From: Terrimonas sp.
GTDB taxonomy: Bacteria > Bacteroidota > Bacteroidia > Chitinophagales > Chitinophagaceae
Direction of reading: 5' to 3'
Length of the DNA: 64,000 bases
Assembly (NCBI RefSeq): GCF_003075435.1
Contig: NZ_QCZJ01000004.1
Location: 124,001 to 188,000 of the forward strand
Shown here: one piece after another, positions 1 through 64,000 of the stretch
How positions within the stretch are numbered: the stretch's first letter is position 1
Layout of the letters: every line of letters begins with the position of its first letter
Translations under genes and position numbers: made by a program
Notes under the pieces: generated by a model
Seen by the model: the letters and a program-made list of their open reading frames with translations, nothing else
What the model was told of the DNA's origin: nothing
The model's database searches: none

Positions 1-1
1 A

Positions 2-160
2 CTGTCTGTTTTCCCCGTTATATATCCGGGAGGAAGGGCAGGTAACGATGGTATTGCAGCAGGCAGGCTTGTAAGCATTACAATAATGAGCGGCCACCTG
101 CTACAAATATTTCTGCCCATGTTTTTCATTTTTTCAGAAAAACAATTGTTCCGTTTTTAA
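2..160 (+). CDS. Possible C-terminal end of an unidentified protein, cut by the window edge
   Basis: This frame is open from the first base to a TAA at 158-160, giving about 52 residues. The first part has a coding-like codon pattern (many purine-first codons), with a glycine-rich stretch GGRAGNDGIAAGRL followed by a hydrophobic segment. It would converge on nagA and overlap its 3' end by 35 bases. An opposing frame starts at 120 on the minus strand, just after nagA, and is also open to the edge, so the strand is uncertain. No family is recognised. Confidence 0.28.
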   Translation: MSVFPVIYPGGRAGNDGIAAGRLVSITIMSGHLLQIFLPMFFIFSEKQLFRF

Positions 161-1295
161 CAACCGTTTCAATATCAATGGAACTGTCATTCCTTGTAAA
201 AATCACCATATCATTAACCGGGGCTGTGTAACCAGTGCTGTTGTGTAACAGGAAATCCTGTATATTAACAGATGCCATTTGCCATGCGGTTTTAAGATCA
301 AACAGTTTATGTTCGAGCAGTGTTTCAACGTTTTCCGGTAAAGATTTTGCAGCGCCTGCAAGAATGCCTGGTTCGGCTTTTAAAGAAACTCTCTTATTTT
401 CATCGAGCACCACATCACCGCCTATATGCCGCGTATATGCCCCTGGTTTCATACCGGCAAAGCAGGTGGCATCACTTACAATCATGGTTTTGTGTTGCTT
501 GGTTTTTTGCACAACTTTAATAAACGTGTCAGGAATATGAATACCATCTGCAATGATACATGCGTATAGTTCATCTTCTGATAATTGATCCCAGATAATA
601 TTGGGATGACGGGCAAGCATAAGCGGCACACCATTGCCGATATGTGTTGACATGCTTGCTCCCACTTTTACCGCGTTGCTTATTTGTGTATTGCTGGCGA
701 TGGAATGTCCTATTGAAACTATCACCCCGCTCTGTACACATTTTTTGATGAAATCCTCTGCATTGCTCCATTCAGGAGAAATGGTAACAATTTTTATGCT
801 GTCTTTGGCCGCTTCCTGGAATTTTTTGAACAGTTCCCAATCCGGTGCTTTAATATATAATTCATCATGAGCGCCTTTGGCGCCGTTAGCCGGGGATATA
901 AAGGGGCCTTCAAGATGAATACCGCCAATGCAGTTATTAACCAATGGATCAATTTCGCAAGCCTTTACTATAGTACCAAGCAGCGCAATAATACTTTCAT
1001 CTGAATTAGTGATTACTGTCGGGTAAAATGTTGTTACACCCCGGCTCAGCAAATATTCAGTGGCACTGATAACATCATCTGTAGTGAGCGTAGTATCATT
1101 AAAGTCAATTCCATTAATGCCATTGATCTGAAGGTCTGTTAACCCGGGTGCTGTATAGAACCGGCTGTTGATTTCACCGGTTTTTTCAACGGATAATAAC
1201 AAGCCATTGCTGAAAGAAATATTTTCATTTTCTCCTGTTATGCAATTTTTGCATGATAAAACCTTAATTCCCGTATCACTCAATGATGTTTTCAT
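126..1295 (-). CDS. nagA: N-acetylglucosamine-6-phosphate deacetylase
   Basis: A cytoplasmic amidohydrolase that removes acetate from GlcNAc-6-phosphate, feeding amino sugars into glycolysis or cell-wall precursors. The 389 residues match the family length. The sequence shows the N-terminal DLQING motif (54-59), HLEGPFI with a metal-binding Glu near 129, GHS with His near 197, THIGNG with His near 218, and SDAT with the likely catalytic Asp near 275. The usual HLFNAM motif reads HIGNG here, a variant also met in other Bacteroidota proteins. It is the last gene of a four-gene minus-strand operon and starts 4 bases after the symporter ends, so co-transcription is very likely. No nagB (deaminase) is visible in the window. 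It could act on a related N-acetyl-hexosamine phosphate. Confidence 0.93.
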   Translation of the reverse strand: MKTSLSDTGIKVLSCKNCITGENENISFSNGLLLSVEKTGEINSRFYTAPGLTDLQINGINGIDFNDTTLTTDDVISATEYLLSRGVTTFYPTVITNSDESIIALLGTIVKACEIDPLVNNCIGGIHLEGPFISPANGAKGAHDELYIKAPDWELFKKFQEAAKDSIKIVTISPEWSNAEDFIKKCVQSGVIVSIGHSIASNTQISNAVKVGASMSTHIGNGVPLMLARHPNIIWDQLSEDELYACIIADGIHIPDTFIKVVQKTKQHKTMIVSDATCFAGMKPGAYTRHIGGDVVLDENKRVSLKAEPGILAGAAKSLPENVETLLEHKLFDLKTAWQMASVNIQDFLLHNSTGYTAPVNDMVIFTRNDSSIDIETVVKNGTIVFLKK

Positions 1296-1299
1296 AATA

Positions 1300-2772
1300 T
1301 TAATTTTGAGTTGATTTTTTTAAAGATGCCATCAGGTTTATAACCTTTTCAGGTACAGCAGGGGTTAACAACCCGGTAATAATATACACAGCAGCAGCAA
1401 CTATCGTAGGCAGGCCTACTTCAAGCGCCAAACTGTTAAATGTAATATTTTTAGTGATGATAAATGTAATAATACCTGCGGCAATGGAAGCAATGGCAGC
1501 CTTTGAGCCACATGTTTTAAATGCGGGCAGTAACCCGAATAATAAAGGCAGGGCTGTTGGTCCAAGCAGTGCGCCAAACCATTTTACGATCAGCCCAAGC
1601 ACTCCACCAAACCTTTCATAATTTATGGCTACAACAATGGTGGCAAGTGTAAACAGGAAGGTAGTTATGCGGGCAGTACGTAAAGGATTTTTATCGTTCG
1701 CAAATTGCTTTGATAATACAGGAAGAATATCCCTGGTAATAACGGCTGCAATAGTGTTCACATCAGACGATGTCATTCCCATTGTAGCTGCAAACAGTGA
1801 GGCAATAACCAGACCTATCATTCCTGCGGGAAGCATTTCAAGCATAAGTCTTCCGTAAGATGTACCGGGGTCTTCCAATCCCGGAAGTATTATGGGCGAT
1901 GCCCACATAGGAAAGAATAAAATCAACGGCCAGATAAGATACAAAAACCCCGATAACCATGCGGCTTTTGATGCTTCCTTTTCTGAAGGGGAGGAAATAT
2001 ATCTTGTAGCCAGGCTCCACATTCCTCCATTGTAACTCAGAAAGTATAGAAAGAACATAATGCCTACAAACCCTGCTGTATACGGATCATTAAACAACTG
2101 GCTGTGTTCGGGTGGTAATTGTTTCCAGATGCCTGTTATGGATGCTGTACCTCCAAGCCGTTTAACCACCAGTACAAACATTACTATACTGCCCACCAAT
2201 TGCACAATAAATTGTATAAGATCGGTAATGATCACGCCCCATAATCCTCCGAATGTTACATAAATTAAAGTAACAATACCTGATATAAGAATACCTTGTG
2301 TCATAGGTATACCGGCAACCACATGCAATAATATTCCTATAGCGGCCCACTTGGCGCCTACATCAAATACTTTTAGCAGCGTGCCGCTCCATGCCATAAT
2401 TTGTTGTGTGGCGAGATTGTACCTTGTTTTAAGATATTCCAATGGTGATTGTATGTGAAAGTTTTTCCGGAGGCGAAACCAGTATACCGGGAAGATTTTG
2501 GCGCTTGCCATAATAACAATGGCAACGGGGAATGCCCACCACATATACATTGTAAAGCCATGGGTATATGCTACGGCAGCATATGCAACAAACACGGCAC
2601 CACTATGTCCTGATACATGGTGGGATATGCCGGATAGCCACCAGGGAAGCTTTCCCCCGGCAACAAAATAATCTTCCGAGCTTTTACTTCTAAAATAAGA
2701 CAGGATGCCTATTACGATCATGCTCAGGAAAAAAAGCGCAACTACAAAAATATCTATAGGGTGAAGTGACAT
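1300..2772 (-). CDS. Sodium:solute symporter (SSS family)
   Basis: An inner-membrane Na+-coupled transporter of about 490 residues with roughly 13 hydrophobic segments, the LeuT-fold size of the SSS family. The N-terminus has the typical first helix, then SSEDYFVAGGKLPWWLSGIS, the conserved region after TM1. The stretch ATMGMTSSDVNTIAAVITRDI in the second half is the family signature region around TM8-9. It lies between a Gfo/Idh/MocA oxidoreductase and nagA with gaps of 61 and 4 bases, so the substrate is probably the sugar handled by these enzymes, such as an N-acetylated amino sugar. Substrate choice is inferred from context only. Confidence 0.88.
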   Translation of the reverse strand: MSLHPIDIFVVALFFLSMIVIGILSYFRSKSSEDYFVAGGKLPWWLSGISHHVSGHSGAVFVAYAAVAYTHGFTMYMWWAFPVAIVIMASAKIFPVYWFRLRKNFHIQSPLEYLKTRYNLATQQIMAWSGTLLKVFDVGAKWAAIGILLHVVAGIPMTQGILISGIVTLIYVTFGGLWGVIITDLIQFIVQLVGSIVMFVLVVKRLGGTASITGIWKQLPPEHSQLFNDPYTAGFVGIMFFLYFLSYNGGMWSLATRYISSPSEKEASKAAWLSGFLYLIWPLILFFPMWASPIILPGLEDPGTSYGRLMLEMLPAGMIGLVIASLFAATMGMTSSDVNTIAAVITRDILPVLSKQFANDKNPLRTARITTFLFTLATIVVAINYERFGGVLGLIVKWFGALLGPTALPLLFGLLPAFKTCGSKAAIASIAAGIITFIITKNITFNSLALEVGLPTIVAAAVYIITGLLTPAVPEKVINLMASLKKSTQN

Positions 2773-2833
2773 TTAATAAGGTTGGTCAGTTAAAAAGAGG
2801 TTCATCTTGTATACTATTACAGGATTTGTGGTT

Positions 2834-4177
2834 TTAAACAGAAGGCTCCCAGCCCGGTGCATATTGCCTTTTCCACATGGCTGCTGCTTCCTTATTGCCG
2901 ATGATATGCCCGTTGGTATTATCAATTTTTAACTCACCGGAGGTGCGCTGGGCAATATTGGCTAATTGATTCAACAGGGTACTTTTATGTCCTGTTTCAA
3001 TATCTGCGTTCAATGCTGTTCCTTTTCTTATACTATCAAAAAAGTTCTGAATGTGCAGGGCATCTAAAGCTTGTGAAGGGTTAACGGTATTTCCTGCATC
3101 TACCGGCGCTTCGTCTTTTACTTCTTTGATAAGCTTGTTTTTCAGATCATATATTTTGTATGCATTCCCCGCACTGATCACCAGGCTGCCGTTTTCTCCA
3201 TAAAATATTACACCAACACTTGAATCTTCAATGTTACGGTTGTTACAGCTCCTGCCTTCCCATTCGATCATGGTGTTATTACCAAATGTCCAGGTTACCA
3301 CCTGTGTGTCCGGTGTTTCCCAATCATCTTTATAGCGGAAGCGACCGCCGGTAGAAGCTACTGTTTTCGGGTATTCAACTTCCATGCCCCAGCGGAGAAG
3401 ATCAATTGTATGTACGCCGTTATTGCCTCCTTCTCCTGTGCCCCAGTTCCAGAACCAGTGCCAGTTATAATGAAGAATATTGTCCCTGTAATCTTCACGC
3501 GGCGCAGGTCCCTGCCACAGTTCATAATTCAGCCATGATGGTATAGCTGTTTTTGTTCCCGTGCCGATGGAAGGGCGATTATTAGCATACCATCCTTTGC
3601 CATAATAAGCGCGGCCTATTGCCCCATCTTTAACTTCCTGTATTGCCTGTATGACATTAGGCCACGAGCGGCGTTGTGAACCCATCTGCACTTTGCGTTT
3701 GTATTTTTTAGCCGCAGCCACCAAAAGTTCTCCTTCGCGGGGGTTATGAGAGCAGGGCTTTTCTACATATACATGTTTACCTGCTTTACAGGAGAGAATG
3801 GCAGCAGGAGCATGCCAATGATCAGGCGTTGCAATTATCATGGCTTCCACTGCTTTGTCTTCAAGCGCTTTTCTGAAGTCGCCGGCGGCTTTTGGTGCTG
3901 AGTCCTGGATTTTTGTTACCGTATCAACGCATTTATCCATAGCGCGGCTGTCTACATCGCTTATATAAATAACCTCACAGTTTTTCTGGCTTGAAAAGTT
4001 CTGAGCCAATGCAAGTCCTCTGGCATTCACTCCCATAATAGCCACCTGTATTCTTTCATTGGCACCTGCAATACGGGCATAGCTTTTAGCGCTGAATCCT
4101 GGTAAAATGCCACCAATTGAAACAGCGGCTGAAGCAGCCAAAGAATTTTTCAGGAAGACTCTTCTTGATCTTTTCAT
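2834..4177 (-). CDS. Gfo/Idh/MocA family oxidoreductase with Tat signal
   Basis: An NAD(P)-dependent sugar oxidoreductase-type protein of 447 residues. The N-terminus SRRVFLKNSL followed by a hydrophobic stretch is a twin-arginine signal, so export to the periplasm is expected with cofactor bound. After it come a Rossmann segment (VAIMGVNARGLAL) and the family EKPCSHN motif that carries the catalytic-region Lys. The C-terminal half has the HYNWHWFWNWGTGE and NNGVHTIDLLRWGM motifs typical of the exported branch in Bacteroidota and Planctomycetota. Some members of this fold work as NAD-dependent glycosidases (GH109), which would fit a neighbouring nagA, but the GH109 assignment cannot be made from the sequence alone. 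It is the second gene of the nagA operon. Confidence 0.85.
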   Translation of the reverse strand: MKRSRRVFLKNSLAASAAVSIGGILPGFSAKSYARIAGANERIQVAIMGVNARGLALAQNFSSQKNCEVIYISDVDSRAMDKCVDTVTKIQDSAPKAAGDFRKALEDKAVEAMIIATPDHWHAPAAILSCKAGKHVYVEKPCSHNPREGELLVAAAKKYKRKVQMGSQRRSWPNVIQAIQEVKDGAIGRAYYGKGWYANNRPSIGTGTKTAIPSWLNYELWQGPAPREDYRDNILHYNWHWFWNWGTGEGGNNGVHTIDLLRWGMEVEYPKTVASTGGRFRYKDDWETPDTQVVTWTFGNNTMIEWEGRSCNNRNIEDSSVGVIFYGENGSLVISAGNAYKIYDLKNKLIKEVKDEAPVDAGNTVNPSQALDALHIQNFFDSIRKGTALNADIETGHKSTLLNQLANIAQRTSGELKIDNTNGHIIGNKEAAAMWKRQYAPGWEPSV

Positions 4178-4225
4178 AAAATGATTGTTTAATACCGGCT
4201 CGGGTATATGGAATGCTAAAAATGA

Positions 4226-5278
4226 TTAATAGATTTTTTTCAACTTAGTGTGTGCTTCGCTGTTAGCCTTCTTCCATACTGATTCCAGGGAAACAGCTGC
4301 ACTTTTTTTACGTTTGCTAACATCCGCGGCTTCCATAAAAGCTAATATTTCCAGGGTCTCTTCCGCTTTAACAGGAGGAATGCCGGTATTGAAGAACTTT
4401 ATAATTTCTTTTAGCAGCGGTTCATATCCCTGTAAGGGCCCGAGCACGGCGGTGCCATTGTCTCCAAAAGCAGTGCCCCCATATAAATGTTTACCACTTC
4501 TTGTTCCTCTGAAGGTACCGGTTTTTCCGTCGGTCCAGCTACCCACAGCTATATCTGTATTGTCTGTGTGAATACGAACAACTTCCTTACAGCCTGTGCC
4601 CATTACGGTATAAAGCAGTTCAACTCCATGAATACCATACCAGAAGAAATCAGGATGTGTTTTTTCCAGCACACATGGGCTGTAAGCATCCGCGCCAACT
4701 ACCTTACCGATCTTGCCGTTTACTACTTCCTGTGCTGAAGTCATATACCGTAATGATGAGGAGGAGAATACCGGGGCGCCATAATGTTTTGCTGCCTCAA
4801 AAATAGCAATGCCGTCTGCAAGAGAGGCTGATACCGGCTTATCAATAAATACACTCTTGCCGGATTGTAATACGGGTATAGCTTGTTCCAGGTGGCGGCG
4901 GCCATCGTTGGTTTCGAGTAATACCACATCCACTTTTTGTAAAAGTTCTTCTATGCTGTTCACGATTTCCACACCCAGCGCTTTTACCTTTTCCGTATAC
5001 TCAGGAATTCGTTTTACGGATGATTCAATATCCAGGCTTCCCTGCGGATATGCTGCAATAATCTTATAGCCATCATAATCCGGTGATGGATTTTGCTGGT
5101 TAAACACCCGGGTAAATTCTATACTATGAGATGTGTCAAGCCCGATGATGCCCACTCTTTTTCCGGTTGCAACTGTGCTGGCAAAAACAGGCGAAAAAGA
5201 TCCGGCTAAAGGCAGCCCTATACCTGTGATGAGCGTGTTTTTTATAAACTGTCTGCGGGGTGTGGTTTTTTTGATCAT
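4226..5278 (-). CDS. Gfo/Idh/MocA family oxidoreductase with Tat signal (second copy)
   Basis: A 350-residue member of the same fold as the following gene but only distantly related to it. It starts with PRRQFIKNTL and a hydrophobic stretch, a twin-arginine signal. The Rossmann motif (VGIIGLDTSHS) and the IDKPVSASL motif, equivalent to EKP, are present. It is the first gene of the minus-strand nagA operon, 48 bases before the next gene, with a -7 promoter box about 145 bases upstream. It probably oxidises or rearranges a sugar in the periplasm together with its neighbour; the true substrate is unknown. Confidence 0.85.
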   Translation of the reverse strand: MIKKTTPRRQFIKNTLITGIGLPLAGSFSPVFASTVATGKRVGIIGLDTSHSIEFTRVFNQQNPSPDYDGYKIIAAYPQGSLDIESSVKRIPEYTEKVKALGVEIVNSIEELLQKVDVVLLETNDGRRHLEQAIPVLQSGKSVFIDKPVSASLADGIAIFEAAKHYGAPVFSSSSLRYMTSAQEVVNGKIGKVVGADAYSPCVLEKTHPDFFWYGIHGVELLYTVMGTGCKEVVRIHTDNTDIAVGSWTDGKTGTFRGTRSGKHLYGGTAFGDNGTAVLGPLQGYEPLLKEIIKFFNTGIPPVKAEETLEILAFMEAADVSKRKKSAAVSLESVWKKANSEAHTKLKKIY

Positions 5279-5421
5279 AAATATATTTGTAAATAATATC
5301 TAATGCCGGCAAAAGAATTCAATCAGTCATCTGGTTAAATAAAATCAGCGTATTCCTGGTAGTGTTGAATACAAGGAAGCAAAAAGAACTTTTTAATTAA
5401 ATTAATTTTAGTGTACGTAAA

Positions 5422-5429
5422 CAAATATA
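5422..5429 (-). promoter_or_regulatory. Candidate -7 promoter box for the nagA operon
   Basis: On the minus strand this reads TATATTTG, a full match to the Bacteroidota -7 consensus TAnnTTTG. It sits about 145 bases upstream of the first gene of the operon. No clear -33 TTG is seen at the right distance. Just downstream is a near-palindrome around TACGTA (5413-5418) that could be an operator. The rest of the 5279-5546 interval is AT-rich and holds no gene. Confidence 0.5.
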
Positions 5430-5546
5430 ATTTTTTTTAAAACATAATATTTGATTGTTGTACCGTTCAGGCTGATGCAAAAGAAATTATTATATCCAAT
5501 GGGAAATAGATAATAATAATTGTATTTTTCCTTTGAAAAAGAATCT

Positions 5547-6569
5547 ATGAAGAAAATAGGATTTTTATCGTTTGGGCATTGGGCTAATCATCCTGCTTAT
5601 AAAACCCGTACTGCGAGCGACACTTTACTTCAATCTGTTGATCTGGCTGTTGCTGCTGAAGCGCTTGGTTTAGACGGTGCCTATTTCCGTGTGCATCATT
5701 TTGCGGCTCAGTTAGCATCGCCGTTCCCTTTGCTTTCAGCTATCGGCGCAAAAACAAGCAGAATAGAAATTGGAACAGGTGTGATTGATATGCGTTATGA
5801 AAATCCATTGTATATGGTAGAAGATGCCGGCGCGGCTGATTTAATTTCGCGTGGGCGATTGCAACTGGGGATCAGCAGGGGATCGCCGGAGCAGGTAATT
5901 GATGGGTGGCGCTATTTTGGATATGAGCTGCAGGAAGGGGAAACTGATGCAGATATGGGCCGCCGTAAAGCCCTGGAATTCTTGGATAAGTTAAAAGGTG
6001 TTGGTTTTGCTCAGCCTAACCCTAACCCCATGTTTCCGAACCCGCCGGGACTACTGCGTTTGGAACCATATGCTGAAGGCTTGCGGGATCGTATCTGGTG
6101 GGGTGCCGCTTCTAATGCTACGGCTGTTTGGGCGGCTGAAAATGAAATGTATCTTCAAAGTTCTACCCTTAAATATGATGAAAGTGGAAAACCTTTTCAT
6201 ATACAGCAGGCTGAGCAGATCAGGTTATACAAAGAGGCATGGAAAAAAGCAGGGCACCGGCGCGAACCAAGAATTTCCGTGAGTCGTTCTATTTTTGCCC
6301 TGGTAACCGAACAGGACCATTACTATTTTGGACAGGAAGCAAACCGCGCAGATACCATCGGGATGATTGAACAGGATAAACGTGCCATCTTTGGCAGAAG
6401 TTATGCTGCGGAACCCGATCAGCTTATAAAAGAATTGGCAGCAGATGAAGCGATTAAGGAAGCAGATACAATTCTTTTAACAATACCCAATACCTTAGGT
6501 GTTGATTATAATGTGCATGTACTGTCTTCAATTTTAGAGCATGTCGCACCCGGATTAGGTTGGCGTTAA
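5547..6569 (+). CDS. LLM-class (luciferase-like) flavin-dependent oxidoreductase
   Basis: A TIM-barrel flavin-dependent monooxygenase-like protein of 340 residues. The start MKKIGFLSFGHW is chosen at the ATG at 5547; an upstream TTG at 5520 in the same frame is a poor start. Family features are the first strand IGFLSFGHW, the AAEALGLDGAYFRVHHF region, IGTGVIDMRYENP and RLQLGISRGSPEQ. Such proteins use FMNH2 supplied by a reductase; substrates range from alkanes to sulfonates and cannot be told here. It stands alone on the plus strand, divergent from the nagA operon. Confidence 0.88.
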   Translation: MKKIGFLSFGHWANHPAYKTRTASDTLLQSVDLAVAAEALGLDGAYFRVHHFAAQLASPFPLLSAIGAKTSRIEIGTGVIDMRYENPLYMVEDAGAADLISRGRLQLGISRGSPEQVIDGWRYFGYELQEGETDADMGRRKALEFLDKLKGVGFAQPNPNPMFPNPPGLLRLEPYAEGLRDRIWWGAASNATAVWAAENEMYLQSSTLKYDESGKPFHIQQAEQIRLYKEAWKKAGHRREPRISVSRSIFALVTEQDHYYFGQEANRADTIGMIEQDKRAIFGRSYAAEPDQLIKELAADEAIKEADTILLTIPNTLGVDYNVHVLSSILEHVAPGLGWR

Positions 6570-6720
6570 TTTATCTGCCGGAACGTTAATCCTATATGAG
6601 CATTGAAATTTTTACCTCCTACCTTGTTGACAGGAGCAGCGCCGTGTAACATCGCCTGTACGGGAGGTATCTACCGTAGCAATAGTACCTGCATACGAAA
6701 TTTGAATATATCCCGTGAAT
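6566..6720 (-). pseudogene. Decayed C-terminal end of an outer-membrane beta-barrel-like protein
   Basis: On the minus strand, two frames read through this interval. The last reads VNKVGGKNFNAHIGLTFRQI then stop, which looks like the final beta-strand of an outer-membrane barrel. The preceding sequence in another frame reads GYIQISYAGTIATVD, again strand-like. No intact reading frame joins them, and upstream the repeat element begins. The remnant overlaps the 3' end of the oxidoreductase gene by a few bases. This is an inference from short stretches. Confidence 0.3.
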
Positions 6721-6730
6721 TTAATGATAC

Positions 6731-7025
6731 TAAGAAGCTGTTTAAAATTAGTCTTTTAAATAACCCATGATATATTTCCTGCCACGAATTCCGGTGTTCG
6801 CATCGGGGAACAGGATTTGCTACACAAAGAGCCACAAAGCATACACAAAGTTACACAGAGTGTTTTATTATGCTTTGTGGCTCTTTGTGTATCCTTCGCG
6901 TACCTCTGTGAAATAACCAGGTTATTACGCCGGAATTATTCGTGGTAATGCGTGTGATTCGTGGCTAAAAGTGTCGCAATCATTATATCAAAAAATCCCC
7001 GTAATCGTTTTTAAACGGCTTCTAA
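6731..7025 (+). repeat. Dispersed hairpin repeat, copy A (MITE-like)
   Basis: This is the fullest copy of a repeat found four times in the window. Its core is a perfect 23-base inverted repeat (6821-6843 and 6869-6891, loop 25). Outside that are CCACGAATTCCGG (6782-6794) and CCGGAATTATTCGTGG (6930-6945). The ends form a 17-base terminal inverted repeat with two mismatches (6731-6747 against 7009-7025). It has no coding capacity. Short length, terminal repeats and no transposase suggest a MITE, but no target-site duplication is evident. Confidence 0.75.
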
Positions 7026-7035
7026 GAAAAGCCCG

Positions 7036-7043
7036 TATATTTG
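7036..7043 (+). promoter_or_regulatory. Candidate -7 promoter box for the ABC-F gene
   Basis: TATATTTG matches TAnnTTTG exactly. It lies 10 bases after the right end of repeat copy A, so the -33 region would fall inside the repeat terminus. Transcription would begin near 7050, giving a leader of about 100 bases before the ABC-F start. No good -33 TTG is seen. Confidence 0.5.
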
Positions 7044-7070
7044 CAGATCTGAATTTTTAAGTAACCCAAA

Positions 7071-7154
7071 ATGTAGAATATAATTTCTTTCAGGCAAACA
7101 AGAACCACAACCGCGAGGCGGTTATTGTGAATTTTAATATACGAAAGAAATTAT
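7071..7154 (+). promoter_or_regulatory. Structured leader with start-stop minimal ORF before the ABC-F gene
   Basis: The leader starts with ATGTAG (7071-7076), a start codon followed at once by a stop. Then a perfect 12-base inverted repeat (7080-7091 and 7143-7154) brackets an inner hairpin with arms CACAACCGC (7106-7114) and GCGGTTATTGTG (7118-7129). The right arm of the outer repeat covers the translation start region and the first two bases of the ABC-F ATG at 7153. Folding would hide the start, as in translation attenuation of antibiotic-resistance genes. The role is inferred. Confidence 0.5.
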
Positions 7155-8739
7155 GTTGATTTTAGAGGATATCTCATACACTCATCCTAATAAGGAGTTA
7201 CTGCTTAACAACGTTAGTCTTATTGTAAACGATCACGAAAAGATAGCATTGACCGGCAATAACGGAACAGGAAAATCTACCCTGCTCAAAATTATTGCCG
7301 GCGAACTGCAGCCTTCGGGTGGGCTATTGAAGGTTGATATACAACCTTATTATATTCCGCAAATTTTCGGGCAATATAATCATTTAACTATTGCACAGGC
7401 ATTGAGCATTGATCATAAGCTTGATGCACTGAAAGCAATGCTGAATGGAAATGTTACTGAAGAAAATTATGCATTGCTTAACGATGACTGGACGATTGAA
7501 GAACGCTGTAATGAAGCTTTATTGCATTGGCAACTGACAAATATAAACCTGTCGCAAAAGATGGAAACCCTGAGCGGCGGACAAAAAACGAAGGTCTTTC
7601 TCGCCGGTATTTTTATTCATTATCCTGGATTAATATTGCTGGATGAGCCTAGCAACCACCTGGATGTTTCGGGCAGGCAATTATTATATGAATTTATCCG
7701 GTCTACAAAAAGCACACTGATTATCGTAAGCCACGACAGGAAACTGTTGAATATTTTAAATGTTACTTGCGAATTGAGTAAACATGGCATTAAATCGTAT
7801 GGTGGTAATTACAATTTTTATAAAGAACAAAAGCAAATTGAGCATAATGCTTTAAGCCAGGATATTCAGAGCAAAGAAAAATCTTTGCGGAAAGCCAAAG
7901 AAAAAGAACGGGAAACATTGGAGCGCCAGCAAAAGCTTGACGGACGTGGAAAGAGAAAACAGGAAAAAGCAGGGGTGGCCCGAATAATGATGAATACTTT
8001 ACGAAACAATGCTGAAAACAGTACATCAAAACTCAAAAGTATTCATGCAGAAAAAACAGATAGTATTTCACAGGAGCTTCAGGAGCTGCGTTCTGTATTG
8101 CCCGATATGGATAAAATGAAATTTGGCTTTGATAATTCTTCATTACACAAAGGGAAAATTTTATTTACAGCATCGGATATCAACTATGCTTATTCCGGTC
8201 AACCTCTTTGGAAAGAGCCGCTTAATTTTCAGATAGTAAGCGGGGAACGTATTGTTTTAAGCGGAGCGAATGGTTCTGGAAAAACAACCCTGATCAAATT
8301 GATTTTGGGAAATATAGCCCCGCAAACAGGAATAGTTAACAGGGCAGAGAACAGGTCGGTTTATATTGACCAGGATTATTCTTTAATTAATAATGAGCTG
8401 AACGTTTACGAACAGGCACAACGGTTCAATACTTCCGCTTTGCAGGAGCATGAAATTAAAATCAGGCTGAACCGCTTCTTATTTACCAGGGAGGATTGGG
8501 ATAAGCCTTGTGGCGCATTGAGCGGTGGTGAAAGAATGCGTTTGTTGCTTTGTTGCCTGACGATTAATGGCAAGCCCCCGGATATTATTATGCTCGATGA
8601 ACCAACAAATAATTTAGATATTCAAAATATTGAAATACTAACAGCGGCTGTAAAGGAATACCAGGGCACACTGATTGTTGTATCTCACGATGAAACCTTT
8701 TTGGCACAAATTAATATAGAAAGGAAAATAGAACTTTAA
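7153..8739 (+). CDS. ABC-F family ATPase, probable ribosome-protection type
   Basis: A cytoplasmic protein of 528 residues with two ABC ATPase domains and no membrane segments. Domain 1 has Walker A GNNGTGKST (35-43), signature LSGGQKTKVFLAG and Walker B LILLDEPSNHLD. Domain 2 has GANGSGKTT, LSGGERMRLLL and IIMLDEPTNNLD. A charged linker of about 80 residues, rich in Lys and Glu, lies between them and would reach toward the ribosomal peptidyl-transferase centre. ABC-F proteins either rescue stalled ribosomes or eject antibiotics. The structured leader with a minimal ORF favours an antibiotic-responsive protein, but the drug class cannot be read from sequence. It ends 10 bases from the convergent peptidase gene. 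Confidence 0.9.
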   Translation: MLILEDISYTHPNKELLLNNVSLIVNDHEKIALTGNNGTGKSTLLKIIAGELQPSGGLLKVDIQPYYIPQIFGQYNHLTIAQALSIDHKLDALKAMLNGNVTEENYALLNDDWTIEERCNEALLHWQLTNINLSQKMETLSGGQKTKVFLAGIFIHYPGLILLDEPSNHLDVSGRQLLYEFIRSTKSTLIIVSHDRKLLNILNVTCELSKHGIKSYGGNYNFYKEQKQIEHNALSQDIQSKEKSLRKAKEKERETLERQQKLDGRGKRKQEKAGVARIMMNTLRNNAENSTSKLKSIHAEKTDSISQELQELRSVLPDMDKMKFGFDNSSLHKGKILFTASDINYAYSGQPLWKEPLNFQIVSGERIVLSGANGSGKTTLIKLILGNIAPQTGIVNRAENRSVYIDQDYSLINNELNVYEQAQRFNTSALQEHEIKIRLNRFLFTREDWDKPCGALSGGERMRLLLCCLTINGKPPDIIMLDEPTNNLDIQNIEILTAAVKEYQGTLIVVSHDETFLAQINIERKIEL

Positions 8740-8749
8740 AAAAGCAATA

Positions 8750-10903
8750 TCAGCGCCTTTCAATCTTATATTCCTTTGGCGGTACTGCATTTAAAAGATG
8801 TTGCACAAAATAATCCCACCTGCGGCGCATCATATAATAGCTGTCTGCGCCAAAACCATGTCGGGCATTAGGAAATATAAGTAAATCAAAATCTTTATTT
8901 GCTTTCACTAACGCATCCACAACAAGATATGCGTTGTAAGGCGGCACGTTATCATCCATTCCACCATGAACGATCAGGAGTTTGCCTTTAAGGTTTTTTG
9001 CATATACCTGGTTGGCTTGTTTTTCATAGTTGTCACCGTTAAGCAAGCCGATATATCTTTCGCCCCAATCATCTTCATAATTACGATTGTCATGGTTGCC
9101 CGATTCCGAAATGCCTACTTTAAAAAAATCAGGATACCTGAACATTGCAGCGGCTGTTGCAAAGCCTCCGCCGCTATGCCCCCATATGCCAACCCGGTCA
9201 AGATCAATATAACTGTATTTTTCTGCCAGTTGCTTTAAGCCTGCTACCTGGTCTGGCAATGTGTTAACGCTCATATCGCCATAGCACTCATCATGAAAAG
9301 CTTTTGATCTGTCAGGATTACAACTGCCTTCCAGTCTCATTACAATAAAACCTAACTCTGCTAATGCCTGAAAATCTCCTGCCATAGGCCGGAAAGACCA
9401 GCTACTGACGCTTCCACCCTGCGGACCGGGATAGATATATACTACCACAGGATATTTTTTGCCTGGTTCAAATTGTGAAGGTCTGTAAAGCAATCCGTAC
9501 AAATCATATTTTGCATTGGCAGATTTTACCGTGAATATTTCAGGGGCTACCCATCCTGCATCAATCAATGGTTTGATATCTGTTTTGCCGAGTGCTGTAA
9601 TTATTTTTCCATGTATGTTTCTGAGCTCTGTTACAGGCGGAGTAACAACTGTTGAATATTTATCTATAATGAATAAACTATCAGGTGAGAAACTGATGGA
9701 ATGGTCTCCCGGAGCTGGAGTAAGCGAAATAAGGTTTTTTCCGTTAAAGTCTATTTTATAAAAATGGCTGTAATATGGATTTTCCCCGGGTTCTTTTCCT
9801 TTTGCTTCAAAAATGATCTGTTTGTTTTTGGGGTTTGCACTCAGCATTCGCGTTACCACAAAATCACCCTTTGTGATCTGATGCTTTATATTACCGCTAA
9901 CGGCATCATACATATACAGATGCCCCCATCCGTCTCGTTCAGAATACCAGATAACTTCATTTGTTTCAGGAAGATATTTCCAGTTTATAGCACCTTGTCC
10001 TGATTCATATTGGGTGGCAACACTTTCCTGGAATATAGTGTTGATATCGCCGGTTTGTGTATTTGCAATCCTGAATGTTGCTATCTTATGATCACGGCTA
10101 ACCGAAACAAAAGCCAGTTGTTTTCCATCAACTGTCCATTGGTTGTCATCAAAATTACCGCTACATGCAATATCATCGCAGAGCGTTCCACGCCTGTCAT
10201 CAGCAGGCATTTTAAACCGGACCATTGCTCCACTCTCCACATCAATTACCAGGCGATGTATTTTAATAATGGCGCTGTCTCCGGGTAATGGATATTTCCA
10301 CTGTTCCAGCTCAGGCGAACCAACTTTTGTGCGAACCAGGTACATGTCTTTTACATGCCGCTGGTCCTGCTGAAATGTGGCGATCTTTTTGCTATCCGGC
10401 GACCATAGTACTATGGCGTTATTGGAATGTTTCCATCCTGCATTATCCGTAGCATAACCAAAATCTTTTACACCATCCGTTGTTAATTGCTTTTCTTTTC
10501 CTGTCTCAATATCCTTTACCCACAGGTTCCAATCTTTAATAAATACTCCCTTTTTACCATCAGGTGATGTTACAAGAGAACCGGTTCTGTTAATACGGGG
10601 GTTATTACTGTTTACAGCAGCGGGCTGACCGGTTGCAATGCTTTTTTTATTCTTTTTGGGATCAATAATTGTATAGGAGCTTTCACCCGGTGTTTTAAAC
10701 CAAAGTCTGCCGTCCGGCAGCCATTGTATATTTATATCCTGTTTTGCAAAAACTTCTGAAACTTTAAAGCCTAGTTTGCTCACTGCCCTGTCATAATCCG
10801 CTGAAGTTAATATTTTTTTATCCTGTGCATTGATTGATAAGTTGGCTACAATGCAGGTTAACGCAAATGCGATACGGATTAATACAATGAATAGTTTTCT
10901 CAT
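8750..10903 (-). CDS. S9 family prolyl oligopeptidase, DPP-IV-like
   Basis: An exported serine peptidase of 717 residues. A signal peptide (1-26, ending NLSINAQ) leads into an eight-bladed propeller-type N-terminal domain (about 50-440) and a C-terminal alpha/beta-hydrolase domain. The catalytic Ser is in GHSGGGF near residue 577, the Asp in GGMDDNVPP and the His in NARHGFG. The order and spacing match dipeptidyl-peptidase IV, which releases X-Pro or X-Ala dipeptides from peptides in the periplasm. It is a single gene with a striking 15-base inverted repeat just before its start codon. Confidence 0.92.
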   Translation of the reverse strand: MRKLFIVLIRIAFALTCIVANLSINAQDKKILTSADYDRAVSKLGFKVSEVFAKQDINIQWLPDGRLWFKTPGESSYTIIDPKKNKKSIATGQPAAVNSNNPRINRTGSLVTSPDGKKGVFIKDWNLWVKDIETGKEKQLTTDGVKDFGYATDNAGWKHSNNAIVLWSPDSKKIATFQQDQRHVKDMYLVRTKVGSPELEQWKYPLPGDSAIIKIHRLVIDVESGAMVRFKMPADDRRGTLCDDIACSGNFDDNQWTVDGKQLAFVSVSRDHKIATFRIANTQTGDINTIFQESVATQYESGQGAINWKYLPETNEVIWYSERDGWGHLYMYDAVSGNIKHQITKGDFVVTRMLSANPKNKQIIFEAKGKEPGENPYYSHFYKIDFNGKNLISLTPAPGDHSISFSPDSLFIIDKYSTVVTPPVTELRNIHGKIITALGKTDIKPLIDAGWVAPEIFTVKSANAKYDLYGLLYRPSQFEPGKKYPVVVYIYPGPQGGSVSSWSFRPMAGDFQALAELGFIVMRLEGSCNPDRSKAFHDECYGDMSVNTLPDQVAGLKQLAEKYSYIDLDRVGIWGHSGGGFATAAAMFRYPDFFKVGISESGNHDNRNYEDDWGERYIGLLNGDNYEKQANQVYAKNLKGKLLIVHGGMDDNVPPYNAYLVVDALVKANKDFDLLIFPNARHGFGADSYYMMRRRWDYFVQHLLNAVPPKEYKIERR

Positions 10904-10906
10904 GAT

Positions 10907-10960
10907 CTGTGATTTTTTACTTAAACGAGCATGTTGGCAAATTTGAGTAAAAAATCACAG
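10907..10960 (-). promoter_or_regulatory. Perfect 15-base inverted repeat next to the peptidase start codon
   Basis: CTGTGATTTTTTACT (10907-10921) and its exact reverse complement (10946-10960) enclose a 24-base loop. The repeat ends 3 bases before the peptidase ATG. It could be a dimeric operator, or an RNA hairpin over the ribosome-binding area if transcription starts upstream. Confidence 0.5.
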
Positions 10961-10979
10961 CAGAGAAAAAATATTGTAA

Positions 10980-11002
10980 GGCTTTTACAAAGTAAAAAAG
11001 CC
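10980..11002 (-). terminator. Candidate terminator after the DinB gene
   Basis: GGCTTTTAC (10980-10988) pairs with GTAAAAAAGCC (10992-11002) with a small bulge. On the minus strand it is followed by an AT-rich run with TTTTTT near 10965-10971. It lies about 85 bases downstream of the DinB stop. Between it and that stop is a degenerate inverted phrase repeat (cgtgaaaggtgagac/gtctcacg) of unknown role. Confidence 0.35.
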
Positions 11003-11087
11003 ATTCGTGAAAGGTGAGACCCCAAACGTGAAATGCTCACACCTTGCCTTTAGCTGTCACGTCTCACGATTAACCAAATATACTGGC

Positions 11088-11588
11088 TTAGTTAAAACTC
11101 GCTTCATCAGCGCTTGGCCCATAGCTGCCTGGTATCGGAATATCCAGCAAGCGGAGATATACACCTAATTGTGCCCGGTGATGAACAACCTGGCAGTAAG
11201 TAATCCGGATGAACTCACCTCTTGTGGAAGTGCTGTAAATTTCTTTTCCATTTCTCAATGTCCATGCAGGCTGCAAATCTTCATCCGCAGCCTTACTTAA
11301 ATGAGCTTTGCCATCTTCCAGTGATTTTTCAAAATATGCCATCAGCTCTTTACCGTTATTAATAATCACCGGGTTGTATGGTGCTGTGGCAAAATCAAGC
11401 TCATTCGTGTTCAGCACCATGCTTACCCATGTTGGCAGTTCCGCAATATGGGTAGAGAGCTGGCGTACAGTCATACTTTTAGGATGCGGTTTCCAGTCGT
11501 ATTTGTCATCAGGAACACGCGATAACATTTTCCTTGTGGTTTGAGCTTCCTGCTCCATTTCTTTTAAAAGCGTTGCGATCATTGACAT
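11088..11588 (-). CDS. DinB family protein
   Basis: A four-helix-bundle protein of 166 residues of the DinB/YfiT group. The start MSMIATLLKEMEQEAQ is preferred over an ATG 13 codons upstream, which would add a Cys-rich tail unlike the family. Metal-ligand-type His residues are seen in STHIAELPTW and CQVVHHRAQLGVYLRLL, at the spacing common in the family. Members are thought to be metal-dependent thiol-S-transferases or hydrolases; the true substrate is unknown. A second, unrelated DinB gene lies at 46.1 kb. Confidence 0.8.
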   Translation of the reverse strand: MSMIATLLKEMEQEAQTTRKMLSRVPDDKYDWKPHPKSMTVRQLSTHIAELPTWVSMVLNTNELDFATAPYNPVIINNGKELMAYFEKSLEDGKAHLSKAADEDLQPAWTLRNGKEIYSTSTRGEFIRITYCQVVHHRAQLGVYLRLLDIPIPGSYGPSADEASFN

Positions 11589-11677
11589 AGTTGTATTGTT
11601 TTGTACAACAAAATAACAATGCCCCACTGTCAGCCCTATGGCAGTGTGAATAATAGAAGAAACTTTTTTTGAAATAA

Positions 11678-12619
11678 TTATTGTGAAGACTTCCTGATGT
11701 CGAGCTTACTTTCTTTAACCGGTTTTTCTACAGGAGCCTGGCCATCCTGCAGTTTAAAATCAAACACCTTATCAACGTGTATCCATCTTCCATTCTGCCA
11801 TTTGAATGCTTCATAGTCTCCATCCGGCACATAGGTATACTTTTTTTCAGGCTCATTATTTTCCGGTATCAGGTGATCAAATAAGATCAGGTTTAATTCA
11901 TTATCGTAACGCATTAAAGCATTAGCATCTTTCTTATATTCAATAGAAAATCTTGCCTGCGGAGGAGCCGGTGCCCCGTTTTTTGTCAGGTTAAAGAATG
12001 GTGCGCCTCCAAAAACAGGTTTGCCATCCTGGTTGAAGGTTAAAACTTCAATGCGTTTTTTTGTGCTCTTAAATGAGTTTTCGTCATAGCCAAGTAAGGT
12101 ATAATATTTTTGACCATTATAGGTATTGAGGAGTATTTTATAATAAATAGCGCCAACCCAGTTATCGTTGCCTAATGCGGCATTGTTGATGTTTTCAATA
12201 GCGCTGGTTTTATCAATAAGGGGAAATAATACCAGCTCACCGTTTGCTGTATTCATTTGAATAGCACCGTGCCTGCGGAATACGCTCTCATCTTTTACTA
12301 CCTGCCAGGTAAAAATCCTGAAACTGCTGTCAGGTGCATATAATCTTGAAATGGTTTGTAAGGAGTCGAAAGGATAGTAAAAGGAATGGGGTTCTTTAAG
12401 CGCTCTTACCAGCATTTTTGTAAAAATACTGTCTGCATTAAAACGATCAACAGGTGAAGCCGCATTTACAATACTAAAAGCATATTGTTTCATCGAATCT
12501 TCACGGGATTGCATTGATGCGCTGAATGTTTTTTTTGCAGACTGTGCATAAGCATCAACCGATAATATCCAGCAGCAGGAAATGCTCAGCAAAAGAAAAT
12601 ATGTGTGTAAGCGCTTCAT
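11678..12619 (-). CDS. Secreted protein of unknown function
   Basis: A 313-residue protein with a clear signal peptide (1-25, ending VDAYAQ). No family is recognised. The middle and end are rich in aromatic and beta-strand-like segments (FRIFTWQVVKDESVFRRHG, YYTLLGYDENSFKSTKKRIEV), suggesting a beta-rich fold. It stands on the minus strand between DinB and aguA, separated from aguA by 209 bases with an inverted repeat, so it is probably its own transcription unit. It has the look of a conserved Bacteroidota envelope protein, but nothing in it points to an enzyme. Confidence 0.7.
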   Translation of the reverse strand: MKRLHTYFLLLSISCCWILSVDAYAQSAKKTFSASMQSREDSMKQYAFSIVNAASPVDRFNADSIFTKMLVRALKEPHSFYYPFDSLQTISRLYAPDSSFRIFTWQVVKDESVFRRHGAIQMNTANGELVLFPLIDKTSAIENINNAALGNDNWVGAIYYKILLNTYNGQKYYTLLGYDENSFKSTKKRIEVLTFNQDGKPVFGGAPFFNLTKNGAPAPPQARFSIEYKKDANALMRYDNELNLILFDHLIPENNEPEKKYTYVPDGDYEAFKWQNGRWIHVDKVFDFKLQDGQAPVEKPVKESKLDIRKSSQ

Positions 12620-12711
12620 AGAATGATGTTTGCAAAAATACTAACTATGTCGCTTAACAACGGCAAATCACCGGGAATAGTGCTTAAAGTTTTGATAAAA
12701 GACAGGATTTC

Positions 12712-12782
12712 AACCATTAAGAAGTTAAGAACCATTAAGCCAATTATTCGGGATACTAAATTCTCTTAATTCCTTAATGGTT
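12712..12782. repeat. Intergenic phrase-repeat hairpin
   Basis: AACCATTAAG occurs twice in direct orientation (12712-12721 and 12730-12739), and its exact reverse complement lies at 12773-12782. The intervening AAGTTAAG and CTTAATTCC are also near complements. The structure sits downstream of aguA and upstream of the secreted unknown gene and may end transcription of aguBA. Confidence 0.6.
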
Positions 12783-12828
12783 CAAAAAATTGAGTATCAG
12801 AGTTACCCGTTCCTTTAGATACATACTT

Positions 12829-13911
12829 TTAAGCCAAAGGCTCCTGCTGGCTCAGGCAATGGAAGCTCCCCAATCCCCAGATAATATCTGTAGAATCGAT
12901 GCCCACCACCTTCCGCTCCGGAAAACATTGCTGGATAATTTGCAGTGCCCTGTCATCTTTGGCACAATTAAAAATGGGTACCACTACAGCAGCGTTAGAA
13001 ATGTAAAAGTTTGCATAAGATGCCGGCAGCCTTTGATCTTCATATATCACCGCATCAGGCATGGGCAGCTCAATAATATTGAGTTGTTTGCCATTAAGCA
13101 GGCGCATTGCTTTCAATTCTGAAAGGTTTTGCTGAAGCAGGTAATAGTTATCGTCATTCTTATCTTCTTCCACCACAGTAAGCACAGTATCTTCATTCAC
13201 AAATCTAACCGTATCATCAATATGCCCATCAGTATCATCACCCACAATTCCTTCGCTTACCCACAGTACCTGATCTATTCCGTAGTAGTGAGATAAATAT
13301 GCCTCAATTTGTTCCTGGTTTAATTGAGGATTACGATTGGGGTTCAGCAGGCAGGCAGTTGAAGTAAGCAGGGTTCCTGTCCCATTAAATTCAACAGAAC
13401 CTCCTTCCATTACAATGCCGGGATGATATACGGGGATGTTATATTTCTCCCCGATTAATGTAGGAATAACATCATCCAGGTCGTAAGGAGGATATTTGTT
13501 TCCCCAGGCGTTATAATCCCAGTCAACAATAACTTTCTTTTGTTCAGCATCAGGATTAATCAAAAAAGCAGGACCATGATCACGGCACCATGCATCATTG
13601 GTAGGATGTAAATAAAAAGCGATTTTGTTAAGATCAACACCAGCTTTCAATAACTGTGCTGTAGCGAAGTTTTGCATTGCTTCGTCAGCCACGTTAATGT
13701 GCACACTTTCACCTGCAGAAACCTCTTTTATAAAAGCGCAATAATTTGGATAGATTGATGCGATCTTTCCAGGCCATGACGCTTCTTTATGCGGCCAGCT
13801 CAACCATGTTGCACTATGCGGCGCAAACTCAGCAGGAAAATAATAGCCAAGCTTTTTCGGTGTTGAAAAATTAAATGGCGAAGGATTGGCAGATGTTGCA
13901 GCTTTGCTCAC
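12829..13911 (-). CDS. aguA: Agmatine deiminase
   Basis: Converts agmatine to N-carbamoylputrescine and ammonia, the first step of the plant-type putrescine route, in the cytoplasm. The 360 residues match the family. Visible motifs are the N-terminal FPAEFAPHSATWLSWPH, NDAWCRDHGPAF with the acidic substrate-binding residues, MEGGSVEFNG, GDDTDGHIDD and the C-terminal GSFHCLSQQEP, in which Cys352 is the expected nucleophile. It follows aguB by 32 bases on the same strand, so the two form an operon controlled from the promoter before aguB. Confidence 0.95.
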   Translation of the reverse strand: MSKAATSANPSPFNFSTPKKLGYYFPAEFAPHSATWLSWPHKEASWPGKIASIYPNYCAFIKEVSAGESVHINVADEAMQNFATAQLLKAGVDLNKIAFYLHPTNDAWCRDHGPAFLINPDAEQKKVIVDWDYNAWGNKYPPYDLDDVIPTLIGEKYNIPVYHPGIVMEGGSVEFNGTGTLLTSTACLLNPNRNPQLNQEQIEAYLSHYYGIDQVLWVSEGIVGDDTDGHIDDTVRFVNEDTVLTVVEEDKNDDNYYLLQQNLSELKAMRLLNGKQLNIIELPMPDAVIYEDQRLPASYANFYISNAAVVVPIFNCAKDDRALQIIQQCFPERKVVGIDSTDIIWGLGSFHCLSQQEPLA

Positions 13912-13943
13912 TATAGTATCTTATTAAAATTTGAAAGTTGGTA

Positions 13944-14822
13944 TTATGCTTCTTCGTCTATATACCGTTTTGTTATAGGCTGGTAGCTGTCAATTCTCCT
14001 GTCGCGGAGAAAAGGCCAATGTGTGCGATACCTGTCAGATTTTTCTGTGTCCAGTGTAATTACATACACTTCTTCCTTATCATGAGGCGCCTGGTATAAA
14101 ACAGTTCCAAATGGGTTTGATACAAATGAACCGCCCCAGAATTTCATGGCGCCGTCCTGCTCAAAACCAGCTCTGTTCACACTTACAACATGCACGCCAT
14201 TGGCTACCGCATGACTGCGTTGAATGGTTTGCCATGCATTGTATTGCTCGGTATTGGTTGCTTCATCCTGGGATGTTGCCCAACCAATAGCTGTGGGGTA
14301 GAATAAAATTTCAGCGCCCATTAATGATGTTATCCGTGCTGCTTCAGGATACCACTGATCCCAGCAAATCAATACACCAATGGTAGCAAATTTTGTTTTG
14401 AAAACTTTATACCCGAGGTCGCCGGGAGTGAAATAAAACTTTTCGTAGTATGCAGGATCATCGGGAATATGCATCTTACGGTATTTGCCAAGATAAGTGC
14501 CATCCGCATCTAATATGGCAGTGGTATTGTGGTATAAACCCTCCGCTCTTTTCTCAAAAAGCGAAGCGATAATTACAACGCCTTTTTCTTTAGCAACCTT
14601 ACTTAATGCATCTGTGGAAGGCCCTGGTATAGGTTCTGCCAGCTTAAAATTATTGTAGTCCTCCACATCACAGAAATACAACGAGGTGAACAGTTCCTGG
14701 AGACAAACGATCTGCGCTCCTTTATCTGCCGCTTCCTGCACTTTTGTAATTGCCTTATCCAGGTTTCCCTGCTTATCTGCACTGCAGGTCATCTGCACAA
14801 GACCAACATTAATTTTTGCCAT
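13944..14822 (-). CDS. aguB: N-carbamoylputrescine amidase
   Basis: A nitrilase-superfamily amidase of 292 residues that turns N-carbamoylputrescine into putrescine, CO2 and ammonia. The catalytic triad is visible: Glu43 in LQELF, Lys116 in YRKMHIPDDP and Cys153 in LICWDQWYPEAAR. Length and the C-terminal FLRDRRIDSY region fit AguB rather than general nitrilases. It is the first gene of the aguBA operon, which makes polyamines from arginine through agmatine. An arginine decarboxylase is not in the window. Confidence 0.95.
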   Translation of the reverse strand: MAKINVGLVQMTCSADKQGNLDKAITKVQEAADKGAQIVCLQELFTSLYFCDVEDYNNFKLAEPIPGPSTDALSKVAKEKGVVIIASLFEKRAEGLYHNTTAILDADGTYLGKYRKMHIPDDPAYYEKFYFTPGDLGYKVFKTKFATIGVLICWDQWYPEAARITSLMGAEILFYPTAIGWATSQDEATNTEQYNAWQTIQRSHAVANGVHVVSVNRAGFEQDGAMKFWGGSFVSNPFGTVLYQAPHDKEEVYVITLDTEKSDRYRTHWPFLRDRRIDSYQPITKRYIDEEA

Positions 14823-14841
14823 ATTCCTTTGATTAAGGGTG

Positions 14842-14870
14842 CAAAATTAACTGGTAAAATTCAATTTTAC
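14842..14870 (-). promoter_or_regulatory. Promoter box and palindrome before aguB
   Basis: On the minus strand, TAATTTTG (14842-14849) matches the -7 consensus TAnnTTTG, 20 bases before the aguB start. Four bases further upstream is a perfect palindrome, GTAAAAT-TCA-ATTTTAC (14854-14870), placed between the -33 and -7 positions where a repressor would block RNA polymerase. A polyamine- or arginine-responsive regulator is a guess. Confidence 0.5.
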
Positions 14871-14939
14871 GGGGAGAATAATTAGCCTGCGGTAAGCAGT
14901 AGCTAAACTGCTGTTAAATTTGCATTTACGGGAGGACTA

Positions 14940-16694
14940 TTATATCCATATTGTCTTTTGGATGACTTTCCTTTTTATTGGTTTTACATTCATACTGTCT
15001 GTGCGGTTTTCCCTTTTGCGTATTTGGTCAATACCCAACCTTCTTTGTTCCGCTAATAAAGTGTGTTGTAAGGCTTGAACTTTTTTTTGGTTTAAATTCT
15101 TCTGAATTAACTGTTGCAGGTATTTTTCAGCTACCTGTCTTTTTTGATCAGCCTTTAAAATCTCATTTAAAGATTTTGATTCGCCTGCAATAATGAATTT
15201 GAGGTCTTTGCCTATTACATCCAGGTTGATAGAATAGGATTTTTCTAAATCACGCTGTGCCTGTTCCCAGTCAGTATTATTAAAGTACAGCTCAACATCT
15301 TTTGAGAAGGCTATTCTGTCTTGTTCCGGGTATTCACCGGCAAATGCCATAGGATATTCAGGAGTAAAAATCATGTTTCTTCTCACCTCAACACCACCTG
15401 TTAATGGGTCAGTAGCGGCGATACCAGGAGGATTTGGTGGTGCCGGCGGAGCAACGGCTGTGCCCGGGAATACTGAATCAACAGTAGTGATATTTGCAAT
15501 TACATGATTCTTATCCTTAATGATTTTAATGCTTTCAGTCCTGGCTGAAGGAGTATTTTTTGTGCCGGCTGTGGGTTCAGCAGAAGCAATTGCCTGCTCG
15601 CTTGTAATAGTTAATGCTTTATGCATAGTGTGCCGGGCGATAGTTGTTGATGCATTATTGATATGCTGATCCGGCGAGGGCGAAAGCCAGGCAAGCGATA
15701 AAAGAATAAAGGCGGTTATTACCAGTGCGGTCAGTTTCTGACCATAGTTGAAGCTGGTATTTTTTACATTCATTATCCTTTTTACCCTGCCTAATAGTTG
15801 TCCGCTTTCCCCGGTAGCGGCTACAGCCAAAGGCTGTATACCAATACGCATTTTTTCAAGAGAAAGTAGTGCTGATGCATAGCTGTGCGGATCAATGGTA
15901 TGGCAAAGCACAAGATCATCGCAGCAGTGTTCTCTTTCTTTTTTTAATGACTGTGCCAGTAAATGCACAAAGGGGTTGAAGAACAAAACAGTTTCTATTA
16001 CTGAAGCAACAATATTTATTAAATAATCATTACGGCGAATGTGTGCCAGCTCATGTAATAATACAGATTCAACCTGCGGTATGGTAAGATGATTGAATGT
16101 TGCAACAGGAAGCAGTATGATGGGTTTTAAAAAATCCATTGTAGCAGGCACATCTATTTTTTCACTCAGAAATACTTTTACCTTTCTTTTAATGCCAATG
16201 CCCGCCGCGTATTTATTAACAAATGTCAGCCAATGATCTTCCAGCTCAATCAGCCCCTGCGTTTTTAATTGTACAGAAAAAATATAAGCTCTGGTAAGTT
16301 TAATTAACAGGATAAGCAATATGATAAGATATGCGGCGGAGAGGTAAGGTAGAAAACTATTGAAAGCTGTGGTGATACTGCTGCCTGCAGCGCCTTCAGT
16401 TGCTGATATGCTGAACAATGCCTGTGCAAGGGTGATATTGTTGTTGGCAACATTTTCCAGCGATTGTTTTAATGCAGCTACCTCATTATAATTCTGAGCA
16501 AACGTAATACCAAACCATGCGAATGAAATAAATAAAAATGATACAGCAACTGAATGTTTTAAGGCAGGTGAAACTTTTCTTCCTCCGCTGCTTATCACCT
16601 GGTATGCTAACCATAGCAACGCTGCCTGCCAGAGGCTTGAAGCAATTGTCCAACCCAATGCTATTAAAAGCGGGGAATCGTATAATGCAGTCAT
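14940..16694 (-). CDS. BlaR1/MecR1-like M56 family metallopeptidase
   Basis: A membrane zinc peptidase of 584 residues. The N-terminal half holds four hydrophobic segments (about 8-35, 45-66, 112-135, and 315-335 after the protease loop). The zinc motif HELAH (214-218) lies in the cytoplasmic loop, with NPFVHLLAQSLKKEREHCCDD carrying the third ligand region. The C-terminal 240 residues, after the last helix, have no penicillin-binding sensor domain; instead a proline-rich and charged region is seen. So the signal sensed is unlikely to be a beta-lactam in the classical way. It starts 15 bases after the BlaI-type repressor and probably cleaves it to switch on target genes. Confidence 0.88.
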   Translation of the reverse strand: MTALYDSPLLIALGWTIASSLWQAALLWLAYQVISSGGRKVSPALKHSVAVSFLFISFAWFGITFAQNYNEVAALKQSLENVANNNITLAQALFSISATEGAAGSSITTAFNSFLPYLSAAYLIILLILLIKLTRAYIFSVQLKTQGLIELEDHWLTFVNKYAAGIGIKRKVKVFLSEKIDVPATMDFLKPIILLPVATFNHLTIPQVESVLLHELAHIRRNDYLINIVASVIETVLFFNPFVHLLAQSLKKEREHCCDDLVLCHTIDPHSYASALLSLEKMRIGIQPLAVAATGESGQLLGRVKRIMNVKNTSFNYGQKLTALVITAFILLSLAWLSPSPDQHINNASTTIARHTMHKALTITSEQAIASAEPTAGTKNTPSARTESIKIIKDKNHVIANITTVDSVFPGTAVAPPAPPNPPGIAATDPLTGGVEVRRNMIFTPEYPMAFAGEYPEQDRIAFSKDVELYFNNTDWEQAQRDLEKSYSINLDVIGKDLKFIIAGESKSLNEILKADQKRQVAEKYLQQLIQKNLNQKKVQALQHTLLAEQRRLGIDQIRKRENRTDSMNVKPIKRKVIQKTIWI

Positions 16695-16709
16695 TGTTTG
16701 CGGTTTTGA

Positions 16710-17093
16710 TTATTGCTTTTTCAATGAATTCAATAATTGCTGAATTTCTTCCAGTTCATCTTTGCTGGTTTTGTGGTTGCCGAGTGCCTGCATAACCAAT
16801 TGCGCGGGAGAGCCGGAGAAAAGCCCGTCAATCATTTTTCCCACAAGATGTTTCTGCGTTTTTTCACGGCTTACGGCTGCCTGGTATATATGCGTTTTTG
16901 AAGAGTCATCGCGGCTCACCAACCCTTTTTCATGCATGATCTGCATTAACTTGAGGGTGGTAGTATAGCCTACATCCTTGCTTGCCGCCAGCACTTCATG
17001 TACTTCTCTTACGGTTGCTTCTTCTTTATCCCACAATACCTGCAAAATCTCCAGTTCACTTTCTGTGGGCTTGCCTGGTTTTTGTTGCGCCAT
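16710..17093 (-). CDS. BlaI/MecI/CopY family transcriptional repressor
   Basis: A 127-residue repressor. The winged-helix domain (about 8-80) shows LEILQVLWDKEEATVREVHEVL and TTLKLMQIMHEKGLVSRDDSSKTHIYQAA, typical of BlaI. The C-terminal helical part (85-127) is the dimerisation region where the partner protease usually cuts. It heads the operon with the M56 peptidase, and two perfect operator-like palindromes sit immediately before its start codon, which points to autoregulation. The regulated target outside the operon is not evident in the window. Confidence 0.92.
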   Translation of the reverse strand: MAQQKPGKPTESELEILQVLWDKEEATVREVHEVLAASKDVGYTTTLKLMQIMHEKGLVSRDDSSKTHIYQAAVSREKTQKHLVGKMIDGLFSGSPAQLVMQALGNHKTSKDELEEIQQLLNSLKKQ

Positions 17094-17095
17094 AT

Positions 17096-17137
17096 TTACG
17101 ATTTTGTTCGTAAGCTAAAATACGATTTTGTTCGTAT
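17096..17137 (-). promoter_or_regulatory. Two BlaI-type operators
   Basis: Two copies of TACGATTTTGTTCGTA, each with perfect 6-base arms: 17096-17113 (TTACGA-N6-TCGTAA) and 17120-17137 (ATACGA-N6-TCGTAT). Their centres are 24 bases apart. The first ends 2 bases before the repressor start codon. On the minus strand TATTTTAG, a one-mismatch -7 box, lies between them. This layout fits cooperative binding of two repressor dimers across the promoter. Confidence 0.75.
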
Positions 17138-17160
17138 CTGGCAAAAATGTTTTAAAATTC

Positions 17161-17414
17161 TAAGAAACAGTTTAAAATTAGTTTTTAAATAATCATTGAT
17201 ATATTTCCCGCTACGAATTCCGGTGTCTGCCCGGAGGGAATGGGTTTGTTGCACAAAGAGCCGCGAAGAAGACACAAGGTTACACAGAGCGTTTTATTAT
17301 TCTTTGTGCAACTTTGTGTTTTTTTGTGCCTTTGTGAGATAACCAGGTTGTTATACTGGAATTATTCGTAATCATTAGCGTGATTTGTGGCTAAGAGTTG
17401 CGCAATACATTATA
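17161..17414 (+). repeat. Dispersed hairpin repeat, copy B
   Basis: The left end (TAAGAAACAGTTTAAAATTAG) matches copy A, and similarity continues through ACGAATTCCGG, the CACAAAG arm, TTACACAGAGCGTTTTATTAT, AACCAGGTTGTTATACTGGAATTATTCG and on to about 17414. The central arms have decayed more than in copy A and the right terminal repeat is missing. It is in the same orientation as copy A and lies between the BlaI operators and the terminator of the T9SS gene. Confidence 0.7.
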
Positions 17415-17416
17415 AA

Positions 17417-17444
17417 AGCGGCATACACAAAGTTGTATGCCGCT
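17417..17444 (-). terminator. Intrinsic terminator of the T9SS substrate gene
   Basis: AGCGGCATACA (17417-17427) and its exact complement TGTATGCCGCT (17434-17444) form an 11-base stem with a 6-base loop. On the minus strand the stem is followed by TTTTATAATG. It lies 24 bases after the stop codon of the minus-strand gene. Confidence 0.8.
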
Positions 17445-17467
17445 AAGCTATCAGGATCGAAGGAGCT

Positions 17468-19171
17468 TTACTTCTTCATTAATTTGATAATATCTGTTGT
17501 GCCATCTTTATTGATGATCTGCAGCATGTATATACCACTTTGCAGTTGTTGTATATTCATATTAAACAAGCCGCCGTTCTGGCTTAATGATGGCCTGTAT
17601 TGCATTACTGCCTGGCCGCTGGCGCTCAATACATTTACCTGCGTTATGGCTTTGCCTGCTTTAACCGTTACCTGGTTAGATACAGGGTTGGGGTATACCC
17701 TCAATGATGCGCCCTCACAGTTCATTTCTATTAAGCGGATAGGAGTGCTGCTGTATTGACCGTCAAAATCAACCTGTGTTATGCGGTAGTAGCTTTTTCC
17801 GCTCAAAGGAGCTTCATCTGTATATTCATACGATTTTGTGGTAGTGCTGTTACCTGCCCCACTTACCTGTGCAATGGTGCTGAAGTGTATACCGTCCTGG
17901 CTTCTCTCAACATTAAAGTGGCTGTTGTTTTGTTCGGTATATGTTTTCCATTGTAACAGCGCTGTGCATTTAACAGGTTTTACTGTAAAGTTGCCAAAGG
18001 TTACCGGTAAAATAGCGCTAACGCTTCCTATAGCTAATGCTGTAATAGTAACCCCTGCCGGAATAATACCGGTAAGCGTGGAGCCTTTCGTTACGCCTGT
18101 AGCTCCCGTATTACCGCTGAGATTGATCCATTTTTCAGTGCCGGCATTCCAGCCTACCAAACGCAAATCGCCCGCTGCTGCCGAAGAACTCTCAAGGCTG
18201 GGAATAGAAACCGTAATGGTTTGATCATGACTTAAAGCTATAGCCGAATATGTATCATCACCTGTAGACTGATAATGCCAGTCCCAAAAACCAATGGCAG
18301 ATACAGCAGCTATCGGGGCAGTCAGGTTTGTTGTTTCAGTATAGTTTATGGATCCACCTGCACCACCAGATGTTCCGGTGAGGTCAATGGTTGTATTAGG
18401 GTCACCATCTACCCAACCCACGGTTAACAAAGTACCCCAATCATCTAACGTACCCGAGCGCTGCAACTGGTACGCTTCTGTAGTATTTCCTACCGGGTAA
18501 ATAAAATTGCCTCCATGCCCGCCTGCACCGGTTGAATTATTAAAATGTACAAATTCCGTAACAAATCCATCCACGTGCTGGGCATCGCTTAATGCTGTGC
18601 TATATTGATAGGAGGCATTGTTTACAAAGGCGATGGCTCCCTGTATCGGATAATCCCTGTTGGTTGTTGTTATACCATTATTGAAATATAACTTTTTTGT
18701 AACCATTATACCGCAGGGAGGCATACCGAAATTTTGTTCCCCATACTGAAAAACACCTTTATAATTCGTAATATTCATAATATTACTTACACCAATGTTG
18801 AAATACACATCATCGAAAATAATATTACCGTTACCTATAATATTATTTGTTCCCTGAAATTGAAAGTTATCTACGTTGTTGCCAATTTGGCCAAAATTTG
18901 CTTCATTATAACTAAAATCTGTTGCCCATGCATTGTCTGCAGGCGCACTTGGAAATCTGAACGTTTGAGTTGTGTGATTATAAGTAACTCCGTTTATTCG
19001 AAATCTTATACTATTTACTGTAGTTGAACCTCCAACAACGCCCGAATCTGTTAATATTGCATATCCAGGAACACTTCCATCCCAGGTTACCTCATCATTA
19101 TAGTTAATACTTTGCCCAAAAACCGTTACTGAAAAAACTACAGCAATCAACAAGGGTAGAATAAACTTCAT
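17468..19171 (-). CDS. Secreted protein with type IX sorting domain
   Basis: A 567-residue exported protein. A signal peptide (1-19, ending VTVFGQ) is followed by a beta-rich, Asn/Gly/Thr-rich region of about 390 residues without a recognised enzyme motif. From about 400 a repeat-like segment (CTALLQWKTYTEQNNSHFNV) common in Bacteroidota secreted proteins is seen. The last 80 residues (LRVYPNPVSNQVTV through SGIYMLQIINKDG and a Lys-Lys end) are a type A sorting domain. The protein should cross the outer membrane by the type IX system and be attached to the surface. The biological role is unknown; an adhesin is possible. The 5' region has ACTATTT-N7-AAATAGT (19219-19239), a small possible operator. 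Confidence 0.88.
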   Translation of the reverse strand: MKFILPLLIAVVFSVTVFGQSINYNDEVTWDGSVPGYAILTDSGVVGGSTTVNSIRFRINGVTYNHTTQTFRFPSAPADNAWATDFSYNEANFGQIGNNVDNFQFQGTNNIIGNGNIIFDDVYFNIGVSNIMNITNYKGVFQYGEQNFGMPPCGIMVTKKLYFNNGITTTNRDYPIQGAIAFVNNASYQYSTALSDAQHVDGFVTEFVHFNNSTGAGGHGGNFIYPVGNTTEAYQLQRSGTLDDWGTLLTVGWVDGDPNTTIDLTGTSGGAGGSINYTETTNLTAPIAAVSAIGFWDWHYQSTGDDTYSAIALSHDQTITVSIPSLESSSAAAGDLRLVGWNAGTEKWINLSGNTGATGVTKGSTLTGIIPAGVTITALAIGSVSAILPVTFGNFTVKPVKCTALLQWKTYTEQNNSHFNVERSQDGIHFSTIAQVSGAGNSTTTKSYEYTDEAPLSGKSYYRITQVDFDGQYSSTPIRLIEMNCEGASLRVYPNPVSNQVTVKAGKAITQVNVLSASGQAVMQYRPSLSQNGGLFNMNIQQLQSGIYMLQIINKDGTTDIIKLMKK

Positions 19172-19382
19172 ACAAAAATTTTATTAATTATAGACGTCAG
19201 GATGAAATGCACTATTTAGTACGCAAATAGTTAATATAGGAGCCTGGTGTGTAGTTTTTTCAAAAGAAACTTGAATAATGGCGGGGTGATTCAAGGATGG
19301 AATACTTAGGATACAGGGGAAAAGAGTTGTGAAGATATGAAAACTTACAAAACCAAAAAGATATTGATCGTAAATTTTCTAT

Positions 19383-19425
19383 GTTTAAATACGTTTAAAG
19401 TGGCTTTTCAGATGCGTATTTAAAC
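19383..19425. repeat. Perfect 11-base inverted repeat
   Basis: GTTTAAATACG (19383-19393) and CGTATTTAAAC (19415-19425) with a 21-base spacer. It lies in the 380-base gap between hppA and the T9SS gene, just next to the hppA terminator. No gene is seen in this gap. Confidence 0.5.
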
Positions 19426-19430
19426 AAAAA

Positions 19431-19453
19431 GAGGCAATTTTAAAAATTGCCTC
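19431..19453 (-). terminator. Candidate terminator of hppA
   Basis: GAGGCAATTTT and AAAATTGCCTC form a GC-tipped stem; on the minus strand it is followed by TTTTTG. It lies about 100 bases downstream of the hppA stop. Confidence 0.6.
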
Positions 19454-19553
19454 CTGATAATCAATGGTTACTATGCTTTTTATAAGAAGTTATCCTATGT
19501 CAAATTTATTCTTCAATCAGGCTGATAACAATTTATTAGCGAAAAACAGCACA

Positions 19554-21752
19554 TTATTGAGCTGTTTTTTCCATCTTGCCCACCATTTCAATATTGTTTT
19601 TCTTAACCGCTGCATGGTCTTTTGTACCAAACATTTGAGCCAGTGTTGGCGCAATTACCAATGATACAATAGACATCAGCTTAATAAGAATATTCATAGA
19701 AGGACCGGAAGTGTCTTTAAATGGATCTCCAACAGTATCACCGGTTACAGATGCTTTATGCGGCTCCGATTTTTTATAGTACATCTCTCCGTTTATCTCA
19801 ACGCCTTTCTCAAATGATTTCTTCGCATTATCCCATGCGCCACCGGCATTATTCTGGAACATGCCCATCAATACACCGCTAACAGTAGCGCCGGCTAAAA
19901 ATCCGCCCAGTGCTTCGGGACCTAATAAAAAGCCTATGATCAATGGAGAAACGATAGCTATAGCGCCGGGCAGCATCATTTTTTTAATAGACGCTTCGGT
20001 TGAAATAGCCACACATTTATCATATTCAGGCTTGCCTTTTCCTTCCATAATTCCGGGGATGGTACGGAACTGGCGGCGTACTTCTTCCACCATGCTCATA
20101 GCAGCTTCACCAACAGCGCGGATAGCCAGCGATGAGAAAATGAATGGTATCATACCACCTACAAAAAGAGAAGCTAATACTTTTGCTTTGTAAATATCAA
20201 TACCATCAATACCTGCCACACCTACAAACGCTGCAAACAGCGCCAGCGCAGTTAATGCCGCGGAAGCAATCGCAAAGCCTTTACCGGTAGCGGCGGTAGT
20301 ATTACCCACGGCATCCAGCACATCAGTTTTTTCACGAACTTCTTTAGGCAGTTCACTCATTTCTGCAATACCACCCGCATTATCAGCTATAGGACCAAAG
20401 GCATCAATTGCCAACTGCATAGCGGTTGTTGCCATCATACCGGCAGCGGCAATAGCCACGCCATATAATCCTGCAAATTCATAAGAACCCCAAATACCAC
20501 CTGCCAGCACTAATATGGGTAAAAACGTAGATTCCATACCAATCGCCAAACCGCCAATTACGTTGGTAGCATGACCGGTAGAAGATTGTTTGATGATAGA
20601 CATAACCGGGCGTTTACCCATTGCTGTATAATGCTCGGTTATGATGCTCATTAAAGCGCCTACAACCAAACCAACGGCTATAGCGCCCAATACACCCCAT
20701 TTGGTAAAGCCATGACCACGAAGCGTCATTGTTTCGGGTAAGATATAATATACCAGCCCGATGGATACCAGCGCTGTAAGTATTATAGACCCCCAGTTAC
20801 CAAGGTTTAATGCTTTCTGCACATTATCTGTATTGATACCTGCAGCATCACTTACCCGCACAAACCAGGTGCCTACTATTGAGAATATTATACCTGCTGC
20901 AGCAATGAGCATTGGTAATAAGATCGGTGCAAGCCCGCCAAAATTATCAGTTGATTGTGTTTCCTGGCCTAACACCATTGTTGCAAGAACGGTTGCCACA
21001 TAAGAACCAAAAAGATCGGCGCCCATGCCCGCAACATCCCCTACGTTATCTCCCACGTTATCTGCAATAGTTGCAGGGTTACGGGGATCATCTTCAGGAA
21101 TACCTGCTTCTACCTTACCCACCAGGTCAGCACCAACATCGGCAGCCTTGGTATAAATACCACCGCCCACGCGGGCAAATAACGCGATACTTTCAGCGCC
21201 CAATGAAAAGCCTGTTAATACTTCAATGGCTTTAAGCATAGCGTCTGAATATTCCTGTGTGCCTGCAGTATAACTGCCAACAAACTGCATATATAAAATG
21301 ATGAATACACTGCCTAAACCCAGTACTGCCAGACCGGCAACACCCAATCCCATTACAGAGCCACCGGTAAAGGATACCGATAAGGCTTTAGACAAACTTG
21401 TTTTAGCCGCCTGTGCCGTGCGCACATTGCTTTTGGTTGCTATGCGCATGCCTATATAACCGGCAGCAGCGCTGAACACAGCGCCTACTACAAATGCAAT
21501 AGCAATAGACCAGTGTGAATGAGGATTTGCCTGGGCCATTACACCTAAAAGAATAGCTACAATTACCACGAAATAGCCAAGAATTTTCCATTCGGCTTTT
21601 AAAAACGCCATAGCGCCTTCAGCGATATAATTGCTGATTTCTTTCATGCGGTCAGAGCCGGCATCCTGTTTAGAAACCCAGTTGAATTTCACGTAAGTAT
21701 AGAGCAATCCAAGAAGTCCCATTGCGGGCACGAGGTAGAACAATTTGTCCAT
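19554..21752 (-). CDS. hppA: Membrane-bound ion-pumping pyrophosphatase, K+-dependent type
   Basis: An integral membrane protein of 732 residues with about 16 transmembrane helices that couples PPi hydrolysis to export of Na+ and/or H+. The substrate-binding loop has [38 protein letters not shown] in pieces at about residues 200-245, with the expected Asp clusters. The cytoplasmic motif [10 protein letters not shown] has Ala where K+-independent enzymes have Lys, so the enzyme should need K+. Na+ versus H+ transport cannot be settled from inspection alone. It follows the NAD(P)HX repair gene by 70 bases but has its own -7 box. Confidence 0.95.
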
Positions 21753-21789
21753 AATCGTTAAGTTCTGATTTTGTGAGTTTTTTGGGTGG

Positions 21790-21797
21790 CAAAAATA
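21790..21797 (-). promoter_or_regulatory. Candidate -7 promoter box for hppA
   Basis: On the minus strand TATTTTTG matches TAnnTTTG, 37 bases before the hppA start. It lies in the 70-base gap after the NAD(P)HX repair gene, so hppA can be transcribed separately. The -33 region has no clear TTG. Confidence 0.5.
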
Positions 21798-21822
21798 GGG
21801 GATTAGAGCCTAATAACGCCAT

Positions 21823-23334
21823 TTACCGAAAATATTCAGGCTTTTTAATTGCCAGCCAAACCCGGGGCAGGTAATCTGCTATATCACCCGCTATTAAGCC
21901 TTCTTCGGATTTTTCAACAGCCGCCACATCTCCGGCCAGCCCATGCAGGTAAACGCCGGTTACTACTACTTTTTCAGGGTCGCTGGTTTGGGCATATAAT
22001 CCAAGCAATATACCGGTAAGCACATCGCCACTGCCGGCGGTAGCCATTCCGGGGTTACCGGTAGGGTTAAAATAGCCTTTCCCACCCGGGGTGGCAATAA
22101 AGGAATAAAAGCCTTTTAATACAATATATGCCTGTAATGCTTTTGCTTTATCAAGCGCCAGTTGCATCCGGTCAAAATCGTTTTCAGCTTTGCCGAAAAG
22201 CTTTTCAAATTCTTTGGGATGTGGGGTAAGTATGGTATTTGCCGGAAGCTGGCCCAGCAAACTCGGGTGCGCAGCCAGTATGTTTAAGCCATCGGCGTCA
22301 ATAATCAGCCTGGCAGGCTTTTGCTGTAATAATGTTTTAAGCACTGCAACAGTTGCTTCACTTTGCCCTATACCGGGTCCAATTGCATAAGCATCATATT
22401 GCATTTTTAACCGGAGGCTGGTATGATGTGTTTCATTTTCATCAGTTACGCACATAGCCTCAGGCACAGTGGATTGCAGCACAGCATAACCGCATTTAGG
22501 AATATAACAGGTAAGCTTGCCTGCTCCGCTTCTCATGCAGGATTGTGCTCCTAACACTGCCGCCCCCATCATACCATGACTGCCGGCAATAAGCGCTGCG
22601 CTGCCATAAGTGCCTTTGTGTGAGAATCTTTTCCTGGGCGAATAACAGTTATGGATTGTTTTGTGGGATGTTATTTCAAATGCGGCATCAGTATGATTGT
22701 AAAAATCGCGATGCAGACCTATATCGAGTACTGTTACTTCTCCAGTACATGGCGCATTTTCCGGCAGCAAAAAAGCAAGTTTCATTATCTGGAAAGTGAG
22801 CGTATGTGCTGCCTCCGCTATAGTGTTTCCTTTTGAGCTTTTGTCGGCAAATAATCCGCTGGGAATATCTATGGAAACAATAGTTGCTTTAGATTGATTG
22901 ATATGCTTTACCAAAACGTCGGCTATGCCAGATAATGGTCTGTTCAATCCATAGCCGAAAAGCGCATCAATAATGATATCCTCATCTCTATGCTCCGGAA
23001 ACAGATCCGGGGAGGATAATAATACCGGTGAAATATTATGTTGCAGCAACCGCTCAAAATTGGACTTGAAATCCGCGGACTGTGATCCATCTACAAAATA
23101 TACCTGTACTTTTCTTCCCCGGAGCAATAAAATCCTTGCTATTACCAAACCATCTCCGCCATTATTACCCGGGCCGCAATAGATAATGATGTTTTTATTA
23201 AGATCAGTATGTTGAATAACCCACTCCGCGCATTTTGTAGCGGCACGTTCCATAAGGCCTAAAGAACTTACAGGTTCATGCTGCATGGTATATTCATCCC
23301 ATTGTTTTATTTGCGCCGCGGAAAAGATTTTCAT
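21823..23334 (-). CDS. nnr: Bifunctional NAD(P)H-hydrate epimerase / ADP-dependent dehydratase
   Basis: Repairs damaged NAD(P)H hydrates in the cytoplasm. The 503 residues hold two domains. The N-terminal YjeF_N epimerase (1-215) shows YCGPGNNGGDGLVIARIL and VSIDIPSGLFAD. The C-terminal ribokinase-like dehydratase (220-500) shows KGTYGSAALIAGSHGMMGAAVLGA split over 235-265, IGPGIG, DADGLN, LTPHPKEFEKL and the ATP/ADP site GSGDVLTGILLGL. Both active sites look complete. It is upstream of hppA on the same strand. Confidence 0.94.
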   Translation of the reverse strand: MKIFSAAQIKQWDEYTMQHEPVSSLGLMERAATKCAEWVIQHTDLNKNIIIYCGPGNNGGDGLVIARILLLRGRKVQVYFVDGSQSADFKSNFERLLQHNISPVLLSSPDLFPEHRDEDIIIDALFGYGLNRPLSGIADVLVKHINQSKATIVSIDIPSGLFADKSSKGNTIAEAAHTLTFQIMKLAFLLPENAPCTGEVTVLDIGLHRDFYNHTDAAFEITSHKTIHNCYSPRKRFSHKGTYGSAALIAGSHGMMGAAVLGAQSCMRSGAGKLTCYIPKCGYAVLQSTVPEAMCVTDENETHHTSLRLKMQYDAYAIGPGIGQSEATVAVLKTLLQQKPARLIIDADGLNILAAHPSLLGQLPANTILTPHPKEFEKLFGKAENDFDRMQLALDKAKALQAYIVLKGFYSFIATPGGKGYFNPTGNPGMATAGSGDVLTGILLGLYAQTSDPEKVVVTGVYLHGLAGDVAAVEKSEEGLIAGDIADYLPRVWLAIKKPEYFR

Positions 23335-23370
23335 GTTATTGATCGAAACAGTTTTGTCTTTACAGTCCGT

Positions 23371-23423
23371 AAACCTATAGGGTTTGCAGCGCTGAATCGC
23401 CGGGCTTCAAACCCTATAGGTTT
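23371..23423. repeat. Perfect 16-base intergenic inverted repeat
   Basis: AAACCTATAGGGTTTG (23371-23386) and its exact complement (23408-23423) flank a 21-base loop. It sits between two minus-strand genes and is followed by a run of CATCGCTCATC-type short repeats (23437-23475). It may serve as a terminator of the serine-hydrolase gene, though no T-run follows. Confidence 0.6.
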
Positions 23424-23464
23424 AATGGCCCACAGCGCATCGCTCATCTCCCACATCCCATCGC

Positions 23465-24514
23465 TCATCGCCCATTACCCAAAGCTTCATCAACTACAGC
23501 CTTAAATTTAGTATACATTTCTTTCCCTTCCGGGCCGGAACCCGGCTTTACAAGTAATATAGCTGCATAGTTATTTTTCTTATCAATAAACGGCCACGTA
23601 CCGCCGAACGATGGGCTTGCAATTACCGTTCCTTTGCCACCGTCTTCTTCCATCAGCCAGGCGCCAAAACTATAATGCAAACCTTCTGTACCTTTTGGGG
23701 TATACTTAACCGGTAGTTCAGGAAACTGCGGCGTACTTAATGCTTCAATGGCTTTATCACTCAATATTTTTTTGCCTTCAAATGTACCGTTATTCAGCAG
23801 CATCGCCAGGAAATTGATATAGTCGTTAGCAGTTGTTTGTGCGCTTGTGGAAGGGTTTACCGACATATTATCATTGAAAAAAGTAGTATTCCTCATCTTT
23901 AACGGACGAAGAATTTTTTCAGCGATGATCCTGTCAAATGTTTTTTTACTTACCACTTCCATCATACGCCCTGCTATATCCATTCCTACATTACTATAGT
24001 AAAATTCGGTTCCGGGATTGGTTACAATTTCTTTCTTTTTAGCAAAATGCTCCATTTCCTCTTCCAAAGATTCAAACTTCATTTTAGGCGCTAATTTTCC
24101 GATACCTGTTTTTTCACCTTCCAGCCCGGTTGTATGGGTAAGCGATTGTTTTAAAGTTATATATCCTTTCATGTATTTTGCAAGGATAGGTATCAGCTTG
24201 TTTACCCTGGTATCAAGGGTAAGTTTGTTTTCCTCTATATAGGTCATTGCCAGCGCCGCTGTAAGCCACTGACCGCTTGCACCAATCCAGACCGGCGTTT
24301 TACTGTTAAAATCCTCGCTGGTCTCTTTGCGGTATACTACTTTGCCATCCTTCCAAACCAGCGCAATCACTTCGCCGCCAAGCGCTTTCTTGTTCTTTTC
24401 AATAAAGTCATCAATCGTTGAAAAATTTGATTGGGAAAAGCCTGCCTGTAATAATAGCAGAAAACTTAATAAAATACTGAAATTCAGGCAGATTGATCTA
24501 AATTTATATGACAT
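23465..24514 (-). CDS. Exported serine-hydrolase-fold protein with degenerate active site
   Basis: A 349-residue protein of the class C beta-lactamase/esterase fold with a signal peptide (1-28, ending AGFSQ). The second active-site motif YSN (173-175) and a nearby NPGTEFYYSN context are kept. The first motif, normally SxxK at the start of the helix, reads ASGQW (79-83) before LTAALAMTYIEENKLTLD, so either the Lys or both the Ser and Lys have been lost depending on alignment. It is therefore probably not an active hydrolase of the usual kind. It is divergent from clpB, from which it is separated by 82 bases. Confidence 0.82.
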   Translation of the reverse strand: MSYKFRSICLNFSILLSFLLLLQAGFSQSNFSTIDDFIEKNKKALGGEVIALVWKDGKVVYRKETSEDFNSKTPVWIGASGQWLTAALAMTYIEENKLTLDTRVNKLIPILAKYMKGYITLKQSLTHTTGLEGEKTGIGKLAPKMKFESLEEEMEHFAKKKEIVTNPGTEFYYSNVGMDIAGRMMEVVSKKTFDRIIAEKILRPLKMRNTTFFNDNMSVNPSTSAQTTANDYINFLAMLLNNGTFEGKKILSDKAIEALSTPQFPELPVKYTPKGTEGLHYSFGAWLMEEDGGKGTVIASPSFGGTWPFIDKKNNYAAILLVKPGSGPEGKEMYTKFKAVVDEALGNGR

Positions 24515-24596
24515 ATTTTCTACTGTGTTTCTTTGGATTGTGTTTTGCTGTAATGAGTAAAGTTATTTTAAAACAGACAAAGGAAATCTTAAAAAT

Positions 24597-27248
24597 ATGA
24601 ATCTGAATAATTTCACTATCAAAGCGCAGGAAGCTATCGCCAAGGCACAGCAGATAGCTTTCGATAACCGCAATGCGAACATTGAAAGTGAGCACTTGCT
24701 GAAGTCTTTATTAAGCGATGATGATTCTCCCATAGAGTTTTTGTTGAAGAAGAATAATGTGAATGTGAATTTTGTGGAATCAAAGCTGGATGAAAGCATT
24801 GCAAAACTTCCCAAAGTTTCGTCAGGAGAACCTGCCCAATCGGTGAGCAGGGATTTTAATAATATCATTCTTCGTGCCGGCTCATTACTGAAAACATTCG
24901 GTGATGAATTTGTAAGCGTTGAGCATTTGTTGCTCGCTGTTTTACAGGGCAGTGATAATACCGCTAAGTTATTAAAGGATGCGGGGCTGACTGAAAAAGG
25001 ACTGGTCGCTGCCATCAAAGATCTTCGTAAAGGTTCAACTATAAATTCTCAAACGCAGGAAACGCAGTTTAATGTGTTGAGTAAATATGCCAAAAACCTG
25101 AATGAAATGGCAAGGCAGGGCAAACTTGATCCTGTAATTGGCCGCGACGAAGAGATACGCAGGACATTACATATACTTTCGCGCCGCAATAAAAACAACC
25201 CTATGCTGGTGGGTGAGCCCGGAGTGGGTAAAACCGCCATAGCAGAAGGATTGGCTATGCGTATTGTAAATGGCGACGTTCCTGAAAATTTGAAAAGCAA
25301 AACCATATATGCGCTGGATATGGGACAGTTGATTGCAGGCGCTAAATATAAAGGCGAGTTTGAAGAGCGTTTGAAAGGGGTGGTAAATGAAGTAGCAAAA
25401 AGCGAGGGCGAGGTTATTTTATTTATTGATGAAATACATACACTTGTTGGAGCCGGTGGCGGCGAAGGCGCTATGGATGCTGCCAACATTCTGAAACCCG
25501 CTTTAGCCCGTGGTGAATTAAGAGCCATTGGTGCCACTACTTTAAATGAATATCAAAAATATTTTGAAAAGGATAAAGCACTGGAAAGAAGGTTTCAGAA
25601 AGTGCTGATTGACGAACCAAGTGTAGAAGATGCAATTTCAATTTTGCGTGGTATTAAAGACCGTTACGAAACGCATCACCATGTACGTATAAAAGATGAA
25701 GCGATCATAGCTGCGGTTGAATTATCTAACCGCTATATCGCCGATCGTTTTCTGCCTGATAAAGCTATTGACCTGATTGACGAAAGCGCTGCAAGACTTC
25801 GTTTGGAAATGAATTCCATGCCGGAAGAACTGGATCAGTTGGAAAGACAGATCCGCCAATTGGAAATTGAGCGGGAGGCCATCAAACGTGAAAATGATGA
25901 ACCAAAATTAAAAGAGCTGGCTAAAGAAATTTCTGTATTAAGCGTGGAAAGAGATACGCTCAAAGCCAAATGGCAACAGGAAAAAGAACTGGTTGAAAAA
26001 ATACAGGCAGGTAAGGCAGATATAGAAGCTTTAAAGTTGGAAGCCGAAAAGGCCGAACGCAACGGCGACTATGGCCGCGTGGCTGAAATACGCTATGGTA
26101 AAGTAAAAGAAGCGGAGCAAAACATTAATAAATTTACTGCGGAACTGAATGAAGTAGCACCTGAAAAAAGATTATTAAAAGAAGAAGTAGACGCAGAAGA
26201 TATTGCGTATGCCGTAGCTAAATCTACCGGCATACCGGTAACAAAAATGCTGCAAAGCGAGAAGGAAAAATTATTGAATCTGGAAGATGAACTGCACAAA
26301 CGTGTGGTAGGGCAGGACGAAGCGATTGAGGCGGTGGCTGACGCGATACGCAGAAGCAGGGCCGGGTTGAATGATCCTAAAAAGCCAATAGGTTCGTTTA
26401 TATTTCTCGGCACTACAGGTGTTGGTAAAACAGAGCTTGCCAAAGCATTAGCAGGTTACCTGTTTGATGATGAGAACATGATGACACGTATTGATATGAG
26501 TGAATACCAGGAAAAACATTCTGTAAGCCGTTTGGTAGGTGCGCCTCCGGGGTATGTAGGTTATGATGAGGGTGGTCAGCTAACGGAAGCGGTCAGACGC
26601 AAACCCTATAGCGTAGTACTGCTGGATGAAATTGAAAAAGCGCATCCTGATGTATTCAATATTCTGTTGCAGGTATTGGACGACGGTCGTTTGACGGATA
26701 ATAAAGGCAGGGTAGTGAATTTCAAAAACACTATTATCATCATGACCAGCAATATGGGAAGCCAGGTGATACAGGACAATTTTGAAAATGTTACAGAAGC
26801 CAATAAAGAAGAAGTGGTTGAGCGGACAAAAGTTGAAGTGATGAATATGCTGAAGCAAACCATTCGTCCTGAGTTTTTGAACCGTATTGATGATGTGATC
26901 ATGTTCCAGCCTTTGATGAAGAAAGAAATACGCGGCATCATTAATATACAATTGAATCAGCTTAAAGATTTGCTTGCAGTGAATGGCATTGAGCTTGAGT
27001 TTACAGATTATGCTATAGATTATCTTGCAGATAATGGTTACGATCCGCAGTTTGGTGCAAGACCTTTAAAAAGGCTTATTCAAAAGGAGATCATTAACCA
27101 GTTAAGTAAAAGAATACTTGCAGGTGATATAGATAAATCAAGCCCTGTGCTGGTGGATGTGTTTGATAATACGGTTGTATTCAGGAATGAACAACCTAAG
27201 GAGAAGAAGGAAGTGAAGAGTGATAAAAAGAAGAAAACGGTTTCTTAA
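24597..27248 (+). CDS. clpB: ATP-dependent disaggregase ClpB
   Basis: A hexameric AAA+ chaperone of 883 residues that pulls proteins out of aggregates with DnaK. It has the Clp N-terminal repeat domain (1-150), first AAA+ domain with Walker A GEPGVGKTA and Walker B VILFIDEIHTLVGAGG, a coiled-coil middle domain (about 400-530, rich in Glu, Lys and Arg), the second AAA+ domain with GTTGVGKTE and VVLLDEIEKAHPDV, and a C-terminal small domain. The last residues (KKEVKSDKKKKTVS) are a basic tail beyond the usual end. The start MNLNNFTIKAQEAI is standard. Confidence 0.97.
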   Translation: MNLNNFTIKAQEAIAKAQQIAFDNRNANIESEHLLKSLLSDDDSPIEFLLKKNNVNVNFVESKLDESIAKLPKVSSGEPAQSVSRDFNNIILRAGSLLKTFGDEFVSVEHLLLAVLQGSDNTAKLLKDAGLTEKGLVAAIKDLRKGSTINSQTQETQFNVLSKYAKNLNEMARQGKLDPVIGRDEEIRRTLHILSRRNKNNPMLVGEPGVGKTAIAEGLAMRIVNGDVPENLKSKTIYALDMGQLIAGAKYKGEFEERLKGVVNEVAKSEGEVILFIDEIHTLVGAGGGEGAMDAANILKPALARGELRAIGATTLNEYQKYFEKDKALERRFQKVLIDEPSVEDAISILRGIKDRYETHHHVRIKDEAIIAAVELSNRYIADRFLPDKAIDLIDESAARLRLEMNSMPEELDQLERQIRQLEIEREAIKRENDEPKLKELAKEISVLSVERDTLKAKWQQEKELVEKIQAGKADIEALKLEAEKAERNGDYGRVAEIRYGKVKEAEQNINKFTAELNEVAPEKRLLKEEVDAEDIAYAVAKSTGIPVTKMLQSEKEKLLNLEDELHKRVVGQDEAIEAVADAIRRSRAGLNDPKKPIGSFIFLGTTGVGKTELAKALAGYLFDDENMMTRIDMSEYQEKHSVSRLVGAPPGYVGYDEGGQLTEAVRRKPYSVVLLDEIEKAHPDVFNILLQVLDDGRLTDNKGRVVNFKNTIIIMTSNMGSQVIQDNFENVTEANKEEVVERTKVEVMNMLKQTIRPEFLNRIDDVIMFQPLMKKEIRGIINIQLNQLKDLLAVNGIELEFTDYAIDYLADNGYDPQFGARPLKRLIQKEIINQLSKRILAGDIDKSSPVLVDVFDNTVVFRNEQPKEKKEVKSDKKKKTVS

Positions 27249-27267
27249 TAGTTTTGAATATAAAATG

Positions 27268-27295
27268 AAAGGTTCGGCAATCCGGGCCTTTTTTT
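27268..27295 (+). terminator. Intrinsic terminator of clpB
   Basis: AAAGGTTCGG and CCGGGCCTTT form a 10-base stem with two G-U pairs and a CAAT loop, followed by TTTTTTT. It lies 20 bases after the clpB stop. Confidence 0.8.
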
Positions 27296-27314
27296 ATTTC
27301 CTGTTGCGAGCGCA

Positions 27315-27938
27315 GATTCCTCCTGCGTCGGAATGACAAGCTGAACTACTATGTTGAGCTATAGTACAAATGCTAAACAAATGCCCCAATGCTGAACACA
27401 GTGCCGCTGCTTGTCATTCCGAGTACCAAACCTGATTCAGGAAAAATATAAAGATGACATTTGCTTTCTTTCTACAAACAGTTGGCCGCTATGCGGCAGG
27501 ATGCCGGTTACAGCTTATAAGTTCCCGGCTTACCTGTTGCATTATTCACTGGTTATTTCACGGAGGTACACGAAGGCTACACAAAGCGCCACAAAGCATA
27601 ATAAAACGCTCTGTGTAACTTTGTGTATGCTTTGCGGCGCTTTGTGTAGCAAATCCTGTTTCGCCGATGCGAACACCGGAATTCGTGGTAGGAAATATAT
27701 CAGGGGTTATTTAAAAATAACTTCGGGCATCCCCAATACACAGAATGGAACACAGATAAAACGGATATGGCGGATATTTACGGAATGTATTGGTGTTTAT
27801 CAGTATCATCAGTGTATTCCGTGTGCTATTCTATAAAAAGTATTTGTTGTAATGCTAAATCATTATACACACGGCGCAACGCAGGAAACCTGATTTTCAA
27901 TTCATCCATAATGATGTTATTATAACGCAGGAGGAATC
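27315..27938. repeat. Nest of intergenic repeats bounded by a 14-base inverted repeat
   Basis: GATTCCTCCTGCGT (27315-27328) and its exact complement (27925-27938) bound this block. Directly inside the left end, CGGAATGACAAGC (27329-27341) is repeated inverted at 27409-27421. Repeat copy C follows at 27550-27720, then a stretch with GGAACACAGATAAAACGGATAT and GTATTCCGTGTGCTATTC phrases that recur at 62.6-62.8 kb. No gene is credible in 27249-28014. Confidence 0.6.
27550..27720 (-). repeat. Dispersed hairpin repeat, copy C
   Basis: Inverted relative to copy A. The 23-base arms are at 27578-27600 and 27626-27648, with one mismatch and again a 25-base loop. In copy A the arm has AAAGAGCC against GGCTCTTT; here it is AAAGCGCC against GGCGCTTT, a two-sided compensatory change. 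The outer segment through AACACCGGAATTCGTGG and GATATATTTCC is also conserved, but the terminal inverted repeat is absent. Confidence 0.72.
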
Positions 27939-28014
27939 CATTGCAACGTGATGCATATGCAAATAGCAATGGATGCCGATAACCGGTCTGTTGCTGTTCA
28001 GGTTTGGTCAGGCA

Positions 28015-28848
28015 TTATTTTATCAGCGCCCATTCCAAAAAATCAGGCATAACGGTTTTCCAGGCTTCAATATTATTGGTGTTTGCTTTTTGATAAGCAA
28101 TATCAGCAGTATTTATAAAACTTTTATTACCGAGTAATTGTATCAATGCATTTGTGTTAGCTTCTATATCAGTTGCATCATCACTTTTAATTTCGGCAGC
28201 CCCGTTTTTACCTGCATAAAACCAATATTGTGTTTTGGGTCTTTTTCTTGAAGCTTTTATCTTTTCATACATTTCTCCGTTAGCAGAGGTGTCGGCTTTG
28301 CTTTCTTTTCTTGAAAATGCGCCGGAAAATATACCCGCTTTCGAAATTTTATCCGCATTATCCCAGGCAATATCAAGTGCAGATAAAGCGCCTGCGCCAA
28401 AGCCCGCTATGGTAACCGTGTTAAACTTTCTCACCCCGGCATTTTTCTTAGCATAAGCATACAGCTCATTATCAATAAAACAGGCATAATGGTCTGCTTT
28501 GCTTCCTGCTCCCCCGGACCTGGCATAGTCAGAAATACCATACTCCTGCAGGCGGTTACCGGCATGTACACCTACAATTACAACAGGAGTAATTTTTTTA
28601 GCCGCATATAAATCCGCTACTATTTCCTTCATGCCGATATCATCAAGCAATTGTCCATCATTAAAAATGATAAGGTTCAGTTTCGACTTATCATCCGGAA
28701 CAGGTGTATTAATGATGGTAAGCTTCACCTGCCGCTGTAAATGCCTTGAATAGAGCTGATCGTTTTGTTCATTCACTTTTTTGCAGGAACAAAATGCCAA
28801 TGCATTCAGTGCAACAAAAAATACAGTATTAAACCGGTAAATCATCAT
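28015..28848 (-). CDS. Lipoprotein of esterase fold lacking the catalytic serine
   Basis: A 277-residue protein of the enterochelin-esterase-like alpha/beta-hydrolase group. The start at 28848 is chosen because the longer frame would run back into the sucC terminator. The N-terminus has a hydrophobic stretch ending in FCSCKK, a likely lipoprotein signal. The nucleophile elbow, normally GxSxG, reads GFGAG (149-153), so the Ser is Gly. The C-terminal region NNIEAWKTVMPDFLEW keeps the family's Trp context but has Asn where the catalytic His is expected. It seems to be an inactive hydrolase, perhaps a binding protein. It lies downstream of sucC but after its terminator. Confidence 0.7.
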   Translation of the reverse strand: MMIYRFNTVFFVALNALAFCSCKKVNEQNDQLYSRHLQRQVKLTIINTPVPDDKSKLNLIIFNDGQLLDDIGMKEIVADLYAAKKITPVVIVGVHAGNRLQEYGISDYARSGGAGSKADHYACFIDNELYAYAKKNAGVRKFNTVTIAGFGAGALSALDIAWDNADKISKAGIFSGAFSRKESKADTSANGEMYEKIKASRKRPKTQYWFYAGKNGAAEIKSDDATDIEANTNALIQLLGNKSFINTADIAYQKANTNNIEAWKTVMPDFLEWALIK

Positions 28849-28871
28849 AACATTAAATATACAGCAATAAA

Positions 28872-28902
28872 AAAGGTGAAAGAAAATCATTCCTTCACCT
28901 TT
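28872..28902 (-). terminator. Intrinsic terminator of sucC
   Basis: AAAGGTGAA (28872-28880) and TTCACCTTT (28894-28902) form a stem that on the minus strand runs into TTTTTT. It lies 22 bases after the sucC stop, between sucC and the esterase-fold gene. Confidence 0.75.
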
Positions 28903-28923
28903 CTGTTTCATCGGGATAATTAT

Positions 28924-30138
28924 TTATGCGCTAACTGCTTTGTTTACCAAAGATGCAGCTTCGCTCAATAAGATAGCGGATTGCACTTTCAGGCCGCTTT
29001 CTTCTATTAGTTTTTTAGCTTCCTCGGCGTTAGTACCCTGCAAACGAACAATGATAGGTACTTTAATATCGCCAATAGAATTATAAGCATCAATAACACC
29101 CTGGGCTACACGATCGCAACGAACAATGCCGCCAAAAATGTTGATCAGTATCGCTTTTACTTTAGGGTCTTTCAGAATAATACGGAAGCCGGCCTCCACA
29201 GTTTGAGCATTAGCTGTACCTCCCACATCAAGGAAGTTAGCCGGTTCACCACCGCTTAATTTGATCATATCCATAGTAGCCATAGCCAATCCTGCGCCAT
29301 TCACCATACAACCTACGTTTCCATCAAGCTTAATAAAGTTAAGATTGTATTTATGCGCTTCCACTTCAGTAGGATCTTCTTCACTAACATCGCGTAACGC
29401 TTCAAGATCTGTATGACGCATCAAAGCATTATCATCAAGATTCATCTTACAGTCAACTGCGATTATTTTATCGTCACTGGTTTTAAACAGCGGGTTAATT
29501 TCAAGCATACTGCAATCCAGCTCAACATATGCTTTATAGAGATTGGTAACAAACCTCACGCAATTTTTAAATGCTTCACCACTTAATCCTAAATTGAAAG
29601 CGATCTTTCTTGCCTGAAAGCCAAGTAATCCGCCGGCAGGATGCACCCATTCTTTAAATATTTTATCAGGAGTATCATGTGCAACCTGCTCAATATCCAT
29701 ACCACCTTCAGTGCTGTACATGATCACATTTTGTCCTTTGCCGCGATCAAGCAGAATAGAAAGATAAAATTCCTTTACAGGATTGGGCCCGGGATAGTAT
29801 ACATCCTGGGCAACCAATACTTTACTAACCAGCTTACCAGCGGGGCCGGTTTGTATTGTTACCAGCGTTCCGCCGATGATATTGCCGGCGATGGTTTTAA
29901 TGTCTTCGGCGCTTTTACCAACGGCAACACCACGCTGTTCTGTTCCCTGTATTTTTCCTTTACCGCGTCCGCCTGCATGTATCTGGGCTTTCACCACAGC
30001 GAAACTGTTACCATATTGTACTTTCAACTGTTTGTAAGCTTCTTCAGCTTTTTCGGCAGTATCTACAGGTATACCGTCTTGTACAGGAACGTTGAATTTC
30101 TTGAGTAGCTCTTTAGCCTGGTATTCATGCAAGTTCAT
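28924..30138 (-). CDS. sucC: Succinate-CoA ligase, beta subunit
   Basis: The nucleotide-binding subunit of the TCA-cycle enzyme that converts succinyl-CoA to succinate with ATP or GTP formation. The 404 residues show the ATP-grasp domain (MNLHEYQAKELLKKF, KAQIHAGGRGKGKIQG in two parts near 50-65) and the CoA-ligase domain with INPLF, DCKMNLDDNALMRH, and the C-terminal FGGIVRCDRVAQGVI region. The partner sucD is not next to it. It is divergent from sodC. Confidence 0.97.
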   Translation of the reverse strand: MNLHEYQAKELLKKFNVPVQDGIPVDTAEKAEEAYKQLKVQYGNSFAVVKAQIHAGGRGKGKIQGTEQRGVAVGKSAEDIKTIAGNIIGGTLVTIQTGPAGKLVSKVLVAQDVYYPGPNPVKEFYLSILLDRGKGQNVIMYSTEGGMDIEQVAHDTPDKIFKEWVHPAGGLLGFQARKIAFNLGLSGEAFKNCVRFVTNLYKAYVELDCSMLEINPLFKTSDDKIIAVDCKMNLDDNALMRHTDLEALRDVSEEDPTEVEAHKYNLNFIKLDGNVGCMVNGAGLAMATMDMIKLSGGEPANFLDVGGTANAQTVEAGFRIILKDPKVKAILINIFGGIVRCDRVAQGVIDAYNSIGDIKVPIIVRLQGTNAEEAKKLIEESGLKVQSAILLSEAASLVNKAVSA

Positions 30139-30363
30139 GGTTCAAAAAAATTTCCGCGAAAATAACGTAGAATGAGCGAATAGAAAAATCGGGAATAAGG
30201 TACATTTTAATTGGGGTACGAAAGAATGGCACACGGAGCACAAATATGATTTTCTGTTTATTTTCAATCAGTCCCCGATGTGGTGATAAATTTCCTCAAT
30301 TAATGTTTATCATCATTCGCTTAACTCCAAAAACAAGTTTTTATATTCTGGGTAAGGTTTTTG

Positions 30364-30371
30364 TAGTTTTG
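30364..30371 (+). promoter_or_regulatory. Candidate -7 promoter box for sodC
   Basis: TAGTTTTG matches TAnnTTTG, 37 bases before the chosen sodC start at 30408. Its position supports that start over an ATG farther upstream at 30246. Confidence 0.5.
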
Positions 30372-30407
30372 CTACCATTCAACATTTCTATATTAAAAAT
30401 TACAATC

Positions 30408-31049
30408 ATGAAATTAAGCGTAAATGGCAGATCTGTGCTTTTTAGTACAATCGTTTTGCCTGCAAGTATTTTCTTTTTTTCCTGTGGTGGAGGTTCAAGC
30501 TCTGAATCTGCTGAAGCTACTGTAGACAGTACTCAAAATATGCCGGCGCATGATCATGCCGCAGCCACAGACAGCGTTCCTGCAACTGTTCCGTTGGTAA
30601 AGCAGGCTGAAGTAATAATAGCCGCAACTTATACAGATACTGTAGTAAATGGTAAAGCAAAATTTGATGCATTGGATAATGGTAAAGTAAAAATGGAATT
30701 GGAAATAGAAGTGCCCTCTAAAGCTGGCAAAAGCGTTGCGGTTCATATTCATGAACATGGTGATTGCGGAGATAATGGAAAAGCTACTCACGGTCACTGG
30801 AATCCAACCAATGCACAGCATGGCAAATGGGGTAGTGCCAGTTTTCATTTAGGTGATATTGGCAATGTGAAATTAGATGCCAAAGGAAAAGGCACCTTGA
30901 CTATGGAAACAGATTTATGGTCTTTGGGTGGAACTCCTGATAAGAATATTCTTGGTAAGGCTATAATTGTGCATGGCGGGGTAGATGATTATACCACTCA
31001 GCCAACCGGTAATGCAGGTTCAAGAATTGGTTGTGGCGTAATACAATAA
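30408..31049 (+). CDS. sodC: Copper/zinc superoxide dismutase, lipoprotein
   Basis: Removes superoxide in the periplasm or at the outer membrane. The start MKLSVNGRSVLF gives 213 residues and a signal ending in FFFSCGGGSSS, a lipobox with Cys-anchoring. A Ser/Glu/Ala linker with the short HDHAAATD motif follows, then the SOD domain. Copper and zinc ligands are seen in VHIHEHGDCGDNG, THGHWNP, HGKWGSASFHLGDIGN and IIVHGGVDDY, and the disulfide partner in GCGVIQ at the C-terminus. A longer in-frame start upstream would add a spurious hydrophobic stretch. Confidence 0.93.
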   Translation: MKLSVNGRSVLFSTIVLPASIFFFSCGGGSSSESAEATVDSTQNMPAHDHAAATDSVPATVPLVKQAEVIIAATYTDTVVNGKAKFDALDNGKVKMELEIEVPSKAGKSVAVHIHEHGDCGDNGKATHGHWNPTNAQHGKWGSASFHLGDIGNVKLDAKGKGTLTMETDLWSLGGTPDKNILGKAIIVHGGVDDYTTQPTGNAGSRIGCGVIQ

Positions 31050-31071
31050 TTATTAACTCAGGCATTTATCA

Positions 31072-31101
31072 AAGAGCTGTCATTTTTATGGCAGCTTTTT
31101 T
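31072..31101 (+). terminator. Intrinsic terminator of sodC
   Basis: AGCTGTCAT and ATGGCAGCT form a 9-base stem around TTTT and are followed by TTTTTT. It lies 25 bases after the sodC stop. Confidence 0.8.
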
Positions 31102-31252
31102 AATTATATCATATCCCCCAACAGGTGTATACCCGTTATAAAAAAGTGAATTTTGCCAGGTTGCATTTACATCCGGTTTAATTATTTACTTTGCACATTA
31201 AATCTGGCAAGGCCAAAACTAATAGCTGGTTTGTGCCGGGCTGAACACACAC

Positions 31253-32068
31253 ATGAATAAAGAACTAGCGCAGCAGATTTTTGACAAACAGCAGATGCTG
31301 GAAGATGTTCCGCCAAACAGTGTAATCTCGGATTGGGCATCACGCCTTATTTGTCTTTTATACCCGGAATTATCAGACAACAATAAAAAAGGTACACAAG
31401 AGATAGAAGCTACATTTAAAGTATTACAAAGTGAACTTGCTGTAATGCTGCGGGCTACCAAAGCATGCTGTAATTGCGATATAGATAAAGTGGCTGCAGA
31501 TTTTTTTAAAGCAGTACCTGAGCTGTACAGAATTTTAAATACGGATGTGTCTGCTATTCTTAATGGTGATCCTGCTGCAAAAAGCGAATTTGAGATCATA
31601 CGCGCATACCCTGGATTTTATGCTTTATGCTTCTACAGGATTGCGCATTTGCTGCTGCTGCTTGATATACCACTTTTACCAAGAATACTTACTGAGCACG
31701 CCCATTCCAAAACGGGTATTGATATTCACCCCGGGGCTGTAATTGGTGAGCATTTTTATGTTGATCATGGTACCGGCATCGTTATTGGAGAAACGGCTAT
31801 TATTGGTAGCCATGTTAAACTATACCAGGGCGTAACGCTTGGTGCATTGAGCGTTGACAAGAGTATGGCTTCCACTAAAAGACATCCTACCATTGAAGAT
31901 AATGTGATCATTTACTCCAACGCAACTGTGTTGGGCGGTAATACTGTTATAGGAAGAAACAGCATCATCGGTGGCAATGTCTGGCTCACTGGCAGTGTAA
32001 AGCCCGGGTCGCTGGTATATCATAATTCAGAAATAATAATTGAAGAAAGAAAATTAAAAAGCTATTAG
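31253..32068 (+). CDS. cysE: Serine O-acetyltransferase
   Basis: Makes O-acetylserine from serine and acetyl-CoA, the first step of cysteine synthesis. The 271 residues have the helical N-terminal domain and a left-handed beta-helix of hexapeptide repeats (IDIHPGAVIGEHFYVDHGTG, then IVIGETAIIGSHVKL and TIEDNVIIYSNATVLGG). The His in DIHPGA and in DHGTG are the expected catalytic residues. It is 3 bases before cysM, with which it forms an operon. The C-terminus lacks the long tail that binds CysK in enteric bacteria. Confidence 0.94.
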   Translation: MNKELAQQIFDKQQMLEDVPPNSVISDWASRLICLLYPELSDNNKKGTQEIEATFKVLQSELAVMLRATKACCNCDIDKVAADFFKAVPELYRILNTDVSAILNGDPAAKSEFEIIRAYPGFYALCFYRIAHLLLLLDIPLLPRILTEHAHSKTGIDIHPGAVIGEHFYVDHGTGIVIGETAIIGSHVKLYQGVTLGALSVDKSMASTKRHPTIEDNVIIYSNATVLGGNTVIGRNSIIGGNVWLTGSVKPGSLVYHNSEIIIEERKLKSY

Positions 32069-32071
32069 ATT

Positions 32072-32944
32072 ATGGCGTTGATAGCTGATATGATTGGTAA
32101 TACACCAATGGTGGAACTGCAAAAGCTGAATACAAATCCCGGTGTAAAAATATTTGTAAAGCTGGAAGGAAATAATCCCGGGGGCAGTGTAAAAGACCGC
32201 CCGGCTTTTAATATGATAAAAGCTGCGATCGAACGCGGGGACATCAACAGCAATACCAGCCTGGTGGAAGCTACAAGCGGTAATACAGGCATTGCTATTG
32301 CACTGGCCGCAAGCCTTTTTAATATAAAAGCAGAGCTGGTAATGCCTGCTTCGTCTACCCGTGAGCGTGTGTTAACGATGGAAGCATTTGGTGCTAAGGT
32401 TACTTTGCTGGAAAGTATTGAAGCATGCCGCGATTATGCAGAAGCAAAGGCTGCCAAAGGAGAAGCTTTTTTACTGAACCAGTTCTCAAACCCGGATAAT
32501 TACCTGGCTCATTATAAAACTACAGGGCCTGAAATCTGGAAAGATACCGAAGGGAAGATTACACATTTTGTGAGCTCGATGGGCACAACGGGCACTATTA
32601 TGGGATGCTCCCGTTTTCTGAAAGAAAAAAATCCACAGGTGCAGATAGTAGGTTGTCAGCCTACAGAGGAATCCTCCATACCCGGTATAAGAAGATGGCC
32701 GAAAGAATATGTTCCTAAAATATTTGAGCCCGAAAGAGTAGACAGGGTAATTGATGTTTCGCAGGCTGATGCAGTTACTTATACCCGCAGGTTAGCGAAG
32801 GAAGAAGGTGTATTTGCCGGAATGAGCAGTGGTGGCGCTGCATATGCTGCATTAAAATTGAGTGAAGAAATTAAATCGGGTATAATTGTATTTATTGCCT
32901 GCGACAGGGGCGACAGATATCTGAGCAGTGATTTGTTTGGGTAA
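32072..32944 (+). CDS. cysM: Cysteine synthase, CysM type
   Basis: A PLP-dependent O-acetylserine sulfhydrylase of 290 residues. Motifs are NTPMVEL, GGSVKDRPAFNMI with the PLP-binding Lys, the substrate loop EATSGNTGIA and the phosphate-binding loop SSMGTTGTIMG. The VKDRPA and the length point to the CysM branch. Its position 3 bases after cysE gives a complete two-step route from serine to cysteine. Confidence 0.95.
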   Translation: MALIADMIGNTPMVELQKLNTNPGVKIFVKLEGNNPGGSVKDRPAFNMIKAAIERGDINSNTSLVEATSGNTGIAIALAASLFNIKAELVMPASSTRERVLTMEAFGAKVTLLESIEACRDYAEAKAAKGEAFLLNQFSNPDNYLAHYKTTGPEIWKDTEGKITHFVSSMGTTGTIMGCSRFLKEKNPQVQIVGCQPTEESSIPGIRRWPKEYVPKIFEPERVDRVIDVSQADAVTYTRRLAKEEGVFAGMSSGGAAYAALKLSEEIKSGIIVFIACDRGDRYLSSDLFG

Positions 32945-33126
32945 GGTCCTCACTCTCTTTCTCTCTTCTTACAATGGAGAGGAACGGTGCTATAGAATAA
33001 CTCCAAACTATATTAACTACCACATCAGCTACAAAGCAAAACCATGCAAAGCGTTTAAATATTCGTCACGCTTTTAGATTTTCAACCTTCCCTCACGAAA
33101 TTGGTCAACCTGATTTGAATTTAAGC

Positions 33127-33161
33127 ACCCCTCGCTCCCGAAACTTCGGGATGTAGAGGGG
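33127..33161. repeat. Intergenic hairpin
   Basis: A two-level stem: ACCCCTC with GAGGGG outside and CCCGAA (33137-33142) with TTCGGG (33145-33150) inside. It lies in the 316-base gap between cysM and yebC. The gap also holds CT-rich and CAAATTTTCAAATT phrases, and no gene is seen. Confidence 0.5.
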
Positions 33162-33193
33162 CTGGGAGTGAAGGGCATTTTCAAATTTTCAAA

Positions 33194-33222
33194 TTGCTCC
33201 ATTTTCAAATTCATTACATTTG
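33194..33222 (+). promoter_or_regulatory. Promoter for yebC and carbonic anhydrase
   Basis: TTG (33194-33196), an 18-base spacer, then TACATTTG (33215-33222) give both elements of the Bacteroidota housekeeping promoter. Transcription would begin near 33229, about 30 bases before the yebC start. This is the best-formed promoter in the window. Confidence 0.65.
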
Positions 33223-33260
33223 CCTCCCCGAACTGATAACCTGAATTTAATTTTTGAATA

Positions 33261-33983
33261 ATGGGAAGAATTTTTGAAGTACGTAAGTCAACCATGTTTG
33301 CCCGCTGGGACAGAATGGCAAAACAATTTACACGTATTGGTAAAGAAATCGCTATTGCTGTAAAGGCCGGTGGTCCCGACCCGAATACTAATCCTGCATT
33401 GCGCCGCTGTTTTCAAAACGCTAAAAGCGTGAACATGCCCAAAGACAGGGTAGAAGCTGCTATTAAAAGAGCGCAGGGCAAGGAAATGGAAAGCTATGAT
33501 GAGATTTTATATGAAGGATATGCTCCGCATGGCGTGGCTGTGCTTGTAGAAACAGCAACGGATAATCATGTTAGAACAGTGGCAAATGTAAAAAGCCATT
33601 TTAATAAAGGCGGTGGCGCATTGGGCAATAGCGGAAGCGTTGCTTTTCAGTTTAAAAAAATGGGGGTATTTAAGTTAAAGCCAGAAGGTTTAAATGCAGA
33701 AGATCTTGAGCTGGAATTGATTGATTATGGACTTGAAGAATTAGGAGAAGGCACAGGTGAAAATGGCGAAGAAGTATTGGTGGTTCGTTGCGGCTTCACT
33801 GACTTTGGGAATATGCAAAAAGCACTTGAAGAAAAAAATATTACTCCTATAAGCTCGGAACTGGAATGGATACCGACAACTACCGTTCAGTTGCAGGAAG
33901 AACAGGCACAGGATGTGCTTAAACTTATTGACAAACTGGAGCAGGATGAAGATGTACAGAAAGTTTTCCATAACTTACAGTAA
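33261..33983 (+). CDS. YebC/PmpR family DNA-binding regulator
   Basis: A 240-residue protein of the YebC/TACO1 family. Motifs are the N-terminal [23 protein letters not shown] (in two parts), [32 protein letters not shown] and [15 protein letters not shown]. Family members act as transcription regulators or relieve ribosome stalling at proline stretches; which is true here is not decided by sequence. Several acidic and Glu-rich stretches are in the C-terminal third. It starts the operon with the carbonic anhydrase 18 bases downstream. Confidence 0.93.
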
Positions 33984-34001
33984 TATAACAAGCACAACCT
34001 G

Positions 34002-34655
34002 ATGGTATCTTACGAACAGATTTTTGAGAATAACAGGCAATGGGTGGCATCAAAAGTTTCAACGGATGCCAATTTCCTGGAAAAGTTATCACAGGATCAA
34101 ACGCCTGATTACTTATATATAGGTTGTAGTGATAGCCGCGTTCCTGCTAATGAAATTATGGGGCTTGAACCGGGTGAAGTGTTTGTGCATCGTAATGTAG
34201 CCAACCTGGTGTGCTCAATTGATTTGAATGTAATGGCTGTTATTAATTATGCTGTAAGATATTTAAAAGTTAAGCACATCGTGGTTTGCGGCCATTATAA
34301 TTGCGGAGGGGTAAAGGCAGCAATGCAACCTAAAGATTTAGGCATACTTAATCCCTGGCTCAGAAATATCCGTGATGTATACCGGCTGCATAAAGACGAA
34401 CTGAATGCTATTAAAGACGAACATGAACGTTATAACCGGCTGGTAGAACTTAATGTTCAGGAACAATGCATCAATGTAATTAAACTTGCCAGTGTGCAGC
34501 AGGAATATGCCGGGCATGGTTATCCAAAAGTATATGGGTGGGTTTTTGATTTAAAAACCGGCTTGCTGAAAGATTTGAAACTTGATTTTGAAAAGATCCT
34601 CCACGATATACAGGAGATATACAATCTTACTGATACAAAATGGGAGTTAAAATAA
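34002..34655 (+). CDS. Beta-class carbonic anhydrase
   Basis: A zinc enzyme of 217 residues that interconverts CO2 and bicarbonate. Zinc ligands are Cys42, His98 and Cys101, in CSDSRVPANEI and GHYNCGGVKAAM; Asp44 and Arg46 form the conserved dyad. The length and GYPKVYGWVFDLKTG end fit the bacterial Can group. It follows yebC by 18 bases and probably shares its promoter. Confidence 0.95.
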   Translation: MVSYEQIFENNRQWVASKVSTDANFLEKLSQDQTPDYLYIGCSDSRVPANEIMGLEPGEVFVHRNVANLVCSIDLNVMAVINYAVRYLKVKHIVVCGHYNCGGVKAAMQPKDLGILNPWLRNIRDVYRLHKDELNAIKDEHERYNRLVELNVQEQCINVIKLASVQQEYAGHGYPKVYGWVFDLKTGLLKDLKLDFEKILHDIQEIYNLTDTKWELK

Positions 34656-34848
34656 AGTTATAACTACGCTGAGGTTTCTTATTTCCGGTGCTATATTTTT
34701 ATTTTTCACTACCGGTCGTGTGTGCCTTCATCTGCCGGAAAAGTAAAATGCCAAAGTTAAATGCTCCCTTAAAGCGTATAGCAGTATATAATATGCTATA
34801 TTGGGTGGCTTTTATTAAATATTAACTGCATAAACAAAGGTAAACTAC

Positions 34849-37404
34849 ATGAAAAAAAGCTTTACCCTTCTTTTCTCTATTTTTTCATTTATAATTTATG
34901 CGCAAAATCCTGCTACATTGAACAGCGCAGATATACTGCTGCGGTTAAAAAAGCTAAAAGTAACAGGTAATGTGTTGTATATAGCGGCCCATCCTGATGA
35001 TGAGAATACAAGATTACTGGCTTATCTCGCAAATGAAAAATTATACCGTACCGGTTATCTTAGCTTAACAAGAGGGGATGGAGGGCAAAACCTGATAGGA
35101 GATGAGCAGGGCATTGAGCTTGGATTGATCCGCACACAGGAATTATTGGCAGCAAGAAGAATGGATGGTGCGGAGCAGTTTTTCAGCAGGGCTTATGATT
35201 TTGGTTTTTCTAAACATACAGAAGAAGCACTGGAAAAATGGAATAAGCAACTTATTTTAAGTGATGTGGTGTGGGTAATAAGAAACTTTCAACCGGATGT
35301 CATCATCACACGTTTTCCGCCTGATAGTCGTGCAGGGCATGGGCATCATTCCGCATCTGCGGTTTTAGCGCAGGAGGCTTTTACAGCAGCAGCCGACCCG
35401 GCTAAATTTCCTGAGCAATTAAAAGATGGTGTTACAGCCTGGAAAACCAAACGCATATTCTGGAATACTTTCAATTTTGGAGGACAAAATACGCAAAGCG
35501 AAAACCAGCTTAAAATAAATGTAGGCGGCTTCAATACGCTGCTTGGCAAGAGTTATGGGGAAATAGCCGCTGAAAGCCGGAGTCAGCATAAAAGCCAGGG
35601 CTTTGGTGTGCCTGCGCAAAGAGGTGAAGCCTGGGAATATTTTTCATTTACTGCCGGCGATACGGCAACAGCAAACCTGATGGATAATGTTGTTACAACA
35701 TGGGCAAAAAATGGGAAGATAACATCCGCGGTTTATATAAAAGCGTCTGGTTTGCTGGATAGCCTGATCAGCAACTTTTCATATGAACATCCTGAAAAGG
35801 CTGTGCATGGTTTGGTGCAGCTATACCAGTTGATTATGGGAAGTGGAGAAGAAATATTATCTCCTTTACAAAAAAGAAAAAAACTACAGGAAATAGCAGC
35901 ATTAATAGAAGCTTGCGCCGGCCTTTATTTTGAAGCGGTTACCAATACGCCATATGCTGTTGCAGGCGATTCACTTCGCATAACCTTAAACGTTATTAAC
36001 AGGAGTAATATAAAAATTTCGGGAAATTCCATTCGGCCGTTTAATTATAACCTGCCTGGTCCCTTGCCCGAAAACCAATTGATCAGCTATACCAAAAATA
36101 TTTTCGTGCCGGTAAATGCTGATTATTCGCAACCCTACTGGCTTGAAAAGGGATTAAATGATGCGCATTTTGTAGTAGATGATCAGAAGCTTATAGGAAG
36201 ACCTGAAAATGAACCGGCTTACAGTATTGCTTTATCTGTAGAAATTGACAACCAGTTTTTTGTTTTTTCAAAACCGGTACAATATAAATACACAGATCCT
36301 GTTAATGGCGAGATATACCAGCCTGTTTATGTTGTTCCCGCCTTATCATTAATGGAAGCGCCCCGGTTTGTTTTTACGAAACTTAATAGTAATCCTGTTT
36401 CTCCCATAAGGCTGAGTGTAACATCATTTACTAATATACAAAAAGCGGACGCCAGGTATTATCAATATGAATATAGCGGGGAGAAGAGAGTGCAGCACCA
36501 GGTATACATGGATTCATCATTGTCTATTCAAAAAAACAATACCAATAATTATACACTTAATACGGCAGATATACTAAAGAAAACAAAAGAGAGAGAACTG
36601 CTTTTTTATACTGACCTGAAAGCGCCATATAAATATCCTTATCAGAGCTATACATTAAGAAAGATTGAGTACCCGCATATACCTTCAATTACTTACTTCT
36701 ATCTTAATAGGGTGAAAGTAATTGATGAAGAAATAATAACTGCCGGGAAAAAAATAGGGTACATTACCGGCGCCGGTGATAAAATTCCGGAAGCATTACA
36801 GGATATGGGATACGAGGTAAGTTTTTTAGGTGAGAAAGAAATAGTAACGGCAGACCTGAAACAGTATGATGCTATCATTGCAGGCGTAAGAGCCTATAAT
36901 GTGCATGACTGGCTTAACAATGTTTATGATAAGCTGATGAAATATGTAGAAGATGGCGGAAACCTGGTTGTACAATATAATACCAGTAATTATATTGGAC
37001 CGGTTAAAGCTCAGATGGGCCCATATCCTTTTGCAATATCACGTGGAAGGGTAACCGATGAAAAAGCCACTGTACATTTTATTGATCCCGGTAATACATT
37101 GCTCAATTGGCCAAACAAAATAACACAGAAAGATTTTGCCGGATGGATACAGGAAAGAGGGATTTATTTTGCAGATGATCTTTCCAAAGAATACAAGACC
37201 ATTTTCAGCATGAAAGATCCAGGCGAAGAAGAACAGGCAGGAAGCCTTATTGCCACTGATTATGGCAAGGGCCGGTTTATATATACCGGATTGGTTTTTT
37301 TCAGGCAATTACCCTCAGGGGTTGGTGGTGCATACAGACTTTTTGCAAACATTATAGCAAACCCAAATCTTAAGAACGCAAATGGCACAGCAAAAAAAAG
37401 ATGA
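34849..37404 (+). CDS. PIG-L family deacetylase fused to a ThuA/GATase-like domain
   Basis: An exported protein of 851 residues. A signal peptide (1-18) precedes a PIG-L/LmbE N-acetylglucosaminyl deacetylase-type domain (about 30-270). There the zinc motif AHPDDEN, TRGDGGQN and RAGHGHHSASA are visible. A beta-rich middle part (about 350-610) is followed by a GATase1-like Rossmann domain (about 630-840: GKKIGYITGAGDKI, YDAIIAGVRAYNV, YVEDGGNLVVQYNTS). Typical PIG-L enzymes are about 230-300 residues, so this is a long fused form. It may deacetylate extracellular glycans or glycoconjugates. It overlaps the next small gene by 23 bases. Confidence 0.85.
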   Translation: MKKSFTLLFSIFSFIIYAQNPATLNSADILLRLKKLKVTGNVLYIAAHPDDENTRLLAYLANEKLYRTGYLSLTRGDGGQNLIGDEQGIELGLIRTQELLAARRMDGAEQFFSRAYDFGFSKHTEEALEKWNKQLILSDVVWVIRNFQPDVIITRFPPDSRAGHGHHSASAVLAQEAFTAAADPAKFPEQLKDGVTAWKTKRIFWNTFNFGGQNTQSENQLKINVGGFNTLLGKSYGEIAAESRSQHKSQGFGVPAQRGEAWEYFSFTAGDTATANLMDNVVTTWAKNGKITSAVYIKASGLLDSLISNFSYEHPEKAVHGLVQLYQLIMGSGEEILSPLQKRKKLQEIAALIEACAGLYFEAVTNTPYAVAGDSLRITLNVINRSNIKISGNSIRPFNYNLPGPLPENQLISYTKNIFVPVNADYSQPYWLEKGLNDAHFVVDDQKLIGRPENEPAYSIALSVEIDNQFFVFSKPVQYKYTDPVNGEIYQPVYVVPALSLMEAPRFVFTKLNSNPVSPIRLSVTSFTNIQKADARYYQYEYSGEKRVQHQVYMDSSLSIQKNNTNNYTLNTADILKKTKERELLFYTDLKAPYKYPYQSYTLRKIEYPHIPSITYFYLNRVKVIDEEIITAGKKIGYITGAGDKIPEALQDMGYEVSFLGEKEIVTADLKQYDAIIAGVRAYNVHDWLNNVYDKLMKYVEDGGNLVVQYNTSNYIGPVKAQMGPYPFAISRGRVTDEKATVHFIDPGNTLLNWPNKITQKDFAGWIQERGIYFADDLSKEYKTIFSMKDPGEEEQAGSLIATDYGKGRFIYTGLVFFRQLPSGVGGAYRLFANIIANPNLKNANGTAKKR

Positions 37405-37543
37405 TATAAATAAAAGCTCAGGCGTGGGGATTATAATAGGCGTAGCCCTTGGGGTATTGGTAACCCTGGTGTTTAAAAAAATTGGTATAGGTATTTTAAT
37501 GGGAATAATAGTTGCGTTTTTACTGCGCAAATCATTTAAATAA
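37382..37543 (+). CDS. Small glycine-rich membrane protein, 53 residues
   Basis: Frame: MAQQKKDDINKSSG, then a hydrophobic Gly/Val/Ile stretch with GxxxG-like spacing ending in FLLRKSFK. It begins 23 bases inside the PIG-L gene and is 10 bases before the next small gene. Codon use is coding-like and there is no internal stop. No family is recognised. It may hold a two-helix hairpin with a Lys-rich end and could be a membrane anchor. Confidence 0.6.
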   Translation: MAQQKKDDINKSSGVGIIIGVALGVLVTLVFKKIGIGILMGIIVAFLLRKSFK

Positions 37544-37553
37544 AACTAACGAT

Positions 37554-37673
37554 ATGCAGCCAGATGAGCGTCCTCCTTTTTTTAAAAACTGGAGTAGTTG
37601 GTATGCCGCTGTTATAATAGCACTTGTATTGCAGATCATTTTCTTCATCTACTTTACTAAATATTTCGCATGA
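37554..37673 (+). CDS. Small single-span membrane protein, 39 residues
   Basis: Frame: MQPDERPPFFKNWSSWYA, then VIIALVLQIIFFIYFTKYF. It has a proline and aromatic start, then a single hydrophobic segment. Its stop overlaps the start of the symporter as ATGA (37670-37673), a typical sign of translational coupling, so it is very likely real. It may be an accessory subunit of the symporter. Confidence 0.65.
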   Translation: MQPDERPPFFKNWSSWYAAVIIALVLQIIFFIYFTKYFA

Positions 37674-39397
37674 GCTATTTCGACTGGACGGTACTGATCA
37701 TAACCCTTGCCGGAATTATTTTTTACGGATTATATAAAAGCCGTACAACAAAAAACCTTGATGGCTATTTCCTGAGCAACCGGGAAATGCCCTGGTATAT
37801 TGTTTTGTTTAGTATAATGGGAACACAGGCAAGCGCTATAACTTTTCTTTCAGCACCGGGCCAGGCATATACTGATGGAATGCGCTTTGTGCAATATTAC
37901 TTTGGTTTGCCCCTGGCGATGATCGTGCTTTGCATAACTTTTGTTCCCATTTTTCACAAAACCCGTTTATATACCGCTTATGAATTTCTTGAAAAGCGGT
38001 TTGATGTAAAAACAAGAACGCTCACCTCTTTTCTATTTTTGCTTCAACGTGGTTTATCAACAGGTATAAGTATATACGCTCCGTCAATTATTTTATCTTC
38101 CCTGCTTGGCTGGAATATTTACTGGACGAATATTTTTATGGGCGGCTTATTGATTATTTATACCGCAATGGGCGGCGCCAGGTCAGTTGCATATACACAA
38201 CAGTTACAGATCATCATCATATTCATAAGCCTTTTTATTGCCGGTTATCTTGTAGTAAAATATATGCCTGAGGGTATAAGCTTTCTGGACGCATTAAAAG
38301 TTAGCGGCGCAGAAGGAAGAACAAATGTTATTACAACCGGTTTTGAAAAGGGCAACGGATTTGACTGGCGCGACAGGTACAATTTACTAAGCGGTATTAT
38401 TGGTGGCTTTTTTCTCGCATTATCTTATTTTGGAACAGATCAAAGCCAGGTAGGAAGATATCTAACCGCTAAATCAATAAAAGAAAGCAGGCTTGGCTTA
38501 CTGATGAATGGTTTGGTAAAAGTGCCGATGCAGTTTTTTATATTGTTATTGGGCGTTTTAATTTTTGCTTTTTACCAGTTCAACAATGCTCCGTTATTTT
38601 TTAATGAAGCACAGGTATCTAAAATAGATAAAACAATATATAAAGACAGTTTACAGCAGATACGACAGCAATATGATTTACTTGAAGCGAAAAAAACACA
38701 GCTTGCCCGTACAATGGTTGCAGAAAACGCGGACGATTCCGGAATAAAAGCAGAGTTGATGATGGTGAACAGGCAAAGAGATAGTTTACGCAAAGCCGTA
38801 ACAACTATTATCAGTAAGCCCGAAGTAGGCGGCGACTCTAATGATACCAACTATATCTTCCTTAGGTTTGTTTTAGACTATTTACCCAAAGGGTTAATAG
38901 GATTATTGATCGCGGTAATATTTATTTCTTCATGGGGAAGTATTGCGGCCGCGCTGAATTCTTTGTCATCAAGCACTATAGTTGACATTCATAAAAAATT
39001 CATCAATAAAGATATGGATGAAGCAAAAGACTATAGTGTGTCGAGGAAATATACCATAGCGTGGGGCATATTCTGTATAATAGTGGCGCAGTTTGCTTAT
39101 AATATTGGTAACAGCCTGATTGAAGCGGTTAATATTTTAGGTTCGCTTTTTTATGGTGTTATACTTGGTGTGTTTCTCGTGGCTTTTTATGGAAAGAAAA
39201 TAAAAAGTAATGCTGTTTTCTGGGGTGCTATTGCCGGCGAAATATTGGTTGTAACATTATTTATCTTAAATGAAAATAAGGTAATTGATCTGGGTTTTTT
39301 GTGGCTGAACGCAATAGGCGCATTAGCGGTAGTATTTTTTGGATGGATACTTCAGGTTAGTTTTTTTTCAAAAGATAATTCGCGTTTTAGTATATAA
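37670..39397 (+). CDS. Sodium:solute symporter with large coiled-coil insertion
   Basis: A 575-residue SSS-family transporter. The N-terminal part has GYFLSNREMPWYIVLFSIMGTQASAITFL and the SSTIVDIHKKF region late in the protein. Between about residues 300 and 405 there is a charged insertion (KIDKTIYKDSLQQIRQQYDL, QRDSLRKAVTTII) predicted to form a coiled coil, longer than in the SSS protein at 1.3 kb. About 13-14 membrane segments flank it. It is coupled to a 39-residue membrane protein by a 4-base overlap. The substrate is unknown; the PIG-L gene upstream suggests a sugar derivative. Confidence 0.88.
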   Translation: MSYFDWTVLIITLAGIIFYGLYKSRTTKNLDGYFLSNREMPWYIVLFSIMGTQASAITFLSAPGQAYTDGMRFVQYYFGLPLAMIVLCITFVPIFHKTRLYTAYEFLEKRFDVKTRTLTSFLFLLQRGLSTGISIYAPSIILSSLLGWNIYWTNIFMGGLLIIYTAMGGARSVAYTQQLQIIIIFISLFIAGYLVVKYMPEGISFLDALKVSGAEGRTNVITTGFEKGNGFDWRDRYNLLSGIIGGFFLALSYFGTDQSQVGRYLTAKSIKESRLGLLMNGLVKVPMQFFILLLGVLIFAFYQFNNAPLFFNEAQVSKIDKTIYKDSLQQIRQQYDLLEAKKTQLARTMVAENADDSGIKAELMMVNRQRDSLRKAVTTIISKPEVGGDSNDTNYIFLRFVLDYLPKGLIGLLIAVIFISSWGSIAAALNSLSSSTIVDIHKKFINKDMDEAKDYSVSRKYTIAWGIFCIIVAQFAYNIGNSLIEAVNILGSLFYGVILGVFLVAFYGKKIKSNAVFWGAIAGEILVVTLFILNENKVIDLGFLWLNAIGALAVVFFGWILQVSFFSKDNSRFSI

Positions 39398-39517
39398 TAC
39401 CACATATTTTTTTGGTCGAAAAATAACCTTCACTGGCCGATTACATGTTTCTTATGTCAGTTTCATGAGTAATTTCACTTACGGTTTAAGAAATGGAATT
39501 CACTAAAATCTGTAATC

Positions 39518-40090
39518 ATGAAAATGTATCTATTATTAAGAAACAATGTTGAGTCGGGACCCTACTCTGTTGATTGCTTAAAGCAAATGCGCCTTGAAAA
39601 ATTTGATTTGATCTGGATAAAAGACGAAAGCATTACCTGGAAGTATCCATCAGAATTACAGGAGTTAAGGCAATATGCTCCCAAAGCTGAGCTTACATAT
39701 GCATCACTTGTGAACAATGCTAAGGAGAAACAAATCAGGTATTTCAGGGAGTATAATATTAACCTGGATTATAAAAAGATGAATATATCATATATCAACG
39801 AGCCTGATGCTTTCACTTCAGATATTCCTGAAGGTTACGAGTACCTTGTAGCCGCTGATAATGCAAACAGGTATGGAGGCAGCATGAGTGTGTCGGCAGG
39901 CTCAGATTTTAACACACCAAAAGAGGCCGGTAATGCGCCAGAGATTATAAATTATAATCTTATAGGGGAAAAGCAAAAGTTGGATACTGCTGAGATAATT
40001 GCTGATCATCAACAGTTTACAACCGTGATAAGTGTCAAAATCAAAAAGAAGGACCAGTCTTCGGGCTCAGGCTTTACAATCCGCAAATAA
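39518..40090 (+). CDS. GYF_2-like domain protein (first of a tandem pair)
   Basis: A 190-residue protein whose N-terminal 55 residues (MYLLLRNNVESGPYSVDCL, FDLIWIKDESITWKYPSEL) form a GYF_2/DUF4339-like domain, often used for protein binding. The rest is low in recognisable features and ends without a membrane segment. The paralogue at 40.4 kb is nearly the same in the N-terminal domain. It could be a cytoplasmic adaptor. Its gene is followed after about 120 bases by a strong terminator. Confidence 0.75.
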   Translation: MKMYLLLRNNVESGPYSVDCLKQMRLEKFDLIWIKDESITWKYPSELQELRQYAPKAELTYASLVNNAKEKQIRYFREYNINLDYKKMNISYINEPDAFTSDIPEGYEYLVAADNANRYGGSMSVSAGSDFNTPKEAGNAPEIINYNLIGEKQKLDTAEIIADHQQFTTVISVKIKKKDQSSGSGFTIRK

Positions 40091-40213
40091 ATCATACTGC
40101 GGATATTGCTGATTTATGGTTTTTATTCATTGCCTGTTGATCAGTTTAAATTATAAAATATACTAAAAACTGAGCTGATATTATTAAATGCTCAATTTTA
40201 TGTAATAACTTAG

Positions 40214-40255
40214 AGAACAGTTTATCGAAAATCATGGTAAACTGTTCTTTTTTTT
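40214..40255 (+). terminator. Strong intrinsic terminator
   Basis: AGAACAGTTTA (40214-40224) and TAAACTGTTCT (40238-40248) form an 11-base stem with a 13-base loop and a run of T. It lies between the two GYF_2 paralogues; the first gene ends 120 bases upstream. Confidence 0.85.
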
Positions 40256-40267
40256 GAAATACTCTGA

Positions 40268-40275
40268 TAACTTTG
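40268..40275 (+). promoter_or_regulatory. Candidate -7 promoter box for the second GYF_2 gene
   Basis: TAACTTTG matches TAnnTTTG, about 130 bases before the next start. It directly follows the terminator, so the two paralogues appear to be separate transcription units. No -33 TTG at the correct spacing. Confidence 0.42.
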
Positions 40276-40409
40276 TGCAACCCGCACACAACTTCTACTT
40301 GACCCGTAAATCCTTTCCTACGAATGTCTGTAATCCGGATTAATGCTTTGGATCATCCATTTCCTCTGAAATATGCCCATTAAGCTTTAGATCATAAACT
40401 ACAACATTC

Positions 40410-41078
40410 ATGAAAGCGTATTTGTTATTGCGGAACAACAAGCAAACAGGTCCCTATTCCCTTGAGGAATTGCAGCAAATGGGGCTGAAACCATTTGATC
40501 TTGTATGGATAGAAAGAAAAAGCAGCGCCTGGAGGTATCCTGCTGAAATTAAAGAGCTTGTTGCTTACACTTCTTCTGCGGAAAATTTTAATGATGCTAT
40601 AATAGATAACCCTGCACAGAAAGTGGTTAATATTTCAAGTGCGCCTGCACTTGCGAAAACAGGGTCAGATAATGTTTATGATTATGATTCACTGGAAATT
40701 TCAGAGAAATATATACGGCATGTTGTAGCATTGAAGCCTTCAATTGATAATACGCGGATACGCACCATCAAATCAAATACCTCCAAAAATATTGTTCATG
40801 TGCAGGTAAGGGATGCTGCAAACGAAGAACCTGTTGCTACAAGCACTGCAGGGGATTTGCAGAATGTTGCTCCTGCAATCAATAAGAGTTATATTGTTTT
40901 GCCTGAGCACAGGAGCACACAGGATGAAGGAAACATGGGTTATTCTTCTGAAAACGGGGCAATCCATATATTGAAAGGTCAGCATATTACGGATAATAAG
41001 CTTGAATGGGCGGTATTGATAATAGGAGCTGTTTCCCTGCTCGCAATAGTGTATCTATTAGTTACCTCCCCCTACTGA
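40410..41078 (+). CDS. GYF_2-like domain protein with C-terminal membrane anchor
   Basis: A 222-residue paralogue of the preceding gene. The N-terminal GYF_2-like domain (AYLLLRNNKQTGPYSLEEL, FDLVWIERKSSAWRYPAEI) is conserved, the middle is divergent, and the end has a membrane segment (LEWAVLIIGAVSLLAIVYLL, about 197-216) with a short tail. The topology would place the domain in the cytoplasm. The function is unknown. Confidence 0.78.
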   Translation: MKAYLLLRNNKQTGPYSLEELQQMGLKPFDLVWIERKSSAWRYPAEIKELVAYTSSAENFNDAIIDNPAQKVVNISSAPALAKTGSDNVYDYDSLEISEKYIRHVVALKPSIDNTRIRTIKSNTSKNIVHVQVRDAANEEPVATSTAGDLQNVAPAINKSYIVLPEHRSTQDEGNMGYSSENGAIHILKGQHITDNKLEWAVLIIGAVSLLAIVYLLVTSPY

Positions 41079-41142
41079 TAATAAGCACTCTTTTTTAGGA
41101 ACGAACGGTTAAATTATTATGCATTTCATTGAGTATACTTTC

Positions 41143-41150
41143 TATCTTTG
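41143..41150 (+). promoter_or_regulatory. Candidate -7 promoter box for the DUF1080 gene
   Basis: TATCTTTG matches TAnnTTTG, 22 bases before the start at 41173. A TTG at 41129-41131 is too close to be a normal -33. Confidence 0.5.
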
Positions 41151-41172
41151 AAAGAACACTCAATGTTTTTTT

Positions 41173-41811
41173 ATGTATTATCTTAAACATATCAGCGGTT
41201 GCATCATATTACTTGCATTTTTTTCTGTTAATATTTCTGCTCAGAAAAAAGCAGTTAAGCTATTTAACGGATACAACTTTGATGGATGGGAGGGTGATAC
41301 TGCAAAAACCTGGCGTATACAGGAGGGCAGCATTGTGGGAGGATATTTTGACAAGGTTGTTCCTGAAAATGATTTTTTAGTTACCACGAAAAAGTTCTCC
41401 AATTTTAATTTAAAGCTGAAATTTAAACTGATTGGCAAAGAGGGGTTTGTTAATACCGGCGTACAGTTTCATAGTATAAGGTTAACCAATCCTCCTAACG
41501 AAATGAAAGGTTACCAGGCTGATTTAGGCGATGGCTACTGGGGAAGCTTATACGATGAATCAAGAAGGAACAAAACACTAACGCCTATGGATACCGTGCT
41601 TTTAAAAAGGATTTTAAAGCGCAACGACTGGAATGATTACGAGGTACGATCAGATAATGGCCATATTACTATTTTCCTGAACGGCCATAAAACAGCTGAT
41701 TATACAGAACCAGATAAAACCATACCTCAGTCGGGTTTGATAGGTTTGCAGATTCACGGAGGAGGAAAAGTTGAGGTTTATTACAGGGATATTTTTATTG
41801 AGGAGTTATAA
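41173..41811 (+). CDS. DUF1080 / 3-keto-disaccharide hydrolase family protein
   Basis: An exported protein of 212 residues. A signal peptide (1-23) precedes a concanavalin-like beta-sandwich domain with KLFNGYNFDGWEGD, TWRIQEGSIVGG, DFLVTTKKFSNFNLKLKFKL, NTGVQFHS, and GLIGLQIHGGGKVEVYYRDI. The family is called 3-keto-disaccharide hydrolase in databases, and fits with Gfo/Idh/MocA oxidoreductases that make 3-keto sugars, but the nearest such genes are far away in the window. It converges on the biosynthetic operon. Confidence 0.85.
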   Translation: MYYLKHISGCIILLAFFSVNISAQKKAVKLFNGYNFDGWEGDTAKTWRIQEGSIVGGYFDKVVPENDFLVTTKKFSNFNLKLKFKLIGKEGFVNTGVQFHSIRLTNPPNEMKGYQADLGDGYWGSLYDESRRNKTLTPMDTVLLKRILKRNDWNDYEVRSDNGHITIFLNGHKTADYTEPDKTIPQSGLIGLQIHGGGKVEVYYRDIFIEEL

Positions 41812-41840
41812 TCCTCAAAAGTTTTATTCGGGCATTGTTG

Positions 41841-42980
41841 TTAAAATGGTTCTCCATGTGTTTGCCTGATAAGCTTTTCCACCATATTAGGAAATGGGTT
41901 CAGCGCATTAATGAATGAATTGGTTATCCATCTCTTTCCAAACATACCCTGGATTAAACGCCCTGTTGTAAGCCGGGTTTTGAAATGTTCATTCCATTTA
42001 TCCTGGTAAGCTTTTTCCATTTCATTCCTGCTTATTTTTCCCTGTAAAAAAGGATGTATTTGTTCAAAAGCTATTTTGCTCCCATGCATAGCCATGCTCA
42101 TGCCGTTGCCGCAAAGCGGGGCAATCATACCGGCTGCATCGCCGATCATGAGCATATGATGTTCAAGCTGTGTTTTTTTATCAAAACTGATCTGCGCTAT
42201 GGTTTCAGGTAAATTGTATAAAAATTCTGCTTCTGAAAATATTTTATTAAGATGTGGATTTTTACGAAGTATCTTTTCTTCCAGTTCCGGTATTGAATTA
42301 TTACAGCGTTTCAGATTTTTAGCAGTTGTGAGATAGCAAAGGCAGTATTTATCATCTTCTATTTTAGAAATGCCGCAGTAACCGTCATCGAAATTATGCA
42401 GTGCTATGCGGTTTGAAGGAAAGTTTGTTTTAATGTGATATTTAACGCCTATATAGTTATTGAGTTTATTCGGCTTTTTCTGTACAAAGCCTCTTTTCAT
42501 TTTTATATCAAGATTGCTTCGCTTGCCAAAGGTTCCGCAAACCTGTTTTGCCTTGTACATTTCATTGTCATACTGCACATGAAAACTGGAGTTATTGAAC
42601 CAGATATTATCAATTTTTGTTTCTTCTATTATTTCCGTACCGATGCTTCTGCTCAGGTTTGCAAGATATGCATCAAGCTTATAGCGACTGATACCAAAGC
42701 CTCCGAGTGGCAACCTGTGTTCAATGGTTCTGCCGGAAGGTGAAGAAACAGTAAGCTGCATAATATGAGGCAGATCCCAATCACTTAAAGGCACGCCCAG
42801 TTCTTCCAGAAAGTTCCAGCACTCAAAACTGATGTATTCACCACATACTTTATGAAATGGATATTTGTTTTTTTCAAACACAATTACTTTATGACCCTGC
42901 CTGGAAAGCTGGATGGACAGGCATAGCCCGGCTAACCCACCACCAACTATGGCGACATCATATGTCTGTTGTGTTGTCAT
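41841..42980 (-). CDS. FAD-dependent oxidoreductase of the type III PKS operon
   Basis: A 379-residue flavoprotein of the geranylgeranyl reductase / monooxygenase-like group. The start MTTQQTYDVAIVGGGLAG is chosen because its ATG overlaps the methyltransferase stop as ATGA (42977-42980); an upstream start would add 12 residues inside that gene. Motifs are GGGLAG for FAD, the RxxCGEYIS-type segment, and the second FAD motif GDAAGMIAPLCGNGMSMAM. It probably oxidises or reduces the aromatic or prenyl product of the operon. It is the last gene of four. Confidence 0.9.
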   Translation of the reverse strand: MTTQQTYDVAIVGGGLAGLCLSIQLSRQGHKVIVFEKNKYPFHKVCGEYISFECWNFLEELGVPLSDWDLPHIMQLTVSSPSGRTIEHRLPLGGFGISRYKLDAYLANLSRSIGTEIIEETKIDNIWFNNSSFHVQYDNEMYKAKQVCGTFGKRSNLDIKMKRGFVQKKPNKLNNYIGVKYHIKTNFPSNRIALHNFDDGYCGISKIEDDKYCLCYLTTAKNLKRCNNSIPELEEKILRKNPHLNKIFSEAEFLYNLPETIAQISFDKKTQLEHHMLMIGDAAGMIAPLCGNGMSMAMHGSKIAFEQIHPFLQGKISRNEMEKAYQDKWNEHFKTRLTTGRLIQGMFGKRWITNSFINALNPFPNMVEKLIRQTHGEPF

Positions 42981-43678
42981 TTTACTGTTATGAGCCACCT
43001 GAAAGCCCATTTCCATTCAATTGAGTAATGTTGTATACCCGATTGTTGCATAATGCGCACCCAATCTTTTTTAGTAAACCCTCTGGCAACGGACAAAGGG
43101 GCGTCGTGCTTTACAAGATAACTCTTTGAAAATAATTTTGTTAAACCTTTTATGGAAAAAAAAGCTAAAAAATGACGGTGAAGATCATTGATAAAAAAAC
43201 CTTTTGCGCTGTTATTGTGCATCCAGCGCATCATCAATATAAGCTCCGCATCAGTAAAATGATGACAAAACAGGGAAGAGAAAATAATGTCTGGTTTAAT
43301 GCTGCCGAGATCGGCTGTTTCATAACTGCTGTGTATCCATTGGTATGCGGGACCGTTTATTTTTTCTTTTGCAAAATCAATGCATTCTTTCTTTTTGTCG
43401 ATACCGGTTAAAGTTAGCGTATATCCTTTTTTCTTCGCCCATCTATCCAGGGCAATAAGATTATCTCCACCACCGCAACCAATCTCACAGACATTATATA
43501 TTTTATTTTTGCTTTCCTCTGAGCAAAGTATTTTTTGTAAGCCTGCTATTGTAATACTATGTCCGCCTAGCCAGGTATTGATGAAGTTCAGTTCCTGCAT
43601 ATTCTGCTTGATATCCTCAAACGGAATATCGTCATTATCCAGCAATTCTTTTTGGTATGAGCGATAGGGGAAGAACAT
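42977..43678 (-). CDS. Class I SAM-dependent methyltransferase of the type III PKS operon
   Basis: A 233-residue methyltransferase. Motif I is CEIGCGGGDNL (64-74) followed by LTLTGIDKKKECIDFA. The C-terminal half has GFFINDLHRHFLAFF, a typical post-motif region. It is likely to methylate the polyketide-derived phenol at O or C. It lies 32 bases after the polyketide synthase and overlaps the oxidoreductase by 4 bases. Confidence 0.88.
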   Translation of the reverse strand: MFFPYRSYQKELLDNDDIPFEDIKQNMQELNFINTWLGGHSITIAGLQKILCSEESKNKIYNVCEIGCGGGDNLIALDRWAKKKGYTLTLTGIDKKKECIDFAKEKINGPAYQWIHSSYETADLGSIKPDIIFSSLFCHHFTDAELILMMRWMHNNSAKGFFINDLHRHFLAFFSIKGLTKLFSKSYLVKHDAPLSVARGFTKKDWVRIMQQSGIQHYSIEWKWAFRWLITVK

Positions 43679-43710
43679 GGAATTAATACAATAATATGGG
43701 ATATTAATAC

Positions 43711-44805
43711 TTAGCCAATCATTTTGCCAATAAATGTTTCCATCGTCAAACCCGGGCCAAATGCTGCGCCAAATATTCTTTTGTTTGTTTTGGAAAGATT
43801 GTTTTTCATCATTTCCTTTAATACAAATAGTATGGTTGGAGAAGACATGTTGCCGAAATTCTCCAGTACATTATAACTATCGCCTAAGCTGCTGTTATCA
43901 ATCTGCAGGCTGTTGCTAACGGCTTCGAGTATGCGCTTTCCACCGGGATGGATGCACCAGCCGGCTATATCATTTTTATGCACAGCACAGCATTGAAGCG
44001 CTTTATGTACAAGCTGATCAAAATCTTCTTCAATTAGATCAGGAATATAGCCGCTTAACGTCATCTGGAAACCTGAAGACGAAAGTTCCCATGCCATATC
44101 TCTTTTACCGCGGGGAATAATCTCAGCATAAAAATTTTCAATTTCAAAGCCGGGTAGCGCATGGTCGTTATGTGTAACAAGCGCTGCGGCAGAGCCATCT
44201 GCAAATAACATGCTTGAAGTAATATTATCAACAGTCGCTTCTTTTTGAAAATGCAAAGTGCACAGCTCTGTGCAAACGATCAGCACTTTGGCGGCCGGGT
44301 CATTCTTACAAAAAGCATCCGCGATTTTTAATGCATGTATGGCGGCATAGCATCCCATAAAGTTTACAGATGTACGGAATGTGGTAGATGGCAAATCCAG
44401 TAAATCAACAATCTGCAGATCAAGCCCCGGTGCACTCATGCCCGTGCAGCTTACGGTTATCAGATGTGTAACCTGATCAGCAGGTATTTTGCCTGCTATA
44501 CAATTCCGTATTGCATCAACAGAAAGCGGCGCGGCATGCCTGTTATACAAAGCCATGCGTTGTTCCAGGGAAGGGAATGGTTCCAGGTTCTCACTCTGAG
44601 GATAAAATTTCCAGTCTACCACAGGCTTGCTGTAATCTGCTATTACCGAATATCTTTTTTGTATACCGCTTTGATGATACAGGAATTTCATTTTTCGCTG
44701 ATCTGCTGCATTATTCGCGTATACACGTTGCATAAACTGCAAAATATCTTCCTGCTGATGTTTGTAAGCGGGCACTGCAGTGCCTATATGAATGATTTTA
44801 CTCAA
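43711..44805 (-). CDS. Type III polyketide synthase (chalcone/alkylresorcinol synthase type)
   Basis: A homodimeric 364-residue thiolase-fold enzyme that condenses malonyl-CoA onto an acyl starter and cyclises it. The catalytic triad is complete: Cys120 (VSCTGMSAPG), His286 (WCIHPGGKRIL) and Asn319 (ENFGNMSSPT). The starter pocket cannot be read by eye; in bacteria the usual products are alkylresorcinols, alkylpyrones or phloroglucinol-like rings. Its start overlaps the end of the UbiA gene by 8 bases, a strong sign of a single operon. Confidence 0.95.
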   Translation of the reverse strand: MSKIIHIGTAVPAYKHQQEDILQFMQRVYANNAADQRKMKFLYHQSGIQKRYSVIADYSKPVVDWKFYPQSENLEPFPSLEQRMALYNRHAAPLSVDAIRNCIAGKIPADQVTHLITVSCTGMSAPGLDLQIVDLLDLPSTTFRTSVNFMGCYAAIHALKIADAFCKNDPAAKVLIVCTELCTLHFQKEATVDNITSSMLFADGSAAALVTHNDHALPGFEIENFYAEIIPRGKRDMAWELSSSGFQMTLSGYIPDLIEEDFDQLVHKALQCCAVHKNDIAGWCIHPGGKRILEAVSNSLQIDNSSLGDSYNVLENFGNMSSPTILFVLKEMMKNNLSKTNKRIFGAAFGPGLTMETFIGKMIG

Positions 44806-45682
44806 AGTAATGGTTTAAAAAAATGATGATGAAAGCTATATTGGTACATATAGATGCGATGATATTCATGCGCATGGTATTTTTATAGTTAGCATTTGAA
44901 TTATTGTGCCAAACTTTTATCGCCCATATAAAAAAATAAATTATTACCGGCGACATACAGATGCTGAAAATATAGAAAGCAGTGGTTTGTAAGCTATAAA
45001 AGAAATAAAAGGACAATAGTAAAAACGCCGATGTGTATACAATGCCACAATACAAAAAAGTACCTTTGTAACCGAGTGCATAGCTGAGGGTTTTTACGTT
45101 GTCTTTAATATCTGCCTCATGCTGGTAAATTTGTGTTAACGGATAAAATCCTCCGATCAGGAGGCTGGCTACGATCATTGGGGTAACGGGAGCGGATAAG
45201 GTTTTGCCAGCACTGCAGCCGTGGTATACCAGCCAAAACGTTACTGCGCCCTGAAATATAATAACAGTCAGGTATGCTGTAAAGGGATATTTTTTTAGCC
45301 GTATACCCCGGTAGCTATATGCTTTTGATGCCAGTATATAAGCAGTTATTCCTATGCCAAAATATATACTGATAAAAAAAGAAGTGATAATGGCTACACT
45401 GTCGAGCAATATAGTTGTGTGGAATAATTGCCTGGTGGGTTTCAGCGGCTTTTCAATGCCACCAATGCTTCCGGTATCCCTGTCCATATAACTATTGTAT
45501 CCGTTGCTTGCAGGGTAAACCAGTATATGCAGGATGATAAATATAGCGATGGTATGCATCACATTTATTTCAACCAGTTGGCTCAGGGCAAACCAGTATA
45601 CAGGCATAAGAAACAGGGAGAAGTGAAATCTCAGCAACTGTATGGTTGAAAGCTGAATAAATGTATTTGATGTAGCAGGCAT
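44798..45682 (-). CDS. UbiA family prenyltransferase of the type III PKS operon
   Basis: An integral membrane prenyltransferase of 294 residues with about 8 hydrophobic helices. The first Mg-diphosphate motif is seen as NSYMDRD (63-69), a variant of NDxxD, and the second as HEADIKDNVKTLSYALG near 188-204, matching DxxxD. It would attach an isoprenoid chain to the phenolic ring from the polyketide synthase. It is the first gene of the four-gene operon. Similar enzymes act on menaquinone or carotenoid precursors, but the context favours the polyketide. It overlaps the next gene by 8 bases. Confidence 0.88.
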   Translation of the reverse strand: MPATSNTFIQLSTIQLLRFHFSLFLMPVYWFALSQLVEINVMHTIAIFIILHILVYPASNGYNSYMDRDTGSIGGIEKPLKPTRQLFHTTILLDSVAIITSFFISIYFGIGITAYILASKAYSYRGIRLKKYPFTAYLTVIIFQGAVTFWLVYHGCSAGKTLSAPVTPMIVASLLIGGFYPLTQIYQHEADIKDNVKTLSYALGYKGTFLYCGIVYTSAFLLLSFYFFYSLQTTAFYIFSICMSPVIIYFFIWAIKVWHNNSNANYKNTMRMNIIASICTNIAFIIIFLNHYFE

Positions 45683-45762
45683 ATATGGATATAATAAGAT
45701 AGACGGCTGAAAAATCAGGTATTGTAAGGTAAGATTTTAGGTGATATTCCGGATTTGTTTAT

Positions 45763-45811
45763 TTTTTACCGCAAAGTTGCACAAAGATTTACGCAAAGGT
45801 CCACAAAGGAA
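45763..45811. repeat. Short CACAAAG-type repeat patch
   Basis: CGCAAAGTTGCACAAAG, CGCAAAGG and CCACAAAGG are repeated here, like the arms of the dispersed hairpin family but without its flanks or opposing arm. It may be a remnant. The 395-base gap 45683-46077 otherwise holds a decayed frame. Confidence 0.3.
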
Positions 45812-45919
45812 AATTGCGCTCAGCGGGCCTGCGATATCCCTATGCAATGCATACAGCGGTAAGCTGGTGCTGGTTCGGTAACGTTAGGCAAGCAGCAGAG
45901 CCAGACCAGTGCTAAGTCG

Positions 45920-46075
45920 TTATTTAATTAAACAGTAGTACAGTTTATTTTTCTCTAATAATTTTTGAAAAATTTCAATTAATCCATTTTTCTCTTTTAA
46001 CATCTGCTCAAAGAGCGCGATTTTTTCTTCACGTATATATGACAATGAATACGATGTTCCCGGGTAAAACGCTGC
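45920..46075 (-). pseudogene. Decayed C-terminal coding remnant
   Basis: A minus-strand frame runs for about 50 codons to a TAA at 45920-45922 and reads SLSYIREEKIALFEQMLKEK, NGLIEIFQKLLEKNKLYYC. The Glu/Lys-rich helix resembles the C-terminal end of HTH-type (XRE) regulators. No start codon or upstream part is found, because the sequence runs straight out of the DinB gene, in a different frame. A truncated gene is inferred. Confidence 0.35.
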
Positions 46076-46077
46076 TT

Positions 46078-46596
46078 TTAATTAGCGGCATATTGCGCTT
46101 TCAGGATATTTACTGTTACCATTAATTGCCCTGTATGGCGCTGCGTATGTTCCGCGGCATGAAAAAGCAATCCTGATACAGTAGAGGGAATTTGCTTCCG
46201 CCCAACGCCGCGGATTTCTGTTAATGTATTTTCATCGGTAACGGAGAGTTGGGCAATGGCTTTATCAACCTGTTTATTGAAATATTCAACAAGTTCTTTT
46301 GTACTGATGTCAGATGGTATTTCTTCCTGCTTTAAATACTGTAATTGTGGCTCAGCTAAAGTTTCTGCTTTTGCATAAGTAAACAGCCTGTCAAGCACGC
46401 CAGCCAGGTGCCGCAGGTGAAACCCGGGCGAAGCAACACCTGCTGGTTTTTCCCAAAGCATATTGTTGGGAAAATCATTCATGAAATAATTGATCTCTTC
46501 TCTCGCCTGTAATAATGCATGCGCTGTGGGTTGCAGCAAAGCTGGAATACCTGCTATTGGGCCGCGAAGCCAGACTTCCGGTAATGAATTGTTCAT
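46078..46596 (-). CDS. DinB family protein (second)
   Basis: A 172-residue four-helix-bundle protein. The start MNNSLPEVWLRGP is preferred over an ATG nine codons upstream. The family His residues are seen in SPGFHLRHLAGVLDRL and LLFHAAEHTQRHTGQ. It is unlike the DinB protein at 11.1 kb beyond fold. Function is not known; such proteins often are metal-dependent transferases. It lies downstream of nhaA beyond repeat copy D. Confidence 0.82.
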   Translation of the reverse strand: MNNSLPEVWLRGPIAGIPALLQPTAHALLQAREEINYFMNDFPNNMLWEKPAGVASPGFHLRHLAGVLDRLFTYAKAETLAEPQLQYLKQEEIPSDISTKELVEYFNKQVDKAIAQLSVTDENTLTEIRGVGRKQIPSTVSGLLFHAAEHTQRHTGQLMVTVNILKAQYAAN

Positions 46597-46646
46597 AAGT
46601 AAAATTACATTTATTCTGCGCAAAACGGAGATTCACCAACACTGAT

Positions 46647-46741
46647 TACCACGAATAATCTAGGTGTAAGAGCCTGGTTATTTCACAGAGGTACACAAAG
46701 AAGACACAAAGTTCCACAAAGCGCTCTGTTTAACTTTGTTT
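46647..46741 (-). repeat. Dispersed hairpin repeat, copy D (half copy)
   Basis: Inverted relative to copy A. Segments ACCACGAATAAT, CCTGGTTATTTCACAGAGGTAC, the CACAAAG-rich arm and CTCTGTTTAACTTTGT match the repeat, which then breaks off inside the nhaA coding sequence. The second arm and left end are missing. The nhaA stop (46730-46732) is in the repeat: where copies A-C read CAAAGTTACACAG, copy D reads CAAAGTTAAACAG, and this difference makes the TAA. Confidence 0.65.
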
Positions 46742-47896
46742 TTCTGCAGAAGTAAACCGTAACCACACATAGCCTATTACCATTGATAAAACCGATCCTG
46801 CCAACACACCTACTTTCGCCATATCCTGTATTGCAGGCTCATTAAATGCAAGCATTGCTATAAAAATAGACATGGTAAAGCCAATACCTGCCAATATACC
46901 TACGCCGGTAAGTTGCCGCCAGTTTACTCCTGCAGGAAGTTCCCCCCATTTTAACCGCACCAGCATTCTGCAGGCTAATACTATTCCCAGGGGCTTGCCG
47001 AGCATTAACCCTAAAATAATACCATAACTGAGCGTGCTGGTAAATGCATGCGTTATATTATCAGGAATGACTATTGCGGTATTTGCTATAGCGAATATGG
47101 GGAGTATAATGAAATTTACCGGCACATGCAGGGAATGCTGCATTTTCTCAAGTTGTGATAGCGGAATGGTAAACGCGAATATCACTCCGGCTATAGTTGC
47201 ATGAACGCCTGAGTTGTACATGCAATACCAAAGTAAAATCCCCAATACATAATTCCACCAGCCAAAAGATATTTTCAGTTTGGGCAATGAAATTAAGACT
47301 ATGGTAATAGCAATGCCTGTAAGTAAATATATCCATTGCACGGCGCTGCCATAAAAAAAGGCAATAACAAGAATAGCGCCCAGGTCGTCAATAATAGCCA
47401 GCGCCATCAAAAATATTTTCAGTGCGGATGGCATTTTCTTACCCAGCATTGAAGCTACTCCCAACGAAAAGGCAATATCTGTTGCCATTGGTATGCCCCA
47501 TCCATGCTCATAATTGGTTGCTTTGTTGAACAGCAGGTAAATTACTGCCGGCGCTATCATTCCGCCTACGGCGGCAAATATGGGCAGTAAAGATTTTTTT
47601 ACAGATGACAGCTCTCCTGCCAGCAGTTCTCTTTTGATTTCCATACCAACTAAAAAGAAGAAAACCGCCATCAGCCCATCGTTTATCCAGTGCAGTAAAG
47701 CGTGGGGGAGGTGTAAGTATCCGGGTAAATGAAATGCCTGGTTCCAGAAGCCAAGGTAGGCATCGCTGATATCAGTATTGGCTAATACCATTGAAACAGC
47801 ACTGCCCGCAAATAATATTATGCCAACAGACCTGCTGTCATTAATAACCCGTTGCCAGGGATTGATCAATATCCTGGTTATAAGATTTTTTGCCAT
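46730..47896 (-). CDS. nhaA: Na+/H+ antiporter NhaA
   Basis: An inner-membrane antiporter of 388 residues that expels Na+ in exchange for H+, with about 12 helices. The characteristic ATDIAFSLGVASMLG and LMALAIIDDLGAILVIAFFY are present; the two adjacent Asp are the ion-binding pair. The protein ends in SAEKQS, and the last three codons and the stop lie in a dispersed repeat. It starts 21 bases after the second transglutaminase gene, so it may be read through from the peptide-modification operon. Confidence 0.95.
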   Translation of the reverse strand: MAKNLITRILINPWQRVINDSRSVGIILFAGSAVSMVLANTDISDAYLGFWNQAFHLPGYLHLPHALLHWINDGLMAVFFFLVGMEIKRELLAGELSSVKKSLLPIFAAVGGMIAPAVIYLLFNKATNYEHGWGIPMATDIAFSLGVASMLGKKMPSALKIFLMALAIIDDLGAILVIAFFYGSAVQWIYLLTGIAITIVLISLPKLKISFGWWNYVLGILLWYCMYNSGVHATIAGVIFAFTIPLSQLEKMQHSLHVPVNFIILPIFAIANTAIVIPDNITHAFTSTLSYGIILGLMLGKPLGIVLACRMLVRLKWGELPAGVNWRQLTGVGILAGIGFTMSIFIAMLAFNEPAIQDMAKVGVLAGSVLSMVIGYVWLRFTSAEKQS

Positions 47897-47917
47897 GCGA
47901 TAAATGTACAGTTGACT

Positions 47918-48865
47918 CTACTGTTGTTGTTGCCCTGCCAGCCCTTCAACTATTGGTTCTTCCGGCCTGGCAGAGTGCTGCACACTCATTTTTACATTAT
48001 TTAATTCTTCAAATATATGGCCATCTTCATAACCAACCGATACATAGAGCGATAATGTTTGCCTTGCAGGTCCTTTAAAAGCGCCTTTTACCGGGGTGCA
48101 GTCTTTAAAATGTCTTCCTGCAGCGAGCTTAACATGCGCGTTGGTTACCCATACATTATTGGTGGGGTCAATGCCTGCCCAGCCATAACCCGGAATCCAT
48201 ACTTCCACCCATGCATGTGTAGCACCTTCGCCACGCATCCCGTTTTTATTGGGGCAAATGTATCCGCTTACATAACGGGAAGGTATACCTGCAGTTCTGA
48301 GCAATTGGAGCAACACATGCGCAAAGTCCTGGCAAACGCCGGCTTTGTGCGCTAATATTTCGTCTATAGTGGTTTCAATACTGGTAACATCTTTTATATA
48401 TTTAAAATGCTTAAACACATATTCAGCAAAATATTCTACCGTAGCGGCAACACTTTTACCTGAGCTTAATATGGGATCAACAATTTCTTTGATGGCTCCT
48501 GTTGCTTTTATGGTATCAGGTGTTGCCAATTCTAAAAACAGCAACTGGTTTTCCATCTCTTTTTTAAGATCGGTAAAGCTGCTGTGAAAATTTACATGTA
48601 ACTGGCTACCGAGCGTAGTGCGGATGATAAGCCTGCTTTCAATATTCAGAAAACGATGTGGAACAAGCACATTAAAAGAGCCTGTTTTGTTCCCCCAATA
48701 ATCCATATAGATTTCAACTTTAGGAGAATCGGTAATAGTAATATCGTGTTGTAATGTTTCCTGTTCCCGGCAAATGAAAGGATATAATTTTATTTCATTC
48801 GTGCTTTCCCGAACGGGCCTGTCATATTCATATCTGGTGATATGATGAATTTTATATACGGGCAT
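47918..48865 (-). CDS. Transglutaminase-like protein of the ATP-grasp operon
   Basis: A cytoplasmic 315-residue protein with an N-terminal beta domain (1-110) and a transglutaminase-like cysteine-protease-fold domain. The catalytic triad is Cys178 (GVCQDFAHVLL), His217 (ATHAWVEVWIPG) and Asp233 (GIDPTNN). It belongs to the group of transglutaminases linked with alpha-E and circularly permuted ATP-grasp proteins. It could cut or join peptide bonds made by the ATP-grasp enzyme. It follows the alpha-E gene by 13 bases. Confidence 0.9.
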   Translation of the reverse strand: MPVYKIHHITRYEYDRPVRESTNEIKLYPFICREQETLQHDITITDSPKVEIYMDYWGNKTGSFNVLVPHRFLNIESRLIIRTTLGSQLHVNFHSSFTDLKKEMENQLLFLELATPDTIKATGAIKEIVDPILSSGKSVAATVEYFAEYVFKHFKYIKDVTSIETTIDEILAHKAGVCQDFAHVLLQLLRTAGIPSRYVSGYICPNKNGMRGEGATHAWVEVWIPGYGWAGIDPTNNVWVTNAHVKLAAGRHFKDCTPVKGAFKGPARQTLSLYVSVGYEDGHIFEELNNVKMSVQHSARPEEPIVEGLAGQQQQ

Positions 48866-48878
48866 TTAACAATGTTAG

Positions 48879-49820
48879 TTATTGATAAGAAAAAAAGTTT
48901 TGTCCTAATTGATTACTGAACTGTAACATCTCGTTCTGTGCCTCATCAAGAAAGGATTTTAAATTACTGCTGTTTAACGAAGTTTGATCCATGTATTTAA
49001 TCCTGCTGCTTAATTTCCGGAATAATCTGAGTAGCTCATTATTCGCCGGGGATTGATTTTCCTGCACAATATCGTTCAGGTATTTTTCAATGCGGGTTAA
49101 AGTATAGATAACGGAATGTGGAAAGTCTTCATTAAATGTAATCTGGTGCAGTACATTGCGGTTATAATTGTGTGTACGGTAAGTTTTCAGATGCAGTTCA
49201 TAACCGGATAAGGAGAATAGTAATTCCTTCCAGTGTATCATTGCTTTATCAGAACTGAGATCATAATTGATCATTTCATAATGCTTATCGCAAAACGTAA
49301 GTATTTCAAAGCACCTTTCTGTAAACTTACCCATGTTCATAAAGCTCCAGCCAAGTCCGCGTGGCATGGTCATATCCGCAATGCCTGTAAATAAAAGACT
49401 GTGTTGTGTCAGTTGCTGTAGTATCTGCAAAACATCACGCTCATCAAAACGTTCGTTTATAGTTGATTTGTTGATATAGTGATACATGGCGTTTGTTTCT
49501 TCCCACACTTCCTTTGTAATATGATCCTGTGCGCCTCTTGCATTTTCGCGGGCACGGGTTAAAATAACTTTCAGCGAACTGTGGTTATTCTGATCGCTGA
49601 TAAGCATACGCAATGCCGCATGTGAGTCATATTCAATTTCCTTAATAGTGCTTTGGTCTGCAGTAGTAAATATTTCAAGCACGGGGCGCCATGATTTGTC
49701 GCCCAACACCACATTATCGAGCGACATAAGATAGTGTGTTCTGGTTGCTCTTAATAAACCATCGGCCCTTTCCATATATCGGCTTAGCCAGAATAAAGAG
49801 TCAGCAATTCTACTTAACAT
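48879..49820 (-). CDS. Alpha-E domain protein
   Basis: A 313-residue almost entirely helical protein of the alpha-E (COG2307) family. It starts with MLSRIADSLFWLSRYMERAD, a near-invariant motif, and has NARGAQDHITKEVWEETNAM and MPRGLGWSFMNMGKFTERCF. No enzyme function is established for the family. It is always found with the permuted ATP-grasp protein, here 112 bases upstream, and with the transglutaminase. Confidence 0.92.
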   Translation of the reverse strand: MLSRIADSLFWLSRYMERADGLLRATRTHYLMSLDNVVLGDKSWRPVLEIFTTADQSTIKEIEYDSHAALRMLISDQNNHSSLKVILTRARENARGAQDHITKEVWEETNAMYHYINKSTINERFDERDVLQILQQLTQHSLLFTGIADMTMPRGLGWSFMNMGKFTERCFEILTFCDKHYEMINYDLSSDKAMIHWKELLFSLSGYELHLKTYRTHNYNRNVLHQITFNEDFPHSVIYTLTRIEKYLNDIVQENQSPANNELLRLFRKLSSRIKYMDQTSLNSSNLKSFLDEAQNEMLQFSNQLGQNFFSYQ

Positions 49821-49829
49821 GTTTTAGCA

Positions 49830-49925
49830 TTTGAGATTTGAAATTGGAAATTTGAGATTTGAAATTTTAGATGTGTTTGCAAAACTGTCATGAAATCTGA
49901 AAGCAAGTAATTTCAAATCTCAAAT
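49830..49925. repeat. Intergenic phrase-repeat hairpin in the ATP-grasp operon
   Basis: TTTGAGATTTGAAAT occurs twice in direct orientation (49830-49844 and 49851-49865, period 21), and its exact complement is at 49910-49924. It fills the gap between the ATP-grasp and alpha-E genes, so it may weaken or tune downstream transcription, or be an mRNA processing hairpin. Confidence 0.65.
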
Positions 49926-49932
49926 CAATAAT

Positions 49933-51381
49933 TTATAAGTCTACTATCCAGGTATCCTTGCTTCCGCCTCCCTGCGAGGAATTTACCACAAGTGACCCTT
50001 CTTTAAGCGCAACCCTTGTTAACCCGCCAGGCACAATGGTTACGCCATCTGGTCCACACAATGCATAAGGTCTGAAATCCACATGCCGCGGTTTAAACTT
50101 ACCATCAATAAAGCAGGGAACCGTTGATAGTTTGATGATAGGCTGAGCTATAAAACTTCTCGGGTCTTTTTCAATTTCCACTTTTGCTTTTTCCCATTCT
50201 TCATCACTTACTGTGCTGCCCATAACCATACCATAACCGCCGGACTGGTTGGTCCTTTTTACCACCATTTTCCTGATGTTTTTAAACACGTGTTCTCTTG
50301 CATCGGGCTCACTCATTTCGTAAGTCGGTACGTTTTCCAAAATAGGTTCTTCGTTAAGATAGTATTTTATCATTGCAGGCACATACGCATATACCGCTTT
50401 GTCGTCTGCAACGCCATTGCCTATGGCATTTACGATAGCCACATTCCCTTTTCTGTAAGCGCCCATTAACCCCGGCACACCCAATACGCTTGTTGGGTTA
50501 AATACCAGCGGATCAAGAAATTCATCATCCACCCTTCTGTATATTACATGCACCTGCTCCAGTCCTTTGGTTGTTTTCATATATACTTTATGATCGTCTA
50601 CCACAAGATCGCGGCCTTCAACCAATGAGATGCCCATCTGCTTTGCAAGAAAAGTATGTTCATAATACGCAGAGTTATATATGCCCGGTGTTAATAGTAC
50701 AACAGTGGGATTAGATACCTGGGTTGGTGCAAGCTTCAGTAAGTTCTGGTATAATATTAAGGGATAATTATGGATAACCCTTACGTTGTTTGCGGCGAAT
50801 ATATCAGGGAAAATTCTTTTCGTTACTTCCCTGTTCTCCAGCATATAGCTTACGCCTGATGGTGTGCGCAGGTTATCTTCCAGTATGTAAAACCTGCCAT
50901 CATCGCCTCGTATCAGATCAATGCCTGATATATGCACATAAATATCATGCGGGACTTTAATGCCATGCACTTCACGCAAAAAATGCGGGCAGGAAGCAAT
51001 GAGCTCTACAGGAACTACTTTATCATTGAGTATCTGCTGTTGATTATAAATGTCTTTCAAAAACATATTCAGCGCTTTAAGGCGCTGCGTTATGCCCTTT
51101 TCAACTACGTCCCATTCCTTACCGGTTATAATACGCGGAATAATATCAAACGGAAATATTCTTTCAATACCCTTGTTATCGCTGTATACAGTAAATGTTA
51201 TACCCTGGTTCATAAACAATTCACTCGCCAGCAGATCTTTTTGCTGAAGATCAGGAACGTTGAGGTTTTGAAATGAAGAAACCATTTTGGTGTAATGGCT
51301 GCGTACTTTTCCTTCTGTGCACATTTCATCCCAAATGTCTGGCGGGCAGGTGTACTCATTTAGCAAAGTTTCAATACTCAT
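49933..51381 (-). CDS. Circularly permuted type 2 ATP-grasp protein
   Basis: A 482-residue predicted amide-ligase. The start MSIETLLNEYTCPPDIWDEM is taken at 51381; ten residues of an upstream extension look non-native. Motifs include FPFDIIPRII, YILEDNLRTPSGVSYMLENR, YRRVDDEFLDPLVFNP, NQSGGYGMVMGSTV and the substrate or nucleotide-binding end FRPYALCGPDGVTIVPGGLTRVAL in two parts. Members are proposed to make peptide bonds with an unknown substrate. It follows the DUF2126 protein after 125 bases and leads the alpha-E/transglutaminase genes. Confidence 0.93.
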   Translation of the reverse strand: MSIETLLNEYTCPPDIWDEMCTEGKVRSHYTKMVSSFQNLNVPDLQQKDLLASELFMNQGITFTVYSDNKGIERIFPFDIIPRIITGKEWDVVEKGITQRLKALNMFLKDIYNQQQILNDKVVPVELIASCPHFLREVHGIKVPHDIYVHISGIDLIRGDDGRFYILEDNLRTPSGVSYMLENREVTKRIFPDIFAANNVRVIHNYPLILYQNLLKLAPTQVSNPTVVLLTPGIYNSAYYEHTFLAKQMGISLVEGRDLVVDDHKVYMKTTKGLEQVHVIYRRVDDEFLDPLVFNPTSVLGVPGLMGAYRKGNVAIVNAIGNGVADDKAVYAYVPAMIKYYLNEEPILENVPTYEMSEPDAREHVFKNIRKMVVKRTNQSGGYGMVMGSTVSDEEWEKAKVEIEKDPRSFIAQPIIKLSTVPCFIDGKFKPRHVDFRPYALCGPDGVTIVPGGLTRVALKEGSLVVNSSQGGGSKDTWIVDL

Positions 51382-51506
51382 AATAAAGTGGTTTATAGTG
51401 CGGCAATACATCAGCGCATGTGCTGTATAATATTTACCTGCTATTAACGGAATATACCGATAAAATCAACGGTAAAAAAATTTTGACAGGGTTATCTGTA
51501 TGCATC

Positions 51507-54500
51507 CTAATACATTTTTTTATTCCAGTGCTGCCTGAGATCAAGCGTTTTTGGAAATTCTTTATTGATCTCTACCTCCGGCAAATGCCCTACAGCGGAT
51601 ACTGTATTTTTTTCTGTGATATAATGCCGCGAAGGAGAAATGTCTGCACGGGTTTGTATTACACCCTGTGTATGCCCGTGATCCCAGAAGCGGCTTACCC
51701 TTCTTGATTCTGCTTCGTAATTGTTTACAGGGAATGTATCATAGCTTCTTCCTCCGGGATGAGATACATGATAGGTGCATCCGCCTACAGAACGTTTACT
51801 CCAGGTATCAACAATATCAAATACCAAAGGGGAGTCTACGCCAATGGTTGGGTGCAGTGCGGATGGTGGTTGCCATGCACGGTAACGTATACCTGCAATA
51901 TATACTCCTTTTACATCGGTTGCCGAAAGCGGCACACGGCATCCATTGCACAGCAATATATACCTGTCGCTGTGCAGGTTTGTTAATTTAACCTGTACTT
52001 TTTCCATAGATGAATCCACAAATCTTGCGGTGCCGCCCGAAGACATCTCTTCGCCTAGTACATGCCATGGCTCTATGCCCATTCTTATTTCGAGCGTTAT
52101 ATCTTTTACCGTTATCGTTCCGTAATGCGGAAACCGGAATTCAAAATATGGATCAAACCAACTCATATGGAAAGGATAGCCGGCCTCATTCAGAAATTCT
52201 ACTACATCCTGCATGTCTTTATGTACATAATGGGGCAGCATAAATTTATCATGCAGCTCTGTTCCCCATCTTATCAGGTCATGTTTATAAGGTTTTTTCC
52301 AGAATGTGGCGATCAATGCTCTTATCAATAGCATTTGTACCAGGCTCATTTGCTTATGCGGCGGCATATCAAATGCGCGGAACTCTAATATGCCTAATCG
52401 TCCTGATGATGAATCAGGAGAGTATAGTTTATCAATACAAAATTCTGCCCTGTGTGTATTGCCGGTTATATCGGTAAGTAAATGCCGGAATAACCTGTCT
52501 ACCAGCCAAAAAGGTACACTGCTGTTTTCAGGAATTTGTTTGAAAGCAATTTCCATCTCATACAACTTTTCTTCCCTGCCTTCATCAATACGTGGCGCCT
52601 GGCTGGTTGGGCCAATAAACGCGCCTGAAAACAGGTAGGAGAGGGCAGGATGATGCTGCCAGTAGGTGATGAGGCTGCGCAGCAGATCTGGCCTCCTCAA
52701 CAGCGGGCTATCTGAAGGCGTAGCGCCGCCAATGGTAATATGGTTGCCGCCGCCCGTGCCGGTATGTCTTCCATCAAGCATAAACTTTTCTGTGCCGAGG
52801 CGGGATAAATATGCCTGGTGGTAAAGCGTGTTGGTATTGTATAACAGATCTTCCCAGCTTTTTGAAGGATGAATGTTTACTTCAATTACACCAGGGTCTG
52901 GTGATACTACCAGGCGCTCAATGCGATAATCTCTCGGTGGTTCATACCCTTCAATGCGAACAGGCATCTGCAACTTTTCAGCGGTTCTCTCAACAGAAGC
53001 TACAAGATCGAAGTAGTGCTCTAAATAACTTACCGGCGGAAGGAAAATATATATAATGCCATCACGTGCTTCAATACAGATAGCAGTTTTAATAACATCA
53101 GTTTCAAAAACCGGCGGTATGGTTGATTCCTCGTCTTCATCTGTCTTTTTCTTCCTGCCTTTTTCTTTCTCTTTTTTATCAGATATTTTTTGAGCCTGCA
53201 AAGGTTGTTTTACAGCCGGGTGTTCTGCCACTAACCCATACCGTGAGGTAATGATCTCCTGGTAAGAGGGTAGTGGTTCAAATTCTTCAAACAAACTTCT
53301 TTCTACCTGTTGCGGTTCTTTGTTTTTTGCAGCAACAGGTAAACTGTTAAGTGGTAGCCTTAAGCCGATAGGTGAATTACCAGGCATAAGAAAAAGGTAT
53401 TCCCTGTTGAGCCGCCATTTGCAGCTACGCCATTTATTATTCCAGTGATTCCATTCAACAGGGAGTATAAATCCGGCGGGAGAATCGAGCCCGCGATCGA
53501 GCAGTTGTCCCAGGGTACGGCGTTCTATAGAATCTTTTAAATTATATTTAAGCGGATCAATATTTACAGGTGTTTTACCTTCCGTCCACAAGAAATAAAA
53601 AACATCCTCATACGCAGGGGTAATATTTTCAGTGCTTACTGCCAGGCATTTTGCCAGTTCTTCCATGAACAATTGAGCGTCTTTGTACGTATATTTCTGC
53701 GGACTGTTTTCCAGCGCCATGAGTTCCTTGTTTTTCCAGACAGGAAAACCATCCTTACGCCAGTATAAGCCATATTGCCAGCGGGGTAGCGGTTCGCCGG
53801 GATACCATTTTCCCTGTCCGTGATGCAACATCCCGTTCGGACCGAAAGCTTCCCGCAAACGGAAAATGAGATCATGAGATAAAATACGTTTGTGCAAACC
53901 GTCAGCAGCGGTATTCCATTGCGCTGATTCCATATCATCGATGGAAACAAAGGTTGGTTCGCCACCCATTGTCATGCGCACATCCATTGCTTTCAGGTCT
54001 TCATCTACTTTGTATCCTGTAGCATCTATTGCTTCCCATTGCTCATCAGTATATGGTTTGGTAACGCGGGGATCTTCATGTATCCGTGTAACTGTGTTTA
54101 AAAAACTAAATTCAGTTTCACCCGGGTCCTTAGCGCCAACAACAGGTGCTGCGCTTGCATAATCCGGCGTACATGCAAGGGGAATATGCCCTTCGCCTGC
54201 AAATAAACCGGAGGTAGGGTCAAGCCCTATCCATCCTGCACCCGGAATATATACTTCTGTCCATGCATGCAGATCGGTAAAGTCGGCTTCAGGACCTGAA
54301 GGTCCGTCAAGCGATTTAATATCCGCCGTTAGCTGAACCAGGTAGCCTGATACAAATCTTGCAGCCAGCCCAAGATGGCGAAGTATCTGTACCAGTAACC
54401 ATGCGGAATCCCGGCAGGACCCCAGGGCTTTACGCAATGTCTCATCAGGTGTTTGCACACCCGGTTCCATACGTATAGTGTATGCAATATCTTTATTAAC

Positions 54501-54956
54501 AGCCTGGTTTATCTTCACCAAAAAATCAACTATCGGCGTTTCTTTTGAAATATCAATATGCTGCAGCCATTGTTTTAAAAGCGCGCCGCTTTCCTTTATT
54601 TCAAGATAGGGCGCCAGTTCTTTTTTCAGTGTACCCTGGTATTCAAACGGAAAATGCTCAGCATATTCTTCTACAAAAAAATCAAAAGGGTTAATAACCG
54701 TCATTCTGGCGATTACTTCCACTTCAATGCTCAGTTCCCTGGTTTTTTCAGGGAAAACCACTCTTGCCTGGTAATTGCCGAAAGGATCCTGCTGCCAGTT
54801 AATGAAATGTTCGGCAGGTTTTAGTTTAAAAGAATATGCTTCAATGGGAGTGCGTGAATGTACCGCAGGACGTAAACGAAAAATATGCGGTGACAGCGAC
54901 ACGGGTCTGTCGTAAGAATAAGTTGTTTTGTGGTTTATTGCTACTCGTATTGCCAT
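51507..54956 (-). CDS. Transglutaminase-DUF2126 fusion protein
   Basis: A large cytoplasmic protein of 1149 residues. The N-terminal 270 residues hold a transglutaminase domain with Cys181 (LGSCRDSAWLL), His230 (TDLHAWTEV) and Asp246 (GLDPTSGL). The DUF2126 region follows (from about 300 to the end) with DVRMTMGGEPTFVSIDD, GNSPIGLRLPL, NHITIGGATPSDSPLLRRPD in parts and FDMPPHKQMSLVQMLLIRAL, which resemble a glutamine-synthetase-type amidoligase scaffold. A Lys/Glu-rich linker (about 595-620) divides it. It starts the operon and is among the largest proteins in the window. Confidence 0.9.
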   Translation of the reverse strand: MAIRVAINHKTTYSYDRPVSLSPHIFRLRPAVHSRTPIEAYSFKLKPAEHFINWQQDPFGNYQARVVFPEKTRELSIEVEVIARMTVINPFDFFVEEYAEHFPFEYQGTLKKELAPYLEIKESGALLKQWLQHIDISKETPIVDFLVKINQAVNKDIAYTIRMEPGVQTPDETLRKALGSCRDSAWLLVQILRHLGLAARFVSGYLVQLTADIKSLDGPSGPEADFTDLHAWTEVYIPGAGWIGLDPTSGLFAGEGHIPLACTPDYASAAPVVGAKDPGETEFSFLNTVTRIHEDPRVTKPYTDEQWEAIDATGYKVDEDLKAMDVRMTMGGEPTFVSIDDMESAQWNTAADGLHKRILSHDLIFRLREAFGPNGMLHHGQGKWYPGEPLPRWQYGLYWRKDGFPVWKNKELMALENSPQKYTYKDAQLFMEELAKCLAVSTENITPAYEDVFYFLWTEGKTPVNIDPLKYNLKDSIERRTLGQLLDRGLDSPAGFILPVEWNHWNNKWRSCKWRLNREYLFLMPGNSPIGLRLPLNSLPVAAKNKEPQQVERSLFEEFEPLPSYQEIITSRYGLVAEHPAVKQPLQAQKISDKKEKEKGRKKKTDEDEESTIPPVFETDVIKTAICIEARDGIIYIFLPPVSYLEHYFDLVASVERTAEKLQMPVRIEGYEPPRDYRIERLVVSPDPGVIEVNIHPSKSWEDLLYNTNTLYHQAYLSRLGTEKFMLDGRHTGTGGGNHITIGGATPSDSPLLRRPDLLRSLITYWQHHPALSYLFSGAFIGPTSQAPRIDEGREEKLYEMEIAFKQIPENSSVPFWLVDRLFRHLLTDITGNTHRAEFCIDKLYSPDSSSGRLGILEFRAFDMPPHKQMSLVQMLLIRALIATFWKKPYKHDLIRWGTELHDKFMLPHYVHKDMQDVVEFLNEAGYPFHMSWFDPYFEFRFPHYGTITVKDITLEIRMGIEPWHVLGEEMSSGGTARFVDSSMEKVQVKLTNLHSDRYILLCNGCRVPLSATDVKGVYIAGIRYRAWQPPSALHPTIGVDSPLVFDIVDTWSKRSVGGCTYHVSHPGGRSYDTFPVNNYEAESRRVSRFWDHGHTQGVIQTRADISPSRHYITEKNTVSAVGHLPEVEINKEFPKTLDLRQHWNKKMY

Positions 54957-55225
54957 ATTGTGTTATTGATATAGTATATAACTATAACTCTTGCTATCTA
55001 AAGGTTGAAACTTATACACGCAGGAAATACTTACGAGCTACGGTACTTGAATCATCTTTGATATGCAATAGGGCAGTAGCAAACTGTGAGAATGAAATTA
55101 ACGTGTTTTTCTAAGGTAACAAAATTTGGAGCAGGATTAATTGAAGCAGATTTATAATAGAATTGAGGCTTTTCATGTTTTTGATGCAGGTTATACATCC
55201 TTATATATTGCAGGGGATAAAAAAC

Positions 55226-55259
55226 AAAAAGTGCTGAGCATCTTTGCCCAGCACTTTTT
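55226..55259 (-). terminator. Bidirectional intrinsic terminator after SusD
   Basis: AAAAAGTGCTG (55226-55236) and CAGCACTTTTT (55249-55259) with a 12-base loop form a strong stem; both strands run into A/T tracts. On the minus strand it ends the SusD gene 30 bases downstream. Upstream (54957-55225) no gene is seen; this is the promoter region of the DUF2126 operon. Confidence 0.85.
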
Positions 55260-55289
55260 GTTTTTATTAGAGGCTTCTGTATACTGTTA

Positions 55290-57287
55290 CTATTTAAGGT
55301 AATTATAATACTCTTCATCTGTTGCACAATCCCACCAAACAGGCATGCCCCATATATTCGGCTCAGCAGCATGGCGATTTAAGGCAAGTGTATTTATGGA
55401 GTTGTATTGTATTTCATAAACCGGTGGCAAAGCCCAGCGGCGCATCCAGTAGTTTACATCTGTTGGAGCGCCTCCGGTCAGTTGGGTTGCACCTGTAAAT
55501 AATGCCCCACGCTGGTAACCGGGATAAACAACGCCATATCCGCCTACATTTCCTGCGCTGAAGTTAAACCGGCGCATATCATTCCAGTTTTCAATACTGC
55601 ATCCCATAGCGATGTATTTCTGCAGCATAATGTCAGACATAGTTAAAGCGCCGGAAGACTGGCAAACCGCATCGCTTGCCAGGTAAGCAGTGATGTCAGC
55701 ATCATCCATAGGCGCCATATCAGGATTGGTATTGGTATAGCCGCCACCCTGCCATTCGGTTAATTTAGCCTGCATCATATCCATATGTGCTCTTATGCCG
55801 TCTGTATACGCGGCATACGCATTACCTGCATCTCCTTTTCTCATGAAAACTTCAGCTTTAATAAAGCACATTTCATGATAAGTCAAAATTTCCTGGTCAG
55901 AAACCGGGCGAACCTGGAATGATCCTGTGGAGCCAACAACGCCCGCAGCATACGCTGCTGCTGAAGGATACCAGCTAACATCGTTAGAAGGCTGGTCGAT
56001 GATTCCTGATGTAGCCAAAGCGCTGCTACGCATATTTACATAGGCTGTATCACCGGCAAGTACATAATTGGTTGTATTGATGTAGATAGAACCGGCAGGA
56101 TAGGTTACGGTTACAACATTCCCGTTAACTGAGTGGGTACGTCCTGCCGCAACCTGCGCGGCAATAAACTCGTCACGATCCGTTGCATCGGCTATGGTAT
56201 AGTCTTTTGATACATTTGTAGCAGCATAAGTAGCCGTAGCAATAGAAGCCGGGCCTCCTCCTTTTATCAACCTGGTTGCCGCCCCGTAAGAATCAACGCC
56301 CAAAGAACGGTTCCATGTATAAGAAGATACTTTGCCGCTGGCATCTAATTTAACGTTTGCCATGGAAGCAGGCACAATTTTAGTCATCCTGGGATCTGTT
56401 ATTCCTGAACCACGCAGGTTTGTTAACAGGTTGTAATAATATTGGGAAATACGCTGGGTACTACCATAAGCCGCATAATTAAAGTTGCCATTGGTTACAA
56501 CCGGATCGCCCAATAAAAAGTCGGTTACCGTGCTGTTGTTAAAGCATGGCACTAATGTGTTATCAACATTTGACTGCGGACCTTTTGATAAAAAGTAAAG
56601 AACGGAATCAGCATTATACAGGTCTGATTTTTTTGACAGCTTCAGCATGTAGCGGGCTTTCAATCCGTAACATAATTTTATCCATTTGCTTACATCGCCG
56701 TTATTTACATAATCGCCGAGAGAAAGAGAGGGCGTGCCAGCTTCCTGTGTCATCTCAAAAAGGCTGATAGCCTCGTTCAGCTTATCCATACAACCGTTGA
56801 AGATGGTTTTGCCATCATCCGGTTTAGGGCTTGGGTTTCCTGTAGCGGCTTCCGTATAAGGCATTTCGCCATAAATATCCAGCATTTGCATAAAGCCAAG
56901 TGCATGAAAAACATTTGCCGCTGCCATATAATGATAAGCGCCCTGTTTCTGAGCGGTGTTGTACATATCAATCACATTAGACGATACTGCAACAAACCAG
57001 GTTTGGTAGGGCGTTGTTGAGTTTCCGCTGGCGGCAGCCCATGTTGTACTGAACGTATTGCCATTGGCATTGGTAGTATAAAAAACGCCTGCCTGCAAGG
57101 CGGTACGGTAATTGGCAACTCCGGAGGAGTACATATAAAAATGTTCAATCCAGGGCAGCCTGTTTTGGATCAGTACGCTTTGATTATTGGGGTTATCAGG
57201 GTCTGTATTAACATCCAGCCATTTTTTACACGAAGTGGATCCTGCCACAAGTGCACAACCCAATATTATATAGATCAACTTTTTCAT
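55290..57287 (-). CDS. SusD/RagB-like outer-membrane nutrient-binding lipoprotein
   Basis: A 665-residue surface lipoprotein. The signal ends in VAGSTSCKKWLDV with the lipobox Cys, followed by the SusD start DVNTDPDNPNNQS. Tetratricopeptide-like helices make up most of the protein; the IEHFYMYSSGV and YMAAANVFHALGFMQMLDIYGEMPYTEAA stretches are typical of the SusD-like_2 branch, which is more frequent for peptide or glycan ligands. It is 19 bases after the SusC gene and captures the ligand for it. The specificity is unknown. Confidence 0.93.
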   Translation of the reverse strand: MKKLIYIILGCALVAGSTSCKKWLDVNTDPDNPNNQSVLIQNRLPWIEHFYMYSSGVANYRTALQAGVFYTTNANGNTFSTTWAAASGNSTTPYQTWFVAVSSNVIDMYNTAQKQGAYHYMAAANVFHALGFMQMLDIYGEMPYTEAATGNPSPKPDDGKTIFNGCMDKLNEAISLFEMTQEAGTPSLSLGDYVNNGDVSKWIKLCYGLKARYMLKLSKKSDLYNADSVLYFLSKGPQSNVDNTLVPCFNNSTVTDFLLGDPVVTNGNFNYAAYGSTQRISQYYYNLLTNLRGSGITDPRMTKIVPASMANVKLDASGKVSSYTWNRSLGVDSYGAATRLIKGGGPASIATATYAATNVSKDYTIADATDRDEFIAAQVAAGRTHSVNGNVVTVTYPAGSIYINTTNYVLAGDTAYVNMRSSALATSGIIDQPSNDVSWYPSAAAYAAGVVGSTGSFQVRPVSDQEILTYHEMCFIKAEVFMRKGDAGNAYAAYTDGIRAHMDMMQAKLTEWQGGGYTNTNPDMAPMDDADITAYLASDAVCQSSGALTMSDIMLQKYIAMGCSIENWNDMRRFNFSAGNVGGYGVVYPGYQRGALFTGATQLTGGAPTDVNYWMRRWALPPVYEIQYNSINTLALNRHAAEPNIWGMPVWWDCATDEEYYNYLK

Positions 57288-57306
57288 AACTTGTTTTTTT
57301 CATTAA

Positions 57307-60300
57307 TTAAAATGTAATGTTTACTCCGAATGTGAAGCTTGCTACCGCGGGCACGCCCAGGTAATCAATACCTGTAGAACCCGAACCACCTGTTCCTCCT
57401 GCCGCGCTTACTTCAGGATCCATTCCTTTGTAATTTGTCCATGTAAATAAGTTGGTGCCAACTGCTGTTGCAGTAAGTCCTTTGATAACTTTCTGACGCT
57501 TTGATATACCGGAGAAATCATACGTTAATGACAGAGAGCGCAGCTTTACCCAGTTTACCGAAGTAATAAAGTTGTAGGAATTAGCCGCATAGTTTGACCA
57601 GTAACGCTGGATCATGTTTGTACCTGCGTATGTTGTATTGCCAATAGTATAGGACTGGTTTGCTTCGTAAGTTTGTGTAAAATCTTCTCCTGTTACACTG
57701 TTCACGCCGGTTACAGTTACCGATTGCCTGTCATTCAGCAAAGTTCTTTTGCTTAGACCGTTTACAACCAGTGCATATTCTGTACCGTTAAATACATCTC
57801 CGCCTTTGCGAATATCAAGAAGGAATGACAAAGAAAGTTGTTTATACCGGAAGGTATTATTGATACCGCCAATGAAACTTGGTTCACGGTTGCCAACAAC
57901 GGGGTTGGTGGTATTCAATTTATATAACCCGGTAGTAGGATCAACCTGGTAGCGCCCATTTGGTATTTCAACTCCTTTTGAGTCTACTTCACGCAAATAT
58001 GGTTGACCTGTCATCCCAAGAAAATAACCACCGTTAGGAACAGACGCCGCTTTTACTGTTCCAAACTGGGCATCTGTAGGATAAAAATAGGCTACGCCCG
58101 GAAGGAAGTCACCCAATCTGCCTTTGTTATAGGAGAAATTAAACGTAATGTCCCATCCGAAATTCTTTTGCACTACAGGCTTACCTGTAAGCATTATTTC
58201 CATACCCTTATTAATAACAGAGCCGGTATTAAGAGAGCTGAAAATGAAACCTCCGGATTGTGCTAAACGGGGTTGAGCGATCTGGTTTTTTGTCTGGCTA
58301 TGATAGTAGGTGTAATCCAAACCGATACGTCCCTTCAGGAATTTAAACTCTCCTCCAATTTCCCAAGAGCTTTGAATTTCAGGTTTTAAAATAGGGTTAC
58401 CTGCTGCCCACTGGTTCCCCACCAGCACAAAAGAGCCGATAGTGTATGGAGCCCATACATAGGTATTGGTGGCATATGCATTTGCATCTTTACCAACCTG
58501 TGCCCAGCTTGCCCTGAGCTTGCCAAAAGAAAGTATATCATTTTTGGGTAATAGCTCTGTAAACACAAGAGAGCCGCTCAACGAGGGATAAAAATAAGAT
58601 CTGTTCTCTAAAGGTAATGTGGAAGACCAGTCATTACGCCCTGTTGCAGTAAGGAATACAATATTCTTATAAGATATTCCCGCTTCTCCATAGGCGCCTA
58701 CCAGCCGTTTGCGTCCTGTTGCATCATTAAAAAACTTGTTGTCTGTAGAGATATTGTTAAAGCTGATAGTGCCGGCTGTTACAAAGTTATATCCCCAATG
58801 AACCTGGCTGCTTGTTTTGGTATTTTCTGAAGTAGTACCCAGCATCAGGTGCGTATCAAAATCGCCGAATGTTTTATGAAAATTACTCATTACCGTTGTT
58901 GTAATGAATGTATAATCATATTTAGGTTTGCTCAAACGGCCGTTCTGATACAAAGGCGCCACAGCGGAACCTGGTGCGATATAAGTATAATCATCAGTTG
59001 TATACTGGTCGTATCCCAAACGCGCTATCACATCCCACCAGTTTGTGATTTTGTAATTGCCGCTCACACCTCCTGTAATACGTTTGGTTTGAGATGTAAG
59101 CTTATCCTGGTTAATGATCCAGTAAGGGTTATCAATATCGTTTTCCAACGGAAGGGTTCCGGCAAATGGACGATATTGCGTTCCATCCTCGTTAATATAC
59201 TCTTTTATGTCGAATGTTTGCGGCCAGTTATACAATGCCTGCATACTTCCTACTCCGCTGCCATATAACCCTGCGGTAGTCAGCGTTCTGTTGGTTTTGG
59301 CAACAGAATAGGCAACATTTGCGTTCAGGGTCAAACGACCGTATTTCTGTTCACCGTTAAAACGGAAAGTAGTTTTATCGTATTTGGTGTTGGGCACTAT
59401 ACCTGCCTGGTTAAAATTAGAACCAGACAAATAAAAAGAGCTGTTTTTTGTGCCACCGGAAACGTTAACATTATTATCGTAAATCAGCCCTTTCCGAAAG
59501 AAGTTGCCGATATTGTCATATATTTTCTCTGATGCTGTAATCTTTTCTCCCCACGAACTATAAATATTGTCTTTGGTGAAAACGCCATTAACAGAATATG
59601 TTCCGGTGCCAAACTCGGTTTGAACCTCGGGCAGTTTGTTAGCCCAGGAAGTGCTTATCCTGCTGGTAACATCAACCTTTACTGTTCCTTCCGCTCCCTT
59701 CTTTGTGGTAATAACAACAACACCATCCGCCGCGCGGGAGCCATATAATGCTGCAGCAGCAGCTCCTTTCAATACAGACAGGCTTTCAATATCTTCCGGG
59801 TTGATATCCATTATACGGTTTGAAAAAGTTGTATTGCTGCGGCTCATTCCATCGGTGCCGGTGTTGCCGGTAACCGTGGTGGAGTTATCATATATAACAC
59901 CATCAATAACAAATAAGGGCTGGTTTTGCCTGCTTTCTGATGTGGAGTTACCACCACGGATGGTAATTGACGCTCCTGCTCCGGCAGAACCACTGAACTG
60001 TGTAATGTTTACACCGGGAACTTTACCCGCCAGGGAATTAACAACATTCGTATTCTTGTTTTTCATTAACTCCTCTGCATTTATTTCGGAAACAGAATAG
60101 CCCAAAGCTTTTCGTTCCTTTTTAATGCCCAGCGCTGTTACCACCACTTCTCCCAGTTCGCTGCTTTTAACCCTGAGTGTTACATCGGCCACCGCATTTT
60201 GACCAACTACAACATACTCGGGAGTATAACCTACATAAGAGAAACTCAGCACATCGCCCGGCTTTGCAGAAATACTGTACTTGCCATCGGCATCTGTTTT

Positions 60301-60462
60301 GGTTGCCGTGGTAGTGCCCTGAATAGATACACTAACTCCTGGTAGCGGCATACTGTTTTCACTAAGTACAGTGCCGGTAACAGTTTTGACTTGGGCATTT
60401 ATTAATGCCGGCACAAGAGCTAACAGCAGTAATAAAATACCTGGATAAAAACACTTTCTCAT
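57307..60462 (-). CDS. SusC/RagA TonB-linked outer-membrane protein
   Basis: A 1051-residue TonB-dependent transporter. The signal peptide (1-23) is followed by a carboxypeptidase-regulatory-like domain (TVTGTVLSENSMPLPGVSVSI), a plug domain with the SusC signature (VINSLAGKVPGV read as VVNSLAGKVPGVNI, and GSRAADGVVVITTKKG), and a 22-strand barrel ending SFTFGVNITF with a terminal Phe. It forms a complex with the following SusD protein and imports its ligand. It begins 20 bases after the DeoR regulator gene. Confidence 0.95.
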   Translation of the reverse strand: MRKCFYPGILLLLLALVPALINAQVKTVTGTVLSENSMPLPGVSVSIQGTTTATKTDADGKYSISAKPGDVLSFSYVGYTPEYVVVGQNAVADVTLRVKSSELGEVVVTALGIKKERKALGYSVSEINAEELMKNKNTNVVNSLAGKVPGVNITQFSGSAGAGASITIRGGNSTSESRQNQPLFVIDGVIYDNSTTVTGNTGTDGMSRSNTTFSNRIMDINPEDIESLSVLKGAAAAALYGSRAADGVVVITTKKGAEGTVKVDVTSRISTSWANKLPEVQTEFGTGTYSVNGVFTKDNIYSSWGEKITASEKIYDNIGNFFRKGLIYDNNVNVSGGTKNSSFYLSGSNFNQAGIVPNTKYDKTTFRFNGEQKYGRLTLNANVAYSVAKTNRTLTTAGLYGSGVGSMQALYNWPQTFDIKEYINEDGTQYRPFAGTLPLENDIDNPYWIINQDKLTSQTKRITGGVSGNYKITNWWDVIARLGYDQYTTDDYTYIAPGSAVAPLYQNGRLSKPKYDYTFITTTVMSNFHKTFGDFDTHLMLGTTSENTKTSSQVHWGYNFVTAGTISFNNISTDNKFFNDATGRKRLVGAYGEAGISYKNIVFLTATGRNDWSSTLPLENRSYFYPSLSGSLVFTELLPKNDILSFGKLRASWAQVGKDANAYATNTYVWAPYTIGSFVLVGNQWAAGNPILKPEIQSSWEIGGEFKFLKGRIGLDYTYYHSQTKNQIAQPRLAQSGGFIFSSLNTGSVINKGMEIMLTGKPVVQKNFGWDITFNFSYNKGRLGDFLPGVAYFYPTDAQFGTVKAASVPNGGYFLGMTGQPYLREVDSKGVEIPNGRYQVDPTTGLYKLNTTNPVVGNREPSFIGGINNTFRYKQLSLSFLLDIRKGGDVFNGTEYALVVNGLSKRTLLNDRQSVTVTGVNSVTGEDFTQTYEANQSYTIGNTTYAGTNMIQRYWSNYAANSYNFITSVNWVKLRSLSLTYDFSGISKRQKVIKGLTATAVGTNLFTWTNYKGMDPEVSAAGGTGGSGSTGIDYLGVPAVASFTFGVNITF

Positions 60463-60482
60463 AAGCGTTGTTTTATTGTTTA

Positions 60483-61232
60483 TTAAATTAATTGGATGCC
60501 CATTTTTTTATAAGCGCTCAGGCGTTCATCATCAGGGTTTAGCTCTGTGATCAGGTAGTCTATGTTTTGTAGGGGGCAAATGTGAATAGGTTGATATGTA
60601 TCTATTTTTTCAGAGATGGCAAGTGCAACTACGTTTTGTGAGGAATCTATCATCACCTTTTTCAATTGTGCCACATCCCAGTCACAATCGGTAACGCCAT
60701 GCTTTATATCTATAGCATTAATACCAAGAATGCATAGATCTACTTTTAATGACCTGATTTTCGCAATGGCATCGGCGCCAATAGTGATCCTGGAGTTTTT
60801 GGAAATCTTATCACCAATTACAATAACATCAATATTCGGGTGATTGCTGTATTCAAGGATAGCAGGAATACTCCCGGAAATAAATGTGGCTTTTAATTCC
60901 CGCGGCAGGCTGCGTGCCAGTTCATTGATGGTGGTACCGCCACTGGTAAGCACAACCATATTCTCTTTTATTAAACCAATGGCTTTTCGGGCAATAACCT
61001 GCTTTTCATCCTTACCATATACGTTGTTGTTGTGAAGATTAAAGTCTGAAAAAGACAGGGATAAAGCTCCTCCATGCACTTTAATGATTTTGCCGGAATC
61101 TGCAAGTTCCTGCAGGTCTCTGCGAATGGTATCTTCCGACACATTTATAGCTTCACAAAGCCCTGAAGACAATACTTTATTGTGCAGATTAAGCTGATGC
61201 AGAATATATGCCTGGCGTTCTTTCTTAAGCAT
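60483..61232 (-). CDS. DeoR/GlpR family transcriptional regulator
   Basis: A 249-residue regulator. The N-terminal winged helix (MLKKERQAYILHQLNLHN, LCEAINVSEDTIRRDLQELADSGKIIKVHGGAL in two parts, residues 1-57) precedes a DeoR C-terminal sugar-phosphate-binding domain (VVLTSGGTTINELAR, VDLCILGINAID). It is cotranscribed with SusC and SusD, so probably controls their import system in response to a phosphorylated sugar. Phased repeats precede it. SusCD pairs are more often run by ECF sigma or hybrid two-component systems, so this is a notable arrangement. Confidence 0.93.
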   Translation of the reverse strand: MLKKERQAYILHQLNLHNKVLSSGLCEAINVSEDTIRRDLQELADSGKIIKVHGGALSLSFSDFNLHNNNVYGKDEKQVIARKAIGLIKENMVVLTSGGTTINELARSLPRELKATFISGSIPAILEYSNHPNIDVIVIGDKISKNSRITIGADAIAKIRSLKVDLCILGINAIDIKHGVTDCDWDVAQLKKVMIDSSQNVVALAISEKIDTYQPIHICPLQNIDYLITELNPDDERLSAYKKMGIQLI

Positions 61233-61260
61233 TTAAAGTTTTTGGTGCCAGAAAGTTACG

Positions 61261-61308
61261 AAATTCCTGCAAAAACCTGCTGAAAAAAGAAAAATTTCCT
61301 GCAAAAAA
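61261..61308 (-). promoter_or_regulatory. Phased CCTGC repeats before the DeoR regulator
   Basis: TTCCTGCAAAAA occurs twice (61264-61275 and 61296-61307) 32 bases apart, about three helical turns. A third CCTGC lies at 61276-61280, 10 bases from the first and 22 from the last, followed by a run of A. The block is 29-76 bases upstream of the regulator start and would be a good set of same-face binding sites for a DeoR-type protein. Confidence 0.5.
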
Positions 61309-61440
61309 TCTTATTAATATTATATTTAATTTGTATGAATGCAGAAGCTTTGTACTATACAACTATACCCATTATAGGGCTGAATTAAACCCTGTTGCAA
61401 AAAGAGATTAAGTAAGGAAGATATAAACAGGCTGTGTTTT

Positions 61441-62539
61441 TTAGGATCCCGATTCTGCTTCTTTTTCCATCATTAAATAGGCTTTAATAAATCCATCCAG
61501 TTCTCCGTCCATAACGGGTTGCACATTGCCCACTTCATAATCAGTGCGGTGATCTTTTATCATTTTATAGGGATGGAATACATAAGAACGTATCTGGCTT
61601 CCCCATTCAATTTTTTTCTTGCTGGCATTGTTGGCATTTTTCAATGCTTCTCTCTTCCGCAGCTCTTCTTCATACAGGCGGCTCTTCAGCATTTTCAGTG
61701 CTTTTTCCCTGTTTTCACCCTGTGTACGCGATTGCTGGCATTCTACAATTATACCTGATGGAATATGTTTTAAGCGGACGGCAGTTTCTACTTTGTTTAC
61801 GTTCTGGCCTCCTTTACCGCCACTCCTGTAAAACTCCCATTCCAGGTCGGCAGGGCTTACTTCTATCTCAATAGAATCATCCACCAGCGGGTATACATAT
61901 ATAGAGGCGAATGAAGTATGTCTTCTCGCATTACTGTCAAAAGGAGATATGCGTACCAGGCGATGCACGCCGCTTTCCGCTTTTAAAAAACCATAAGCAA
62001 ATGGTCCTTCAAACTGAAGTGTTGCGGATTTTATTCCTGCTCCATCACCTTCCTGCCAATCCAGTTCTGTTACGCTCCAGCCCTGCTTATCACCATACAT
62101 GCGATACATGCGGGCAAGCATTTCAGCCCAGTCCTGGCTTTCGGTACCTCCTGCCCCGCTATTGATCTGCAATACGGCAGGCAATTCATCTTCAGGTTGA
62201 TTAAGTGTGCTTTTAAATTCTGCTTCCTCAATTTTAGCTAAAGCATTTTCGTAAGCGATTTTCACTTCCTCTTCAGCGCCTTCGCCTTCTTTCCAGAACT
62301 CAAATAATACGGCAAAATCTTCTATGGATGTTTGCACTTCTTCATAGAGATTTACCCAATATTCATTGAGCTTAATATCTTTCAGTATTTGTGTTGCTCT
62401 CTTGTTATCATCCCAAAAACCGGGAGAAAGTGTAAGCTGTTTATCGTTGGCTACTTTATCACGTCTGTTAGCCACGTCAAAGAAACCTCCCCAACACGCC
62501 AAGGGCAAGTCTCATATCTTTAAGTTGTTCCTGTGTCAT
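61441..62539 (-). CDS. prfB: Peptide chain release factor 2, with programmed +1 frameshift
   Basis: Ends translation at UGA and UAA. Translation begins at ATG 62539 ([20 protein letters not shown]), hits an in-frame TGA (62477-62479), and must shift +1 on CTT to continue as [14 protein letters not shown]. The combined protein is 365 residues. It has the RF2 tripeptide SPF ([11 protein letters not shown]), and GGQ in [15 protein letters not shown] start only at the second part would miss the conserved N-terminal sequence. The gene stands alone on the minus strand. Confidence 0.93.
62476..62492 (-). promoter_or_regulatory. prfB frameshift site
   Basis: On the minus strand the site reads GGGGAGG-TTT-CTT-TGA-C. 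The slippery CTT is followed by TGA C, as in other bacteria, and a Shine-Dalgarno-like GGGAGG lies 3 bases before it. When RF2 is scarce, the ribosome slips by one base, giving autoregulation. Confidence 0.85.
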
Positions 62540-62605
62540 AGGGTGCAAAAGTAGGGGAAATATCCGGAGGAATAAGTGTTATTCAAAATTTATGCAGTGA
62601 ATATG

Positions 62606-62790
62606 CTTCACACAATTATGAATAGCACACGGAATACACGGATAGTGATGAATAACGCGGGTACACTTCGTGAATATCTGTTACATCCGTTTCATCCGCG
62701 ATCCATTCTTCGCACAATGATGAATAACATACGGAATACACGGAAAGTATAAAATAGCACGGATATACTTCGGGAATATCTGTTACAAAA
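62606..62790. repeat. Two-unit direct repeat of about 102 bases
   Basis: Two units begin at 62606 (cttcacacaattatgaata) and 62708 (cttcgcacaatgatgaata) and agree through ACGGAATACACGGA, a GGGTACACTTCG/GGATATACTTCG segment and GAATATCTGTTAC. A minus-strand frame of 64 codons over them is an artefact with a repeated EVYPRYSSLSVYSVCYS-like peptide. Phrases of the same kind occur at 27.7-27.8 kb. Confidence 0.6.
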
Positions 62791-62876
62791 GTTTTATTCG
62801 TGCCAGGCATTACTTACAACAATCCTTCTTTATAAATAATCCTTTAATAAAGTTCAGGATAGATATTACAATTGTT

Positions 62877-63773
62877 TTACCGCTCATTGCTTTTTTTTGA
62901 CAGTGCATTTAAAAAATAATACTCATACCGCAGCATCCACGATGATGTATTAAACCTGCTCATACTACCCGTAAGCTGGGTACGGTATGCAATATCTACT
63001 CTTGATATAGAGTTGAATATAAATTGGATTCCCGGCGCTATGTCAATAAAGTTTCCTTTTTTATCTAATGATGAACCTGCCAGGAATTCTGTATACAAAT
63101 TTAAGTTAGTTTGTTTGTAGTTTTTGTATGTTCTCGGCAGCAACAGGTAACCTGCAGATAAACTATAGCCCATCATATGATTACTGATACCAGGTGCTGT
63201 TGGTGAACTTATGTTCTTCCATCGGTTGTTATAAGTTACGGTACCTGAAATGGCTAACTTATGCAATAATTGTGTAGCAGTTATTCCTGTGTTGAAACCG
63301 CTGTTGTTGCCGTCAGGTTCAATTTCATCACTGTATATTTTATAGGTTTCTTCATGCACCTGGTTATTTATATAATGCAGTTTTGTGTGAGTAATAAAAG
63401 CAGGGTTTTTTATGATGCTAACCTTTCCTGACGCGGCCATCCTGAAATGAGAATGAAGGTTGTCAACCGACAGGAACCGGTATTTGCCATATACAGCACC
63501 GCCTTCAAACATAAATTTTTGGGTAAACATATTTGAGGCATACAGGTTGCCGTGTATCATGAAATTTTTACTGATACCAAACATGAGCTCAGGTTCAATC
63601 CTGTAACTGTACGATTTATCAAATGGCATTGGCATCAGTTTGTTGGTAAGCCGTATACCAAAACTTTTTGCAGGCATATTGCTTGCGGGCTCGGTCATTA
63701 TATAAAGTTCCTGTGCCGATGTATACTGTATGCACAGGCAAAGAAAGATAATAAAGCTAAATTGTTTATGCAT
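62877..63773 (-). CDS. Outer-membrane beta-barrel-like protein
   Basis: A 298-residue exported protein. The start MHKQFSFIIFLCLCIQYTSAQ is preferred over an ATG 12 codons upstream because it gives a clean signal peptide. After the signal, EPASNMPAKSFGIRLTNKLMP and alternating hydrophobic and polar stretches through DIAYRTQLTGSMSRFNTSSWMLRYEYYFL give a barrel-like pattern of about 12 strands; the final strands carry the aromatic residues. No specific family is recognised; a pore or small porin-like protein is likely. Confidence 0.72.
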   Translation of the reverse strand: MHKQFSFIIFLCLCIQYTSAQELYIMTEPASNMPAKSFGIRLTNKLMPMPFDKSYSYRIEPELMFGISKNFMIHGNLYASNMFTQKFMFEGGAVYGKYRFLSVDNLHSHFRMAASGKVSIIKNPAFITHTKLHYINNQVHEETYKIYSDEIEPDGNNSGFNTGITATQLLHKLAISGTVTYNNRWKNISSPTAPGISNHMMGYSLSAGYLLLPRTYKNYKQTNLNLYTEFLAGSSLDKKGNFIDIAPGIQFIFNSISRVDIAYRTQLTGSMSRFNTSSWMLRYEYYFLNALSKKSNER

Positions 63774-63794
63774 TGCTGATGATTGAAATGTCGA

Positions 63795-63859
63795 ATGGGC
63801 AATAGGCAATTGTTAAGAACTGACTCGCTATTCACCATTCACTATTGCCTATTGCCCAT
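63795..63859. repeat. Perfect 16-base intergenic inverted repeat
   Basis: ATGGGCAATAGGCAAT (63795-63810) and its exact complement (63844-63859) enclose 33 bases. It lies between two minus-strand genes and is followed by a copy of TTGCC. It may act as a terminator of the truncated gene at the window's end. Confidence 0.6.
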
Positions 63860-63867
63860 TGCCTGTC

Positions 63868-64000
63868 CTAAATAGTTACATGATACACTCTCTGAGCGGC
63901 AGAATTATCTTTTTTTACGTTGCAGCAATCGGCCATATAGCCAGTTTTAAAGCACTCCATTGGGGTGGCGTTGCTGAATTTTTTATAGGCTTTGGCAGTT
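63868..64000 (-). CDS. C-terminal part of an unidentified Cys-containing protein
   Basis: The minus-strand frame is open from the window edge to TAG at 63868-63870 and reads YKKFSNATPMECFKTGYMAD then CCNVKKDNSAAQRVYHVTI. Three cysteines within 16 residues (EC, DCC) may bind a metal or form disulfides. About 44 residues are visible; the family is not recognised. Confidence 0.55.
   Translation of the reverse strand, partial: TAKAYKKFSNATPMECFKTGYMADCCNVKKDNSAAQRVYHVTI

Follow-up and report, generated by a model that had tools for sequence, protein, structure and literature searches.

Four genes occupy the minus strand at the locus studied here, within the 64-kb stretch of Terrimonas sp. DNA that was analysed (the window), and they are arranged as follows:

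44798..45682, minus strand: putative UbiA-superfamily membrane prenyltransferase (UbiA), first gene of the operon (294 aa; PF01040 above the gathering score)
43711..44805, minus strand: type III polyketide synthase (PKS; 364 aa, TTG start; PF00195/PF02797; triad Cys152-His286-Asn319, Trp239)
42977..43678, minus strand: class I SAM-dependent methyltransferase (MT; 233 aa; Methyltransf_25)
41841..42980, minus strand: FAD-dependent oxidoreductase (FAD), probable ring hydroxylase (379 aa from the ATG at 42980, in ORF 41841-43016; FAD_binding_3)

The ORF coordinates agree with an earlier note on this DNA, which had described four minus-strand genes overlapping or nearly touching. The UbiA and PKS genes overlap by 8 bp, a gap of 32 bp separates PKS from MT, and the MT and FAD ORFs share 40 bp, or 4 bp (ATGA) with a FAD start at the better-placed ATG, position 42980. 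A promoter scan of positions 41400-46200 was uninformative (19 sigma-70-like sites vs 16.4 expected), and what we take to be the Bacteroidetes-type promoter consensus had a single match in the whole window, away from the operon.

The PKS matched the Pfam models PF00195 (6e-29) and PF02797 (6e-25) above their gathering scores. Its catalytic triad, previously given as Cys120-His286-Asn319, is intact, and His286 and Asn319 were correctly placed, but the nucleophile position is Cys152 (NFMGC); Cys120 belongs to an SCTG motif and lies opposite Ser143 of PKS18 in the alignment. The UbiA-linked PKS loci retain the triad, with Cys and His each in 94 of 94 and Asn in 93 of 94 (one gap). The best solved relative was Steely1 (1e-46), and PKS18 and Mycobacterium relatives were also among the best solved matches, with Cys182 aligning with Cys205 of the PKS18 acyl tunnel. 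The best NCBIfam match was NF042429, the model for DpgA (3,5-dihydroxyphenylacetyl-CoA synthase), with a score of 147.6 bits, below the cut-off of 425.

In the parts of the reports available, Trp281 of ArsB/ArsC, a residue that promotes aldol closure, favours the formation of resorcinols (PMC6274091, PMC9927152). Trp239 and Met248 correspond to the Trp281/Met293 positions of these enzymes, a match that rests on the nine-residue Trp-Met spacing and not on an alignment with ArsB. Trp239 was present in all 94 UbiA-linked loci and also in 18 of the 19 loci of an unrelated "rest" group, PKS-ICMT pairs among them, and it is therefore not diagnostic. A PKS forming a pyrone, a phloroglucinol or another non-resorcinol ring would lead not to a quinone but to a meroterpenoid of the pyrone or acylphloroglucinol type, with prenyl and methyl groups. 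This possibility is favoured by the occurrence of Trp239 beyond resorcinol formers in the set compared, by DpgA as the best (below cut-off) NCBIfam match and by the PKS18-type solved matches; we give it only a slim chance, however, as Trp239/Met248 fit the resorcinol-type geometry described in the available part of PMC6274091, and homologues of the MT and FAD adjoin resorcinol synthases.

The association of a PKS with an MT and a FAD enzyme is a known kind of operon, exemplified by hidABC, the planctomycete alkylresorcinol operons and the pkq polyketide quinone operons. According to the portions of the literature available, the cyanobacterial hierridin operon hidABC comprises a type III PKS, a class I-type MT and a FAD oxidoreductase (PMC10896814, PMC8086630), operons of this composition make alkylresorcinols that are methylated by the MT/FAD pair (PMC10896814), and pkq-type operons have been linked to polyketide quinones (PMC9927152). 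The window operon shares the trio with the hidABC and planctomycete operons, and that of Paludisphaera matched all three family profiles, with a FAD and an MT only about 22-23% identical to those of the window; it differs from them in that the standard cluster, as described in those portions, lacks UbiA and has the gene order MT-FAD-PKS. In pkqABC of Mycobacterium smegmatis and Streptomyces and srsABC of S. griseus, compared by description only, a PKS is likewise followed by a methyltransferase and an oxidoreductase/hydroxylase; the accessible passages report conversion of the resorcinol to a benzoquinone, for which an electron-carrier role was proposed (PMC9927152, PMC5916927), but describe no prenyltransferase, the lipid tail being the alkyl chain of the starter.

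The srs-type operons, chosen for comparison in the earlier note, did not turn out to be the closest. The window MT (Methyltransf_25, 3e-9, above the gathering score) belongs to class I, and homologues of it adjoin PKS genes in four other phyla or classes, represented by a planctomycete and by Deinococcus, Roseomonas and Psychrobacter. It is not a member of the ICMT family, to which SrsB and BpsB presumably belong; an ICMT-family gene does adjoin other PKS genes in the family (L087), with a bps/srs-like look, but as a separate cluster. The family profiles matched the MTs (103-141 bits) and the FADs (23-138 bits) of these four named operons, the Deinococcus FAD being a weak match that spans only 69 residues, and identity of the window FAD to the named operon FADs was only 20-26%.

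The FAD enzyme matched FAD_binding_3 (2e-9) above the gathering score. Its best NCBIfam model was the geranylgeranyl reductase family TIGR02032 (94.2 bits, below the cut-off of 158.8) and its best solved matches were halogenases and flavin monooxygenases, which would suit an enzyme that reduces the prenyl chain or halogenates the ring, yielding a saturated-prenyl or halogenated phenol. Such a role is quite improbable, since the motifs YxWxFP and WxWxIP, which we take to mark geranylgeranyl reductases and flavin-dependent halogenases, respectively, were absent from all 73 family FAD proteins, and the enzyme accompanies MT and PKS in clusters and genomes without UbiA. Its occurrence alongside MT and PKS where UbiA is missing, together with the absence of both motifs, suggests that it probably oxidises the ring.

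What is new with respect to the known PKS-MT-FAD operons is the UbiA gene, and the earlier note was right to see in it a real addition. The protein matched PF01040 (6e-15; 55.6 bits vs a gathering score of 34.2), and it reached the NCBIfam cut-off of none of the named UbiA equivalogs (MenA, UbiA/MqnP, CtaB, ChlG, homogentisate phytyltransferase and EboC); the best NCBIfam model was PRK12884 (31 bits vs a cut-off of 269), and among 45 relatives the best E value against the named UbiA models was 1e-13. Apart from one masked row, all 94 linked rows conserve ten signature positions. Within the first motif of the superfamily, which we assume to be NxxxDxxxD, N63, D67 and D69 are invariant and position 71 is variable, so that there is no conserved third Asp. 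The second motif, taken here as DxxxD, is replaced by QxxQxxxD, with Gln184, Gln187 and Asp191 in 93 of 94 rows (one masked), and position 187 is Gln in the operon UbiA vs Asp and Glu in the two paralogues from the same genome that align there. Gln187 and the missing third Asp imply that the prenyl-transfer activity of this protein is putative only. The genome holds six other UbiA-family genes, one of which passes TIGR01475, and on this basis a role of the operon UbiA as the housekeeping quinone prenyltransferase was discarded. The operon UbiA represents a divergent subfamily dedicated to the PKS operon.

In a sample of 195 genomes of the window's GTDB family (Chitinophagaceae), a close PKS was present in 86 (44%) and absent in 109. 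Genomes with the close PKS nearly always carried UbiA (84/86, vs 1/109 without it), the FAD gene (86/86 vs 7/109) and MT (84/86 vs 6/109). All four genes were found at 73 of the 98 PKS loci fetched from the family, in identical order and on one strand in 71 of these 73, with median spacings of -8, -4 and -8 bp between the longest ORFs. No obligate fifth gene was detected, as other neighbour families (ORFs of at least 90 aa, within 9.5 kb) occurred in at most 30 of the 98 loci. UbiA-linked forms were also found in further families and classes of the phylum, where gene order and strand vary but UbiA often still adjoins the PKS gene. In the PKS tree, the 36 UbiA-linked rows tested all fell in one supported clade of 42 rows. 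UbiA was kept even where unlinked from PKS, in six of six genomes tested outside the family and also in G144, and in a congener (G028) MT and FAD are still paired, 327 kb away. The splitting of the genes in relatives, which had been named as evidence against a single operon, is therefore found only in a literal sense, since some genomes separate the genes yet retain them; PKS, MT and FAD were present with no detectable UbiA in G062 and G069, implying that UbiA is not indispensable everywhere. Chance clustering is ruled out by the conserved order and the co-occurrence, and the near-perfect co-occurrence in the family, with retention also where the genes are unlinked, supports the view that the four genes act as one functional unit.

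A contrasting explanation is that the product is an ordinary alkylresorcinol or alkylquinone whose tail is a fatty acyl chain, as for hid and pkq, with UbiA involved indirectly, through another acceptor or a role other than prenyl transfer. It would account for the UbiA-less three-gene core in planctomycetes, Deinococcus, Roseomonas and Psychrobacter and for the FAD-MT-PKS clusters, for G062 and G069, for the altered UbiA active-site residues and for the alignment of Cys182 with the acyl-tunnel Cys205 of PKS18. We nevertheless consider it unlikely, because UbiA tracks this PKS clade nearly one to one and its altered residues are conserved over 94 rows, as expected for a specific function.

With UbiA added to one functional unit, the natural prediction is a phenol or quinone that carries methyl and prenyl groups. 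We favour, with a probability of roughly 0.55, a dedicated pathway in which oxidation of a prenylated polyketide phenol would give a membrane lipid of the hydroquinone or quinone type. The PKS would join an acyl starter and malonyl-CoA, with aldol ring closure to a resorcinol or resorcylic acid; the class I MT would methylate the ring (on C or O); the membrane UbiA would attach to the ring a polyprenyl chain drawn from the cellular pool of polyprenyl diphosphate; and the FAD enzyme would hydroxylate the ring to a hydroquinone, which can become a benzoquinone. We infer all four reactions, and the order of the last three, from the observed gene content, overlap, co-inheritance and PKS clade; the predicted product is a lipid with a resorcinol or benzoquinone ring that is prenylated, methylated and hydroxylated. 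This pathway is supported by the co-occurrence of the genes, their kept order, the retention of UbiA when unlinked, Trp239/Met248, the homologous operons and the presence of FAD in UbiA-less clusters. The altered UbiA residues, the UbiA-less G062 and G069, the non-diagnostic Trp239 and the low FAD identity were counted against it.

Among titles, abstract openings or passages of the literature covered, which largely excludes subscription papers, we found no description of a four-gene UbiA-PKS-MT-FAD cluster. Parallels exist elsewhere. The cannabinoid and daurichromenic acid pathways of plants are eukaryotic, unclustered or otherwise organised, employ other oxidases and rely on UbiA-type enzymes for prenylation. 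In the part of the source available, a type III PKS provides their alkylresorcinol-type ring, which is prenylated to a meroterpenoid (PMC5037138); they resemble the proposed pathway in the PKS ring and its prenylation and differ from it in having no such methyltransferase. Streptomyces meroterpenoids such as marfuraquinocin and furaquinocin also have a polyketide ring that is prenylated and methylated. Their large clusters encode a tetrahydroxynaphthalene synthase and prenyltransferases of the soluble ABBA type. One hid-type cluster, from Raphidiopsis, was noted in the available portion of a report as uniquely encoding a prenyltransferase (PMC8086630).

The ring of respiratory prenylquinones is commonly described as derived from chorismate. 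Polyketide quinones, in turn, derive their tail from the acyl starter, according to the passages available (PMC9927152). A polyketide ring with a prenyl tail added by UbiA, if true, would join both routes and represent an additional route to membrane quinones. More speculatively, and with considerable doubt, the product could be a prenylquinone with a polyketide ring instead of one from chorismate, a look-alike of ubiquinone or plastoquinone made through an unnamed UbiA subfamily and acting beside menaquinone as an additional electron carrier in respiration or as a membrane antioxidant. Since 44% of the sampled family carry the close PKS, nearly always with the three partner genes, and UbiA-linked forms occur beyond the family, the compound, if real, would be widespread, and the size of four genes makes expression and testing easy. 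The product of this operon, which is kept across many soil and water bacteria, may be a membrane lipid that resembles quinones and is as yet undescribed.

In the window, the UbiA, type III polyketide synthase (PKS), class I methyltransferase (MT) and FAD oxidoreductase (FAD) genes all lie on the minus strand, and their four family assignments exceed the Pfam gathering scores. ORF positions confirmed the statement of the earlier note that neighbouring genes overlap or are at most 32 bp apart. Although the FAD reading frame extends as far as 43016, the gene more likely spans 41841-42980, because an ATG at 42980 shares the sequence ATGA with the MT stop codon. A Pfam scan identified the two flanking genes, which look unrelated to the operon; other neighbouring genes are also listed.

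39518-41078, plus strand: two adjoining genes whose N-termini resemble each other (MK.YLLLRNN), one of them giving a borderline match to the GYF_2 domain
41173-41811, convergent to the operon: 3-keto-disaccharide hydrolase-like gene
41841-42980, minus strand: FAD gene
46078-46623, upstream of the operon: DinB-family gene
47918-54956, minus strand: four genes, encoding a transglutaminase, an Alpha-E protein, a circularly permuted ATP-grasp protein and a 1149-aa transglutaminase/DUF2126 amidoligase

PKS-MT-oxidoreductase operons are already known, and a prenyltransferase was reported in one hierridin-like cluster, where it was called unique (PMC8086630). The main text of a Bacteroidetes survey (PMC9248904) contains no occurrence of "type III", "PKS III" or "resorcinol", and type III PKS clusters are listed for Reichenbachiella and Fulvivirga in publications whose relevant passages give no description of them. 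Our literature search found no account of a UbiA-PKS-MT-FAD cluster.

The PKS is the only type III PKS in its genome (6.2 Mb, 82 contigs). Among the best 80 of >577 relatives, the nearest from a named genus was that of Agriterribacter humi (76%), the other named matches being mainly from Chitinophagaceae, e.g. Niastella, Cnuella, Ferruginibacter and Segetibacter. In these 80 loci the four genes occurred in order in 71; eight lacked one or two genes, seven of them on loci <6.5 kb and the eighth (L289) lacking MT, and L266, whose PKS frame is open upstream, was sorted differently. The window's GTDB family, taken from these matches to be Chitinophagaceae and having genomes in common with this set, showed a PKS match (E 1e-20) in 98 of 195 genomes. 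From 97 of these we fetched 98 loci (G033, with a fragmented PKS, was omitted and G079 contributed two), and 73 carried all four genes within 6 kb. The search for the gene order proposed in the earlier note found order and strand kept in 71 of these 73, the exceptions (L082 and L083) having UbiA on the opposite strand. The remaining loci contained FAD+MT+PKS (9), PKS alone (8), MT+PKS+UbiA (5), PKS+UbiA (2) or FAD+PKS+UbiA (1), and several incomplete ones stop at contig ends.

Excluding 12 genomes in which every PKS was distant (25-34% identity) left 86 with a close PKS. UbiA was present in 84 of these (not found in G062 and G069) vs 1 of the 109 others, MT in 84 (not found in G054 and G120) vs 6, and FAD in all 86 vs 7. 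Outside the 86, MT and FAD occurred together in five genomes of a FAD-MT-PKS type, G165 had UbiA, MT and FAD with no PKS found, and G112, 69% complete, had FAD only. The Fisher values (<1e-44, 195 genomes) overstate independence, given the relatedness among genomes and the linkage of the genes; more weight is given to the unlinked cases. In the congener G028, MT and FAD adjoin each other ~327 kb from UbiA-PKS on the same contig; UbiA in G144 is on a different contig from PKS, and FAD in G088 is on a separate contig. Outside the family, all six genomes tested that have a close PKS without adjacent UbiA (G353, G569, G263, G334, G345 and G377) encode a UbiA of the operon's subfamily elsewhere (E <=1e-83). 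None of six FAD-MT-PKS-type genomes had one at E 1e-10, and three of five outer PKS-MT-type genomes gave weaker matches (5e-27 to 1e-33), the other two giving none. A repeated UbiA search of G062 and G069 was again without match. In the genus of G062 and G144, an upstream gene of one family takes the place of UbiA beside the PKS (L071 and L068, respectively), the L071 copy encoding PAS and histidine-kinase domains.

Other type III PKS clusters were also observed. At L084:7160-12567, FAD-MT-PKS precedes, in this order, SDR reductase, FabA-like dehydratase and ketosynthase genes, without UbiA; L089 has the identical order, and the FAD-MT-PKS portion was found in 12 loci. In L087, L088 and L123 a distant PKS adjoins an ICMT-family methyltransferase gene (Pfam on L087 only), which looks like the bps/srs pair.

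In a phylum sample that includes the family's own members, 179 of 395 genomes had a PKS match (E 1e-20). Subfamily UbiA adjoined PKS in 13 of 59 loci fetched outside the family, divergently transcribed in 12, with MT and FAD also close by in nine. A 72-row PKS tree (quick search, SH-aLRT support only, with warnings of a long branch for L126 and of composition for eight rows) placed all 36 UbiA-linked rows within one starred clade of 42, enclosed by a larger group that includes Paludisphaera, Deinococcus and Roseomonas PKSs. The UbiA label required six changes on this tree, so that linkage must have arisen or disappeared more than once. A Psychrobacter plasmid PKS, with no UbiA in its 11 kb of surrounding sequence, falls inside the 42-row clade and was perhaps acquired by transfer.

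The PKS triad is Cys152-His286-Asn319; Cys120, previously taken as the catalytic cysteine, belongs to an SCTG motif. By their nine-residue spacing, Trp239 and Met248 correspond to ArsB Trp281/ArsC Gly284 and Met293. With Trp, as in ArsB, ring closure tends towards aldol condensation and resorcinols, and with Gly, as in ArsC, towards lactonisation and pyrones (PMC6274091, PMC9927152); in printed alignments the pyrone synthase PKS18 has Leu and Steely1 Trp. The residue is Trp in 94/94 UbiA-linked loci, 32/32 PKS-MT loci without adjacent UbiA and 18/19 of the rest, and Phe in 12/12 FAD-MT-PKS loci. Trp239 thus agrees with a resorcinol product, without being proof of one.

Planctomycete PKSs produce alkylresorcinols, and co-expression of the Gimesia maris MT and FAD led to a single methylation, probably of a carbon atom (PMC10896814). 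The family profiles detected the operon enzymes of Roseomonas, Psychrobacter, Paludisphaera and Deinococcus at 103-141 bits (MT) and 23-138 bits (FAD). None of 73 family FAD proteins contained YxWxFP or WxWxIP, taken here as marks of geranylgeranyl reductase and flavin-dependent halogenase. Because these motifs are absent and UbiA-less clusters still hold FAD together with MT and PKS, FAD would be a ring hydroxylase.

Seven UbiA-family genes were found in the genome (loci L130-L136): heme O synthase, UbiA/MqnP-like, PRK12872-like, decaprenyl-phosphate phosphoribosyltransferase-like, EboC, the operon UbiA and one without an NCBIfam match. The operon UbiA passed PF01040 and reached no NCBIfam cut-off, and its profile had no PDB match at E 0.01. 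In an alignment of 81 family rows and 13 from other families (one row masked at Q184, Q187 and D191), N60, N63, D67, D69, Y122, R128, K130, Q184, Q187 and D191 were invariant; the two own paralogues aligning at position 187 have Asp and Glu in place of Gln. A function other than prenyl transfer is the less favoured explanation of this protein; we favour a prenyltransferase whose diphosphate/Mg site would be changed.
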